This document shows positions 1-43,808 of a DNA stretch of 43,808 bases, one piece after another. A model generated the notes under the pieces. The model ran no database searches. It had not been told where the DNA came from and was given only the letters and a program-made list of their open reading frames with translations. The position numbers were made by a program, and so were the translations under genes. The DNA lies in NCBI GenBank assembly GCA_017618075.1, contig JAFZUY010000040.1, forward strand, positions 1-43,808, given 5' to 3'. This DNA comes from Lachnospiraceae bacterium. Its GTDB lineage: Bacteria; Bacillota; Clostridia; Lachnospirales; Lachnospiraceae. Numbering within the stretch: position 1 is the stretch's first letter; each line of letters begins with the position of its first letter.

Positions 1-53
1 AGAGCAGAGGACTGAAAATCCTCGTGTCGCTGGTTCGATTCCGGCCCTGGGCA
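1..53 (+). tRNA. tRNA-Phe (anticodon GAA), 5' part cut off by window edge
   Basis: The anticodon stem is at 7-11 and 19-23 with loop 12-18, and the anticodon GAA lies at 14-16. The T stem is at 29-33 and 41-45 around a TTCGATT loop. The 3' acceptor strand is at 46-52 and the discriminator base A is at 53. Only the last bases of the D arm are inside the window. The bases after position 53 are TCC, so CCA is not encoded and must be added by tRNA nucleotidyltransferase. Confidence 0.93.
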
Positions 54-63
54 TCCTTTATTT

Positions 64-83
64 CACCGAAAGGTGTTTTTTTT
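64..83 (+). terminator. short intrinsic terminator after tRNA-Phe
   Basis: A 4-bp CACC/GGTG stem closed by a GAAA tetraloop is followed directly by eight T residues. The stem is short, but the GNRA loop and the T tract fit termination just after the tRNA. Confidence 0.55.
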
Positions 84-119
84 ATGTCAAAATTCTGAAA
101 AACCCCTATTTTTACGTAT

Positions 120-168
120 TTGCAACCGCAGGTTGACAAATTTCAAAGCCCGGTTGTTAGATTGCAAC
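120..168 (+). promoter_or_regulatory. promoter with CAACC/GGTTG dyads upstream of XRE gene
   Basis: A consensus -35 TTGACA lies at 133-138 and a plausible -10 TTAGAT at 157-162 (spacer 18). TTGCAAC occurs at 120-126 and again at 162-168, and GGTTG at 131-135 and 152-156. This gives two inverted CAAC/GTTG arrangements, one touching the -35 and one covering the -10. That layout would suit autorepression by the downstream XRE protein; binding is inferred. Confidence 0.5.
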
Positions 169-272
169 TTCATTTTTTCATATGATTTCCTTGTAAAGAC
201 GAGGGCAAAAAGTTAAACTTAAATTGCCCGATGAATAAATTTCATTTGGGCACGGCCCGGAAAGGATATCAT

Positions 273-1259
273 ATGATTTTAGCTGACAAAATTATTAATG
301 AAAGAAAAAAGAACGGATGGTCTCAGGAAGAACTTGCAGAAATGCTTTCGGTTTCAAGACAGTCCGTATCCAAATGGGAGAGCGCACAGGCTGCACCCGA
401 TCTTAACAGAATTATCAAGATGGCCGAGATCTTCGGTGTAAGCACAGATTATCTTTTAAAAGACGATTACGAGGAATACAAAGAAGAGATTTTAGACGGA
501 GAAAAAGAAAGCATCAATATAAGAAAGGTTTCTCTCGAAGAAGCAAACAGATATATTAATGTTGTAAAAAAGAATACTCCAAGCGCGGTAATTGCGACTG
601 TTCTTTTAACCCTTTGCCCTGTGGCACTTATTGAACTCTCCGGCCTTTCGGTATTCCTTGACAATTTCTTCCCGGTTACGGTTGCAACTTTGATCGGACT
701 TCTGACCTTATTTGCATGCGTTGCTTTCGGTGTAATAATCTGGGTATTCGTAGAGGTAAAGGAAAAAGAATTTTCATATCTTAACAAAGACAGCTTCGAA
801 ACGCTTTACGGCGTTGACGGTATGGTAAAAGAAAAGAAAAAAGCCTTTGATACCAAGAGAGTTCCGCTTCAGCTTTTTGCAATTCTTTTGTTTATATTCT
901 GCCCCGTAGGTATTTTAACCGCAGGACTGTTGGATGCAGATCCGCTTATTATAATTTCCATGGTTTCGCTTCTGCTTATCATGGTCGCAGCAGGTGTAGG
1001 AATATTCATTTATACAATAAGGATTAACAAATCCTACGTAAACCTCCTAAAAGAAGAAATGTTAACACCCGCACAGAAGAAGGCTCAGAGAATAAGATCC
1101 GGCTTAAGCGGCGCATACTGGTGTATCGTTGCCGCAACATATCTGCTCCTCGGACTTGCCTTTAATTTATGGCATCTTGCAGGCGTTATTTTCCCTGTAG
1201 CCGGAGTAATTTATGCGGCTGCACTCGGAATTGTTAAGATTTTCGTAGACAAAGACTAA
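273..1259 (+). CDS. XRE-family transcriptional regulator with multi-pass membrane domain
   Basis: The protein is 328 aa. Residues 1-65 form a Cro/C1-type helix-turn-helix (segments WSQEELAEMLSVSRQ and SVSKWESAQAAPDL), followed by a charged linker. From about residue 105 to the end there are roughly six to seven hydrophobic segments, so the DNA-binding domain would be tethered to the cytoplasmic membrane. An ATG 42 bases upstream is in frame, but AAAGGA at 261-266 is spaced for the ATG at 273, and the HTH begins there. The gene is monocistronic, between a promoter with dyads and a strong terminator. Such XRE-membrane proteins are common in Clostridia. The signal sensed is unknown, and nothing nearby points to a target other than its own promoter. 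Confidence 0.85.
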   Translation: MILADKIINERKKNGWSQEELAEMLSVSRQSVSKWESAQAAPDLNRIIKMAEIFGVSTDYLLKDDYEEYKEEILDGEKESINIRKVSLEEANRYINVVKKNTPSAVIATVLLTLCPVALIELSGLSVFLDNFFPVTVATLIGLLTLFACVAFGVIIWVFVEVKEKEFSYLNKDSFETLYGVDGMVKEKKKAFDTKRVPLQLFAILLFIFCPVGILTAGLLDADPLIIISMVSLLLIMVAAGVGIFIYTIRINKSYVNLLKEEMLTPAQKKAQRIRSGLSGAYWCIVAATYLLLGLAFNLWHLAGVIFPVAGVIYAAALGIVKIFVDKD

Positions 1260-1291
1260 AAGATTTATATATAAAAAATGACTAAAATTTT

Positions 1292-1321
1292 CCCCGAATG
1301 TTTAAAGCATTCGGGGTTTTT
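1292..1321 (+). terminator. intrinsic terminator
   Basis: A perfect 9-bp stem CCCCGAATG/CATTCGGGG with a 7-base loop is followed by five T residues. It ends the XRE transcript. Confidence 0.9.
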
Positions 1322-1362
1322 ACTATATTTTAAAAAATCTTAATTATTCTTTTAAAAAAAGA

Positions 1363-1390
1363 TGGACAAATCTCAAAATTGTGTTATTAT
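1363..1390 (+). promoter_or_regulatory. extended -10 promoter of the RND/TetR operon
   Basis: TGGACA (1363-1368) and TATTAT (1385-1390) are separated by 16 bases, and TG at 1382-1383 makes an extended -10. Transcription would begin near 1397, inside the adjacent palindrome. Confidence 0.65.
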
Positions 1391-1396
1391 AGTTGT

Positions 1397-1414
1397 ACCG
1401 ACCGAACGGTCGGT
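1397..1414 (+). promoter_or_regulatory. TetR-type operator palindrome
   Basis: ACCGACCG and CGGTCGGT are perfect 8-base inverted arms separated by AA. The site sits immediately after the -10 and over the expected transcription start, where a bound TetR protein would block initiation. Repeated ACCGACCG-type palindromes are typical operators of TetR regulators of drug exporters. The TetR gene at the end of this operon is the obvious candidate. Confidence 0.75.
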
Positions 1415-1433
1415 CGGAAATGGAGATTATTTT

Positions 1434-4400
1434 ATGTCTAAATACAGTGTCAGAAAACCTTATACAGTCCTTGTGGGAGTGCTGCTTATTATAGTACTCG
1501 GAGTTGTTTCTGTTACGAGAATGACTGCGGATCTTTTACCAAATATGAGCTTTCCGTATGTTGTCGTAATCACCACATATCCCGGCGGAACGCCCGAAGA
1601 AGTTGAAAGAAATGTTACTGCGCCGATTGAAGCACAGATGGCTACCACTTCGAATATCAAGAATATTCAGTCGATGTCTTACAACAATTATTCGCTGGTT
1701 ATTCTTGAATACGAACAGAGCAGTAATATGGATTCCATAGTTATTCAGATGCAGCAAAAACTCGATCAGGTATCGGGTTCATTTCCTACAGGCGTTGGTT
1801 CGCCTCTTATCATGCAGATTGACCCTTCGATGTTACCCGTAATGGTTGCATCCGCGGATGTCGAAGGCATGAATCAGATTGAGATTACCGATTATGTAAA
1901 TACAACTGTTGTTCCCTATCTTGAAAGTACAGAGGGTGTTGCAAGCGTCACCACCATAGGAACCGTTGAAGAAAAGATTCAGATAACGCTTGATGAAGAC
2001 AAGATTGATAAAATAAACAAAGATGTTTTGGCAAAAATCGAAGACAGTTTTATCGATGCCCAGGAAGAAATCGATGAAGCAAAAGAAAAGCTCGATGAAG
2101 GAGAGCAGGAAATAAAGGACGGCCAGAGCAAGCTTGCCAAAGAACTCGCAAACGGAGCCAATGAAATTGTCAACGGCAAGATTCAGACATATATAGGTGA
2201 GGCTGCCATTGACAGCAATCTTACAACACTCTCGAATTTAAAACCTGCGCTTGAAAATGCCATAAATGCAGTCAATGCTTACAATCAGGAATTAAGCGTA
2301 TATATGGAGCAGTACAATACGCTGCTTACATATAAAAATCTTCTTGAAAACGGTACGGATGAAGAGATATTTGCGGCTACGGGAATGACCAGAGCGCAGC
2401 TTATGGCTGTTATGGCGGAGCTTTCCGCATCCGCACCTCAGCAAATGCCGGATTCGACAGCTGTTCAGCAGTCTCTTGCGGCAGTTGTTGCAACAGGCGT
2501 TGATTTAAGAACACTCGGTATTACTGCCGATTTTACGGATCTTCAGGCACTTTCACCACAGATGTCACGTGCTCTCGCACAGGTCAATACTTCAATCGCA
2601 ACTCTTCAGGCGGCAAAACAGCCTTTGACCGAAGGCAAGATTTCACTTGACGATGCTTATAAAAAATTAAACGAAGGGCTCATAAACGGCATACTCGAAA
2701 TCAGCAAGGGCGCCACAGAAATCGCCAATGCGAAAAATGCTCTTGAGCAGGGCCAAGACCAGCTTGACAATGCAAAGGAAGAGGCCGTTAAAGCAGCCGA
2801 TGTTTCAAATATAGTCACGGCGGAAATGCTCGGCAATCTTATCGTCGCACAGGATTTTTCTATGCCCGCAGGATATGTTCCGGACGGCAACAAACAGTAT
2901 CTTATCAATGTCGGAGACAGCGTTAATAACATAGAAGATCTTAAAAACATGGTTCTTTTGGATCTTGGAATGGACGGCATTAAACCCATCTGCGTAAAGG
3001 ACGTTGCCACAGTTGAAGTAGTAAACAACGCTTCCGAATCATATTCAAAAATCAACGGCAATCCCGCAGTAATGCTTTCGATAGAAAAGCAGACCGGATA
3101 TTCAACGGGTGATGTTACAGACAGACTGCTTGACCGTTTTGAGCAGATGGAAGAAGAAACTCCTGAGCTTAACATGGCGGTTCTTATGAACCAGGGCGTT
3201 TATATAGACATTGTTGTATCGAGCGTCCTTCAGAACATGCTTATCGGCGCAGCGCTTGCGATTATCATTTTGATTTTATTCCTAAAAGATTTTAAATCGA
3301 CATTTATCATTGCTTGTTCGATTCCTTTGAGCGTAATATTTGCGATTGTGCTTATGTATTTCTCGCACATTACGTTAAATATCGTTTCCCTTTCGGGTCT
3401 GGCGCTTGGCATAGGAATGTTGGTAGATAACTCCATTGTAGTTATTGAAAATATATACCGACTAAGAAAAGAAGGAGTTACAGTCAAAAAGGCAGCGGCA
3501 GAAGGTGCAAAGGGTGTAGGCGGAGCTATTGCGGCATCCACACTTACCACAATCTGCGTATTTGTTCCCATCGTATTCTCCAAGGGTATCACCAAACAGC
3601 TCTTTGTCGATATGGCATTAACCGTAGGATATACGCTTACCGCGTCCCTTATCGTGGCACTTACATTTGTTCCCGCGGCTTCTTCGCTGATGATAAAAGA
3701 CGGTGAAGAAAAGCAGACAAAACTCTTTGACAGAATAAGAGATTTATATGCTTCGTTTTTACGAAACGTATTAAAGGTGAAACCGCTTGTTTTAATCCTC
3801 GCGCTTTTGCTTCTTGCAGGAAGCGTTTATGCGGGATTTTACAGAGGATTTTCATTCTTTGACATGGAGGTCGAAGTCGATCAGATTTCAATGACCGTGG
3901 CTCCGCCAAAGGGTGCGGAAATGACGGATGAAGAACTGATGGATGTCTGCGAAGAGGTTACCGCAAGAATAATTGATATAGACGGCATTGATACAATCGG
4001 TGCAATGATGGGTGCGGACAGCCTTCTAAGTTCCTTCGGAATGGGAGGCGGAGGAGCCACATTCTATATTCTTCTTGATGAAGAAAGCGACCGTAAAATG
4101 AAGGATATCCAGGAAGATATCATCGACAGAACGAAGGATTTAAACTGCGATATCGATGTCACAACATCATCTACGGATATGACGTCTCTTTTAGGAAGCG
4201 GTCTCTCAATAATGGTTAAAGGCCGTGACCTTGACAAGATAAGGGAATACACTAAAGAAGTTGTTGCTATCATGGAAGAAACACCAGGTGTAATCGACAT
4301 CAACGACGGACTTTCCGATACCACGCCCGCACTAAAAATTCACGTGGATAAATTAAAAGCGATGGAGTATCAGATGACAACGGCACAGGTTTACATGGAA

Positions 4401-5384
4401 GTAATGAAAGCCATAATGCCCGATACCGCAACAGCCAATCTCTCCGCAGAAATCAAGGATTACGACATTTACGTTATCTCTGACGAGCAGAAAGACACCA
4501 CGCTTCAGGATATAAAAAATCTCAAATTCGATTACACCGACAGAGACGGAAAACACTATAAAATTCCTCTCTATAAAATAGTAACGTTTGAGGAAACCGA
4601 TACATTAAACATCATCAACCGTGACGCGCAGACCAAGTATATTAAAGTTACGGCTCAGATTGACGATGATCACAATATTTCATTTGTCGGCAACGAACTT
4701 GAAAACCGATTTAAAGAAATCGATATGCTTGAAGGTTACAAGATTGAGATGAGTGGCGAAGACGAAATGATTAAGGATGCCTTACAGCAGGTAGTTTTAA
4801 TGCTTATCCTTGCGGTAATATTTATTTACCTAATCATGGTGGCCCAGTTCCAGTCGTTCCTTTCGCCCTTCATCATCATGTTTACGATTCCGCTTGCATT
4901 CACCGGAGGCTTCTTCGCACTCTTTGCGACGGGCTACAATATATCGGTCATCGGCGCCGTAGGCTTTGTAATGTTAGCCGGTATCATAGTTAACAATGGT
5001 ATCGTTATGGTCGATTATATCAACCAGTTAAGAGAGGCCGGAATGGGTAAAAAGGACGCAATAGTCGAGGCTGCGCGAACGAGACTTCGTCCGATTTTAA
5101 TGACCACGCTGACCACTGTAATATCGATGTCAACACTGGCACTGGGACTCGGAGGAGGTTCATCGATGATGCAGCCGATGGCAATAGTTATGATAGGCGG
5201 ACTTGTCTATGGTACACTGCTTACGCTTCTGGTGGTTCCCTGTCTCTACGATTTGTTTAACTCAAACAAATCAATGAAGAAGGACGAATACGGAGAACTC
5301 ATAAAAGAAGAGGAAACCGTTTTATCACCTGTGGAAGCACAAGAAATAAATGATGGTATAATACATTTTGACAGCATGGAATAA
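1434..5384 (+). CDS. RND-family exporter permease (HAE1-like) with a large coiled-coil insertion
   Basis: The 1316-aa protein is an AcrB/SwrC-type proton-driven exporter. TM1 is at about residues 10-30, followed by a typical first porter segment with YPGGTPEEVERN. The second membrane bundle near residues 600-780 contains GMLVDNSIVVIENI, where the relay Asp is present and the next residue is Asn. The second repeat ends with a matching TM bundle. The family is usually about 1030-1060 aa. The excess is an insertion of about 260 residues (roughly 190-455) in the first extracytoplasmic loop. It is rich in charged coiled-coil (EEIDEAKEKLDEGEQEIKDG and later KNALEQGQDQLDNAKEE). No membrane-fusion or outer-membrane partner is adjacent. 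An in-frame ATG at 1362 lies on the promoter itself; GGAG at 1422-1425 supports the start at 1434. The substrate is unknown; a drug, surfactant or lipid is plausible. Confidence 0.9.
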   Translation: MSKYSVRKPYTVLVGVLLIIVLGVVSVTRMTADLLPNMSFPYVVVITTYPGGTPEEVERNVTAPIEAQMATTSNIKNIQSMSYNNYSLVILEYEQSSNMDSIVIQMQQKLDQVSGSFPTGVGSPLIMQIDPSMLPVMVASADVEGMNQIEITDYVNTTVVPYLESTEGVASVTTIGTVEEKIQITLDEDKIDKINKDVLAKIEDSFIDAQEEIDEAKEKLDEGEQEIKDGQSKLAKELANGANEIVNGKIQTYIGEAAIDSNLTTLSNLKPALENAINAVNAYNQELSVYMEQYNTLLTYKNLLENGTDEEIFAATGMTRAQLMAVMAELSASAPQQMPDSTAVQQSLAAVVATGVDLRTLGITADFTDLQALSPQMSRALAQVNTSIATLQAAKQPLTEGKISLDDAYKKLNEGLINGILEISKGATEIANAKNALEQGQDQLDNAKEEAVKAADVSNIVTAEMLGNLIVAQDFSMPAGYVPDGNKQYLINVGDSVNNIEDLKNMVLLDLGMDGIKPICVKDVATVEVVNNASESYSKINGNPAVMLSIEKQTGYSTGDVTDRLLDRFEQMEEETPELNMAVLMNQGVYIDIVVSSVLQNMLIGAALAIIILILFLKDFKSTFIIACSIPLSVIFAIVLMYFSHITLNIVSLSGLALGIGMLVDNSIVVIENIYRLRKEGVTVKKAAAEGAKGVGGAIAASTLTTICVFVPIVFSKGITKQLFVDMALTVGYTLTASLIVALTFVPAASSLMIKDGEEKQTKLFDRIRDLYASFLRNVLKVKPLVLILALLLLAGSVYAGFYRGFSFFDMEVEVDQISMTVAPPKGAEMTDEELMDVCEEVTARIIDIDGIDTIGAMMGADSLLSSFGMGGGGATFYILLDEESDRKMKDIQEDIIDRTKDLNCDIDVTTSSTDMTSLLGSGLSIMVKGRDLDKIREYTKEVVAIMEETPGVIDINDGLSDTTPALKIHVDKLKAMEYQMTTAQVYMEVMKAIMPDTATANLSAEIKDYDIYVISDEQKDTTLQDIKNLKFDYTDRDGKHYKIPLYKIVTFEETDTLNIINRDAQTKYIKVTAQIDDDHNISFVGNELENRFKEIDMLEGYKIEMSGEDEMIKDALQQVVLMLILAVIFIYLIMVAQFQSFLSPFIIMFTIPLAFTGGFFALFATGYNISVIGAVGFVMLAGIIVNNGIVMVDYINQLREAGMGKKDAIVEAARTRLRPILMTTLTTVISMSTLALGLGGGSSMMQPMAIVMIGGLVYGTLLTLLVVPCLYDLFNSNKSMKKDEYGELIKEEETVLSPVEAQEINDGIIHFDSME

Positions 5385-5399
5385 ACGGGGGTTTAGGAA

Positions 5400-6056
5400 A
5401 TGATAAACGAAGATCTTTACGGATATATTCAGGAGATGGAAAATCTTCCCGAAAAGGAAATAAAAATCTATCTTGCGGTAGGAGAGCTCATAAAAGAAGG
5501 CAAAGATATAGGAAGCCTTACAATAAGCGAAATTTCAAACCGCGCCGGCATAGGAAAAGGTACCACATACGAGTATTTTGAGAGCAAAGAAGAACTTATA
5601 TACAAAGCCCTTCATTACTTTGTAATCGACTCTCTTAAAGTAGTGCTTTTAAAAATGCTTGATGAGGGCTCTTTTAAGGATAAGTTTTATTCGATAATGG
5701 ATTATATGTGGGACAGCCGTTTAGGCGAAGATACGGTTCAGTCAATAATGAGTTTCGTTAGAAATATCAATCCCGCATATAAGGAAGCTCCGCTTAAAAA
5801 AAGCGGCGAAAAATACGACCCCTGCACGGCAACGAATTTTATAGAAATACTCTTAAAGCAGTATCTTAACTCAGGTTTCGAAGAAGGTATATTCACCGAA
5901 AAGGACGAAATATACAGAAAGAATGTCTTAAGCTCACAGGTTCTTTTATTCCTTTTCTTAATGAAGGATATAAGAGAAGAAGAGCGTAAAAAAGAAATCG
6001 AAGATTACGTTTATGACGGAATGATCATGCTTCTTAATTCGAGAAAAAATGATTAA
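5400..6056 (+). CDS. TetR/AcrR-family transcriptional regulator
   Basis: The protein is 218 aa. The N-terminal helix-turn-helix is at about residues 30-65 (TISEISNRAGIGKGTTYEYF, then SKEELI), and the helical C-terminal region is variable, as expected for ligand binding. It starts 15 bases after the exporter gene and ends in the same terminator, so the two are co-transcribed. The palindrome at 1397-1414 in the operon promoter is the likely operator, giving an autoregulated efflux operon induced by a substrate of the pump. The ribosome-binding site is weak (GGGGG at 5387-5391), so translational coupling is possible. Confidence 0.9.
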   Translation: MINEDLYGYIQEMENLPEKEIKIYLAVGELIKEGKDIGSLTISEISNRAGIGKGTTYEYFESKEELIYKALHYFVIDSLKVVLLKMLDEGSFKDKFYSIMDYMWDSRLGEDTVQSIMSFVRNINPAYKEAPLKKSGEKYDPCTATNFIEILLKQYLNSGFEEGIFTEKDEIYRKNVLSSQVLLFLFLMKDIREEERKKEIEDYVYDGMIMLLNSRKND

Positions 6057-6073
6057 TGATTGATTATTTTAGG

Positions 6074-6103
6074 AGGTTGCGTCTTTTATGGCGCAATCTT
6101 TTT
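6074..6103 (+). terminator. intrinsic terminator after tetR
   Basis: A 9-bp stem beginning AGGTTGCG and closing with CGCAATCT, with G:T wobbles, is followed by five T residues. Confidence 0.8.
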
Positions 6104-6106
6104 ATA

Positions 6107-6137
6107 TTGTACAAAACTCCCAACAATATGGTATAAT
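6107..6137 (+). promoter_or_regulatory. promoter of the degV gene cluster
   Basis: A perfect TATAAT at 6132-6137 is preceded by TGG, making an extended -10. A weak TTGTAC is at 6107-6112 with a 19-base spacer. Transcription would start near 6144, which rules out the upstream ATG at 6147 as an efficient start. Confidence 0.7.
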
Positions 6138-6167
6138 TAATTAACTATGAGAAAAGGAGCAAACAAG

Positions 6168-7019
6168 ATGGGCAAGACAATAATTATGGCAGACAGCACC
6201 TGCGACCTTTCAAAAGAATTAATTGAAAAATATCAGATTGAAATAATTCCTCTTTGCATCATTATGGATGACAAGAGTTATTTTGACGGAGTTGACACAA
6301 CCGCCGAAGAAATAATTGCGTGGTCAAATGAAAAGAAAACCACACCCAAAACATCCGCAGCAAGCATTGAAGTTACGATGGATGCATTAAAGCCTCACAA
6401 GGAAGCCGGAGATGACGTTATCTTTATCGGTATCTCCGAAGACATGAGTACCACATGCAATGTCATCCGCCTTGCGGCACAGGACCTCGAATATGACAGA
6501 GTATTCGTCATCAACTCGATGAACTTATCCACAGGTATCGGACTTCAGGTTTTAAGAGCGGCCGAAATGCGCGATGCGGGAAAGAGTGCCGAGGATATTT
6601 ATGAAGAAATCAACGGCGCCAGAGATAAAGTCAGAGCAAGCTTCGTACTCGATCAGCTCATCTTCCTTTCAAGAGGCGGCAGATGTAACGCGGTTACAGC
6701 ACTCCTTGCAAATGCACTCAAATTAAAGCCCAGGATTGAAGTTAAAATGGGCAAGATGGGAGTTGGCACCAAGTACAGAGGAAAAATGCAGAAGGTTCTT
6801 ATTTCATATGTTGACGATATGAAAGAGGATCTGCTTAAAGCAGATAAAACAAGAGTATTTGTTACCTACTGTTCAATGGATCACGAACTCGTTCAGCCCG
6901 TAGTCGATTATCTTAAGGAACTCAATTATTTCGACGAAATCCTTGAGACACAGGCAGGCGGCGTTATTACGAGCCACTGCGGACCCGGCACACTCGGCGT
7001 GCTCTTCTATCTTCAGTAA
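6168..7019 (+). CDS. DegV family fatty-acid-binding protein
   Basis: The protein is 283 aa, normal for the DegV/FakB family. These cytoplasmic proteins bind a fatty acid and, where a FakA kinase is present, present it for phosphorylation. The N-terminal MADSTCDLS motif, the TTPKTSAAS segment near residue 60 and the FLSRGGRCNA segment near residue 170 are family hallmarks around the lipid head group. The ATG at 6168 is chosen over 6147 because AAGGAG at 6154-6159 is spaced 8 bases from it. FakA is not in this window. The gene is the first of a run through rsmI without a clear internal terminator. Confidence 0.92.
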   Translation: MGKTIIMADSTCDLSKELIEKYQIEIIPLCIIMDDKSYFDGVDTTAEEIIAWSNEKKTTPKTSAASIEVTMDALKPHKEAGDDVIFIGISEDMSTTCNVIRLAAQDLEYDRVFVINSMNLSTGIGLQVLRAAEMRDAGKSAEDIYEEINGARDKVRASFVLDQLIFLSRGGRCNAVTALLANALKLKPRIEVKMGKMGVGTKYRGKMQKVLISYVDDMKEDLLKADKTRVFVTYCSMDHELVQPVVDYLKELNYFDEILETQAGGVITSHCGPGTLGVLFYLQ

Positions 7020-7061
7020 AAAACTAAGGGGAAAAGAACCAAAAGGTTTTAAAAGATTTAA

Positions 7062-7652
7062 ATGGGAAAGATTTATTGTATCTGCGGAAAAAGTTCGTCC
7101 GGCAAAGATACTGTTTATAAAAGACTTTTGGCTGATGAAGAACTTAAATTAAATCAGCTCGTAACATACACAACAAGACCTATCAGAGAAGGCGAAGTAA
7201 ACGGAAGAGAATATTTTTTCATCGACGAAGCCAAGGCTTTAGAACTTCATGAAGAAGGCAAAATCGTTGAATCCAGAGCGTACAATACCGTTTTCGGAAT
7301 ATGGAAATACATGACCGTCGATGACGGAGATATGGAACTTGATAAAAAAAGTTATATCGTAATCGGTACACTCGAATCCTACGTTCAGATAAGAAATTAT
7401 TTTGGCAAAGACAAAGTTGTTCCCGTAATGATTGACGTGGATGACGGCGAAAGACTTGAAAGAGCTCTTAAAAGAGAGCGTCAGCAGGCAAGTCCGAAAT
7501 ACGATGAAATGTGCAGAAGATTTCTTGCGGATTCCGCGGATTTCAGTGAAGAAAAAGTTAAGAGCGCGGGGATAGACAAGGTATTTGTAAACGACAATCT
7601 CGAAGATTGTATTTCGAAGGTCAGGGAATATGTTTTAAGTATGGAAGCTTAG
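7062..7652 (+). CDS. guanylate kinase-like nucleoside monophosphate kinase
   Basis: The protein is 196 aa. The P-loop is CGKSSSGKDT at residues 8-17. The segment TYTTRPIREGEVNGREYFF near residues 36-54 is the GMP-binding signature of guanylate kinase, which makes GDP from GMP and ATP. The first P-loop residues are Cys-Gly-Lys-Ser rather than the usual Gly-Pro-Ser-Gly, so this may be a divergent paralogue and not the only Gmk of the cell. It occupies the place just before holB where Bacillus carries tmk. The ribosome-binding site is poor: AAAAGG lies about 15 bases upstream. Confidence 0.8.
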   Translation: MGKIYCICGKSSSGKDTVYKRLLADEELKLNQLVTYTTRPIREGEVNGREYFFIDEAKALELHEEGKIVESRAYNTVFGIWKYMTVDDGDMELDKKSYIVIGTLESYVQIRNYFGKDKVVPVMIDVDDGERLERALKRERQQASPKYDEMCRRFLADSADFSEEKVKSAGIDKVFVNDNLEDCISKVREYVLSMEA

Positions 7653-7686
7653 ACTATGGTTTGGGGATTACAAAAGGTGAATGACT

Positions 7687-8679
7687 ATGGCAAGATTTGA
7701 AGACATTATAGGACAGGACCATTTAACCGAATATTTTAAAAAAGCAATTGCTACCGGAGAGGTTGCACACGCATACATCATCGAAGGTGAAATGAGAAGC
7801 GGAAAGGAATTCATTGCAAGAGTTTTTTCCGAGGCTCTTTTATGCGAAGGCGAAGGCGAAAAGCCCTGTGGCAAATGCCAGTCGTGTCTGCAGATGGAAA
7901 ACAACGCCCATCCGGATTTTTACAATATCGTTCATGACAAACCGGGCTTAATCAGCGTGGATGATGTCAGAGATCAGGTTGTAAAAGACATTAACACAAA
8001 GCCTTTCAAAGGCAAGTATAAAATCTATCTTATCAACGAAGCAGAGATTATGAATGAAGTGGCTCAGAACACTCTTTTAAAGACTCTCGAAGAGCCGCCC
8101 GAATATGTGGTAATTATTCTTTTAACCACATCCAAGGAAAAGCTTCTGCCCACCATTCAGTCAAGATGCGTTAAGCTCTCGCTTAAGCCCGTTGAGAAAA
8201 AGATCTTAAAGAAATATCTCATGAAGGAATTTAAGATTCCCGATTACAAAGCGGATATTGCTGTATCTTTCTCACAGGGTAACTTCGGTAAGGCCAAAAT
8301 GCTCATTATGAATGAGGATTTCGACAAGATGAAAACCGAGGCCGTATCGCTCCTTAAGCACATAGGTGAAATGGATGCTCCCGACATTATGGAAGCCATC
8401 AACAAGATTAAGGAATACAAGTACGACGAGATAGATTACCTTGATATTTTCTCGGTATGGTACAGGGACGTTCTTTTGTTCAAGGCAACGAACGATGTTA
8501 ATGACCTTGTATTCAAACAGGAAATACAGTATATTAAATCAGTGGCCAAAAAGACGAGTTACGAGAAAATTGATGATATCGTAAAAGCTCTCGAAAAGAC
8601 CAAAACAAGATTAAAAGCAAAAGCAAATTTCGAAACCTGCATGACTTTGTTGCTTGAAGTCATAAAAGGAACAGGATAG
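7687..8679 (+). CDS. holB: DNA polymerase III subunit delta' (clamp loader)
   Basis: The protein is 330 aa and starts with MARFEDIIGQDHL, the classical beginning of delta'. The nucleotide-binding loop is degenerate (GEMRSGKE), a Cys cluster follows near residues 55-70 (PCGKCQSC), and then comes the NTLLKTLEEPPEYVV segment of the clamp-loader AAA+ fold. It works with DnaX and HolA to load the sliding clamp. An ATG six bases upstream is possible, but AAGGTG at 7673-7678 is better spaced for 7687. The next gene is ricT, a neighbour conserved from Bacillus. Confidence 0.93.
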   Translation: MARFEDIIGQDHLTEYFKKAIATGEVAHAYIIEGEMRSGKEFIARVFSEALLCEGEGEKPCGKCQSCLQMENNAHPDFYNIVHDKPGLISVDDVRDQVVKDINTKPFKGKYKIYLINEAEIMNEVAQNTLLKTLEEPPEYVVIILLTTSKEKLLPTIQSRCVKLSLKPVEKKILKKYLMKEFKIPDYKADIAVSFSQGNFGKAKMLIMNEDFDKMKTEAVSLLKHIGEMDAPDIMEAINKIKEYKYDEIDYLDIFSVWYRDVLLFKATNDVNDLVFKQEIQYIKSVAKKTSYEKIDDIVKALEKTKTRLKAKANFETCMTLLLEVIKGTG

Positions 8680-8689
8680 AAAGGTAAGT

Positions 8690-9859
8690 ATGGCAGAAGT
8701 AGTCAGTGTGCGTTTCCGTACGGCAGGAAAGCTTTATTATTTCGATCCCCTGGATTTTGAAATCAAAAAGGGTGACCATGTAATAGTAGAGACTGCCAGA
8801 GGCATGGAATACGGAACCGTTATCGGAGAAAGAAGAGAAGTTGCGGAAGAGAATATTGTAAGACCCTTAAAGCCGATCCTCAGAATTGCAACAGCAGAGG
8901 ATGACGAAAAGGAAGCAGACAATCTCGCCGTAAGAGAAGAAGCATATAAAATCTGCAAGGAAAAGATTGCAAAGCATGAGCTCCCCATGAAACTGGTGGA
9001 GGCTGAATATACATTCGACCGTAAAAAACTCATGTTTTATTTTACTGCGGACAATCGTATAGATTTCCGTGAACTCGTAAAAGATCTCGCAGCGGTATTT
9101 AAGACCAGAATCGAATTACGCCAGATCGGTGTAAGAGACGAGATTAAATTACTCGGCGGTGTAGGTATGTGTGGCAGAGAATTCTGTTGTCATTCATATC
9201 TTCACGAGTTTGCTCCCGTTTCAATCAAGATGGCAAAAGAACAGAACCTTTCGCTTAACCCGGCCAATGTTTCCGGTGTCTGCGGAAGACTTATGTGCTG
9301 CCTTAAAAACGAAGAGGAAACCTACGAGGAATTAAACAAGACAATGCCCGGCGTGGGCGATACGGTCAAGACTAACGACGGCTTTAACGGTGAAGTTGTA
9401 AGTATCAATGTGCTTAGACAAAAAGTCAGAGTAGTCATTGAGATAAAAGACGAAAAAGAAATCAGAGAATACAACGCTTCCGAGCTCTATTTCAAGAAAA
9501 AATCCCACAAGGATAAAGAAGAGGCTATAAGCGAAGAGGATTTAAAGGCGCTTGAACTTCTTGAAAAGCAGGAACAGGAAGACATTATCGAGACCGAAAG
9601 AGAGCAGGAAGAGGAACAAAAAGAAATCTTGGGCTCTCCCAAGAATGACCGTAATTTTGAGAGAAAGAAATTCGACAAAAAGAACGACAATTCTTTCGAA
9701 GGCAAGGGTAAGAAGAAAGAGAAGAAGGACTGGGAAAAGAACGGTCCCGGACCTCAGAAAGACGATAAAAAGAAATCGGGCAATCCTCAGAAGAAAAGCA
9801 ACGGTCGTTACCACAACAACCGTCGTGAATCAAGACCCAGACGAAACGGTGATGAATAA
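8690..9859 (+). CDS. ricT: PSP1-domain protein RicT (YaaT)
   Basis: The protein is 389 aa. The PSP1 domain contains two cysteine clusters near residues 161-167 (MCGREFCC) and 198-204 (VCGRLMCC). In Bacillus, RicT forms the Ric (Y) complex with RicA and RicF, carries iron-sulfur clusters and controls RNase Y mRNA processing. The fold ends near residue 275. The rest is a highly charged tail, first acidic (about 290-325), then Lys/Arg/Asn-rich, which is longer than in Bacillus and could bind RNA. The gene lies 10 bases after holB and overlaps trmN6 by 8 bases, the conserved Bacillus gene order with yabA missing. Confidence 0.92.
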   Translation: MAEVVSVRFRTAGKLYYFDPLDFEIKKGDHVIVETARGMEYGTVIGERREVAEENIVRPLKPILRIATAEDDEKEADNLAVREEAYKICKEKIAKHELPMKLVEAEYTFDRKKLMFYFTADNRIDFRELVKDLAAVFKTRIELRQIGVRDEIKLLGGVGMCGREFCCHSYLHEFAPVSIKMAKEQNLSLNPANVSGVCGRLMCCLKNEEETYEELNKTMPGVGDTVKTNDGFNGEVVSINVLRQKVRVVIEIKDEKEIREYNASELYFKKKSHKDKEEAISEEDLKALELLEKQEQEDIIETEREQEEEQKEILGSPKNDRNFERKKFDKKNDNSFEGKGKKKEKKDWEKNGPGPQKDDKKKSGNPQKKSNGRYHNNRRESRPRRNGDE

Positions 9860-10592
9860 TTTACTTAAGGAAAACGAAAGAATAGATTCGCTTCAAAGAA
9901 ACGGGTACAGTATAATCCAGAACTCTACCCGTTTTTGTTTTGGTATGGACGCGGTTCTTTTAACAGAGTTTGTAAGACTTAAAAAAGACGACAAAGTCAT
10001 GGACCTCTGCACAGGCACCGGAGTCATTCCGATTCTTTTATCAGCGAAAACAGAAGCAGGGCATTTCACGGCTGTAGAGATTCAGGAAGAAGTGGCCGAC
10101 ATGGCAAAGCGAAGCGTTATTTTAAACAGCCTCGAAGGGAAGATTGAAGTTATCTGCGATGATTTAAACAACTTAAGAGGCATATGCGAAAACGCATCAT
10201 TTGACGCCGTAACGGTGAATCCGCCCTACATGATACCGGGCAAGGCGCTGGTTAATCCCGACGAGAGCAAGGCAGTTGCAAGGCATGAGATAAAATGCAC
10301 CCTAAAAGATGTCTTATCCGTATCATCATTCCTTTTAAAAAACGGCGGCAGATTTTTTATGGTGCATAAACCCGACAGGCTTGACGAAATCATCGTAAAG
10401 ATGAAGGAAGAAAAACTTGAGCCAAAGAGGCTTCGCGTGGTTTACCCGAGAATTGATTCAGAGCCCAACATGATTTTAATCGAAGGTGTCAAATGCGCCA
10501 ACTCAGGCATGAGAGTCGAAAAGCCTTTGATTATTTATGATGAAAACGGTAACTATACACCTGAAGTAAGCAAGATTTACGAGGAAAACTGA
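9852..10592 (+). CDS. trmN6: tRNA1(Val) (adenine(37)-N6)-methyltransferase (YabB/TrmN6)
   Basis: The protein is 246 aa. It has the SAM-binding motif MDLCTGTGVIPILL and the N6-adenine methyltransferase catalytic motif VNPPYM near residues 121-126. It is the YabB type that methylates A37 of tRNA-Val. The same frame is open upstream to 9552, but that part only shadows ricT. The start at 9852 overlaps the ricT stop by 8 bases, which implies translational coupling. Confidence 0.9.
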   Translation: MNNLLKENERIDSLQRNGYSIIQNSTRFCFGMDAVLLTEFVRLKKDDKVMDLCTGTGVIPILLSAKTEAGHFTAVEIQEEVADMAKRSVILNSLEGKIEVICDDLNNLRGICENASFDAVTVNPPYMIPGKALVNPDESKAVARHEIKCTLKDVLSVSSFLLKNGGRFFMVHKPDRLDEIIVKMKEEKLEPKRLRVVYPRIDSEPNMILIEGVKCANSGMRVEKPLIIYDENGNYTPEVSKIYEEN

Positions 10593-11431
10593 TGGCAGGT
10601 ATTTTGTATTTGTGTCCGACTCCGATAGGCAACCTTAAAGACATTTCCGAGCGCGTGCTCGAGACCTTGAGGGAAGCGGATTTAATCGCAGCCGAAGACA
10701 CCAGAAATTCGATGAAACTGATGAACGCTTTTGACATTCATGTGCCGATGACAAGCTACCATGAATACAACAAAACCGAAAAAGCGTACACACTAATCGA
10801 CAAGTTAAAAGAAGGAACAAATATTGCGCTTATTTCCGACGCAGGCACGCCCGGCATCTCCGATCCCGGCGAAGTGCTTGTGAAAATGTGCCATGAAGAG
10901 GGCATAAAAGTCACATCCTTACCCGGCCCCTGCGCCTGCATCACGGCATTAACGCTTTCGGGCTTTTCCACAAGAAGATTTTCCTTTGAGGGATTTCTTC
11001 CTTCGGATAAAAAAGAGCGTAAAGAAGTCCTTGAAGATCTTAAAAAAGAATACCGCACATTTATTATTTATGAGGCACCCCATCATCTTAAGGGCACTCT
11101 CGAAGAATTAAAAGAAGCATTAGGCGGCGAGAGAAAAATCGCAGTCTGCAGGGAACTGACCAAAAAATTCGAGGAAGTTTTGCGCTTCGATCTTGAGGGC
11201 GCAGCCCTCTTTTATGAGAAAAACGAGCCCAAGGGCGAATTCGTGCTTGTCCTCGAAGGCCTGGACAGAAATGCCGAAAAAGAAAAGATTCAGAAAAACT
11301 GGCAGGAAATGTCTGTTGAGGACCATATGAAGATTTATCTGGACGCCGGAATGGACAAAAAAGAAGCCATGAAAGCCGTCGCAAAAGACCGAGGCGTCTC
11401 CAAAAGCGAAGTTTACAATGCTTTGCTGTAA
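10592..11431 (+). CDS. rsmI: 16S rRNA (cytidine(1402)-2'-O)-methyltransferase
   Basis: The protein is 279 aa, the usual size for RsmI, a tetrapyrrole-methylase-fold enzyme that methylates C1402 of 16S rRNA in the decoding centre. Family motifs are LYLCPTPIGNLKDISER at the N terminus, EDTRNS near residue 34, ISDAGTPGISDPG near 80-92, and a C-terminal helical domain. Its ATG shares one base with the trmN6 stop codon (TGATG). The Bacillus gene yazA, usually between the two, is absent. Confidence 0.95.
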   Translation: MAGILYLCPTPIGNLKDISERVLETLREADLIAAEDTRNSMKLMNAFDIHVPMTSYHEYNKTEKAYTLIDKLKEGTNIALISDAGTPGISDPGEVLVKMCHEEGIKVTSLPGPCACITALTLSGFSTRRFSFEGFLPSDKKERKEVLEDLKKEYRTFIIYEAPHHLKGTLEELKEALGGERKIAVCRELTKKFEEVLRFDLEGAALFYEKNEPKGEFVLVLEGLDRNAEKEKIQKNWQEMSVEDHMKIYLDAGMDKKEAMKAVAKDRGVSKSEVYNALL

Positions 11432-11480
11432 AGTATCTTAAAACGATTTGTGAAGTTTCTGTAAATATATAAATTTGTGG

Positions 11481-11509
11481 TTGACAAAGAAATTTACTGA
11501 TAATATACT
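11481..11509 (+). promoter_or_regulatory. strong sigma-A promoter of acpP
   Basis: A perfect TTGACA (11481-11486), a 17-base spacer and TATACT (11504-11509) lie 56 bases upstream of the acpP start. Confidence 0.85.
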
Positions 11510-11564
11510 CATAGTCGTTAAGGCTAGACTAAAAATATTATTAATATAAAAATGAGGTGTCACA

Positions 11565-11798
11565 ATGCTTGATAAAATAAAAGAGATTATAATTGAACAG
11601 CTTAATCTTCAGGGAGTTGAAATCACAGAGGAAACATCTTTTAAGGATGACCTTGGCGCAGACTCTCTTGATTTGTTTGAACTTGTAATGGCATTCGAAG
11701 AAGAATTCGGAATCGAAATGCCCCAGGATGATCTTGAGAATATCGAGACAGTCGGCGATGTTATCAAACTTTTAAAGGATACAGGTATCAACGACTAA
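11565..11798 (+). CDS. acpP: acyl carrier protein
   Basis: The 77-aa acidic protein contains the phosphopantetheine attachment motif [19 protein letters not shown] with the modified Ser near residue 37. ACP carries acyl chains for fatty-acid and phospholipid synthesis in the cytoplasm. It has its own promoter, a good GAGGTG ribosome-binding site and its own terminator, so it is expressed alone. The usual plsX/fabD/fabG neighbours are absent here. Confidence 0.96.
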
Positions 11799-11822
11799 TC
11801 TTCTCATAAAAGATAAAAATAC

Positions 11823-11850
11823 AAGAACCGGAGCATTTCGGTTCTTTTTT
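11823..11850 (+). terminator. intrinsic terminator of acpP
   Basis: An 8-bp stem AAGAACCG/CGGTTCTT with an 8-base loop runs into a T tract. Confidence 0.88.
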
Positions 11851-11857
11851 CTTTTTC

Positions 11858-11886
11858 TTGATTATGAAACCGATTTTTATTATAAT
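11858..11886 (+). promoter_or_regulatory. promoter of the DUF1846 gene
   Basis: TTGATT (11858-11863), a 17-base spacer and a perfect TATAAT (11881-11886) lie just after the acpP terminator. Confidence 0.75.
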
Positions 11887-11912
11887 TAAAGAGATTTTGA
11901 AAAGGGGTAAGC

Positions 11913-13400
11913 ATGATGAACAAAATTGGCTTTGACAACGATAAATATCTTAAATTGCAGTCTGAAAAAATCAAAGAGAGAATAGACTTTTTCGGAGGCA
12001 AACTTTATCTTGAATTCGGAGGCAAACTTTTCGACGACTACCACGCATCCAGAGTACTTCCGGGATTTAAGCCCGACAGTAAAATCAAGATGCTCTCACA
12101 GTTAAAAGACGAGGCAGAAATCGTAATCGTTATTTCCGCCGCAGACATCGAAAAGAACAAAATGCGTGCAGACCTCGGCATCACATATGATGTTGATGTT
12201 TTAAGATTAATCGATGCATTCAGAGGCTACGGCCTTTATGTCGGCAGCGTCTGTTTAACACATTTTGCATCACAGCCCAGCGCAGTAGCTTATCAGAAGA
12301 AGCTTGAGTCGCTCGGACTTAAGGTTTACAGACATTATCCTATCGCAGGTTATCCTTCCAATATTCCTCTAATAGTTAGTGATGAGGGATACGGAAAGAA
12401 TGATTATATCGAAACCACACGTTCACTCGTCGTAATCACGGCGCCGGGACCCGGATCGGGCAAGATGGCAACATGTCTTTCCCAGCTTTATCATGAATAC
12501 AAGAGAGGCATCAAAGCGGGTTATGCGAAGTATGAGACCTTCCCTATCTGGAATCTCCCTCTTAAACATCCCGTAAACCTTGCATACGAAGCTGCTACGG
12601 CAGACCTTCAGGATGTTAACATGATTGACCCGTTCCATCTTGAAGCATACGGCATTACGACAGTTAACTACAACAGAGACGTGGAAGTATTCCCCGTACT
12701 TAACGCAATGTTTGACAAGATCATCGGCGAATCACCCTACAAATCACCGACCGACATGGGCGTTAACATGGCGGGTTTCGGCATCATCGATGATGATGTT
12801 GTAAGCGAGGCTTCCAAACAGGAAATTATCAGAAGATATTACAGTGCTCTTTGCCAGCGAAGACAGGGTATAGCAGACGATGAAGAGTGCTTAAAGATAG
12901 AGCTTCTTATGAAGCAGGCGGGAATCACAGTGGACGACCGCAAGGTTGTATCCGCAGCCAAGGTTAAGGCAGAAGCTACAGGCGAACCTGCTGCAGCCAT
13001 CGAACTTCCCGACGGCAGAATTATCACCGGAAAGACGAGCGAACTGCTCGGACCTTCCAGTGCAATGCTTTTAAATGCATTAAAAGCACTTGCAGGAATC
13101 GATGACGATAAGGAGCTTATTAAGGCTACCACATTAGGTCCCATCCAGGATCTTAAGGTAAACCATTTAGGTAACAGAAACCCCAGACTTCATACGGATG
13201 AAGTTTTAATCGCTCTTTCGATATGTGCGGCAGAAGATCCTGACGCAAGGGCGGCAATCGAACAGATTCATAATCTCAGGGGTTCAGAGGTGCATTCAAG
13301 TGTGATTCTTTCACACGTGGATAAAAATGTATTCAGGAAGCTAGGGGTAAATTTAACATGCGAACCTGTATACGAAACTAAATCACTATACCACAAATAG
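11913..13400 (+). CDS. DUF1846 domain-containing protein
   Basis: The 495-aa protein begins [20 protein letters not shown] and contains [20 protein letters not shown] and [19 protein letters not shown], both characteristic of the DUF1846 family of Firmicutes. The second segment looks like a P-loop (GPGSGKMAT near residues 177-185), so nucleotide binding is likely. The biochemical role is not known to me. Translation may start at 11913 or 11916; an AAGGGG site fits either. It has its own promoter and is followed after 13 bases by the AIM24-like gene, so the two probably form an operon. Confidence 0.9.
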
Positions 13401-13413
13401 GAGGGGTAATTTT

Positions 13414-14094
13414 ATGAAGTACGAAATCAAAGGCGATCCGTTTCCCGTTGTAATTTGCAACCTTGATGCGGGTGAAGATGTTAAGTGTCAGAAAGGTGCT
13501 ATGGCTTGGATGACTCCCAACATGGACATGAAGACACAGACAGGCGGTTTAGGAAAGATGTTCGGTAAGGCTCTTACCGGAGAATCCATGTTCGAAAACA
13601 TTTACACTGCAGCTAACGGAGAAGGAATGATTGCATTCACAAGCGGTGTTCCCGGAAAGATCCTTGCAGTTAAGCTTGAAGGCGGCAAGACAATCGTGGC
13701 TCAGAAGAAGTCATTCCTTGCATCTTCAACATCAATCGAAATGGAAACATCATTCCAGAAGAAATTCGGCGCAGGCCTTCTTGGCGGCGAAGGATTTATC
13801 ATGCAGAAGTTCTCAGGTAACGGAGATTTGTTCCTTGAAATCGACGGTTCTATGATCGAATATGAACTTGCAGCAGGTCAGGTAATGTTAGTTGATACCG
13901 GTTCTCTTGCAGCTATGGAAGGTTCAGTTAATATGGATATCGAGTCCGTTAAGGGCGGCTTAGGCAATAAGCTCGTTGGTGGTGAAGGCTTCTTCAATAC
14001 CAAGCTCACAGGACCCGGAAAAGTTTGGTTACAGACAATGCCTGTATCTCAGCTTGCTGAGGCTATCAGACCTTTCATTCCTACAGGAAGATAA
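13414..14094 (+). CDS. TIGR00266/AIM24 family protein
   Basis: The 226-aa protein lacks a signal peptide or membrane segment and is rich in Gly and beta-strand-forming residues. It has internal repeats such as GEGFIMQKFSGNGDLFLEI and GEGFFNTKLTGPGKVWLQ, the pattern of the AIM24/TIGR00266 beta-helix family. The cellular role in bacteria is undefined. It has an excellent GGAGGGG ribosome-binding site and codon usage suggesting good expression. It follows the DUF1846 gene at 13 bases. Confidence 0.88.
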   Translation: MKYEIKGDPFPVVICNLDAGEDVKCQKGAMAWMTPNMDMKTQTGGLGKMFGKALTGESMFENIYTAANGEGMIAFTSGVPGKILAVKLEGGKTIVAQKKSFLASSTSIEMETSFQKKFGAGLLGGEGFIMQKFSGNGDLFLEIDGSMIEYELAAGQVMLVDTGSLAAMEGSVNMDIESVKGGLGNKLVGGEGFFNTKLTGPGKVWLQTMPVSQLAEAIRPFIPTGR

Positions 14095-14125
14095 TCTTTT
14101 ACGTTTTGGTTACTTTCGACTAAAT

Positions 14126-14153
14126 CGGACCGGGCTAAAATCAGTCCGGTCCG
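14126..14153 (+). terminator. terminator-like hairpin after the AIM24-like gene
   Basis: CGGACCGG and CCGGTCCG pair perfectly, extended by a G:T, C-G and T-A pair to an 11-bp stem with a 6-base loop. The following T tract is poor (TATTTCG), so it may act as an mRNA-stabilising or partial terminator. Confidence 0.6.
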
Positions 14154-14166
14154 TATTTCGTAAAAC

Positions 14167-14197
14167 GGTGGCTGGCTCCTTTAGGTGCCTGCCTCCT
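14167..14197 (+). repeat. short near-palindromic repeat, two units
   Basis: Two variant copies of a 13-base unit (GGTGCCTGGCTCC type) are joined by TTTA. They share the block CTGGCTCCTTTAGGTGCCTG with the cluster at 17497-17527. The two units pair with each other through GG, GCC/GGC and CC blocks separated by T:T mismatches. The repeat ends 12 bases before the start codon of the next gene. Confidence 0.75.
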
Positions 14198-14209
14198 AAA
14201 AGAGATGAT

Positions 14210-15436
14210 ATGAAAACTTTAAAGATTTTTGACACGGATGCCTTCGTGGATACAAACGAAGCAACCATCCTCACATGCGAAAAATCGAATAAAGAAGGCT
14301 ATGAAGATTGTTATGAAGTGATTACCGATTCGACGATTTTTGCTCCCGAAGGCGGCGGGCAGAAATGCGACGAAGGATTTTTTGGAGAGTCAATCGTAAA
14401 AGACGTACAGGAAATCGACGGTGAAATTATTCACTTCCTTGAAAATGAAATTAAGGCAGGAACGAAAGTACTGCAAAAGATAGATATGAATCTTCGTTTC
14501 AGACGAATGCAGAATCACAATGCAGAGCACCTAATCTGTGGCCTGATTCACAAGAAATTCGGGTATGATAATGTCGGCTTTCATCTTTCCGAATTAAGAA
14601 GAGATGACGGAAGTATTGTCAGTATTGAAGCGATAATGGATGTAGACGGACCGGTTTCGGCAGAGGCCCTAAAAGAAATAGAAATGAAAGCCAATGTGGC
14701 CATTTCCGAAAACGTGCCGATTTATGCGATTTTACCGAGCAGTGAAGAGGCTGAAAAGATAAGCTATCGAAGCAAACTCGACATAAGCGAAAACTTAAGG
14801 CTTGTAATAATAGACGGTTATGATGTTTGCGCCTGCTGTGCTCCGTGCCTTGACTCAAGCGCACAGATACAGCTTGTAAAAATAGTTGATTTCTTCCCTC
14901 ACCGAGGCGGCATGAGATTAACGCTTAAAGCGGGAATCGACGCCGTAAAAGATTACATCGCTCTTCACGACGACAATAAAAACACAATGAAAATCCTCTC
15001 CTGCGAAAGAGGCAGATGCGCCGAGGCAGCAGAGAGAATGAATGTTAAGCTGACCGAAGCTCACGAAGAAAAAGTATCTCTTAAAAGACAGATAACCGTG
15101 ATGCTCGAAAAAGAACTTAAAAACACCATTCGAATGCAGGGGTCAAAATACATAGTTTATTTCGCGGATTCGATAGATGAAATTCAGGCAAGGGCACTTA
15201 TAAACGACAATGTCGCAGAAGCCGAAAAGGTTATCGTTGTAATGTTTGACAAGAAAGACGATACCTACAGATTCGTGGCAGGAAAGAACGAAAACCTTAC
15301 CGACATTTTACTTAGAGAACTTGCATACAAAATGAGAGAAAACCTAAATGCCAGAGGCGGCGGAAGCGAGCAGATGATTCAGGGAAGCGTAACTTCCGAT
15401 GGTGAAACTATAAAGAAATTCTTTGATTCACTCTAA
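14210..15436 (+). CDS. AlaX-like alanyl-tRNA editing protein with DHHA1-like C terminus
   Basis: The 408-aa protein resembles the editing and C-terminal parts of alanyl-tRNA synthetase with no aminoacylation domain. FAPEGGGQKCDEG near residues 44-56 matches the editing-domain entry. NHNAEHLI near residues 101-108 supplies the HxxxH zinc pair. The second pair, normally CxxxH, reads CCAPC near residues 208-212, so a Cys replaces the His. The C-terminal 170 residues include a coiled segment and end with the NARGGGSEQMIQG signature of DHHA1. It probably removes Ser or Gly from mischarged tRNA-Ala. The open frame extends upstream to 13976, but the ATG at 14210 starts the recognisable domain. Confidence 0.83.
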   Translation: MKTLKIFDTDAFVDTNEATILTCEKSNKEGYEDCYEVITDSTIFAPEGGGQKCDEGFFGESIVKDVQEIDGEIIHFLENEIKAGTKVLQKIDMNLRFRRMQNHNAEHLICGLIHKKFGYDNVGFHLSELRRDDGSIVSIEAIMDVDGPVSAEALKEIEMKANVAISENVPIYAILPSSEEAEKISYRSKLDISENLRLVIIDGYDVCACCAPCLDSSAQIQLVKIVDFFPHRGGMRLTLKAGIDAVKDYIALHDDNKNTMKILSCERGRCAEAAERMNVKLTEAHEEKVSLKRQITVMLEKELKNTIRMQGSKYIVYFADSIDEIQARALINDNVAEAEKVIVVMFDKKDDTYRFVAGKNENLTDILLRELAYKMRENLNARGGGSEQMIQGSVTSDGETIKKFFDSL

Positions 15437-15475
15437 AACCGCTTGGGCGAAGAAAGATACAGGAAGGAAGATAAA

Positions 15476-17446
15476 ATGGAAAACAAAAAGTATTACATTA
15501 CAACGGCAATTGCATATACATCCGGCAAGCCGCATATAGGCAACAGCTATGAGATTGTGCTCGCAGACTGTATTGCCAGATTTAAAAGAAAACAGGGTTA
15601 TGATGTTTTCTTCCAGACCGGAACCGATGAGCACGGTCAGAAAATCGAGTTAAAGGCTGAAGAAGCAGGCGTTACACCCAAGGCTTTCGTAGACGGTGTG
15701 GCAGGAGAAATCAAAGACATCTGCAAATGTCTTAACATTTCCTATGACCATTTCATCAGAACCACAGATGATTATCATGAAAAACAGGTCCAGAAAATGT
15801 TCAAGAAATTTTATGAGCAGGGCGATATTTACAAGGGCTCATACGAAGGTCTTTACTGTACTCCCTGTGAATCCTTCTGGACACAGGCTCAGCTTGTAGA
15901 CGGCAAATGTCCCGACTGCGGCAGAGAAGTAAAAGCAGCAAAAGAGGAAGCTTATTTCTTCAAGATGAGCAAATATGCAGACAGACTCATTGAGCACATC
16001 AACACTCATCCCGAGTTTATTCAGCCCGTATCCAGAAAGAACGAAATGATGAACAACTTCCTTCTTCCCGGACTTCAGGATCTCTGCGTTTCAAGAACAT
16101 CCTTCAAATGGGGCATCCCCGTTGATTTTGATGACAAGCATGTTGTATATGTATGGCTTGATGCGCTTTCAAACTATATCACGGGCATAGGCTACGATGC
16201 AGACGGTAACAGCAGCGAACAGTATAAAAAATACTGGCCAGCAGATCTTCACTTAATCGGCAAGGATATCGTAAGATTCCATACGATTTACTGGCCCATC
16301 TTCTTGATGGCACTCGGCGAGCCACTGCCCAAGCAGGTATTCGGCCATCCCTGGCTTCTTGCCGGCGACGGAAAGATGAGTAAATCCAGAGGCAACGTAA
16401 TTTATGCGGATGACCTTGCAGCATTCTTCGGAGTTGATGCGGTCAGATACTTCATGGTTCACGAGATGCCTTACGAAAACGACGGCTCCATCACATGGGA
16501 CTTAATGACAGAGAGAGTTAACGCAGATCTTGCGAATATTTTAGGAAACCTCGTTAACAGAACAATCTCCATGAGCAACAAGTACTTTGGCGGAATCGTT
16601 GAAGACAAGGGCGCAGCAGAAGCTGTTGACGAAGATCTTAAAAAAGTCGCTACCGAAGCTTATGCAAAGGTATGCGCCAAGATGGAAGACTTAAGGGCAG
16701 CAGACGCAATTACGGAAATCTTCACACTCTTTAAGAGATGTAACAAATATATCGACGAGACAGAACCCTGGGTACTTGCAAAGGATGAGGCTAAAAAAGA
16801 CAGACTCGCAACTGTTCTTTACAACCTTACGGAGAGCATCACAATCGGTGCGTCTCTTTTATGGCCTTTCCTTCCCGAGACCGCAGAAAAGATTGTCGCT
16901 CAGCTTAACACAAGTATCAGAGATTACGACAAGCTCGGCGAATTCGGCCTTTACGCAAACGGCACAAAGGTTACGGAGAAGCCTGAAATTCTTTTCGCAC
17001 GTCTTGATATCAACGACGTATATGCAGAGGCAGCAAGAATCGCAGCCATTCAGAAAGCTGAAGCAGGCGTAACAGAAGAAGCCGAAGCAGAAGAAAATGC
17101 AATCGAAGTTAAGCTTAAAGATGAGATCACATATGATGATTTTGCGAAAATGCAGTTCGTTGTGGGTGAAATCGTAAAATGTGAGGAAGTTCCCAAATCA
17201 AAGAAACTTCTCTGCTCACAAGTAAAAATCGGTAATATGACAAGACAGATTGTTTCGGGTATCAAGCAGTACTACAAGCCCGAGGAAATGGTCGGCAAGA
17301 AAGTAATGGTACTACTTAACTTAAAGCCCGCAACACTTGCAGGCGTAGTTTCCGAAGGAATGTTACTCTGCGCAGAAGACGAAAACGGCAATCTTGCACT
17401 TGTTTCTCCCGAAAAGGAAATGCCTTCGGGAGCTGAAATCTGCTAA
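15476..17446 (+). CDS. metG: methionyl-tRNA synthetase with C-terminal tRNA-binding domain
   Basis: The 656-aa class I synthetase charges tRNA-Met. The HIGH-like motif is PHIGNSYEI near residues 20-28. A zinc knuckle CTPC with CPDC lies near 127-147. KMSKS lies near 299-303 in GDGKMSKSRGN. The C-terminal 100 residues (from DFAKMQFVVGEIVKCEEVP) form the EMAPII/Trbp111-type dimerising tRNA-binding domain. AGGAAGGA at 15461-15468 supports the ATG at 15476 over an earlier in-frame codon. In Bacillus, metS also lies near rsmI, so the neighbourhood is partly conserved. Confidence 0.96.
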   Translation: MENKKYYITTAIAYTSGKPHIGNSYEIVLADCIARFKRKQGYDVFFQTGTDEHGQKIELKAEEAGVTPKAFVDGVAGEIKDICKCLNISYDHFIRTTDDYHEKQVQKMFKKFYEQGDIYKGSYEGLYCTPCESFWTQAQLVDGKCPDCGREVKAAKEEAYFFKMSKYADRLIEHINTHPEFIQPVSRKNEMMNNFLLPGLQDLCVSRTSFKWGIPVDFDDKHVVYVWLDALSNYITGIGYDADGNSSEQYKKYWPADLHLIGKDIVRFHTIYWPIFLMALGEPLPKQVFGHPWLLAGDGKMSKSRGNVIYADDLAAFFGVDAVRYFMVHEMPYENDGSITWDLMTERVNADLANILGNLVNRTISMSNKYFGGIVEDKGAAEAVDEDLKKVATEAYAKVCAKMEDLRAADAITEIFTLFKRCNKYIDETEPWVLAKDEAKKDRLATVLYNLTESITIGASLLWPFLPETAEKIVAQLNTSIRDYDKLGEFGLYANGTKVTEKPEILFARLDINDVYAEAARIAAIQKAEAGVTEEAEAEENAIEVKLKDEITYDDFAKMQFVVGEIVKCEEVPKSKKLLCSQVKIGNMTRQIVSGIKQYYKPEEMVGKKVMVLLNLKPATLAGVVSEGMLLCAEDENGNLALVSPEKEMPSGAEIC

Positions 17447-17451
17447 ATTAA

Positions 17452-17496
17452 CGGGGTGCCGGGCTCACAAAGAGTGCCTGGCTCCCCGATTTTTTT
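17452..17496 (+). terminator. metG terminator built from repeat units
   Basis: CGGGG (17452-17456) pairs with CCCCG (17484-17488). The inner arms, two divergent copies of the GTGCCTGGCTC repeat, continue the stem with T:T mismatches to a 7-base loop, and seven T residues follow at 17490-17496. The repeats thus supply a working terminator shape. Confidence 0.75.
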
Positions 17497-17527
17497 GGTG
17501 CCTGGCTCCTTTAGGTGCCTGGCTCCA
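17455..17527 (+). repeat. cluster of four GGTGCCTGGCTCC-type repeats
   Basis: Four copies start near 17455, 17474, 17497 and 17514. The last two are identical at 13 bases and separated by TTTA, as in the 14167 cluster. Each unit is self-complementary except for three T positions. Whether it is dispersed elsewhere in the genome cannot be seen here. Confidence 0.8.
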
Positions 17528-17541
17528 CAGGTTAAGAGAAA

Positions 17542-18015
17542 ATGGATAAAAGATACGAAGTAAGGGCAGCAGTAAAAGACGAATGGGAAGATGCCATGGC
17601 ACTCGCCTGGCGTAGCTTTAAAAAGTTCGTTGCGCCCGACTATTCCGATATGGGTGTAAAAGAATTTTCCAATTTTATATCCGACAACGGAATTTACAAA
17701 ATGTTTTTAATAGGTGAATACAAACTCTGGGTGGCAGTGCTTGACGGCGAGATAGTCGGAATGATTTCGATTCGTGCTAAAAGACACATATCCCTCCTTT
17801 TTGTCGACGACAAACATCAGAGGATGGGAATAGGCAGGGATTTAATCAATACCGCGACAGATTATATGAAGCAAAACGGCGAGACTTTTGCTACCGTAAA
17901 CGCCTCTCCCTACGGCATAAAATTCTATCATGCATTAGGCTTTAAGGATACACGTTCCGAGTATGTGGATTCAGGAATGAGGGTCACTCCGATGAGGCTT
18001 GATTTCAAAAAATAA
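17542..18015 (+). CDS. GNAT family N-acetyltransferase
   Basis: The protein is 157 aa. The acetyl-CoA pyrophosphate-binding motif is visible as VDDKHQRMGIGRDLINTA near residues 94-111, and the C-terminal ASPYGIKFYHALGF segment near 121-134 is typical of GNAT proteins. The substrate cannot be predicted. The gene follows the repeat cluster by 14 bases and the metG terminator by 45. No clear promoter was found, so it may depend on readthrough or on the repeat region. Confidence 0.88.
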   Translation: MDKRYEVRAAVKDEWEDAMALAWRSFKKFVAPDYSDMGVKEFSNFISDNGIYKMFLIGEYKLWVAVLDGEIVGMISIRAKRHISLLFVDDKHQRMGIGRDLINTATDYMKQNGETFATVNASPYGIKFYHALGFKDTRSEYVDSGMRVTPMRLDFKK

Positions 18016-18233
18016 GGGCTGTTTTCAAGTCAATGTAAAGCTTGCACAAATATGCAACCTAAAAACATACAAATTAACCCCGCAAACAGATTTTGAAGGA
18101 CAAAACTTACAAGGATTACCGAAAAGTTTGTGTAAATATGGTATGGTATTTTAAGGGCTTTGCACTTAAAATAACTACATACGGGTAAAACCCAAAAATA
18201 ACAATACAGATTATAATGTAGGAGGAAAATTTA
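18016..18233 (+). other. 218-base leader region of the ABC ATPase gene
   Basis: There is no gene here. The region is AT-rich, with a TATGGTATGGTAT stretch near 18138-18150 and a TATAAT-like element at 18212-18217 very close to the ribosome-binding site. No convincing -35/-10 pair could be fixed. AGGAGG at 18220-18225 is an ideal ribosome-binding site for 18234. Confidence 0.4.
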
Positions 18234-19346
18234 ATGGCAGGATTATCTTTGAAGAATATCTGCAAAGTTTACCCTAACGGATTTGAAGCTGTTAAGGATT
18301 TCAACCTTGAAATCGCTGATCAGGAATTCGTAATTTTCGTAGGACCTTCAGGTTGTGGTAAATCTACAACTCTTCGTATGATCGCAGGTCTTGAAGATAT
18401 CAGTTCAGGTGAATTGAGAATCGGTGACAGACTTGTAAATGATGTTGAACCTAAGGACAGAGATATCGCGATGGTATTCCAGAACTACGCTCTGTATCCT
18501 CATATGACTGTTCAGGAGAACATGGCTTTCGGTCTTAAGTTAAGACATGTTCCCAAGGACGAAATCGACAAGATGGTTAAGGAAGCAGCTAAGATCCTTG
18601 ATCTTACTCCCCTTCTTGATCGTAAGCCCAAGGCTTTGTCCGGTGGTCAGAGACAGCGTGTTGCAATGGGACGTGCTATCGTTCGTAACCCTAAGGTATT
18701 CCTTATGGACGAGCCTCTTTCCAACCTCGATGCAAAACTTCGTGTACAGATGAGAATTGAGATCGCTAAGCTCCATCAGAGACTTGGTACCACAATCATC
18801 TACGTTACACATGACCAGACAGAAGCTATGACACTTGGTACAAGAATCGTCGTTATGAAGGACGGTGTTATCCAGCAGGTTGATACACCTCAGAACCTTT
18901 ATGACAAGCCTCAGAACCTCTTCGTTGCAGGTTTCATGGGTTCACCTCAGATGAACTTCCTTGATGCTATAGTAGAAGTACAGGGCGAGACAGCTTACCT
19001 TAACGTAGCTGGTCATTCAATTCCTCTTCCTCCCGCTAAGTCCAGAAAACTTATCGAAGGCGGCTATGACGGAAGAAGCGTAACATTCGGTATTCGTCCT
19101 GAAGACGTTTATGATTCCGAAATGTATGTTGAAACATCTCCTATGAGTGTATTCGAATCCCAGATTAAGGTTTACGAATTACTTGGTGCAGAAGTATTCT
19201 TATACTTCGATCTTGAGATGTTCCCTATGACAGCAAGAGTAGATCCCAGAACAACAGCAAGACCCGGCGATACAATTAAGTTCGCTCTTGACGTTGAGAA
19301 GATCCACGTATTCGACAAAGAAACAGAACTTGTTATTACCAACTAA
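18234..19346 (+). CDS. carbohydrate ABC transporter ATPase, MsmX/MalK/UgpC family
   Basis: The 370-aa ATPase has Walker A GPSGCGKST (residues 38-46), signature LSGGQRQR (near 136-143) and Walker B VFLMDEPLSNLDAK (near 155-168). A C-terminal MalK-type regulatory beta-barrel domain starts near residue 240. No permease or solute-binding gene is nearby, so it probably serves several sugar importers, as MsmX does in Bacillus. The even codon use and ideal ribosome-binding site suggest high expression. It is monocistronic and ends in a strong terminator. Which sugars it powers is not visible. Confidence 0.93.
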   Translation: MAGLSLKNICKVYPNGFEAVKDFNLEIADQEFVIFVGPSGCGKSTTLRMIAGLEDISSGELRIGDRLVNDVEPKDRDIAMVFQNYALYPHMTVQENMAFGLKLRHVPKDEIDKMVKEAAKILDLTPLLDRKPKALSGGQRQRVAMGRAIVRNPKVFLMDEPLSNLDAKLRVQMRIEIAKLHQRLGTTIIYVTHDQTEAMTLGTRIVVMKDGVIQQVDTPQNLYDKPQNLFVAGFMGSPQMNFLDAIVEVQGETAYLNVAGHSIPLPPAKSRKLIEGGYDGRSVTFGIRPEDVYDSEMYVETSPMSVFESQIKVYELLGAEVFLYFDLEMFPMTARVDPRTTARPGDTIKFALDVEKIHVFDKETELVITN

Positions 19347-19369
19347 TATTCAGGTATTGTTACTATTAA

Positions 19370-19397
19370 AAGGAAGCACGAAAGTGCTTCCTTTTTT
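19370..19397 (+). terminator. intrinsic terminator of the ABC ATPase gene
   Basis: GGAAGCAC/GTGCTTCC (10 bp including flanking A-T pairs) with a GAAA loop is followed by six T residues. Confidence 0.92.
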
Positions 19398-19486
19398 GTG
19401 TCACCCGCAGTGTCACCGGCTACCGAGATTTGACAATCCCCACACAATATGTAAAAATAATAAAGTTAATGGTGGGGGATCACTTT

Positions 19487-19930
19487 ATGGATGTTTCAAA
19501 AAAACTTAAAGAGTTAAGAGAAAACAAAGGTTTTTCTCTGAAAGAACTTGCCGAAAAATGCGGTAAGGAAGTCGGTCTGATAAAAGAGTGGGAAGAAGGA
19601 AGTACAGTACCTTCTGCATCGGACTTAATCGGTCTGTCCAAGGTTTACGGACTGACCATGGATGAAATGCTTTATAACGATACCGAGACGCCCGAATACG
19701 ACGGCGAAACCGGTACATACGCAAACCTTCCCGGAAGCGAAGAGGAAGGAAAAAAGGGCCTTACAAAAGCCGAGAAAATAACACTTATTATTTTCCCGGG
19801 TATTTGTATTATCGTTTACCTTGCACTCGGCTTCGGTATGAATCTCTGGAGCCCGGGCTGGATCATTTTCTTAATTATTCCGGTTTATTACATCCTTATA
19901 CTTATATTAAGCCGCGTAGGAAAAAAATAA
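19487..19930 (+). CDS. XRE-family regulator with two C-terminal membrane segments
   Basis: The protein is 147 aa. Residues 1-60 form an XRE helix-turn-helix (FSLKELAEKCGKEVGLIKEW). Two hydrophobic segments fill about residues 100-143 (ITLIIFPGICIIVYLALGF and IIFLIIPVYYILILIL). The ATG at 19487 is preferred over one at 19430 because GGGGGA lies 8 bases before it and the HTH starts there. TTGACA at 19430-19435 may be its -35, but the -10 is poor. It is the second XRE-membrane protein in the window, followed after 23 bases by the aconitase-like gene. Confidence 0.82.
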   Translation: MDVSKKLKELRENKGFSLKELAEKCGKEVGLIKEWEEGSTVPSASDLIGLSKVYGLTMDEMLYNDTETPEYDGETGTYANLPGSEEEGKKGLTKAEKITLIIFPGICIIVYLALGFGMNLWSPGWIIFLIIPVYYILILILSRVGKK

Positions 19931-19953
19931 CTTTTTAAAGGAGCATATATAAA

Positions 19954-22242
19954 ATGATAGAGTTGTTCGAGAGCGGAGCTTATCTCGTAGGCGGTGAAAA
20001 ACTCATAAAAGAGTCGCCCGAAGCCTTAAGCGAGATTAAAAGCCTCACCGGCAAAGAAACCTCAAAAGAGGAAGCAAAAAAAGGAACCATAGCTTACGGA
20101 ATACTTAAGAAGCACAACACTTCCGACAATATGGATAAGCTTAAAATAAGATTTGACAAACTGACATCCCACGATATTACTTTCGTGGGTATTATTCAGA
20201 CTGCAAGAGCATCGGGACTTGAAAAATTCCCCATGCCTTACGTACTTACCAACTGCCACAACTCACTTTGTGCTGTAGGCGGTACCATCAATGAAGATGA
20301 CCACATGTTTGGTCTTACATGTGCGAAAAAATACGGCGGAGTTTATGTACCCCCTCATCAGGCAGTCATCCATCAGTTCGCAAGAGAAATGCTTGCAGGC
20401 TGCGGCAGAATGATTTTAGGTTCAGACTCCCATACACGTTACGGTGCACTCGGTACCATGGCAATGGGCGAGGGCGGACCTGAGCTTGTTAAACAGCTTT
20501 TAAACCAGACATACGATATCAATATGCCCGGCGTAGTAGGCGTATATCTTGAAGGTGCACCCGTTAAGGGCGTCGGTCCTCAGGACGTTGCACTTGCAAT
20601 TATCGGCGCAGTATTCGGTAACGGTTATGTTAAGAATAAAGTAATGGAATTTGTCGGCCCCGGCGTATCGAACCTTTCACCCGATTTCAGAATCGGTATC
20701 GACGTAATGACCACAGAGACCACGTGTCTTTCCTCAATCTGGCGTACCGACGACAAGGTTAAGGAATTCTTTGAAATTCATAAAAGACCCGAGGATTACG
20801 CTGAACTTAATCCTGCAGATATTGCATATTATGACGGCATCATCAAGATTGATTTATCAACCATCAAGCCCATGATTGCAATGCCTTTCCATCCGAGCAA
20901 CACATACACAATCGACGAGTTAAACGAAAACCTCTTAGACATCCTCGATGATGTAGAAAAGAAGGCTCTTGTTTCACTTGACGGTGCAGTTGAGTATTCA
21001 CTTAAGGACAAGGTAAAAGACGGCAAATTCGTTGTAGAACAGGGCATCATCGCAGGCTGTGCAGGCGGCGGATTCGAAAACATCTGTGCTGCAGCAGATA
21101 TCCTCGACGGCAAATATATAGGAAACGGCGCATTCACATTAAGCGTATATCCCGCTTCAATGCCCGTATATATGGAGATTATCAAGAACGGCTGTGCTGC
21201 AAAGATTATGCAGACAGGTGCAGTGCTTAAAACAGCATTCTGCGGACCGTGCTTTGGTGCAGGCGATACACCCGCCAACAATGCATTCTCCATCCGTCAT
21301 TCAACCAGAAACTTCCCCAACAGAGAAGGTTCCAAACTTCAGAGCGGACAGATTTCATCCGTTGCACTTATGGATGCTCGTTCAATTGCCGCTACTGCAG
21401 CTAACCATGGTGTGCTTACACCCGCTACGGAATTTGACGGTAACTTCAACGAATACACGTATTTCTTCGATAAAGCTATTTACGATAACCGCGTATTTGA
21501 TTCAAAGGGCGTTGCAGATCCCAACCAGGAAATCCAGTTCGGTCCCAACATCAAGGACTGGCCCAAGATGTCGGCATTACCTGAGAACCTCCTCTTAAAA
21601 GTAGTATCAGAGATCCACGATCCCGTTACCACAACAGACGAGCTTATTCCTTCAGGTGAGACATCATCCTACCGTTCAAATCCTTTGGGACTTGCAGAGT
21701 TTGCACTCTCAAGAAAAGATCCCGAATACGTAAAGAGAGCTAAAGCCGTTCAGGTTGCACAGAAGGCTCTTGAAGCAGGTGAATGTGCAGGCAAGGCTGT
21801 TCCCGAAGTAGGCGAAGTAATGGCTGTTGTAAAGCAGACATTCCCCAATGTAGAGCATGACAACCTCGGCGTAGGTTCAACAATCTTTGCCGTTAAGCCC
21901 GGTGACGGTTCTGCGAGAGAGCAGGCTGCAAGCTGTCAGAAGGTACTCGGCGGCTGGGCAAACATCGCCAACGAATACGCTACCAAGAGATATCGTTCCA
22001 ACCTTATCAACTGGGGTATGCTTCCCTTCTTAATCGAAAAGGGCGAGCTTCCTTTCAAGAACCTTGATTACATCTTCCTTCCCGACATCAAAGCCGCAGT
22101 GGAAGAAAAGAAGGAAATCATTGATGCTTACGTAGTTAAGGACGGTGCTCTTAAGAAGTTCGAGATGCGTATCGGCGAACTGACCGATGAGGAAAGACAG
22201 ATCATCTTAAAGGGGTGCCTTATCAATTACAACCGCGTATAA
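19954..22242 (+). CDS. aconitase-family hydratase (YbhJ-like)
   Basis: The 762-aa protein has the aconitase fold order. [19 protein letters not shown] near residues 163-181 matches the substrate-binding region. CGPCFGAG near 430-437 supplies two of the iron-sulfur cysteines, and GCAGGGFEN near 367-375 supplies the third. The normal SCTNS motif around the third cysteine is replaced by GCAGGG, which marks the YbhJ-type branch. The C-terminal swivel domain includes [20 protein letters not shown]. It probably carries a [4Fe-4S] cluster and hydrates a small carboxylic acid, but the substrate is unknown; it need not be citrate. The ribosome-binding site AAAGGAG is strong. Confidence 0.85.
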
Positions 22243-22277
22243 AACAGGACAAAATAGTCCCTAAAATAAGCAATTTT

Positions 22278-22359
22278 AAGAGGTTTTTCAAACGTCAAAT
22301 ATATTTGTTTTTAGTTCGTGCATATATATTTGTAGTTGATGAATAACCTCTTTTTTTTT
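22278..22359 (+). terminator. long-loop intrinsic terminator after the hydratase
   Basis: AAGAGGTT (22278-22285) pairs with AACCTCTT (22345-22352), running into nine T residues. The 59-base loop contains a perfect palindrome CAAATATATTTG, which can fold on its own. Confidence 0.6.
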
Positions 22360-22369
22360 ATTTTAGGTG

Positions 22370-22498
22370 TGGTATATTTGTATCAACAAAAAGGAACGAA
22401 ACAGTTTACCTTTTAAATCGAAAGTTTTAAGATTGCTGGCCAAGTTGAATTTTGATCCGAATCCTAAAATTTGATTTTCTTGTTTTCTTAGATAAAAT
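22370..22498 (+). promoter_or_regulatory. candidate promoters of a small transcript
   Basis: TGG-TATATT at 22370-22378 is an extended -10 with no good -35. Further on, TTGATT (22471-22476) and TAAAAT (22493-22498) are separated by 16 bases. Either could start a transcript ending at the terminator near 22750. No gene of ordinary size lies between them. Confidence 0.45.
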
Positions 22499-22609
22499 AA
22501 TAAAAATGTGACGGTTTTTGTTGAATTCTGTGACAAGAAATTTAAAGGTTGGGAAACGGATTGATTGGATACAGAAGCAGGAATTTTGAAACGGTAGATT
22601 TAGAAGAAG

Positions 22610-22637
22610 GGGGGACCAAGATCGAAAGATGTTCCCC
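22610..22637 (+). other. hairpin inside the small transcript
   Basis: GGGG (22610-22613) pairs with CCCC (22634-22637), extended by a G:T and an A-T pair. An inner ATC-GAAA-GAT mini-hairpin lies at 22621-22630. The hairpin covers the start codon of the first micro-ORF and could control its translation. Confidence 0.5.
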
Positions 22638-22685
22638 GATGCTGGATCGACATTAGTCATTGGAAAGAATGAGGTGTCGAAATGA
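22629..22685 (+). CDS. micro-ORF 1 (18 aa), leader peptide candidate
   Basis: The reading frame encodes MFPDAGSTLVIGKNEVSK. Its TGA stop overlaps the ATG of a second micro-ORF. A purine-rich AAGGGGGGA lies about 13 bases upstream, longer than ideal spacing, and the start codon is inside a hairpin. No homologue is known to me; this may be chance. Confidence 0.3.
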   Translation: MFPDAGSTLVIGKNEVSK

Positions 22686-22705
22686 ATTTAGAAAAGTTGA
22701 AATAG
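22682..22705 (+). CDS. micro-ORF 2 (7 aa), leader peptide candidate
   Basis: MNLEKLK is preceded by a proper GAGGTG ribosome-binding site at 22671-22676, five bases before the ATG. The stop codon touches the terminator stem at 22704. A peptide this short can only be a leader or a signal, or a coincidence. Confidence 0.35.
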   Translation: MNLEKLK

Positions 22706-22750
22706 GAAACCTTATTTGAAGCAAGAGGCTTCGGGTACGGTTTCCTTTTT
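22704..22750 (+). terminator. intrinsic terminator after the micro-ORFs
   Basis: GGAAACC (22705-22711) pairs with GGTTTCC (22739-22745), with an inner GAAGC/GCTTC hairpin at 22718-22732, followed by five T residues. The stop codon of micro-ORF 2 is within its first arm. Confidence 0.8.
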
Positions 22751-22783
22751 CATTTCCTTTATTTCTTGCATTAATCGGAATTC

Positions 22784-22812
22784 TTGCCGAAACTGTAAAA
22801 TTGCAGTAAAAT
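22784..22812 (+). promoter_or_regulatory. promoter of the DUF6020-like gene
   Basis: TTGCCG (22784-22789), a 17-base spacer and TAAAAT (22807-22812) lie 55 bases before the start codon and downstream of the terminator. The membrane-protein gene therefore does not depend on the small transcript. Confidence 0.6.
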
Positions 22813-22866
22813 TAAAATCAGCCAAAGAAAAAATCGGGGTTTGGGGTTAACACCATAAGGACAAAA

Positions 22867-24684
22867 ATGAAGAAGTATTTTTCTGCAGTTTTTTTCGGTT
22901 TTCTAAGTGCATATTCCATTACAGTTTCTTTTCATTTTCCGTTTCAACCAGAGAATTTTTCGGAAACAGTTGATTATATAACGGCTTCAATTTATGAAAT
23001 ATTGGGGCAGTATTCTTTTTCATTTATCCTGATTTGGCTTTTATGCATCGGATTGTTTGTTTATATCGATAAAAAGGGTTATTCCGTATTAAATCTATTC
23101 AATAAAGACCGCGGCAAAAAAGATATAACGTCTTTAGTATTGTCGATTATTTTTGCTTTTTCTCTAACTTTGGGAATATTCTTTTCTCAGGTTGATACAT
23201 ATATAGTTTTTGGCTCTTTGGTAAATTATCTTAAAGCATTTTTTGCAATCGTTGGATTTACTTTACTCTTTTATCCCGCACTACTTTCTTTTAATACGTT
23301 TTTTGACAAATTGTCGATTACCGAAGACAATCCAAATCGTTACGGCAAAAAAACGTTCTTTAAAGTTTTTCTATTCTTAGTTTTATTTTATCTGCCTTTT
23401 CTTATAGTAAGCTTTCCCGGAAATCTCTGCTATGATTCGATAGGACAGATTAATCAGGTTATAAACAATAATTACACCGCGCATCATCCGCTGGTGCATA
23501 CTCTTATTCTCGGCGGATTTGTGAAACTGGGAATGAAACTGTTTGGATCCATGGAAATCGGTTTGTTCGTCTATACCGTTCTTCAGACAGTCTTTCTTCT
23601 AATTTGTTTCAGTATATGCATTTGTTTCTTTGCCAAAAAGAATGTAAAAAAATCTTACATCCGGATTATGATGCTTATCTTTTGCATCACTCCTTTATAT
23701 ACGAATCTTGCCACAACGGCTATTAAGGATATACCGTATGCATCTTTTTGCTTACTGTTTCTGATTGCATATTCTCTGGCGGTTACGAAGCCTGAATATG
23801 TCAGAAATCCCAAATTCCACATTGTTTTCGTACTGTTGCAAATCGGAGTCATATTAACCAGAAACAACGGTCTTCCCCTGGTAGTACTTTCGGGCGTTAT
23901 AGCATTTGTATATATTTGCCTTAAAAAGAATAAAATATCCGTCATAATCCTTTCAGGTCTGGCTTTCTTTGCGGAAAGCGCAATTATCGGTGTTCTTTCT
24001 TTAAACTTACTCGGAAATGCACTTAACTCCGAAAATGTCAGCAAAGGCGAAATGCTCTCGCTTCCCTTCCAGCAGACCGCTTATTATCTTTTAGAAAGCG
24101 ATGATGTCACGGAGAGCGAAATCCTTGCCATTGAAAAGGTATTGGGAAACGGTGACACCATAAAAGAAAATTACGATCCTAAAATTGCCGATCCCGTAAA
24201 AGCGCTTTTTAACAAAGGCTGTTCCAACAAAGATCTGATTGAATATATGAAAGCATATTTTAAAATGGGTCTTCGTCATCCTTCGCTTTATATAAAGGCA
24301 TTTCTTGTACATACATACGGCTGGTATTCACCTGCGGTAACTCTTTCCATACGCTATGAGAATGATATGGAAAAGACGTTATTGTTCCCTGGAGCCGACA
24401 AAGTAATGATTTTCTTATACCGTTTTGCAGGCAGATTTTCACCGCTGGCTGTTTTGGAAAACATAGGTGTTTCCGTATGGTTTTTGCTTATTTTGACGGT
24501 ATATCTTATTAAAAACAAAAAAGGATTTATGATTACAATTCCTTTATGGGTGTCATTTTTGGTATGCCTTTCTTCACCCTGTTTTTACAATCATTCAAGA
24601 TATGCACTCCCGATACTTTGCGGCGTACCGTTTTTATATTATTTTACAAAAACAAATCTTTTAGGATCCGCCAAGCAGCCTTAA
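22867..24684 (+). CDS. polytopic membrane protein, DUF6020-like (glycosyltransferase-39-like)
   Basis: The 605-aa protein has about 12 to 14 hydrophobic segments. The region SFPGNLCYDSIGQINQV near residues 187-203, followed by HHPLVHTLILGGF, is the recognisable conserved part; a DxxxQ acidic motif in an extracytoplasmic loop resembles the active site of GT-C glycosyltransferases. The TTAIKDIPYASFCLLF segment near 287-302 is also typical. It is likely to act on a surface glycan or lipid-linked sugar, but this is inference. The gene is more AT-rich and Phe-rich than its neighbours and is followed after 23 bases by an acyltransferase. Confidence 0.75.
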   Translation: MKKYFSAVFFGFLSAYSITVSFHFPFQPENFSETVDYITASIYEILGQYSFSFILIWLLCIGLFVYIDKKGYSVLNLFNKDRGKKDITSLVLSIIFAFSLTLGIFFSQVDTYIVFGSLVNYLKAFFAIVGFTLLFYPALLSFNTFFDKLSITEDNPNRYGKKTFFKVFLFLVLFYLPFLIVSFPGNLCYDSIGQINQVINNNYTAHHPLVHTLILGGFVKLGMKLFGSMEIGLFVYTVLQTVFLLICFSICICFFAKKNVKKSYIRIMMLIFCITPLYTNLATTAIKDIPYASFCLLFLIAYSLAVTKPEYVRNPKFHIVFVLLQIGVILTRNNGLPLVVLSGVIAFVYICLKKNKISVIILSGLAFFAESAIIGVLSLNLLGNALNSENVSKGEMLSLPFQQTAYYLLESDDVTESEILAIEKVLGNGDTIKENYDPKIADPVKALFNKGCSNKDLIEYMKAYFKMGLRHPSLYIKAFLVHTYGWYSPAVTLSIRYENDMEKTLLFPGADKVMIFLYRFAGRFSPLAVLENIGVSVWFLLILTVYLIKNKKGFMITIPLWVSFLVCLSSPCFYNHSRYALPILCGVPFLYYFTKTNLLGSAKQP

Positions 24685-24707
24685 ACATGCATTATTAGGA
24701 GAGGATA

Positions 24708-25784
24708 ATGGAAAAACAATCAACAAACAGATTATTTACAAAAGAAAACTCCTTAACCGTCAAAGGCATTGCGATACTTATGATGCTTTTTTATCATCTG
24801 TTCAGTTCCGCAAAAGATAACTTTGAACTGGGAGTGAATTACAGACCTTTTTCCGAAGATGTGTTTTTAATGATTGCCGGATTCGGAAATATCTGCGTGG
24901 CTGTATTTGTATTTCTCTCAGCATATGGAATATCCAAAAAAATCTACGACTCGAATGAGATAACACTTAAAAAAGCATATAGTGATTCTTTTAAGAGGTT
25001 TTTGAAACTGCTTTTCAATTTTGCGTTTATGTTTACCTGCATTAACCTTTTATGGTTTCATTGGTTTGATTATTCTCTTGCTTTCGGCGAAGGCAAACAG
25101 GGCTTTCTTGCATTTCTTTTGGATGGATTGGGACTCTCGCACCTCTTCTCAACACCGAGTCTTAATATGACATGGTGGTATATGTCCCTCGCTTATACAA
25201 TTATCTTCATTGTTCCGATTCTTGCGGTATTATGCAAAAAAATCGGCTATCCGTTTTTGGGACTTTCTTTTCTGATTCCGTTTATTATGCCTTTAAACGA
25301 GGATCTGGCACACTACTTTTTCGTGATAGGCGTCGGTATCGCATGTGCATACGGTAACTGGATTGAGAAGATAATTAATTCAAAAATACCTGTCTGGGTA
25401 AGATGGATAGCAGAAATCGTACTTATTGTTTTATCTGTCATAATAAGGGATAACGAATTTGTCAAAACAACGCTTATTTGCCAGGCGGATGCGATTTTTG
25501 CATTTTTAATCGTTTGTTTTGCGGTCGACATGGTTTCCTTTATCCCGGTAATAAGAAAGATTTTCTCGTTTTTGGGTAAATTCTCAATGAATATCTTTTT
25601 CGTTCATACCTTCTTTTACCTGATTTTGTACAGATATTACGTATATCATTTTAAGAGGTTTTATATTACCTATTTCATCCTTTTGGCGGTTTCGCTTATT
25701 CTTTCCATGGTAATAGAACTTCTAAAATTCCTGTTCCTAAAAGGATGCAAAGCAATTTTTCATAAAAAAACCAAACAAGAGTGA
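24708..25784 (+). CDS. acyltransferase family 3 membrane protein
   Basis: The protein is 358 aa. The segment SLTVKGIAILMMLFYHLFSS near residues 15-34, with a conserved His after it, is the signature of the acyltransferase-3 (OafA/YrhL) family. Those enzymes move acetyl or other acyl groups across the membrane onto surface sugars or peptidoglycan. About ten hydrophobic segments follow. AGGAGAGG just before the ATG is a good ribosome-binding site. It forms an operon with the DUF6020-like gene, so a cell-surface polymer is the likely target of both. Confidence 0.88.
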   Translation: MEKQSTNRLFTKENSLTVKGIAILMMLFYHLFSSAKDNFELGVNYRPFSEDVFLMIAGFGNICVAVFVFLSAYGISKKIYDSNEITLKKAYSDSFKRFLKLLFNFAFMFTCINLLWFHWFDYSLAFGEGKQGFLAFLLDGLGLSHLFSTPSLNMTWWYMSLAYTIIFIVPILAVLCKKIGYPFLGLSFLIPFIMPLNEDLAHYFFVIGVGIACAYGNWIEKIINSKIPVWVRWIAEIVLIVLSVIIRDNEFVKTTLICQADAIFAFLIVCFAVDMVSFIPVIRKIFSFLGKFSMNIFFVHTFFYLILYRYYVYHFKRFYITYFILLAVSLILSMVIELLKFLFLKGCKAIFHKKTKQE

Positions 25785-25793
25785 AAACTTCTT

Positions 25794-25821
25794 CTGCCCG
25801 AGAATCTTTCGGGCAGTTTTT
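25794..25821 (+). terminator. intrinsic terminator
   Basis: CTGCCCGA/TCGGGCAG forms an 8-bp stem with a 7-base loop and is followed by five T residues, nine bases after the acyltransferase stop. Confidence 0.9.
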
Positions 25822-25828
25822 AATTTTA

Positions 25829-25857
25829 TTTATAAATTCTATTGAAAGTAGTATAAT
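25829..25857 (+). promoter_or_regulatory. promoter of the ddl-murF-pyr-ispE operon
   Basis: A perfect TATAAT (25852-25857) has a weak TTTATA (25829-25834) at 17 bases. It lies right after a terminator and upstream of six closely packed genes. Confidence 0.7.
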
Positions 25858-25906
25858 TAATGCGATATGTGAAAATATGCCCACAGGGCGGATTGGAGAA
25901 TCAGAC

Positions 25907-26944
25907 ATGAATATTGTAGTACTTGCAGGGGGCAATTCTACCGAAAGAGATGTATCATTGGTTTCCGGTAAAGCGGTATATGAGGCTTTAAAATCCAAAG
26001 GCCACAATGTGGTTTTGCTTGATGTCTTTTTCGGAATAGAAGATGTTGATGTTGAAAACATATTTGAAGATAAAAGAGACTGGGCGGAAGGAATTAAAAA
26101 AATCGGCGTAGACAATCCCGACTCAGACTATATAAAGAGCTTAAAAGGTTCCGACAAAGATTTCTTCGGAAAGAACGTTCGAGAGATCTGCATGAAGGCA
26201 GACTTCGTATTTATGGCTCTTCACGGCGCCAACGGAGAGGACGGAAGAATCCAGGCAGCGCTTGACTTAATGCAGGTTAAGTATTCAGGCACCGATTATT
26301 TAAGCAGCGCCATCTGTATGGATAAATCCATCACCAAGGAACTCTTCATAATGAACGGCATCCGCACTCCGAAGGCTTATACGATAAGAACCGAGGACGG
26401 CTTTAAAGACGCCGTAAAAGAAATAGGCTTCCCGATGGTTGTTAAGGCACCAAACGGCGGTTCATCCGTAGGCGTATACATTGTAGATACCGAAGAAGAA
26501 GCATTTAACGCTATGAAGGAATGCTTCAAGCTTGATAATCACGTTCTCTTTGAACAGTACATTAAGGGAAGAGAATTTACCTGCGGCGTGATTGACGGTA
26601 AGGCACTTCCGATCGTTGAGATAGAGCCCGTCGAAGGCTTTTATGATTACAAAAACAAATATCAGGCAGGAAGCACGGTTGAAACTTGTCCCGCGAAACT
26701 GGACGAGGATATTACCCTCAATATTCAGAAGCATGCGGAAGAAGCATTCAAGGCACTTCATATTAAAACCTATGCCCGTATAGATTTTATTTTAAGCGAG
26801 CAGAATGAAGACTTCTGTCTTGAAGCAAATACGATTCCCGGTATGACACCGATGTCGTTAATACCTCAGGAGGCAAAGGTTTTGGGAATCGATTTCCCCG
26901 AACTTTGCGAGAAGATAATCGAGATATCGTTGAAAAAATATTAA
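25907..26944 (+). CDS. ddl: D-alanine--D-alanine ligase
   Basis: The 345-aa ATP-grasp enzyme joins two D-Ala for peptidoglycan. The N terminus VLAGGNSTERDVSLVSGKAV and the GGSSVGVYIV loop near residues 184-193 are typical. The C-terminal EANTIPGMTPMSLIPQ near 305-320 supplies metal and substrate contacts. An in-frame ATG at 25781 is inside the preceding gene and upstream of the promoter, so 25907 (GGAG nine bases upstream) is the start. It is the first gene of the operon, followed by murF, which uses its product. Confidence 0.95.
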   Translation: MNIVVLAGGNSTERDVSLVSGKAVYEALKSKGHNVVLLDVFFGIEDVDVENIFEDKRDWAEGIKKIGVDNPDSDYIKSLKGSDKDFFGKNVREICMKADFVFMALHGANGEDGRIQAALDLMQVKYSGTDYLSSAICMDKSITKELFIMNGIRTPKAYTIRTEDGFKDAVKEIGFPMVVKAPNGGSSVGVYIVDTEEEAFNAMKECFKLDNHVLFEQYIKGREFTCGVIDGKALPIVEIEPVEGFYDYKNKYQAGSTVETCPAKLDEDITLNIQKHAEEAFKALHIKTYARIDFILSEQNEDFCLEANTIPGMTPMSLIPQEAKVLGIDFPELCEKIIEISLKKY

Positions 26945-26989
26945 TCCGACAGGATATGCAGCGTAAGCCCTCGAAAAACGGAGGATACT

Positions 26990-29900
26990 ATGAAAATACT
27001 GACTATAGAAAACATTGTTTCCGCATTAGGTGCAAACCTTGTAAACGGAGACGAATTTAAAGAAAAAGAAATACTCGGAGTTGCAATCGACTCGAGAAAA
27101 GTGGAAAAGGATTTTCTCTTCTTTGCATTCAAAGGAGACAAGGTTGACGGCCACGATTATATAAAAGCTGCTTTCGACAACGGAGCGGCTGCTGTCGTAT
27201 GCGAAAGAGTTCCCGAAGGCGAAGAGGGAGTCTGCATCGTAGTTGAAGATTCTGTCGAAGCTATTAAAAAGCTTGCCACGTACTACAGAGAAAAACTCGG
27301 AATAAAAGTAGTAGGCGTCACGGGCAGTATCGGCAAGACCACTACCAAAGAATTTATCGCTACGGTTCTTTCGCAGAAATACAATGTTTTCCGTACCGAA
27401 AAGAATCAGAACAACCTCATCGGTCTTCCTCTTTCGATATTAAACATAAAAGAAAACAACGAAGTAGCGGTACTCGAAATGGGTATCAGCGAATTCGGTG
27501 AAATGACCAAGTTATCGGAGATTGCAAAGCCGGATATCTGTGTCATCACAAATATCAGCGCATGCCACCTTGAAACATTAGGTTCGCTTGACGGCGTGCT
27601 TAAGGCAAAGACCGAAATCTTTGAGCATATGAATCCCGAAGGAAGCGTGGTTGTATGCGGCGATGACGAGCGCCTTGCAAGCATTGAAGAAGTAAAGGGT
27701 AAAAAGCCCGTTACATACGGTTTTGACGAAAAGAACGCAGTACATCCCACCAAGGTTGTTAACCGCGGTTTATGGGGCAGCGAATGTACTGTGGAAGACA
27801 GCGACGGAATCTTTAATATCAGCATTCCTCTTGCAGGAAAGCATATGGTACTTGATGCACTTGCAGCTGTAAGTGTTGCAAAGCTCCTTGATGTATCCGC
27901 TGAGCAGATCGGCTTTGGTATATCCTGCGTCAAAGCACTTTCCGGCAGAAACAACATCATTCAGAAAAACAGCATCACAATAATCGATGACTGCTATAAC
28001 GCAAGTCCCGAATCAATGAAGTCGGGTCTTGATCTTTTAACGGAAGCAATCACTCCCACAGTGGCTATTTTAGGAGATATGCTCGAACAGGGCGAAAACG
28101 AGGAAAAGAGCCACGAGGAAGTCGGAGCATATGCAGTAGAAAAAGGCATCAACACAATCGTCTGCGTCGGACCTCTTTCAAAGAAAATGTATGATAAGGC
28201 ACTTTCCGAGTCAGCCGTTAAATCAAACACAGAAGTGCTCTATTTCGCGACTGTAGATGAGGCAATAGAAAATCTTAACACCTATGTAAAGAAAGACGAT
28301 ACGGTGCTCATAAAAGCTTCAAACGGCATGCATTTTAACCGCATATTAGAAGCAATCACAAGCGACGAAAAGAAGGATACTTTTGAAAAGAGAGAAGAGA
28401 AACTTTTCGAAGCAGCGCAGAAAGTTCCCGATGATGCTTTAATAGGAGAGATAAAAGACGTAACACCCTCCGATGCTCCTGTAGCGGAAGTAAAAGAAGA
28501 AACCGCAGAGCCCGCAGCGGCACCTGCAAAAACTAAAAAGGTTAAGAGTGCGGATCAGAAGGAAAAAGAAAGCGCCGGAGCACAGATTGGCATTATCATT
28601 GCACTTGTAATCGTTGCAATTCTCGCAGGTGTAATTGCGTTTGGCATTGTAAAGCATAATATATACAAGAACGCTACACAGGGTACGATAGTTTACTACG
28701 CAAGCAATAAGTACGGCACGAAGGGTCTCATCGAAGACAACGTGCTTGCAAAGTCGAGCGATGATATCGTATGGAATACCGGCAGTCCTTATGTTCAGAT
28801 GGGCTATGACGGAAAATATTACTACTACGCAGTTCCCGACGGCGGAAACTATGAGATTTTCGTAACCGACAAATACGGCAAGAACAAAAAGTCCATAGAG
28901 AAAAACGTAAGAAGATATGAAATCCTTGATAAAGGAAGCATCATCTTTATCTCGGGCAATGGTCTTTACACATACAATGTGAAAAAGGATGAAACAAACT
29001 TAATCGGCGAATCGGTTTCTAAATTTGTTTTAAACAAAAAGAAAACCGAAGTTGCATTCTTCACATACGACGGTGATTTAAAGCGCATGAAAATAGGCGA
29101 TCAGGAATCTCTTGAAGTAATTGATACCGCAGTCACATCATTTGAATGCGCCGATGAAAAATTAAAGACGGTTTACTATTTCAAAAAATCCAGCCTTTAC
29201 GTCGGCAAAAAGGGTAAGCCTTCACTTCTTTTAAGCGAAGATGCCACAAAGGTTTATTTCGCACATAAAGAAAAGAAACCCATCATATATTTTAACGACT
29301 CCAAGAACGCACTCTGGTATTACAACGGCAAGGCAAAAGAAGCCGTTAAGGTTACCGATAATGGTCAGAATGTCTACGGTGCAACTTTGGGTTATGCTTC
29401 TTTTATGATTTATAAAGACGGCAAATGGGAATTTGTAAATAAGGATAATGTTTATACTTTTAAGGAATTTGAAACCGGTTCATTCACGCAGATTGTGGGC
29501 GCGGATTCCAAGCATATTTACTTCCTGGACGTTGATTCCGACAAGAATACAAGTTCGGTTTATTCCGTATCCGCAAAGGGCTTTTCCAAAGAGAAAAAGG
29601 TTGTAAACGAGACCGCAAATGTTGACAGCGTTGAATATATCGGTGAAGGATATATCTTCGTATTAAAGGATGACGGCGGCGGAAAGAAGGACCTCTACGA
29701 AAGAGAAAAACTCGTTGCAAGAAATATTGAACCCGGCAGCCTTAAAAAGACCGAGTACGGCGATGATTTTGTCTTCGCATATCAGGTTAAGGACGACGAC
29801 GGATTCTACAAGATCGTGCTTTTCGACGGCAAGAACATAAAAGACATCGGCAGCAGCCTTGATACCGATATTGTTGCCATGAGCAAAAAGAAAATTTACT

Positions 29901-30007
29901 TTAGATCTCGCGGCGAAAAGTCAGGATTTGAAATCAAATATTTTAACGGTCGCAAAGCAAAGACATATAAAGAAAGCATTGAAGAGTTTAAATATATTCA
30001 GTACTAG
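26990..30007 (+). CDS. murF: MurF ligase fused to a transmembrane helix and extracytoplasmic domain
   Basis: The protein is 1005 aa, more than twice the usual 450. Residues 1-455 are a complete MurF, which adds D-Ala-D-Ala to UDP-MurNAc-tripeptide. They include the ATP loop VTGSIGKTTTKEF near residues 108-120, the downstream NQNNLIG, DDCYNASPESM, and the C-terminal VLIKASNGMHFNRI. Residues 455-528 form a Glu/Ala/Lys-rich linker. A single membrane helix follows at about 530-553 (IGIIIALVIVAILAGVIAFG). The last 450 residues are a Tyr/Lys/Gly-rich repeat region resembling DUF5050 or beta-propeller domains and would lie outside the cell. The frame is continuous, with no internal ribosome-binding site. 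GGAGG at 26980-26984 supports the start. Confidence 0.9.
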   Translation: MKILTIENIVSALGANLVNGDEFKEKEILGVAIDSRKVEKDFLFFAFKGDKVDGHDYIKAAFDNGAAAVVCERVPEGEEGVCIVVEDSVEAIKKLATYYREKLGIKVVGVTGSIGKTTTKEFIATVLSQKYNVFRTEKNQNNLIGLPLSILNIKENNEVAVLEMGISEFGEMTKLSEIAKPDICVITNISACHLETLGSLDGVLKAKTEIFEHMNPEGSVVVCGDDERLASIEEVKGKKPVTYGFDEKNAVHPTKVVNRGLWGSECTVEDSDGIFNISIPLAGKHMVLDALAAVSVAKLLDVSAEQIGFGISCVKALSGRNNIIQKNSITIIDDCYNASPESMKSGLDLLTEAITPTVAILGDMLEQGENEEKSHEEVGAYAVEKGINTIVCVGPLSKKMYDKALSESAVKSNTEVLYFATVDEAIENLNTYVKKDDTVLIKASNGMHFNRILEAITSDEKKDTFEKREEKLFEAAQKVPDDALIGEIKDVTPSDAPVAEVKEETAEPAAAPAKTKKVKSADQKEKESAGAQIGIIIALVIVAILAGVIAFGIVKHNIYKNATQGTIVYYASNKYGTKGLIEDNVLAKSSDDIVWNTGSPYVQMGYDGKYYYYAVPDGGNYEIFVTDKYGKNKKSIEKNVRRYEILDKGSIIFISGNGLYTYNVKKDETNLIGESVSKFVLNKKKTEVAFFTYDGDLKRMKIGDQESLEVIDTAVTSFECADEKLKTVYYFKKSSLYVGKKGKPSLLLSEDATKVYFAHKEKKPIIYFNDSKNALWYYNGKAKEAVKVTDNGQNVYGATLGYASFMIYKDGKWEFVNKDNVYTFKEFETGSFTQIVGADSKHIYFLDVDSDKNTSSVYSVSAKGFSKEKKVVNETANVDSVEYIGEGYIFVLKDDGGGKKDLYEREKLVARNIEPGSLKKTEYGDDFVFAYQVKDDDGFYKIVLFDGKNIKDIGSSLDTDIVAMSKKKIYFRSRGEKSGFEIKYFNGRKAKTYKESIEEFKYIQY

Positions 30008-30019
30008 GCGGAGACTTAC

Positions 30020-31369
30020 ATGATAATAAAGAACGGTCGAATAATCGATCCTGCAAACCAAACAGACGCCATCGGAGATATCTTTGTCAAAGACGGTATC
30101 ATAACGAATGTGATCATAAAAGAGAATGTGTCCGATAATGCGGACATATCGGATGAAGAAATTATAGATGCAACGGGCCTTGTCGTAATGCCCGGCTTTA
30201 TAGATGTTCATTCACATTTCAGAGATCCCGGATTTGAATACAAGGAAGATATTTATACCGGCGCCAAAGCAGCGGCAGCAGGCGGATATACGACCGTTGT
30301 TTTAATGTGTAACACAAAACCCACAGTGGATACTCCAAAGACTTTGGATTACGTTTTAAACAAAGGGAAAGAAACCGACATAAAAGTCGAATCCTGCTCA
30401 ACCGTAACCTACGGTTTAAAGGGCGAGAAGCTCACGGATTTCGACGAAATGATTAAGCACGGCGCTGTCGGATTTACCGATGACGGCATTCCTCTGATGG
30501 ATGAAAACATTCTACGCGAAGCATTCAGGAAAGCGAAAGATTATCCCGTCAGCCTTCACGAAGAAGATAAAACGCTCATAAAAAACAACGGCATCAATCA
30601 CGGAAAAGCAAGTGAGTTTTATGGTGTATACGGCTCGCCCAGAGAAGCGGAAATAAGTCTTATAAAAAGAGATTTACAGATAGCGCTCGAAGAAGGCGGA
30701 ATGATAGATGTGCAGCATATTTCCTCAAAGGAAGGTGTAGAACTTGTTAGAAACGCGTTAAAGAAAGACATGGCAAACCAAGGAGTTTCAGAAGGATTTG
30801 CTATGGAAAATAGCGCTGAAGGCAATTCGAAACCGACGAGGCATATTCACGCTGAAGCAACACCTCAGCATTTCTCGCTTACCGAAGATGCGTTGATAGA
30901 AAAAGGCACGCTTGGAAAATTAAATCCTCCGTTCAGAGAAGAGGCCGACAGACTTGCAATCATCGAAGGCCTTAAGGACGGAACGATAGATTTAATCGCA
31001 ACCGATCATGCACCTCACGCGGCAGAAGAAAAGGCCAAGAGCATAACTGAAGCTCCAAGCGGAATGATCGGTCTTGAAACTGCATTCGCACTTGCTGTTA
31101 CACATCTTGTAAATGAAGCAGGAATGAGTTTGTCGGATGTTGTAAGTAAGATTACGATTAATCCCGCAACTTTATATAAATTTGATCGCGGAACAATAAG
31201 TATTGGCAAACCCGCGGACATCACTATCGCTGATGTGAATGAAAAGTGGGTTGTAACGGAAGATGATTTCAAATCGAAGTCTCACAATTCGCCTTTTTTA
31301 GGAGAAGAACTTACAGGAAGAATCAGGTACACAATTTGCGATGGTCGAATAGTGTATAAGAACATATAG
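30020..31369 (+). CDS. pyrC: dihydroorotase
   Basis: The 449-aa class I dihydroorotase closes carbamoyl-aspartate to dihydroorotate in pyrimidine synthesis. DVHSHFRDPG near residues 62-71 carries the metal-binding HxH, and LIATDHAPHA near 330-339 is the second metal motif. Between the usual QHISSKEGVELVR and HAEATPQHF segments, a stretch of about 20 extra residues (near 255-273, with GVSEGFAMENSAEGNSKP) departs from the compact family form. It lies 12 bases after murF and 8 before pyrK. Confidence 0.94.
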   Translation: MIIKNGRIIDPANQTDAIGDIFVKDGIITNVIIKENVSDNADISDEEIIDATGLVVMPGFIDVHSHFRDPGFEYKEDIYTGAKAAAAGGYTTVVLMCNTKPTVDTPKTLDYVLNKGKETDIKVESCSTVTYGLKGEKLTDFDEMIKHGAVGFTDDGIPLMDENILREAFRKAKDYPVSLHEEDKTLIKNNGINHGKASEFYGVYGSPREAEISLIKRDLQIALEEGGMIDVQHISSKEGVELVRNALKKDMANQGVSEGFAMENSAEGNSKPTRHIHAEATPQHFSLTEDALIEKGTLGKLNPPFREEADRLAIIEGLKDGTIDLIATDHAPHAAEEKAKSITEAPSGMIGLETAFALAVTHLVNEAGMSLSDVVSKITINPATLYKFDRGTISIGKPADITIADVNEKWVVTEDDFKSKSHNSPFLGEELTGRIRYTICDGRIVYKNI

Positions 31370-31377
31370 GAGGCAAC

Positions 31378-32154
31378 ATGTTTTACAGAAATATTGATGA
31401 AGGGAAGGTAATTTCGCAGGAAGAAATTTCAAGCGGAATCTTCAGCCTTCTCGTTGAGAATAAAGGTGCAGCATTTGCGTCGCCCGGACAGTTTGTAGGA
31501 GTTTATCCAAACAGCAAGGATACTCTTTTAATGCGTCCGATCAGCATATGCGAAACCGTGGACGGAGCCACAAGACTTGTTTACAGAGTCGCAGGAAAAG
31601 GCACCAAGGAATTTTCATCACTTAAGAAGGGCGACAGCGTCAGACTTCTTGCCAACCTTGGAAACGGCTTCCCCGTTGACGAAGTAAAGGGAAAATGCAT
31701 CGTGCTTATGGGTGGCGGTATCGGTATTCCTCCCATGCTTGGTGTTGCAAAAGCACTTAAGGGTGAAGACGTTCACGCATATCTTGGTTTTAGAAATAAT
31801 GATACATTTCTTGCAGACGAATTCATGCAGTACTGTAAGCTCTACCTTGCAAGCGAAGACGGCAGCGTCGGCGTAAAAGGAAATGTTCTTGACGCACTTA
31901 GAGCAAGCACAGGCATAAAGCCCGACGTGATCATGGCATGCGGCCCCATGCCCATGCTTCGTGCGATTAAGAAGTACGCAGAAGAGAATAACATCACAGC
32001 ATACATTTCACTCGAAGAACGTATGGCCTGCGGCGTTGGAGCATGTCTTGGCTGCGTATGTAAGACGGTTAAAAAAGATGATCATTCACATGTAAACAAT
32101 ACAAGAATCTGTACCGAAGGTCCGGTTTTTGATGCAAGGGAGGTGGATATCTGA
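31378..32154 (+). CDS. pyrK: dihydroorotate dehydrogenase B, electron-transfer subunit
   Basis: The 258-aa FAD- and [2Fe-2S]-binding partner of PyrD passes electrons to NAD+. The C-terminal cluster motif reads ACGVGACLGCVC (near residues 217-228) with a fourth Cys near 242. The FAD-binding region is RPISICETVDG near residue 52, and GGGIGIPPML near 113-122 is the NAD-binding loop. A good AGGAGG lies upstream. Its stop overlaps the pyrD start (TGATG). Confidence 0.94.
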   Translation: MFYRNIDEGKVISQEEISSGIFSLLVENKGAAFASPGQFVGVYPNSKDTLLMRPISICETVDGATRLVYRVAGKGTKEFSSLKKGDSVRLLANLGNGFPVDEVKGKCIVLMGGGIGIPPMLGVAKALKGEDVHAYLGFRNNDTFLADEFMQYCKLYLASEDGSVGVKGNVLDALRASTGIKPDVIMACGPMPMLRAIKKYAEENNITAYISLEERMACGVGACLGCVCKTVKKDDHSHVNNTRICTEGPVFDAREVDI

Positions 32155-33056
32155 TGAATACAAAAGTTACCATCGCCGGTGTGGAATTTAAAAATCCCGT
32201 TATGACTGCATCGGGAACATTCGGCTCAGGAATGGAATATTCGCAGTTCGTGGATTTAAACAGATTAGGCGCAGTTGTTACCAAGGGTGTCAGCAACGTA
32301 CCCTGGACGGGCAACCCTACTCCGAGAGTGGCAGAGGTTTACGGAGGCATGCTTAATGCCATTGGCCTTCAAAACCCCGGCGTCGACGTCATGATTGAGC
32401 GAGACCTTCCTTTCCTCGCAAAGTACGACACAAAGGTAATCGTTAATGTTTGCGGAAAATCTGTCGAAGATTATATTGAAGCGGTTGAGAGATTAAACGA
32501 TACCGCGGTCGATATGTTTGAAATAAACGTATCCTGCCCCAACGTAAAAGAAGGCGCCATCGCTTTCGGACAGAAGGCAGATGCACTTTTTAACATAACA
32601 GATAAAATCAAAAAAGCTTCAAAGAAACCCATCATCATGAAGCTTTCACCAAATGTCACGGACATTACGGAGATGGCGAAGGCAGCAGAGGCAGCAGGTA
32701 GCGATGCAATCTCGCTTATCAATACCATTACCGGAATGAAGATTGACATTGAAAGAAGAAAAATGGTGCTTGCAAACAAAACCGGCGGAATGTCCGGCCC
32801 TGCGATAAAGCCTGTTGCGGTAAGAATGGTTTACCAGTGCTCAAAGGCCGTTAAAATCCCCATCATCGGAATGGGCGGTATTATGAACGGCGAGGATGCC
32901 ATCGAGTTTATTATGGCAGGTGCGAGCGCAGTAGCAGTGGGCGCAGCAAACTTTATCAATCCTTATGCAACAATAGATGTGGTTGAAGGTATAGAAAGAT
33001 TTATGATTTCCCACAATATTGCCGATATAAATGATATCAGAGGTTGTGTGGAATAG
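32154..33056 (+). CDS. pyrD: dihydroorotate dehydrogenase B, catalytic subunit
   Basis: The 300-aa class 1B enzyme oxidises dihydroorotate using FMN and works as a complex with PyrK, whose gene is immediately upstream. Key segments are NPVMTASGTFGSGMEY, the ISCP-type EINVSCPNVKEG near residues 122-133 with the catalytic Cys, and IIGMGGIMNGEDAIEFIMAG near 239-258 for FMN phosphate. AGGGAGGTGG provides a ribosome-binding site. pyrE and pyrF are not in the window. Confidence 0.95.
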   Translation: MNTKVTIAGVEFKNPVMTASGTFGSGMEYSQFVDLNRLGAVVTKGVSNVPWTGNPTPRVAEVYGGMLNAIGLQNPGVDVMIERDLPFLAKYDTKVIVNVCGKSVEDYIEAVERLNDTAVDMFEINVSCPNVKEGAIAFGQKADALFNITDKIKKASKKPIIMKLSPNVTDITEMAKAAEAAGSDAISLINTITGMKIDIERRKMVLANKTGGMSGPAIKPVAVRMVYQCSKAVKIPIIGMGGIMNGEDAIEFIMAGASAVAVGAANFINPYATIDVVEGIERFMISHNIADINDIRGCVE

Positions 33057-33081
33057 GAGCAAATGTTTCGGGGGATATGAT

Positions 33082-34383
33082 ATGGCAATTAACAAAACCG
33101 TAAGAGAAAAAGCATATGCTAAGGTTAATCTCGGACTCGATGTTTTAAGAAAACGCGAAGACGGATATCATGAAGTAAAAATGGTGATGCAGACCATCGG
33201 TATCTGCGATGAACTGATTATATCCACTTCGGCCGATACTCACGGAGTTACCCTAAAAGCAGACGTAGACAATCTTCCGCTTGACGATACCAACTTAATT
33301 GTCAAAGCGGCAAATCTTATAATCGAAAAATACGGCATCAAACAGGGCATTGAAGTAAAGCTCATAAAAAATATTCCGATGTCAGCAGGCCTCGCGGGCG
33401 GAAGCTCCGATGCGGCTGCAACACTTCGCGGAATGAACAGACTCTTTGGCCTCGGTTTAACCGATGAAGAACTTTGCAGACTCGGAGTAAGAATCGGCGC
33501 AGACGTGCCTTACTGCATCCGCGGCGGCACATATTTGGCAGAAGGCTTGGGCGAAATCCTCACTAAACTTCCCGACGTGCCTCAGTGCACTGTGCTTGTT
33601 GCAAAACCCAAATTCGGCGTTTCCACAGGCTACGTATATCAGAACTTAAGACTTGACCAGGTGCGCAAACATCCCGACGTAGATGCGGTTGTAGACTGCG
33701 TCAAGAAGAATGACTTAAAAGGCATCGCTTTCAACATGGAAAACATCCTCGAGACAGTTACCATCCGCGACTATCCTTTTATCCAGATCATAAAAGACAT
33801 AATGAACGACTTCGGCGCTTTGAAAGCCCTGATGAGCGGCAGCGGTCCTACAGTATTCGGATTGTTTGATAACAAGGCAAATGCAGAAAGGGCAGCAGTT
33901 ACTTTACGAGATCTCGACGATGTCGGCGATGTAATTGTTACATGCTTCGAAAATCTTAACTCCGACGAAGTCACCAAGAAAGCTCAGATTACTCTTAAAA
34001 GTGTAATGGATGCCGACGAACCTTCGATTGAAGTTCATGACTGTATCGCAGTTGAGAAGCGCGGAACCATCAGCGTATCCTATCGCGAAAAAGATCCCGA
34101 GACCGGTTCCGAAATCCTCAACACCATGACCATCAGCGACAGGCGCCTTGATTACAGCAAGGCAGGCTCAACCAGCACCCACATGGTCATCACTCCTGAT
34201 GAGGCAACTAGTACGATTTACAGAACTCCTTTCGGAAACATCATCATTGATATCATCTGCCATGAGTATGTTCTCAACGAAATCGCTGACAGAATCATGC
34301 TCGAACTTGATTATGATGTGATGCAGGGCGGCACAAACGTTAACCATTGCAATATGACTATTGAGATAGAGTACAACATCTAA
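33082..34383 (+). CDS. ispE: IspE kinase fused to a DUF1934 (YwiB-like) domain
   Basis: The protein is 433 aa. Residues 1-285 are 4-diphosphocytidyl-2-C-methyl-D-erythritol kinase of the non-mevalonate isoprenoid pathway, with AYAKVNLGLDVL at the start and the GHMP ATP loop PMSAGLAGGSSDAAATLRGM near residues 97-116. Residues 300-433 match the DUF1934 lipocalin-like family: SIEVHDCIAVEK, STHMVITPDEATSTIYRTPF and LELDYDVMQGGTNVNH. The two are normally separate genes. An upstream in-frame ATG at 33031 lies within pyrD; GGGGGA at 33070-33075 supports 33082. No internal ribosome-binding site precedes the second domain. It is the last gene of the operon. Confidence 0.88.
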   Translation: MAINKTVREKAYAKVNLGLDVLRKREDGYHEVKMVMQTIGICDELIISTSADTHGVTLKADVDNLPLDDTNLIVKAANLIIEKYGIKQGIEVKLIKNIPMSAGLAGGSSDAAATLRGMNRLFGLGLTDEELCRLGVRIGADVPYCIRGGTYLAEGLGEILTKLPDVPQCTVLVAKPKFGVSTGYVYQNLRLDQVRKHPDVDAVVDCVKKNDLKGIAFNMENILETVTIRDYPFIQIIKDIMNDFGALKALMSGSGPTVFGLFDNKANAERAAVTLRDLDDVGDVIVTCFENLNSDEVTKKAQITLKSVMDADEPSIEVHDCIAVEKRGTISVSYREKDPETGSEILNTMTISDRRLDYSKAGSTSTHMVITPDEATSTIYRTPFGNIIIDIICHEYVLNEIADRIMLELDYDVMQGGTNVNHCNMTIEIEYNI

Positions 34384-34408
34384 TCCCAAGGAAACTATGA
34401 TGAAATAA

Positions 34409-34438
34409 AAAATGCAGGTCCACGACCTGCATTTTGTT
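34409..34438 (+). terminator. bidirectional terminator between ispE and the convergent gene
   Basis: AATGCAGGTC/GACCTGCATT forms a 10-bp stem with a CAC loop, extended by A-T pairs. An A tract precedes and a T tract follows, so it can serve both strands. Confidence 0.92.
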
Positions 34439-34444
34439 TTTGAC

Positions 34445-34954
34445 TTATTTTTTGCTAATCGGCTTTGCACCGGCTTTTTCCTGAAGCTTCTCAACCGTAC
34501 GCTTGAAGACGTTTTTCTTCTTGGCGGGAGGAAGTTCCTGCTTGCCGTGCGCAAGTTTTACGGATACGATGTACATTCCGCTGATAACAGCCTTAACTTC
34601 TTTCTTAACGGGAATGGAATCGAAGATCTTGTCGTCTGCGATGAGTGTTACAATCTGAGGTCCGACCTTAGCCTTAACGACGGGAACTTTTAAGAGCCTT
34701 GTCATTTTCGGCGCCTGATCAACTACCGACTGAGGGAAGCCTGCGTCTTTAAATCTGCATTTCTTCTTGTCGATGATAAGCATCGTAACATTTTGTCTGG
34801 CCGCATCAATCTGCTTCTGCTGCTCAGCCTGCTTCTTATCCATTCTCTTTCCGACGAAGAAAAGAACGATAACTGCTATAAGCAAAACTCCTGTAATGGA
34901 AAGCATTACGATGGAGAATGGTGATATCTGTGCTAATAGTAAATTCGGTATCAT
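34445..34954 (-). CDS. membrane-anchored protein of unknown function
   Basis: The 169-aa protein has one N-terminal membrane helix (about residues 12-35, FSIVMLSITGVLLIAVIVLF), then a short Lys/Gln-rich coiled segment (KKQAEQQKQIDAARQ). A soluble beta-rich domain holds MLIIDKKKCRFKDAGFP and QIVTLIADDKIFDSIPVKKE. The tail is very basic. The layout recalls YajC-like translocase helpers, but the sequence is not YajC. AGGAGG lies six bases before the ATG. It is the only confident minus-strand gene, convergent with ispE and divergent from the P-loop ATPase. Confidence 0.8.
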   Translation of the reverse strand: MIPNLLLAQISPFSIVMLSITGVLLIAVIVLFFVGKRMDKKQAEQQKQIDAARQNVTMLIIDKKKCRFKDAGFPQSVVDQAPKMTRLLKVPVVKAKVGPQIVTLIADDKIFDSIPVKKEVKAVISGMYIVSVKLAHGKQELPPAKKKNVFKRTVEKLQEKAGAKPISKK

Positions 34955-35080
34955 TTATGTCCTCCTAAAAAATTGCTATACCATAATAACAAAAAACTCT
35001 GAAAATAGCAAGAATACATAAATTTGTAAAAATGTTTAAAAAAAGGCTTTAAGCATTATAAAATATGTAAAATACGCGTA

Positions 35081-35109
35081 TTGATTTATAAAAAATGCTG
35101 TGTTATCAT
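35081..35109 (+). promoter_or_regulatory. promoter of the P-loop ATPase gene
   Basis: TTGATT (35081-35086), a 17-base spacer and TATCAT (35104-35109) predict a start near 35116 and a leader of about 120 bases. The rest of the 282-base divergent gap (34955-35236) holds no gene of ordinary size. Confidence 0.7.
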
Positions 35110-35155
35110 AGACGCGATAAAATTTCACGAATTATACATAAATATAGGATATGAT

Positions 35156-35212
35156 ATGTATGTCGAAAGAAATTTCGGCGTTCATTTTTTTACACAGTCA
35201 AAAATCCTATAG
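35156..35212 (+). CDS. leader micro-ORF (18 aa) candidate
   Basis: MYVERNFGVHFFTQSKIL is preceded by AGGA (35146-35149) at 6 bases. Two other in-phase ATGs (35151 and 35160) open an overlapping frame ending at 35219. The frame spans a hairpin with a T tract (35162-35191), the layout of an attenuator. Coding is uncertain. Confidence 0.3.
   Translation: MYVERNFGVHFFTQSKIL
35162..35191 (+). terminator. possible attenuator hairpin in the leader
   Basis: GTCGAAA/TTTCGGC with a GAAA loop forms a 7-bp stem. After the spacer GTTCA, eight T residues follow. Because the gap between stem and T tract is four to five bases, it would be a weak or conditional terminator. Confidence 0.4.
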
Positions 35213-35236
35213 GGATTAATCATAAAAGGTCGGCAT

Positions 35237-35917
35237 ATGAGCGATAGGAAGTTTAACATTATATGCGGTCATTACGGATGCGGTAAGAGCAATTATTCAA
35301 TCAATCTTGCCCTCGATATGGCGAAGAACGGGCGCAGAGTCATGCTCGTGGATTTGGATCTCGTCAATCCGTACTTCCTTTCATCGGGCTACAAAGATAT
35401 GCTCGAAGAAAACGGCATCAAAGTAATCGCTCCGCTTTTTGCAAACACCAACGTCGAAACGCCCGCGCTTCCCGCAGACTTAAACCTCATGTTTGAAACA
35501 GACATGGACGTCGTGATGGATCTCGGCGGCGACGATGCAGGCGCTGTAGTCCTCGGCCGTTATGCAGGCCAGCTTTCGCAGATTGACTACGAAATGACCT
35601 ACCTTGTAAACAAGTACAGAAACTTAACAGCAACTGTCGACGACACGGTAGAAATCATAAAAGAAATAGAAGCTGCTTCACGCTGCAAAGCAACAAAAGT
35701 CCTTAACAATTCTCACTTAAAGTTTGAAACAACATTTCAGACTGTAGAGGAATCGATAGACTACGCTAAGGACGTTGCTAAGGTCCTTGAGTTACCGTTT
35801 ATCGGTTCAACGATACCAAAGTTTCTTTTAGAAGACGAAGCTGTTAAAAGTAAAATAGACAATAGCGAAGAGACTTTCATCCCCATCGATATCTATGTAA
35901 GAGCTCCCTGGGAATAA
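35237..35917 (+). CDS. P-loop ATPase of the MinD/ParA/CobQ superfamily
   Basis: The 226-aa protein has the ATP-binding loop CGHYGCGKSNYSINLA near residues 10-25 and the LVDLDLVNPYF segment near 38-48, a deviant Walker family pattern. VVMDLGGDDAGAVVLGRYAG near 93-112 matches the DxGG switch. It lies upstream of the oxidoreductase operon and, without a clear terminator between, may be co-transcribed with it. In that position it could be an accessory for assembly of an iron-sulfur enzyme, but the role is not established. Confidence 0.8.
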   Translation: MSDRKFNIICGHYGCGKSNYSINLALDMAKNGRRVMLVDLDLVNPYFLSSGYKDMLEENGIKVIAPLFANTNVETPALPADLNLMFETDMDVVMDLGGDDAGAVVLGRYAGQLSQIDYEMTYLVNKYRNLTATVDDTVEIIKEIEAASRCKATKVLNNSHLKFETTFQTVEESIDYAKDVAKVLELPFIGSTIPKFLLEDEAVKSKIDNSEETFIPIDIYVRAPWE

Positions 35918-35948
35918 GTCCTTTATACCGATATTTTTTCGATTACCC

Positions 35949-36101
35949 GGGAGTGGCGACCGTATGATGCACAAGCGGGTAATATGGCTCCGTCGGTGCT
36001 TAATGAGACGAGCATTTCAATGCGAAGTCGAATTTAGCAGCCGCTACGTGAGACATCTTAGCGAGAGCGTGCCCGCGGTGTATCGTGCGGTCGCCACTCC
36101 C
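35949..36101 (+). ncRNA. structured intergenic element (RNA or miniature inverted-repeat element)
   Basis: GGGAGTGGCGACCG (35949-35962) pairs perfectly with CGGTCGCCACTCCC (36088-36101). The stem continues for 10 more pairs, including wobbles (35963-35972 with 36078-36087), then GCGGG/CCCGC (35975-35979 with 36072-36076). Inside are branches: GGCT/AGCC (35986-35989 with 36039-36042) enclosing GCATT/AATGC, and CGCTA/TAGCG (36042-36046 with 36059-36063). The GC content is well above the flanks. There is no T tract, so it is not a simple terminator. It may be a small RNA, an intercistronic processing element or a MITE. Confidence 0.6.
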
Positions 36102-36158
36102 CCTGTAAGTCAATAAACAACGGCTAAACATACACAAACGAAAGAGAGGAAAATACAA

Positions 36159-36365
36159 ATGGCAAAAGTTACGATTAACGAAGCTTTATGTAAAGGTTGC
36201 GGTCTTTGCGTCGAAGCGTGCCCCAAGAAATTGCTTGTGCTTGCTACGGATCATATTAATGCTAAAGGATATCATCCTTCTACAATGACCGATGAATCTC
36301 AGTGCGTTGGTTGCGCATCATGTGCAATCATGTGTCCCGATGTGGCTATCAAGGTGGAAAGATAG
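36159..36365 (+). CDS. 2-oxoacid:ferredoxin oxidoreductase, ferredoxin-like delta subunit
   Basis: The 68-aa protein carries two [4Fe-4S] motifs, CKGCGLCVEACPKK (near residues 8-21) and CVGCASCAIMCPD (near 47-59). It is the electron-transfer subunit of the four-subunit enzyme and lies 12 bases before the alpha subunit. GAGAGGA precedes the ATG. Confidence 0.93.
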   Translation: MAKVTINEALCKGCGLCVEACPKKLLVLATDHINAKGYHPSTMTDESQCVGCASCAIMCPDVAIKVER

Positions 36366-36377
36366 GAGGAAAGATAA

Positions 36378-37442
36378 ATGGCAGAGAAAGTTTTGATGAA
36401 AGGTAACGAAGCTCTTGCCGAAGCAGCTATCCAGTGTGGCTGCAAGCATTACTTCGGTTATCCTATTACCCCTCAGACAGAGGTTGCCGCATATATGTCC
36501 AAGAGACTTCCCAAAGAAGGCGGTGTATTCCTTCAGGCAGAGTCAGAAGTAGCGGCTATCAACATGGTACTTGGTGCAACAAGTGCAGGTGTCAGAGCAA
36601 TGACATCTTCATCTTCACCGGGAATTTCACTTAAGTCCGAAGGTGTTTCATACATCGGAGGCTCAGATCTTCCCGCACTTATTATAAATGTTTCAAGAGG
36701 CGGCCCCGGACTCGGCGGTATCCAGCCTTCACAGTCAGATTACTGGCAGGCAACAAAAGCTTTAGGTCACGGCGACTTCCAGCTTTTCGTACTTGCTCCT
36801 TCAACCATTCAGGAAATGGTAGACTTCGTATCACTTGCATATGAAGTAGGAGAGAAGTACAGAGTTCCCGCTATGATTCTTTCCGACGGTATGCTCGGAC
36901 AGATGATGGAGCCCGTTGAATTCCCTACCAAAAAGGATGAACCCATCGCAGATAAGCCCTGGGCAACAAACGGTCACCAGAACAAGAGAAAGAAAAATAT
37001 CATCAACTCATTATACATTCAGCCCGAAGAACTCGAAAATCTCATAAAAGAAAGATACGAGCGTTATGCAAAGATCAAAGAAGAAGAGCAGAGAGCTGAA
37101 GAATTCATGTGTGACGATGCTGAAATCTTCGTAGTAGCTTTCGGCGCAAGTTCACGTGTATCAAGAAGTGCTGTTATGCAGGCAAGAGCAGAGGGTATCA
37201 AGGCCGGTCTTATCCGTCCCATCACACTCTGGCCTTTCCCTGACAAGACAATAGAGAAGAACGTAGACAAGGCTAAGCAGTTCCTTTGCGTAGAAATGAA
37301 CATGGGTCAGATGGTTGACGACGTTAAGTTAGTTGTCGGCGGACGCAAGGAAGTATCATTCTTCGGACGTACAGGCGGTATCATTCCTACACCGGCCGAA
37401 GTACTTGGCGAAATTCGTAAGCTTGCAGGAAAGGAGAATTAA
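36378..37442 (+). CDS. vorB: 2-oxoacid:ferredoxin oxidoreductase, alpha subunit (VorB/KorA)
   Basis: The 354-aa protein starts MAEKVLMKGNEALAEAAIQ and contains FGYPITPQTEVAAYM and TSSSSPGISLKSEG, the thiamine-diphosphate pyrimidine-binding half of KorA/VorB. The complex converts a 2-oxoacid and CoA to acyl-CoA, CO2 and reduced ferredoxin, or runs in reverse. The sequence does not fix the substrate: 2-oxoglutarate, branched-chain and aryl 2-oxoacids are all possible. AGGAGG precedes the ATG. Confidence 0.9.
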   Translation: MAEKVLMKGNEALAEAAIQCGCKHYFGYPITPQTEVAAYMSKRLPKEGGVFLQAESEVAAINMVLGATSAGVRAMTSSSSPGISLKSEGVSYIGGSDLPALIINVSRGGPGLGGIQPSQSDYWQATKALGHGDFQLFVLAPSTIQEMVDFVSLAYEVGEKYRVPAMILSDGMLGQMMEPVEFPTKKDEPIADKPWATNGHQNKRKKNIINSLYIQPEELENLIKERYERYAKIKEEEQRAEEFMCDDAEIFVVAFGASSRVSRSAVMQARAEGIKAGLIRPITLWPFPDKTIEKNVDKAKQFLCVEMNMGQMVDDVKLVVGGRKEVSFFGRTGGIIPTPAEVLGEIRKLAGKEN

Positions 37443-37444
37443 TC

Positions 37445-38200
37445 ATGGCTGTAGTATTTGAAAAACCCAAGGCATTAGCTGATGTGCCTTTTCATTACTG
37501 CCCCGGATGTACACACGGTATCGTACATCGTCTTGTGGCAGAAGTTTTAGATGAACTCGGCGTTGAAGGACAGACAGTAGGTGTTGCTTCCGTTGGATGT
37601 TCGGTATTCAGTTACAACTATTTTAACTGTGATATGGTACAGGCTGCACACGGCCGTGCTCCCGCAGTTGCAACAGGTCTTAAAAGAGCACTTCCCGACA
37701 ATGTAATCTTTACATATCAGGGCGACGGTGACCTCGCTGCTATCGGTATGGCAGAAACAGTTCATGCCGCAACAAGAGGTGAGAACATCACAGTTATCTT
37801 TATTAACAACGCTATTTACGGTATGACCGGTGGCCAGATGGCTCCCACATCACTTCCCGGACAGGTTACACAGACTTCTCCTTACGGAAGAGATGTTAAG
37901 ACAGCAGGTTACCCTATCCGTGTATGCGAGCTTCTCTCCACTCTTTCGGGAACAGCACTTGCACAGCGTGTAACCGTTGATTCCGTAGCTCATGTAAGAG
38001 AAGCTAAGAAAGCCATCAAGAAGGGCTTTGAAAACCAGATCAACAAGAGAGGATACTCCATCATCGAAGTTGTATCCACATGTCCTACCAACTGGGGACT
38101 TTCTCCCAAGGAAGCTATGAACTGGCTTAGAGACAACATGCTTCCTTACTATCCTCTCGGAGTATATAAAGATGTAACCGCAGAAGGAGGAGAACAGTAA
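37445..38200 (+). CDS. 2-oxoacid:ferredoxin oxidoreductase, beta subunit
   Basis: The 251-aa protein has the CPGCTHG motif near residues 18-24 and the TPP/Mg site GDGDLAAIGMAE near 99-110, followed by NNAIYGMTGGQ. These are the diphosphate-binding elements of thiamine-dependent oxidoreductases. It lies 2 bases after the alpha gene and overlaps the gamma start. Confidence 0.93.
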   Translation: MAVVFEKPKALADVPFHYCPGCTHGIVHRLVAEVLDELGVEGQTVGVASVGCSVFSYNYFNCDMVQAAHGRAPAVATGLKRALPDNVIFTYQGDGDLAAIGMAETVHAATRGENITVIFINNAIYGMTGGQMAPTSLPGQVTQTSPYGRDVKTAGYPIRVCELLSTLSGTALAQRVTVDSVAHVREAKKAIKKGFENQINKRGYSIIEVVSTCPTNWGLSPKEAMNWLRDNMLPYYPLGVYKDVTAEGGEQ

Positions 38201-38733
38201 TGAGTACACTTAACGTTTTACTTGCCGGATTCGGCGGACAGGGTATTCTCTTCGGAGGAAAGACTCTTGCTTACTCAGGACTCCTTGACGGAAAGAACCT
38301 TTCATGGCTTCCTTCATACGGTCCCGAAATGCGTGGCGGTACATGTAACTGCTCAGTAGTTATCAGTGACGACCCCATCGGTTCACCCCTTGTAACACAG
38401 CCTGACGTGCTCGTTGCAATGAACCGTCCTTCACTTGAGAAGTTCGTGAATGCAGTTGTACCCGGCGGCATGATTTTAGTAGACAGCTCAATGGTTGACA
38501 TCAAGGTTGAGAGAGACGATGTTAAAGTATTCTACATCGACGCTACCAAGATTGCTGACGAAAACAATATGAAGAGCTGCGCAATCATCATCCTCGTCGG
38601 AAAGATGTTCAAGGAAATCGGTTTCCTTAACAAAGACGTTATTAACGATGCAGTTAAGAAAGTTATTCCTGCCAAGAAGGCAGCTATGGTTGAACTTAAC
38701 TTAAAGGCAATCGAAATCGGACTTAACTCATAA
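38200..38733 (+). CDS. 2-oxoacid:ferredoxin oxidoreductase, gamma subunit
   Basis: The 177-aa protein begins with LLAGFGGQGILFGGKTLAYS and contains SYGPEMRGGTCNCSVV near residues 39-54, the standard gamma-subunit signatures for CoA-binding domain III. Its ATG overlaps the beta stop (TAATG), so all four subunits are translationally linked. The operon ends in the terminator at 38745. Confidence 0.94.
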   Translation: MSTLNVLLAGFGGQGILFGGKTLAYSGLLDGKNLSWLPSYGPEMRGGTCNCSVVISDDPIGSPLVTQPDVLVAMNRPSLEKFVNAVVPGGMILVDSSMVDIKVERDDVKVFYIDATKIADENNMKSCAIIILVGKMFKEIGFLNKDVINDAVKKVIPAKKAAMVELNLKAIEIGLNS

Positions 38734-38744
38734 AAGAAATAATC

Positions 38745-38783
38745 CTTCCCGCACTTTTATGGTGCGGGAAGTCATATATTTTT
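38745..38783 (+). terminator. intrinsic terminator of the oxidoreductase operon
   Basis: CTTCCCGCAC/GTGCGGGAAG forms a perfect 10-bp stem with a 7-base loop. The T tract begins seven bases later. Confidence 0.75.
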
Positions 38784-38816
38784 AAAGAAGGGACTCATAC
38801 CCGTCTTTTATGATTG

Positions 38817-38854
38817 ACACGCCATAATTTTTTGTGGCGTGTAATGTGTTTTTT
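38817..38854 (+). terminator. second hairpin with T tract
   Basis: ACACGCCA/TGGCGTGT is an 8-bp stem with a 10-base loop. Six T residues follow after a short spacer. It could be a backup terminator or an operator dyad upstream of the XRE-cupin gene. TGG-TATTCT at 38857-38864 may be the extended -10 of that gene. Confidence 0.45.
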
Positions 38855-38916
38855 ATGGTATTCTTAAAATACGAATATTTAAGCAGTTCATTAGTGTTTA
38901 AAGAAAGGTACGAACT

Positions 38917-39465
38917 ATGGATGAAATCAGAGAAATAGCTTTAAGAATCAAAGAACTTCGTGAAATCTGCGATTACACAGAGGAAGAAGTGGCAAAGCGA
39001 GTGGGTGTGGACGTCGAGACATACAGAGAGTATGAAAGAACCGGCAAAGATATCCCCATCAATACCATTTACCAGCTTTCGAAGATGTATAAAGTGGATA
39101 TGTCCGAGATTCTTACGGGTGTTTCCGCAAAATTAAATACGTATCAGATCGTTCGTGCAGGACAGGGTGCAAAGGCCGACAGATATCCGGGTTATGAATT
39201 CAAGGACCTGGCTTATCATTATGCCAACACGCTTATGCAGCCTTTCATAGTTACGCTTGATCCGTCCGACAAGCCCGCGGATTTGGTTACTCACAGGGGG
39301 GAAGAATTCAATCTCGTATTAGAAGGTACCGTCGTCGTCACCTTTGGTGACAAGGAATTAGTTTTGGAAAAAGGCGACAGTATTTATTTTAATCCCAATT
39401 ACCCTCACGGACAAAGATGCGGAGGAGATACTCCCGCTACGTTCCTGACCATGATTGCGGAGTAA
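38917..39465 (+). CDS. XRE-cupin transcriptional regulator
   Basis: The protein is 182 aa. Residues 5-60 form an XRE helix-turn-helix (YTEEEVAKRVGVDVETYREY). The C-terminal half is a cupin barrel (residues 110-180, with HRGEEFNLVLEGTVVVTFG and LEKGDSIYFNPNYPHGQRC). The cupin holds the usual His/Glu small-molecule pocket. It lies 21 bases before the acyl-CoA synthetase and after the oxidoreductase operon, so it probably controls one or both in response to a carboxylic acid or related ligand. Confidence 0.9.
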   Translation: MDEIREIALRIKELREICDYTEEEVAKRVGVDVETYREYERTGKDIPINTIYQLSKMYKVDMSEILTGVSAKLNTYQIVRAGQGAKADRYPGYEFKDLAYHYANTLMQPFIVTLDPSDKPADLVTHRGEEFNLVLEGTVVVTFGDKELVLEKGDSIYFNPNYPHGQRCGGDTPATFLTMIAE

Positions 39466-39486
39466 GGAAACGGAGAGATAAAAGAA

Positions 39487-41169
39487 ATGTTAGAAAGATT
39501 TTTACCCAGAATAGATTTTGACAGTTACGAAGATTTTAAGGCAAATTATAAAGTTACGCCTCCTGCGGACTTTAACTTTGCATACGATATAGTTGATGCA
39601 TGGGCTAAGGAAGAACCTGATAAAAGAGCCCTACTCTGGTGCAACGACCACGATGAAGAAAGAACATTCACATTTACGGACATTTCAAAAATGTCCAATC
39701 AGGTAGCGAATATGTTCAGAGCCCGCGGACTTAAAAAAGGCGATGTAGTAATGCTTATTTTAAGAAGACGCTGGGAATACTGGATTACCGCTGTAGGTCT
39801 TATGAAACTCGGTGTAATAATCGTACCGGGAACACTGCAGCTTACCAAAAAAGATATAGCATACCGTGCAAATGCAGCATCCATCAAAGCGTTTGTATGC
39901 GTTGACGATGCATATGTAATAGAGCAGATGGAACTTGCGCTTCCCGAAGCTCCCTGCATCGAGAGCGTATTTATTGTAGACAACAAGGAAAGAGAAGGCT
40001 GGATTAATTTCAACGCCGAAATAGCAAAATATCCCGATACATTTGAGAGACCTACCGACGATCAGAAGACCGTAGGTACAGACCTCATGCAGATTTATTT
40101 CACATCGGGTACAACAGGAATGCCCAAGATGGTTTGCCACAATTACTTCCATCCTTTGGGTCATATTGTTACGGCTCATTACTGGCAGAGAGTACAGGAA
40201 AACAAGCTTCACATGTCGGTTTCAGACTCAGGCTGGGCTAAGTTCGGCTGGGGCAAAATCTACGGTCAGTGGATTTGCGGAGCTACAATTTTCTGCTACG
40301 ACATGGATAAGTTCCATGCGAACAACCTTCTTGCAAAGATTGAAAAATACAGACTTACAACATTCTGTGCACCTCCTACGATGTACAGATTCATGCTTCA
40401 GGAAAAGGTTGAAGACTACGATTTATCAAGCGTAGAACACTGGGCAACCGCAGGCGAAGCATTAAATCCCGAAGTATTTAACCGTTGGGAAGAATTAACA
40501 GGCAAAAAGATTGCATCAGGTTTCGGCCAGACAGAAGGTACGGTTTTAATCGCAAACTTCGAATGGTTTGAGAGTAAGCCGGGTACACTCGGCAAGCCTT
40601 CACCCATTTATGATTTACATCTTTTCGATGCTGACGGAAAAGACTGTGAAAACGGTGAAGAAGGTGAAATCGTTATCTGCGATGTAATAAACAATCCGCC
40701 CATCGGACTTTTCGTAGGATATTACAAGAACAAAGAATTAACCGACGAAGCTCTAGGATCCGGCAACTACAATCTTAAGGACGTTGCATGGAGAGACAAC
40801 GACGGATATTACTGGTTCGTAGGACGTCACGACGACGTTATTAAATGTTCCGGTTACCGTATCGGACCTTTCGAGGTAGAGAGTGCGCTCATCGAGCATC
40901 CTGCAGTAGTAGAGTGTGCGATTACCGCAGCTCCCGACCCCATCAGAGGTCAGGTAGTTAAGGCAAGAATCGTACTTGCAGCAGGCTACACTCCTTCGGA
41001 AGAGCTTACCAAGGAACTTCAGAACCACGTTAAGCATGCAACCGCTCCTTACAAATATCCGAGAATCGTTGAATACGTTCAGGAACTTCCCAAGACCTTG
41101 GGCGGTAAGATTAAGCGTAAGGAACTTCGTGAAGAAGACGAGCGCATGTATGCAGAGATGAACTACTAG
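39487..41169 (+). CDS. acyl-CoA synthetase, AMP-binding family
   Basis: The 560-aa adenylate-forming enzyme has the ATP loop YFTSGTTGMPKMV near residues 203-215, the GFGQTEGTVL motif near 344-353, VGRHDDVIKCSGYRIGPFEVE near 444-464, and the catalytic Lys in PKTLGGKIKRKEL near the C terminus. It activates a carboxylic acid to acyl-CoA via an acyl-AMP. It resembles medium-chain or acetyl-CoA-synthetase-like enzymes more than long-chain ones. With the oxidoreductase upstream it could supply acyl-CoA for reductive carboxylation, or conserve ATP in the opposite direction. Confidence 0.9.
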   Translation: MLERFLPRIDFDSYEDFKANYKVTPPADFNFAYDIVDAWAKEEPDKRALLWCNDHDEERTFTFTDISKMSNQVANMFRARGLKKGDVVMLILRRRWEYWITAVGLMKLGVIIVPGTLQLTKKDIAYRANAASIKAFVCVDDAYVIEQMELALPEAPCIESVFIVDNKEREGWINFNAEIAKYPDTFERPTDDQKTVGTDLMQIYFTSGTTGMPKMVCHNYFHPLGHIVTAHYWQRVQENKLHMSVSDSGWAKFGWGKIYGQWICGATIFCYDMDKFHANNLLAKIEKYRLTTFCAPPTMYRFMLQEKVEDYDLSSVEHWATAGEALNPEVFNRWEELTGKKIASGFGQTEGTVLIANFEWFESKPGTLGKPSPIYDLHLFDADGKDCENGEEGEIVICDVINNPPIGLFVGYYKNKELTDEALGSGNYNLKDVAWRDNDGYYWFVGRHDDVIKCSGYRIGPFEVESALIEHPAVVECAITAAPDPIRGQVVKARIVLAAGYTPSEELTKELQNHVKHATAPYKYPRIVEYVQELPKTLGGKIKRKELREEDERMYAEMNY

Positions 41170-41174
41170 GCCAT

Positions 41175-41191
41175 TTGGGGACAGACCTTAC
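41175..41191 (+). other. short GGGGACAGACC element
   Basis: TTGGGGACAGACCTTAC lies between the acyl-CoA synthetase stop and the next gene. From memory this type of string recurs in intergenic regions of many bacteria; only one copy is seen here. Confidence 0.3.
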
Positions 41192-41221
41192 TTTAACGAA
41201 ATACTAATTTTGGAGGAAAGA

Positions 41222-42400
41222 ATGAGTTCAGATAAACCCGATAAACGCGAGGCACAAAAGAAAAACAGAGAAAAAGCTATTCAGAAGGCTAAGACTACCA
41301 AGACAATAAAATGGATTGTCATAATAGTAGTTATTGCAGCAGTCCTTGGCCTAATCGGCTGGGCAGTTGCATCAAACATCGTAGTTGATACCAAGGCAGT
41401 TGAAGACTTCAGCCAGGGCTTAAACGAAGACGGAACTATTGCAGGAATCAAAGCAACAGACTATGTTGACATTTGCGATTACAATAATATCAGCATTTCC
41501 AGAAGCGAGTATGAAATCAGTGAAGAAGACTGGAACAGCTATGTTGAGAATATTTTAGCAGCTTATCCCGACAACAGTACTGATACTTCCATCAAGATAA
41601 AAGATGGCGACACCATCAATCTTGATTATGTCGGAAGTATTGACGGAGTTGAATTCCAGGGCGGCTCAACAGGCGGTATGGGAACAAGTCTTACAATCGG
41701 CTCACACGCTTATATCGACGGCTTTGAAGATGCCATCATCGGACACAATGTAGGTGAAAACTTTGACATTACCGTTACATTCCCCGAGGATTATGGCAAA
41801 GACGAATTAAACGGCAAAGATGCTGTATTTAACATCACAGTTAACAGCGTTCAGGTTCCTTCCAAATTCAATGATGATTTTGTAAAAGCTCATTATTCGG
41901 ACGTTGCATCAACCACAGAGGAATATAAGCAGTATTACATTGATTCCAGATTTGATGAAAGCCTTCAGCAGTATCTGACAAACTATATAAGAGAGAATTC
42001 GACCGTAAAGAATTATCCCAAGGATTACTTAAAGACCGTAAAGGGCCAGATCAAAAACAACGATATGCAGACATACGAGCAGTACAAAACGTACGGTGGC
42101 GAAGTTGCAGTCGGAACGTTTGAAAACTTTACGGGCCTAAGCAAAAAGGAATACGAAGCATCCATTACAAACACAGCTCAGAATACGATTGATGACAATC
42201 TTAAATTCCAGGCTATCTACGAGGATGCAGGCCTTACAGTCACACAGGACGATGTAAACGAAATGCTTGATGCGTATGGCCTTGACAGCAATTACTACAG
42301 CGTATACGAGGAGACATACGGCAAGCCTTATTTATATCAGACCGCTATGACATATGTTGTGCTTAAGCATTTGCAGTCAAATGTGAATGTTACAGAATAA
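41222..42400 (+). CDS. membrane-anchored FKBP/trigger-factor-like peptidyl-prolyl isomerase
   Basis: The 392-aa protein starts with a Lys/Arg-rich cytoplasmic stretch, then one membrane helix (about residues 31-54, WIVIIVVIAAVLGLIGW). An FKBP domain near 130-220 contains GDTINLDYVGSIDGVEFQGG and FPEDYGKDELNGKDAVFNI. A helical C-terminal part resembles the trigger-factor substrate-binding arms (DNLKFQAIYEDAGLTVTQDD). The ribosome-binding domain of trigger factor is absent, so it likely folds exported proteins outside the membrane. The ATG at 41222 follows GGAGG by 5 bases; an upstream in-frame TTG is less likely. Confidence 0.88.
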   Translation: MSSDKPDKREAQKKNREKAIQKAKTTKTIKWIVIIVVIAAVLGLIGWAVASNIVVDTKAVEDFSQGLNEDGTIAGIKATDYVDICDYNNISISRSEYEISEEDWNSYVENILAAYPDNSTDTSIKIKDGDTINLDYVGSIDGVEFQGGSTGGMGTSLTIGSHAYIDGFEDAIIGHNVGENFDITVTFPEDYGKDELNGKDAVFNITVNSVQVPSKFNDDFVKAHYSDVASTTEEYKQYYIDSRFDESLQQYLTNYIRENSTVKNYPKDYLKTVKGQIKNNDMQTYEQYKTYGGEVAVGTFENFTGLSKKEYEASITNTAQNTIDDNLKFQAIYEDAGLTVTQDDVNEMLDAYGLDSNYYSVYEETYGKPYLYQTAMTYVVLKHLQSNVNVTE

Positions 42401-42421
42401 ATTTATAAAGGAGATTTTTAT

Positions 42422-43408
42422 ATGAGTTCAAACGTAAGACCCGAGTCAATGGAAAGAATCACCACAGAAGCTTTGGCAACAGCTTTTATCGACGAGCAGA
42501 TTGCTGAGATTAAGGCGCAGGTTGGTGATAAGAAAGTACTTCTTGCTTTATCAGGCGGTGTAGATTCATCCGTTGTTGCAGCACTTTTAATCAAGGCTAT
42601 CGGACAGAATCTTGTATGTGTACATGTTAACCACGGCCTCTTAAGAAAGGGCGAGCCCGAGCAGGTTATCGAAGTATTCAAGAATCAGATGAATGCCAAC
42701 TTAATCTATGTTGATGCAACAGACAGATTCCTTGATAAGCTTGCAGGCGTGGCAGATCCTGAAACAAAGAGAAAAATTATTGGCAAGGAATTCATCGATG
42801 TATTCGCTGAAGAAGCATCAAAGCTCGAAGGAATCGAATTCCTCGCACAGGGAACAATTTATCCTGACATCCTTGAAAGTGACGGCGTTAAGGCTCACCA
42901 CAACGTAGGCGGCCTTCCCGAAGAATTAAACTTTGAACTCGTTGAACCCGTAAAACTTTTATACAAAGATGAAGTACGTGTAGTTGGTAAGGTACTCGGC
43001 CTTCCCGACAACATGGTTTATCGTCAGCCCTTCCCCGGACCCGGACTCGGCGTTCGTTGCGTAGGCGCAATCACAAGAGACCGTCTCGAAGCTCTTCGTG
43101 AAGCAGATGCTATCGTTCGCGAAGAAATCGGCAAGCTTCCCGAGACTCCCTGGCAGTACTTCTGCGCTATCCCTGATATCAAATCCACAGGTATCAAGTA
43201 TGACGCAAACGGTAAGGGCGAGCGTTACATGGGCTGGGCAGTAGTAATCCGTGCTGTCAACACCACAGACGCAGTTAAGGTTACAGTACCCGAAATTCCT
43301 TTCTCAGTTCTCTGCACTATGCGCGACAAGATCGTTCAGATTCCCGGCGTCAACAGAGTTCTCTGGGACATCTCAGAAAAACCTGTTGCAACCATCGAGT
43401 GGGAATAA
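42422..43408 (+). CDS. guaA: GMP synthase ATP-pyrophosphatase subunit, without glutaminase domain
   Basis: The protein is 328 aa, against about 510-525 for two-domain bacterial GuaA. The ATP-pyrophosphatase loop LLALSGGVDSSVVAALL is near residues 40-56. FPGPGLGVRCVGAITR near 200-215 and the C-terminal dimerisation domain, ending KPVATIEWE, are complete. The N-terminal class I glutamine amidotransferase domain is missing and is not encoded next to the gene. The enzyme makes GMP from XMP; it would need free ammonia or a separate glutaminase subunit. AAGGAG nine bases before the ATG supports the start. Confidence 0.92.
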   Translation: MSSNVRPESMERITTEALATAFIDEQIAEIKAQVGDKKVLLALSGGVDSSVVAALLIKAIGQNLVCVHVNHGLLRKGEPEQVIEVFKNQMNANLIYVDATDRFLDKLAGVADPETKRKIIGKEFIDVFAEEASKLEGIEFLAQGTIYPDILESDGVKAHHNVGGLPEELNFELVEPVKLLYKDEVRVVGKVLGLPDNMVYRQPFPGPGLGVRCVGAITRDRLEALREADAIVREEIGKLPETPWQYFCAIPDIKSTGIKYDANGKGERYMGWAVVIRAVNTTDAVKVTVPEIPFSVLCTMRDKIVQIPGVNRVLWDISEKPVATIEWE

Positions 43409-43443
43409 AAGCAAACAAAAAGCCTAGCACAACAAGCATGTTT

Positions 43444-43483
43444 CCCGCAAGCCCCTATTTGCAAGGGCTTGCGGGATTTTTTT
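43444..43483 (+). terminator. intrinsic terminator of guaA
   Basis: CCCGCAAGCCC/GGGCTTGCGGG forms an 11-bp stem with a 10-base loop and is followed by seven T residues. Confidence 0.93.
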
Positions 43484-43489
43484 ATTTTC

Positions 43490-43534
43490 TGACCGCACAT
43501 TGACGGCATTCTGACTACACATTGACCGCACATT
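43490..43534 (+). repeat. four 11-bp direct repeats, candidate operator
   Basis: TGACCGCACAT, TGACGGCATTC, TGACTACACAT and TGACCGCACAT follow each other without gaps and abut the -35 at 43536. Head-to-tail 11-bp half-sites next to a promoter are the layout used by OmpR/PhoB-family response regulators. Confidence 0.7.
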
Positions 43535-43535
43535 G

Positions 43536-43564
43536 TTGAAATATTTGTTCTGATATATTATAAT
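43536..43564 (+). promoter_or_regulatory. strong promoter reading out of the window
   Basis: TTGAAA (43536-43541), a 17-base spacer and a perfect TATAAT (43559-43564). The predicted transcript starts near 43571 and runs through the tandem repeats; its gene lies beyond the window. Confidence 0.8.
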
Positions 43565-43679
43565 TTCTCTCACTAAAACAAGTTGAGTTTAATTCTAAAC
43601 TCTATTTCCCAGAAATCCTAAAAACTGAATGTATTATTGTAGCTATTGTTGTGGCAATGGGCATTTTTACGCGCTTTTT

Positions 43680-43808
43680 ACAAGAGAAGTCTCAAACGCG
43701 CGTAAGAAAGCAAGCCTGCAAGCGAAAAACTACGCGCGAAAAACAAGAGAAGTCTCAAACGCGCGTAAGATAACTAATCTGCGGGCGAAAAACTACGCGC
43801 GAAAAGCA
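43680..43808 (+). repeat. 63-bp tandem repeat with hairpin units, reaching the window edge
   Basis: Two units start at 43680 and 43743. The first 28 bases are identical, a 15-base core varies, and a further 20 bases (CGAAAAACTACGCGCGAAAA) are identical. In each unit CGCGCGTA pairs with TACGCGCG around a 26-base loop (43697-43704 with 43731-43738; 43760-43767 with 43794-43801). A degenerate left copy is seen near 43669-43679. The stretch 43565-43679 holds no gene that I can support. Confidence 0.85.

Follow-up and report, generated by a model that had tools for sequence, protein, structure and literature searches.

A MurF ligase joined in frame to a membrane helix and a repeat-containing outer domain in one genus of Lachnospiraceae

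The fused murF frame and its neighborhood

The window, that is, the whole 43,808-nucleotide stretch of Lachnospiraceae DNA analyzed here, contains a single open frame at 26990-30007 on the forward strand, which begins with an ATG at 26990, ends with a TAG at 30005-30007 and runs through 1005 codons without an internal stop. The 1005-residue product comprises a complete MurF, a charged linker of about 75 residues, one membrane helix (about residues 533-555) and about 450 presumed extracytoplasmic residues with internal repeats. The original prediction, made from the DNA alone, had proposed a complete MurF, a single helix and a repeat-rich domain in one frame; this was borne out by the TIGR01143 match, hydropathy, profile self-alignment and the open frame itself. 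The features of the locus are as follows.

25907..26944, + strand: ddl, D-Ala-D-Ala ligase (Pfam Dala_Dala_lig_N/C; start from relatives)
26980..26984, + strand: Shine-Dalgarno GGAGG of murF (sequence reading)
26990..28354, + strand: MurF enzyme part, residues 1-455 (TIGR01143, Pfam Mur ligase domains, motifs compared with 4qdi)
28355..28585, + strand: charged Ala/Pro/Glu/Lys linker, residues 456-532, with no internal start behind any Shine-Dalgarno motif of the scanned set (sequence, start scan)
28586..28654, + strand: single transmembrane helix, residues about 533-555 (hydropathy)
28655..30004, + strand: presumed extracytoplasmic domain, residues 556-1005, with internal repeats; probable beta-propeller, DUF5050-related (profile self-alignment; DUF5050 match of the G203 ortholog; weak structure matches)
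30020..31369, + strand: pyrC-like dihydroorotase, 12 bases past the fusion stop (Pfam Amidohydro_1; synteny)
31378..33056, + strand: pyrK-like (31378-32154) and pyrD-like (32154-33056) genes (open reading frames; order kept in relatives)
33031..34383, + strand: GHMP kinase and DUF1934, a second fusion of adjacent genes (Pfam; relatives start near residue 13-18)
34409..34435, + strand: 12-pair terminator-like hairpin after these genes (pattern scan only)

The ddl frame was listed from a GTG at 25781, and its relatives begin at residue 43 (ATG 25907). The product of D-Ala-D-Ala ligase is a substrate of MurF. The gene at 30020..31369, which marks the locus in relatives, is presumed to be pyrC-like from its family, and the pyrK-like and pyrD-like genes are presumed such from position and family. 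A 10-pair terminator-like hairpin at 25794-25816, before ddl, was seen as a pattern only; the hairpin scan of the window returned 13 sites against 9.6 expected in shuffled sequences.

The window protein scored 416.5 bits against TIGR01143 (cut-off 288.6), with residues 33-455 matching positions 1-417 of the 418 in the profile, and three Pfam Mur ligase domains were found within residues 28-444, each above its cut-off. The closest solved structures to this part were MurF enzymes, with 4qdi the best (E 7.3e-61). The motifs TGSIGKTT, KAKTE and DDCYNASPESM, which we take to be the ATP-binding P-loop and conserved ligase motifs, aligned to 4qdi, and residues T111-S113, G115-T117, K205-E209 and D333-A338 were invariant across 16 fused proteins. 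By these matches the MurF part is complete, and it is predicted to be an active enzyme. Its three domains and conserved motifs are common to the solved MurF structures (4qdi, 3zl8, 1gg4 and 2am1); however, the solved chains have 437-475 residues, whereas the window protein adds the linker, the helix and the 450-residue domain. No enzyme family scored above its cut-off in the C-terminal half, hence no second wall-synthesis enzyme domain was found there, and the models of bifunctional Mur fusion enzymes gave 389 of 1023 bits (PRK11929) and 255 of 804 bits (PRK11930).

By hydropathy, the protein has a single hydrophobic segment, with the top 19-residue span at 533-551. Because MurF has to face the cytoplasm and the chain would cross the membrane only once, its C-terminal half is expected on the outer side; presumably, then, the outer domain is extracytoplasmic and MurF is inside. 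Lysine and arginine together were more numerous on the N-terminal than on the C-terminal side of the helix in all 22 proteins compared, which agrees with this topology, but net charge at the helix favored an N-in orientation in only 10 of the 22, was equal in eight and pointed the opposite way in four, among them the window protein.

The outer domain and its relatives

The C-terminal part of about 450 residues matched no Pfam family above its cut-off. A profile of this domain built from 22 relatives was aligned to itself and gave a shift of 84 residues (E 1.3e-10), which justifies the label "repeat-rich"; weaker shifts appeared at about 117-122 residues (E 1.4e-4 and 3.1e-4). Such shifts are as expected of repeated blades, which would have about 40 residues each. 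A search of solved structures with the profile returned 13 sequences up to E 1, none of them significant; the best was tricorn protease (E 0.033), and the matches were mixed (tricorn, DPP6, interleukin-1 and Numb). PF16472 (DUF5050) was absent from the Pfam matches of the window protein up to E 1. The separate-gene ortholog from genome G203 passed this model (32.2 against a cut-off of 27), and the separate-gene orthologs from G201, G213 and G208 had no PF16472 match at E 0.1. These matches suggest that the outer domain is probably a beta-propeller related to DUF5050. In a report on TsgL of the T7SSg (PMC11217815), the DUF5050 family is called a beta-propeller. DUF5050 proteins such as TsgL would have a propeller-type domain in common with the window protein, but the Pfam-scanned neighbors of the window fusion included no T7SS gene.

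A single-sequence search of 200 family genomes with the linker, helix and outer domain gave just three matches apart from the window itself, all to low-complexity linker-helix stretches of unrelated proteins (in L003 of the same genome, G127 and G044), so a profile search was needed to find relatives of the outer domain. The profile matched in 25 of 299 family genomes, the source genome of the window included. Five of these relatives were scanned; four had an N-terminal zinc-ribbon match (L069 with a score equal to the cut-off), the fifth had none, and CxxC pairs were seen by eye in several further relatives. The separate orthologs from G201, G213, G208 and G203 had no zinc-ribbon match at E 0.1. 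Other Lachnospiraceae have zinc ribbon-helix-propeller proteins (L068, L069, L070 and L074) that share the helix-propeller module with the window protein by profile search (hhalign against L068, 99.2%, E 1.7e-19), but they carry a zinc ribbon at the cytoplasmic end, in the place of MurF in the window protein. We suggest that helix-propeller modules form a separate family, in which a small cytoplasmic head is frequent, and that in this genus the head became MurF. Among four neighborhoods of outer-domain relatives that were viewed, a Ser/Thr kinase gene adjoined the relative in G229, and in G013 a kinase gene lay one gene away, together with PP2C, FHA and VWA genes; this family may therefore take part in signaling. 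No kinase was recognized by eye in the neighborhoods of G241 and G114.

Distribution, conservation and origin of the fusion

Fourteen loci in titled genome records matched the fused protein. Eleven of them matched across the whole protein (from residues 1-2 to 1002-1005) with 53-98% identity, one was cut at a contig end (L017), and two matched in MurF only (L019 and L020). Lachnospiraceae bacterium G41 carries the same fusion with 98% identity. Among 31 genomes of the genus, 25 encode a MurF above the TIGR01143 cut-off, exactly one each: 17 have the fusion, five have murF and the propeller gene as separate genes, and three have no propeller gene. In the fused genomes, the sole MurF over the cut-off is the fusion. 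Sixteen of the 17 fusions, including that of the window's own genome, are whole and uninterrupted (open frames of 989-1082); the remaining one, in G223, is cut by a contig end, with residues 424-1005 continuous on one contig. The separate genes are adjacent in G201, G226, G213 and G208, and in G203 a distance of about 13 kb separates them, occupied by other genes that include one for a leucine-rich-repeat protein. In G120, G209 and G202, murF is followed directly by pyrC, and no propeller gene was detected with the outer-domain profile; G120 and G209 are about 100% complete. Complete murF genes without a detectable propeller gene mean that MurF needs neither the propeller nor the fusion. A partial murF, directly before pyrC, was all that G228 yielded, and in G217, G221, G224, G225 and G227 no MurF passed the cut-off and no propeller match was obtained. 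When the genus is searched with the outer-domain profile, the 22 source genomes of the profile are recovered by construction, and the informative result is the nine genomes without a match.

The fused relatives reach down to about 38-41% full-length identity without stops. Nei-Gojobori dN/dS was calculated for eight pairs. In MurF it was 0.02-0.06 (7 of 8 pairs finite); in the six pairs that were finite throughout (involving G000, G220, G222, G214, G205 and G210; four window-relative and two relative-relative), it was 0.03-0.09 in the linker, 0-0.16 in the helix and 0.05-0.10 in the outer domain, values that are rough since some dS of the linker and outer domain exceed 1, and dS was saturated in most parts of two G200 pairs. 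Purifying selection thus acts on all three parts, the enzyme, the linker and the outer domain. The outer domain evolves faster than MurF (57% against 86% identity between the window and G200) and shows no sign of decay. The outer domain of G222 has lost about 22 residues in frame, and that of G216 is 20% identical to that of the window, with no BLAST match at E 1e-6.

The locus order in relatives is ddl - murF - propeller - pyrC - pyrK - pyrD. In G201 and G226, the propeller gene continues the frame of murF, separated from it by one TAA followed by AGGAGG or GGGAGG and then ATG; in G213 and G208, the propeller gene is in another frame than murF. The murF TAA of G213 stands opposite GAG/GAA codons of the fused genes of G204, G207 and G212, and the G213 spacer aligns in part with their linkers. 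The original prediction had named separate genes in relatives, with a stop codon and ribosome-binding site between them, as the sign that a sequencing error had fused two genes. Such genes with a stop between do exist (G201, G226, G213, G208 and G203); a clear Shine-Dalgarno sequence precedes the propeller gene in three of them (G201, G226 and G208), that of G213 is weak, and in G203 no such sequence is evident. However, since the fusion is present in 17 genomes, G41 among them, these genes reveal how it originated and do not mark it as an error. The fusion is free of stops in all 17, and the record title of G41, which we take for an isolate, does not label it a MAG; a merging of two genes by a sequencing or assembly error is thereby ruled out.

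A five-gene tree (28 rows, 1778 columns) was preferred over a murF-only tree, in which deep support was weak and the group without the propeller fell inside. Its rows omit the five genomes with no MurF over the cut-off (G217, G221, G224, G225 and G227); G228 is missing from the murF alignment only, its murF being partial, and two outgroups contribute ddl and murF only. The fused genomes fall in two places in this tree, which requires the fused label to change three times; well-supported branches force two of these changes. Trees with one change made up 0% of 200 bootstrap trees, and the fused genomes as one clade were rejected (AU p 8.6e-5). The fused genomes are not one clade, and the state therefore changed at least twice. 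A clade of G204, G207 and G212 apart from G213 was absent from the best tree and was not rejected (AU p 0.35). The shortest history we see would be two fusions of neighboring genes, G213 being the first branch of its group; a single fusion that was later split would need more steps, and the label counts by themselves are compatible with gain or loss. Apparently, murF was joined to a neighboring membrane-protein gene more than once within one genus of rumen and gut Lachnospiraceae.

In the 16 whole fused genes, internal ATG, GTG and TTG codons preceded by a Shine-Dalgarno motif were sought. In G216, AAGGAG precedes an in-frame ATG at codon 496, and weaker candidates were found in G204, G207 and G212. 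The other 12, that of the window included, had no internal start behind any of the scanned motifs. The candidates read as if they were relic starts of the formerly separate gene, which would have been lost in the main group.

A proposed membrane-tethered MurF and competing explanations

Long MurF proteins were sought in three surveys, in which 285 of 299 family genomes (E 1e-60), 119 of 136 order genomes (E 1e-80) and 130 of 139 phylum genomes were matched. Among the matches listed, MurF frames of more than 600 residues in the family were those of the window, G097 and G012; the order survey gave G392, G409 and G424 besides the window, and the phylum survey G504 and G580. The long frame of G424 was an overlap only and was rejected. 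The partners, named by reading and not by domain scan, were MurE in G392 and G409 (MurE-MurF), a racemase in G097 and G580 (MurF-racemase) and Ddl in G504 (Ddl-MurF). Among the matches listed in these surveys, MurE-MurF was read only in other families. In G012 and G328, the 2 of 2 genomes of one other Lachnospiraceae genus, MurF is followed by a Pro-rich linker and 5-6 hydrophobic segments; the two are 99% identical and close to one observation. This protein is predicted to be a second kind of membrane-tethered MurF. It resembles the window fusion in its upstream ddl-like gene and in the order of MurF, linker and membrane part, but its membrane part, which had no Pfam match, has several segments and lacks a large outer domain.

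We propose that in the window murF has been joined in frame to the downstream gene for a membrane-anchored repeat protein of propeller type. The product would be one polypeptide, in which a flexible linker of about 60-120 residues and the helix connect an active cytoplasmic MurF to the propeller outside. MraY uses UDP-MurNAc-pentapeptide at the membrane. Because the fusion is the only MurF found, this precursor would be made by an enzyme tethered at the inner membrane face, presumably in the proximity of MraY. The outer domain would most likely position or retain the protein by attaching to a wall component or to a partner in the membrane. On balance, we lean toward this reading, in which a gene fusion tethers MurF to the membrane and the propeller holds it in place, and regard it as somewhat probable.

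The tethering might, however, be functionless: a stop codon between operon neighbors would have been lost, with the C-terminal extension tolerated by MurF and each part still doing its former job, unrelated to that of the other. A near-neutral origin of this kind agrees with the single in-frame TAA between the genes of G201 and G226 and with the presence of fused and separate states within one genus. It also draws on the GHMP kinase-DUF1934 fusion, for which 30 genus genomes gave a match; it is whole in 13 of these, namely the main fused group (G000, G200, G205, G206, G210, G211, G214, G215, G218, G219, G220, G222 and G223), and is interrupted by stops, split or matched in the kinase part only in the other 17. 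Since the main fused clade carries this second fusion of neighbors, a near-neutral origin stays plausible, and a lineage that readily joins neighbors weakens the case that the MurF fusion was favored for its own sake. Against it, the MurF fusion occurs in two positions of the tree, including G216 and G204/G207/G212, which are without the GHMP kinase-DUF1934 fusion; the linker is under selection; and another membrane-tethered MurF exists in the family (G012/G328). We therefore consider near-neutrality a real but lesser possibility. It is unlikely that the frame yields two products, a soluble MurF and a free membrane propeller as in relatives, through linker cleavage or an internal start. The linker is long and charged, and G216 and, more weakly, G204, G207 and G212 offer candidate starts, but the window gene and the 11 other main-clade genes scanned have no linker start behind such a motif.

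The original prediction had further suggested that an external sensor domain influences precursor synthesis, and nothing found here points to signaling through a single helix and linker. The kinase genes near outer-domain relatives in two of four neighborhoods speak for a domain that senses the wall or environment and alters MurF activity across the membrane; the other two neighborhoods (G241 and G114), however, had none by eye. The linker spans 59-117 residues across the 16 fused proteins and would leave MurF free to move near the membrane, so a tether fits better than a signal relay, for which the single helix and such a linker offer no evident path. Moreover, five relatives have both parts unlinked, which suggests that the outer domain can act on its own. 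Transmembrane sensing by this protein is thus very improbable.

Fusions of murF with its neighbors are known. The Bordetella pertussis MurE-MurF bifunctional ligase is thought to aid a multi-enzyme complex and binds MurG, according to a report (PMC6420597). Like the window protein, MurE-MurF (B. pertussis; also PRK11929) is a fusion of murF with a neighbor, but its partner is a second cytoplasmic ligase joined by a linker of about 20 residues. In MurF-alanine racemase (PRK11930; G097 and G580 were read by eye as this type), MurF is N-terminal in a longer protein, as in the window, but the partner is a soluble enzyme and not a membrane-anchored outer domain. That no system like the window fusion has been described, as the original prediction supposed, agrees with a literature search in which the accessible texts, with subscription papers and preprints outside its scope, described no MurF with a membrane helix or propeller. 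A review argues for a membrane-associated MurF-MraY-MurG complex and states that MurF binds MreB (PMC4929429). Covalent tethering could achieve the same as such a complex. The location of cytoplasmic Mur enzymes at the membrane in a complex with MraY and MurG is an open proposal (PMC4929429); here, the sole MurF appears to be covalently tethered, whereas in sister species the two proteins are separate or the second is missing.

A bolder extension of the tether reading, to which we give little weight, is that the external propeller binds nascent wall or a wall partner, so that the fusion would concentrate the cell's only MurF at sites of wall synthesis, or adjust its activity, and couple the wall outside to the last soluble precursor step; membrane-tethered MurF would then have been reached repeatedly in Lachnospiraceae via two different membrane modules. 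Through the fusion, a surface module of Lachnospiraceae that is so far uncharacterized becomes connected with wall synthesis, and the series of genomes with no propeller gene, a separate one, a fused one with a possible relic start and a fused one without it makes the value of a membrane-bound MurF directly testable.

Genes beside and within the fused murF locus

The gene run that holds the fused murF also includes a second composite gene:
window 33031-34383, GHMP kinase-DUF1934 fusion
This gene was whole in all 13 main-group genomes and not whole in the remaining 17 matched genomes. The fused gene of G216 (L062), which lies outside the main group, carries an in-frame ATG at codon 496 with AAGGAG ahead of it; this ATG may be the start of the old propeller gene, either as a relic or still working. 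By eye, the alignment showed the final ~20 residues of the outer domain in duplicate in G219 (L014).

Genus genomes without a MurF above the profile cut-off

No MurF above the TIGR01143 cut-off was found in G225, G217, or G221 (L063, L064, and L065; completeness 98%, 93%, and 73%, respectively). Instead, these genomes encode a MurF-like protein of 538-567 residues, 26-28% identical across the matched part, and in G225 and G217 its gene adjoins a Ddl-like gene, also 26-28% identical. The two genes possibly replace the canonical pair.

Other MurF architectures

Further MurF chains were found at the following loci:
L088:1544-3685, (-), MurF followed by a membrane domain (second locus, L094)
L098:56-2563, (+), Ddl-MurF single chain with Ddl N-terminal to MurF (G504)
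The former architecture was present in both genomes (2/2) of another Lachnospiraceae genus, with a ddl-like gene upstream; its membrane domain has 5-6 hydrophobic segments. The Ddl-MurF chain was identified by reading.

Follow-up and report, generated by a model that had tools for sequence, protein, structure and literature searches.

In the window, that is, the whole stretch of 43,808 nucleotides of Lachnospiraceae DNA analysed here, one uninterrupted open frame encodes a complete MurF, a disordered linker, a single predicted membrane helix and a folded, predicted outer domain of about 440 residues. Apart from the linker, the first-pass annotation had proposed this layout, and it is borne out by the frame itself, by profile matches, by hydropathy and by an AlphaFold model. 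MurF is normally a free enzyme, which finishes the soluble building block of the cell wall. The fusion is real and conserved within the genus, and the gene for its outer part (hereafter X) stands separately in several relatives. All sequence tests applied identify the enzyme half as a MurF, and its partner would be of a new kind.

Results

The fused gene and its MurF portion

The features under discussion are collected in Table 1. In the AlphaFold model of the full-length protein, the MurF portion is ordered, residues 471-534 have pLDDT values below 50, and the helix is followed by strands up to the C-terminus. The pTM of this model is 0.48, and the mutual placement of the two folded parts is thus not predicted.

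Table 1. Location of the features discussed (window coordinates, except for the last three rows, which refer to the loci named)
Feature	Position	Strand	Basis or remark
murF-X fused gene	26990..30007	+	one open frame from ATG to TAG, 1005 codons (1005 aa)
Shine-Dalgarno-like GGAGG	26980..26984	+	sequence; just 5' of the ATG at 26990
MurF ligase, residues 1-458	26990..28363	+	profile matches, intact motifs
Linker, residues 459-528	28364..28573	+	model, alignment
R-x-x-[KR]-L-F motif, R468-F473	28391..28408	+	alignment rows
Predicted membrane-spanning helix, model helix 522-563, hydrophobic core 533-551	28553..28678	+	hydropathy, AlphaFold
Predicted extracytoplasmic domain, residues 564-1005	28679..30004	+	AlphaFold: large beta-propeller, about 40 strands
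Best conserved stretch of the predicted propeller, residues 881-960	29630..29869	+	12-sequence alignment
ddl, D-Ala-D-Ala ligase	25781..26944	+	upstream neighbour; profile matches
pyrC	30020..31369	+	downstream neighbour; followed by pyrK, pyrD and ispE
ispE-DUF1934 fusion, same operon	33031..34383	+	profile matches
MurF-like ligase with predicted N-terminal helices	L055:5298-6947	-	sequence scan
MurF-like ligase with predicted N-terminal helices	L056:3787-5490	+	sequence scan
MurF-like ligase with predicted N-terminal helices	L060:1956-3572	+	sequence scan

Residues 33-455 match the TIGR01143 model over positions 1-417 of its 418, at 416.5 bits against a cut-off of 288.6, and the Pfam families Mur_ligase, Mur_ligase_M and Mur_ligase_C all score over their cut-offs. 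The motifs TGSIGKTTT (111-119), VLKAKTE (203-209) and DDCYNA (333-338) are intact, and across 51 aligned fusions there is conservation of TGSxGKT[ST]T, KAKTE and DDCYNA, which we take to be the ATP-binding and catalytic motifs of MurF. The best solved MurF structure aligns with residues 20-450. The MurE-MurF model NF008896 is matched only at positions 523-962 of 965, its MurF half (residues 24-462); the fused protein is not a MurE-MurF fusion.

Of the 31 genus genomes, 25 have a MurF over the TIGR01143 cut-off, and each of these has exactly one. The window genome (G000, 89% complete) has a single place over this cut-off, so that the claim that the fused protein is the sole MurF found there held by this measure. 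With one MurF per genome, the fusion should perform the D-Ala-D-Ala adding step wherever it occurs, and its MurF is presumably functional.

The linker and the membrane helix

By hydropathy there is one hydrophobic segment in the window protein, and one in each of at least 49 full-length clusters of fusions. Lys and Arg are more numerous before the helix, towards MurF, in 47 of the 51 aligned fusions (equal in two, reversed in two), a positive-inside bias which predicts MurF on the inside and the outer domain outside. The product is thus predicted to be a single-pass membrane protein, N-in.

The linker varies from 36 to 130 residues among the aligned fusions. The motif R-x-x-[KR]-L-F appears, 17 or 19 residues past residue 449, in 28 of the 38 rows of the window's group, to which the G012 group and the P0034-P0040 group also belong. 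The 13 rows of the other fused group lack it, as do the 12 unfused MurF C-ends examined; near duplicates are counted among the rows. No in-frame ATG, GTG or TTG lies between residues 447 and 560 of the window protein, and an internal start yielding free X is thereby ruled out in the window. Such starts are also absent from five of the 11 other scanned linkers of the window's group (G004, G013, G020, G023 and G026), and at least one is present in the other six (G006, G008, G009, G010, G016 and G029). The linker of G012 (L039) carries an in-frame ATG with an AAGGAG site upstream, inside the fused gene, from which some free X could also arise by internal initiation.

The outer domain

When the C-terminal 480 residues were modelled alone (pLDDT 92.4, pTM 0.85), about 40 strands were obtained, and the outer domain is predicted to be a large beta-propeller of roughly 10-11 blades by strand count. 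The first-pass annotation had described a repeat-rich domain of 450 residues: the folded outer part stands, its size is corrected (Table 1), and "repeat-rich" holds in the sense of the blades of a predicted propeller. Foldseek listed mostly propellers, at TM-scores of just 0.21-0.48, and an assignment of function from the fold was abandoned, since the structure matches are only generic propellers and no residues for catalysis or ligand binding could be picked out. The propeller family PF16755 scored 17.4 bits, below its gathering cut-off of 29.6, and the separate X gave no match over a cut-off in Pfam or NCBIfam.

A profile search with X found at least seven proteins among 7997 candidates scored. 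X was rejected as a widespread family, the matches listed comprising only two pieces of the same family and five distant propeller-like proteins. Two of these distant matches, the stand-alone P0123 and P0124, resemble X in having, by eye, a hydrophobic segment before a propeller-like part; unlike the fused protein they are not joined to a Mur ligase, and P0123 has zinc ribbons instead.

Residues 881-960 show 70% mean pairwise identity among 12 sequences, as compared with 43-56% for the other propeller blocks. Ratios of dN/dS were calculated by the Nei-Gojobori method for eight pairs within the window's group, dS being high in several; the pair G010-G026 was saturated for X and linker and was left out for these. 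The ratios are 0.02-0.06 for MurF (eight pairs), 0.05-0.12 for X and 0.03-0.14 for the linker (seven pairs each), and in the four closest pairs 0.02-0.04 for MurF and 0.05-0.08 for X. The low values for X show the propeller part to be under purifying selection, though it is more variable, and evolves faster, than MurF.

Distribution in the genus and the family

The fused frame is present, at full-length identities down to 37%, in 16 of the 31 genus genomes, that of the window included (G000, G001, G004, G005, G006, G008, G009, G010, G012, G013, G016, G020, G023, G026, G027 and G029). G007 is a 17th, in which the frame is cut by contig ends, the second piece beginning within MurF and continuing into X; P0018 and P0020 are full-length proteins sharing its linker. 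A separate X occurs in five genomes (G011, G018, G019, G022 and G030), and in four (G002, G003, G014 and G017, the contig of the last beginning inside murF) there is none between murF and pyrC. In three further genomes (G021, G024 and G025), which hold a different MurF-like gene, neither a MurF over the cut-off nor X was found, while G015 and G028 fall outside this classification. An X-only query matched 21 of the 31 genomes and missed G012, which was recovered by the full-length query.

A search of 250 family genomes yielded X in that of the window only, and in none of the 248 sampled from other genera (G014 being of the same genus). Its lack there, and from the interval between murF and pyrC in four genomes of the genus, shows the arrangement to be dispensable elsewhere. 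In the protein database, at least 49 full-length fusion clusters, the window's included, were found among 120 listed of 1701 hits; these are P0002-P0052 without the fragments P0015 and P0035, and P0045, aligned over 46% only, reads the same. In a survey of MurF lengths such as the first-pass annotation had proposed, a search with another MurF matched 123 of 150 genomes, and five of these matches lie in frames of more than 600 residues, counted stop to stop (the window 1020, G151 877, G066 727, G123 641 and G099 605).

For some of these genomes there are named records, namely rumen, abomasum and horse-faeces MAGs, together with the genome of Lachnospiraceae bacterium G41. The fusion lies in the latter on a contig of 206 kb, and its record is not marked as a MAG, as the other 13 are; by our reading of that record G41 is a cultured isolate. 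According to the accessible text of PMC9562222, G41 is enriched under a fibre-rich diet.

Gene order and origin of the fusion

The order ddl - murF - [X] - pyrC - pyrK - pyrD is common to most of the genus loci long enough to show it. X lies directly after murF in four of the five genomes where it is separate: in G011 and G022 it starts 15 bases past the murF stop, in the same frame and with one stop codon between, and in G019 and G030 it starts 41 and 100 bases past the stop, respectively, out of frame. In G018, X adjoins pyrC and is removed from murF by about 13 kb, in which other genes lie. X is thus separable from murF, and it is dispensable in sister species. The interval in G018 (L064, C28:88000-102000) contains an ORF of 2292 aa and a pair of similar ORFs, each about 255 aa long. 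The old start region of X is still readable in the linkers of G001, G005 and G027, and the peptide NEATCQAGKE, in frame after the murF stop of G019, resembles NEPACEAGKE in the linker of G001. The first-pass annotation had associated separate genes in relatives with a sequencing error; such relatives do exist, but the fused form is kept in many genomes beside them, so that the separate genes show its origin and not an error.

In a MurF tree of 40 rows, which omits the near duplicates G004, G013, G020, G022 and G023, the 29 fused rows do not form one clade; the log-likelihood is 101 worse if they are held together (p-AU 2.8e-17). G011 is a long branch in this tree, and towards long branches the AU test has the same bias as the model. 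The fewest changes between the fused and separate states on this tree, by parsimony, is two. Either two fusions, or one fusion and several separations, fit the tree. The two fused groups differ in their linkers and junctions, and these unlike junctions favour two fusions; the fusion has thus probably happened at least twice. G019 lies outside the fused group of G001, G005 and G027 in the MurF (88) and X (90) trees, and has no resolved place in the 40-row MurF tree. It falls inside the second fused group in a concatenated tree of neighbour genes (86), which set the outgroup G034 (ddl only) beside G011 and was not used for counting; if this placement is right, G019 is a re-separation. Within the window's group no return to separate genes was seen; one close-X piece of 305 residues (P0122) was seen.

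The same operon contains a second fusion, that of ispE with DUF1934, in the window, G007 and G016; the two genes are adjacent but separate in G003, G021, G024 and G025 (matches of 2e-4 to 8e-8). No DUF1934 match was found in the other eight of the 14 loci searched, G012 included. The occurrence of this fusion in the same clade implies that gene fusion here need not mean functional linkage, and two neighbour fusions in one operon may be a habit of the lineage. From the known pathways, ddl, the pyrimidine genes and ispE of the operon would feed the lipid II pathway. Further upstream, window positions 1362-5384 encode an AcrB-type transporter of 1340 aa. Its match to the Pfam model, which has 1021 positions, falls into two stretches; the better one covers residues 485-1299, and an extra part may thus be inserted.

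Discussion

Proposed working and alternative explanations

In some members of the genus, a gene X, coding for a single-pass protein with a disordered cytoplasmic tail and an outer propeller, would have lain after murF and before pyrC; murF and X would then have merged, probably at least twice, into one whose product serves as the cell's only MurF. The ligase may work in the cytoplasm, where a flexible tether some tens of disordered residues long would let it reach its soluble substrates, while the D-Ala-D-Ala adding step would be held at the membrane, near MraY and MurG. Both of these enzymes act at the membrane and use the product of MurF. The propeller would most likely be an outer docking module on the wall or on a component of wall synthesis, whereby the precursor would be finished where the wall is built. 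As a whole, this account of X fused to murF, with a membrane leash and a docking propeller, is offered tentatively, as plausible but short of probable.

The fusion of ispE and DUF1934 in the same operon makes a serious rival of neutral fusion, whereby the border between two adjacent genes was simply lost, the enzyme behaves like any other MurF, the job of X is unrelated and the covalent link is useless. The position of X next to murF in four genomes, with one stop codon and 15 bases between them in G011 and G022, agrees with such an event, as do the separate ispE and DUF1934 neighbours of other genomes and the many relatives whose MurF is without X. Neutral fusion accounts less readily for at least two fusions by parsimony, kept in proteins down to 37% identity, for the R-x-x-[KR]-L-F motif at a near-fixed distance from MurF in most rows of one group, and for the lack of any re-separation seen in the window's group, P0122 aside. 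It is considered somewhat unlikely.

The first-pass annotation had further suggested that an external sensor domain could steer precursor synthesis. In one form, which we hold to be quite unlikely, the propeller would sense the condition of the wall, or else lipid II or an enzyme of the wall, and would set both the amount and the place of the precursor by clustering or capture, not by a rigid relay. In the stricter form, an external ligand bound by the propeller would alter MurF activity across the membrane. The architecture of outer propeller, one helix and inner enzyme speaks for such a sensor, as does the conserved stretch 881-960; yet the linker is disordered and variable, at 36-130 residues, with nothing between helix and MurF to relay a conformational change. 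The linker thus argues for a tether over conformational signalling; a relayed signal is not favoured, and a rigid outside-in sensor is very unlikely.

Alternatively, a protease might split the two halves after insertion, the fusion merely fixing their ratio. The long disordered linker would suit such processing, and the start codon in the G012 linker offers free X by another route, but the window linker has no in-frame start and no cleavage site was identified in the fusion, and this explanation is judged decidedly improbable. That the fused frame is an assembly or sequencing artefact has a negligible chance and was ruled out, in spite of the MAG label on 13 of the 14 named records, by its presence in 16 genomes, one from a record not marked as a MAG, and by dN/dS of 0.03-0.14 within the linker.

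Relation to known systems

The first-pass annotation knew of no described system of this kind, and none was found here: in the open-licence literature searched, no Mur ligase that spans the membrane and carries an outer domain came to light, nor any membrane-tethered MurF. In the accessible text of PMC4929429, Mur enzymes recognise MreB, MraY and MurG, and MurF binds MreB directly, while MurD, MurE and MurF show no mutual binding without MreB or MurG; a membrane-associated complex of MurF, MraY and MurG is proposed there as conceivable. The murF-X fusion can be read, by analogy, as a covalent form of this idea. The MurE-MurF fusion of Bordetella and others likewise joins a Mur ligase and a partner in one polypeptide, and the Bordetella protein binds MurG (PMC6420597); the published reading, in the accessible parts of PMC6420597 and PMC4929429, is channelling and scaffolding at MurG. 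The partner in that case is another ligase from the same pathway, connected through about 20 residues, whereas here it is a membrane helix with a predicted outer propeller. Domains are also fused to MurF in MurF-Ddl and MurF-HAD proteins (P0058, P0056 and others) and in an NCBIfam model of MurF with alanine racemase; unlike murF-X, the Ddl and HAD fusions among the matches listed have no predicted membrane segment.

As far as these sources show, it is from studies of binding and co-localisation that the cytoplasmic Mur enzymes are held to form a membrane-side complex with MraY and MurG. A lineage whose only MurF is covalently membrane-tied would make the question of this complex directly testable, its close relatives without the fusion serving as natural controls. 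The outer domain represents an unstudied family of putative membrane-anchored propellers, and is a candidate for connecting the external wall with precursor supply inside the cell; if the propeller does read the wall, outside-in control of the cytoplasmic peptidoglycan branch would reside in one polypeptide.

Other MurF-type enzymes predicted to be membrane-attached

Four proteins (P0054, P0055, P0064 and P0067, the last identical to the MurF of G066) consist of MurF and a C-terminal domain with at least five predicted membrane segments, for which no Pfam match was found. Like the fusion they would be membrane-attached forms of MurF; they belong to other lineages, and differ in having about five or more segments and no outer propeller.

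A further type, with L055, L056 and L060 as examples (Table 1), is found in the same genus and family and is likewise predicted to be membrane-attached, without a propeller. In the six ligases examined, 4-5 predicted helices precede the P-loop, where the UDP-binding domain would be, and PF01225 was not found in the three scanned. They occur in G021, G024 and G025, and of 150 family genomes 14 gave strong matches, a count which leaves aside five further matches at 31-34% identity. A MurF over the cut-off is absent from all 17 genomes, and these ligases seem to replace the usual MurF. A hydrolase-like ORF lies nearby in six of six loci and a Ddl-like ORF in four of the six, the loci and the patterns being short. 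As a speculation, such a ligase might act on a lipid-linked precursor. The several predicted ways of attaching MurF-type enzymes to the membrane in this family suggest a wider trend. Another long MurF match is that of G151, in the frame of 877 residues.
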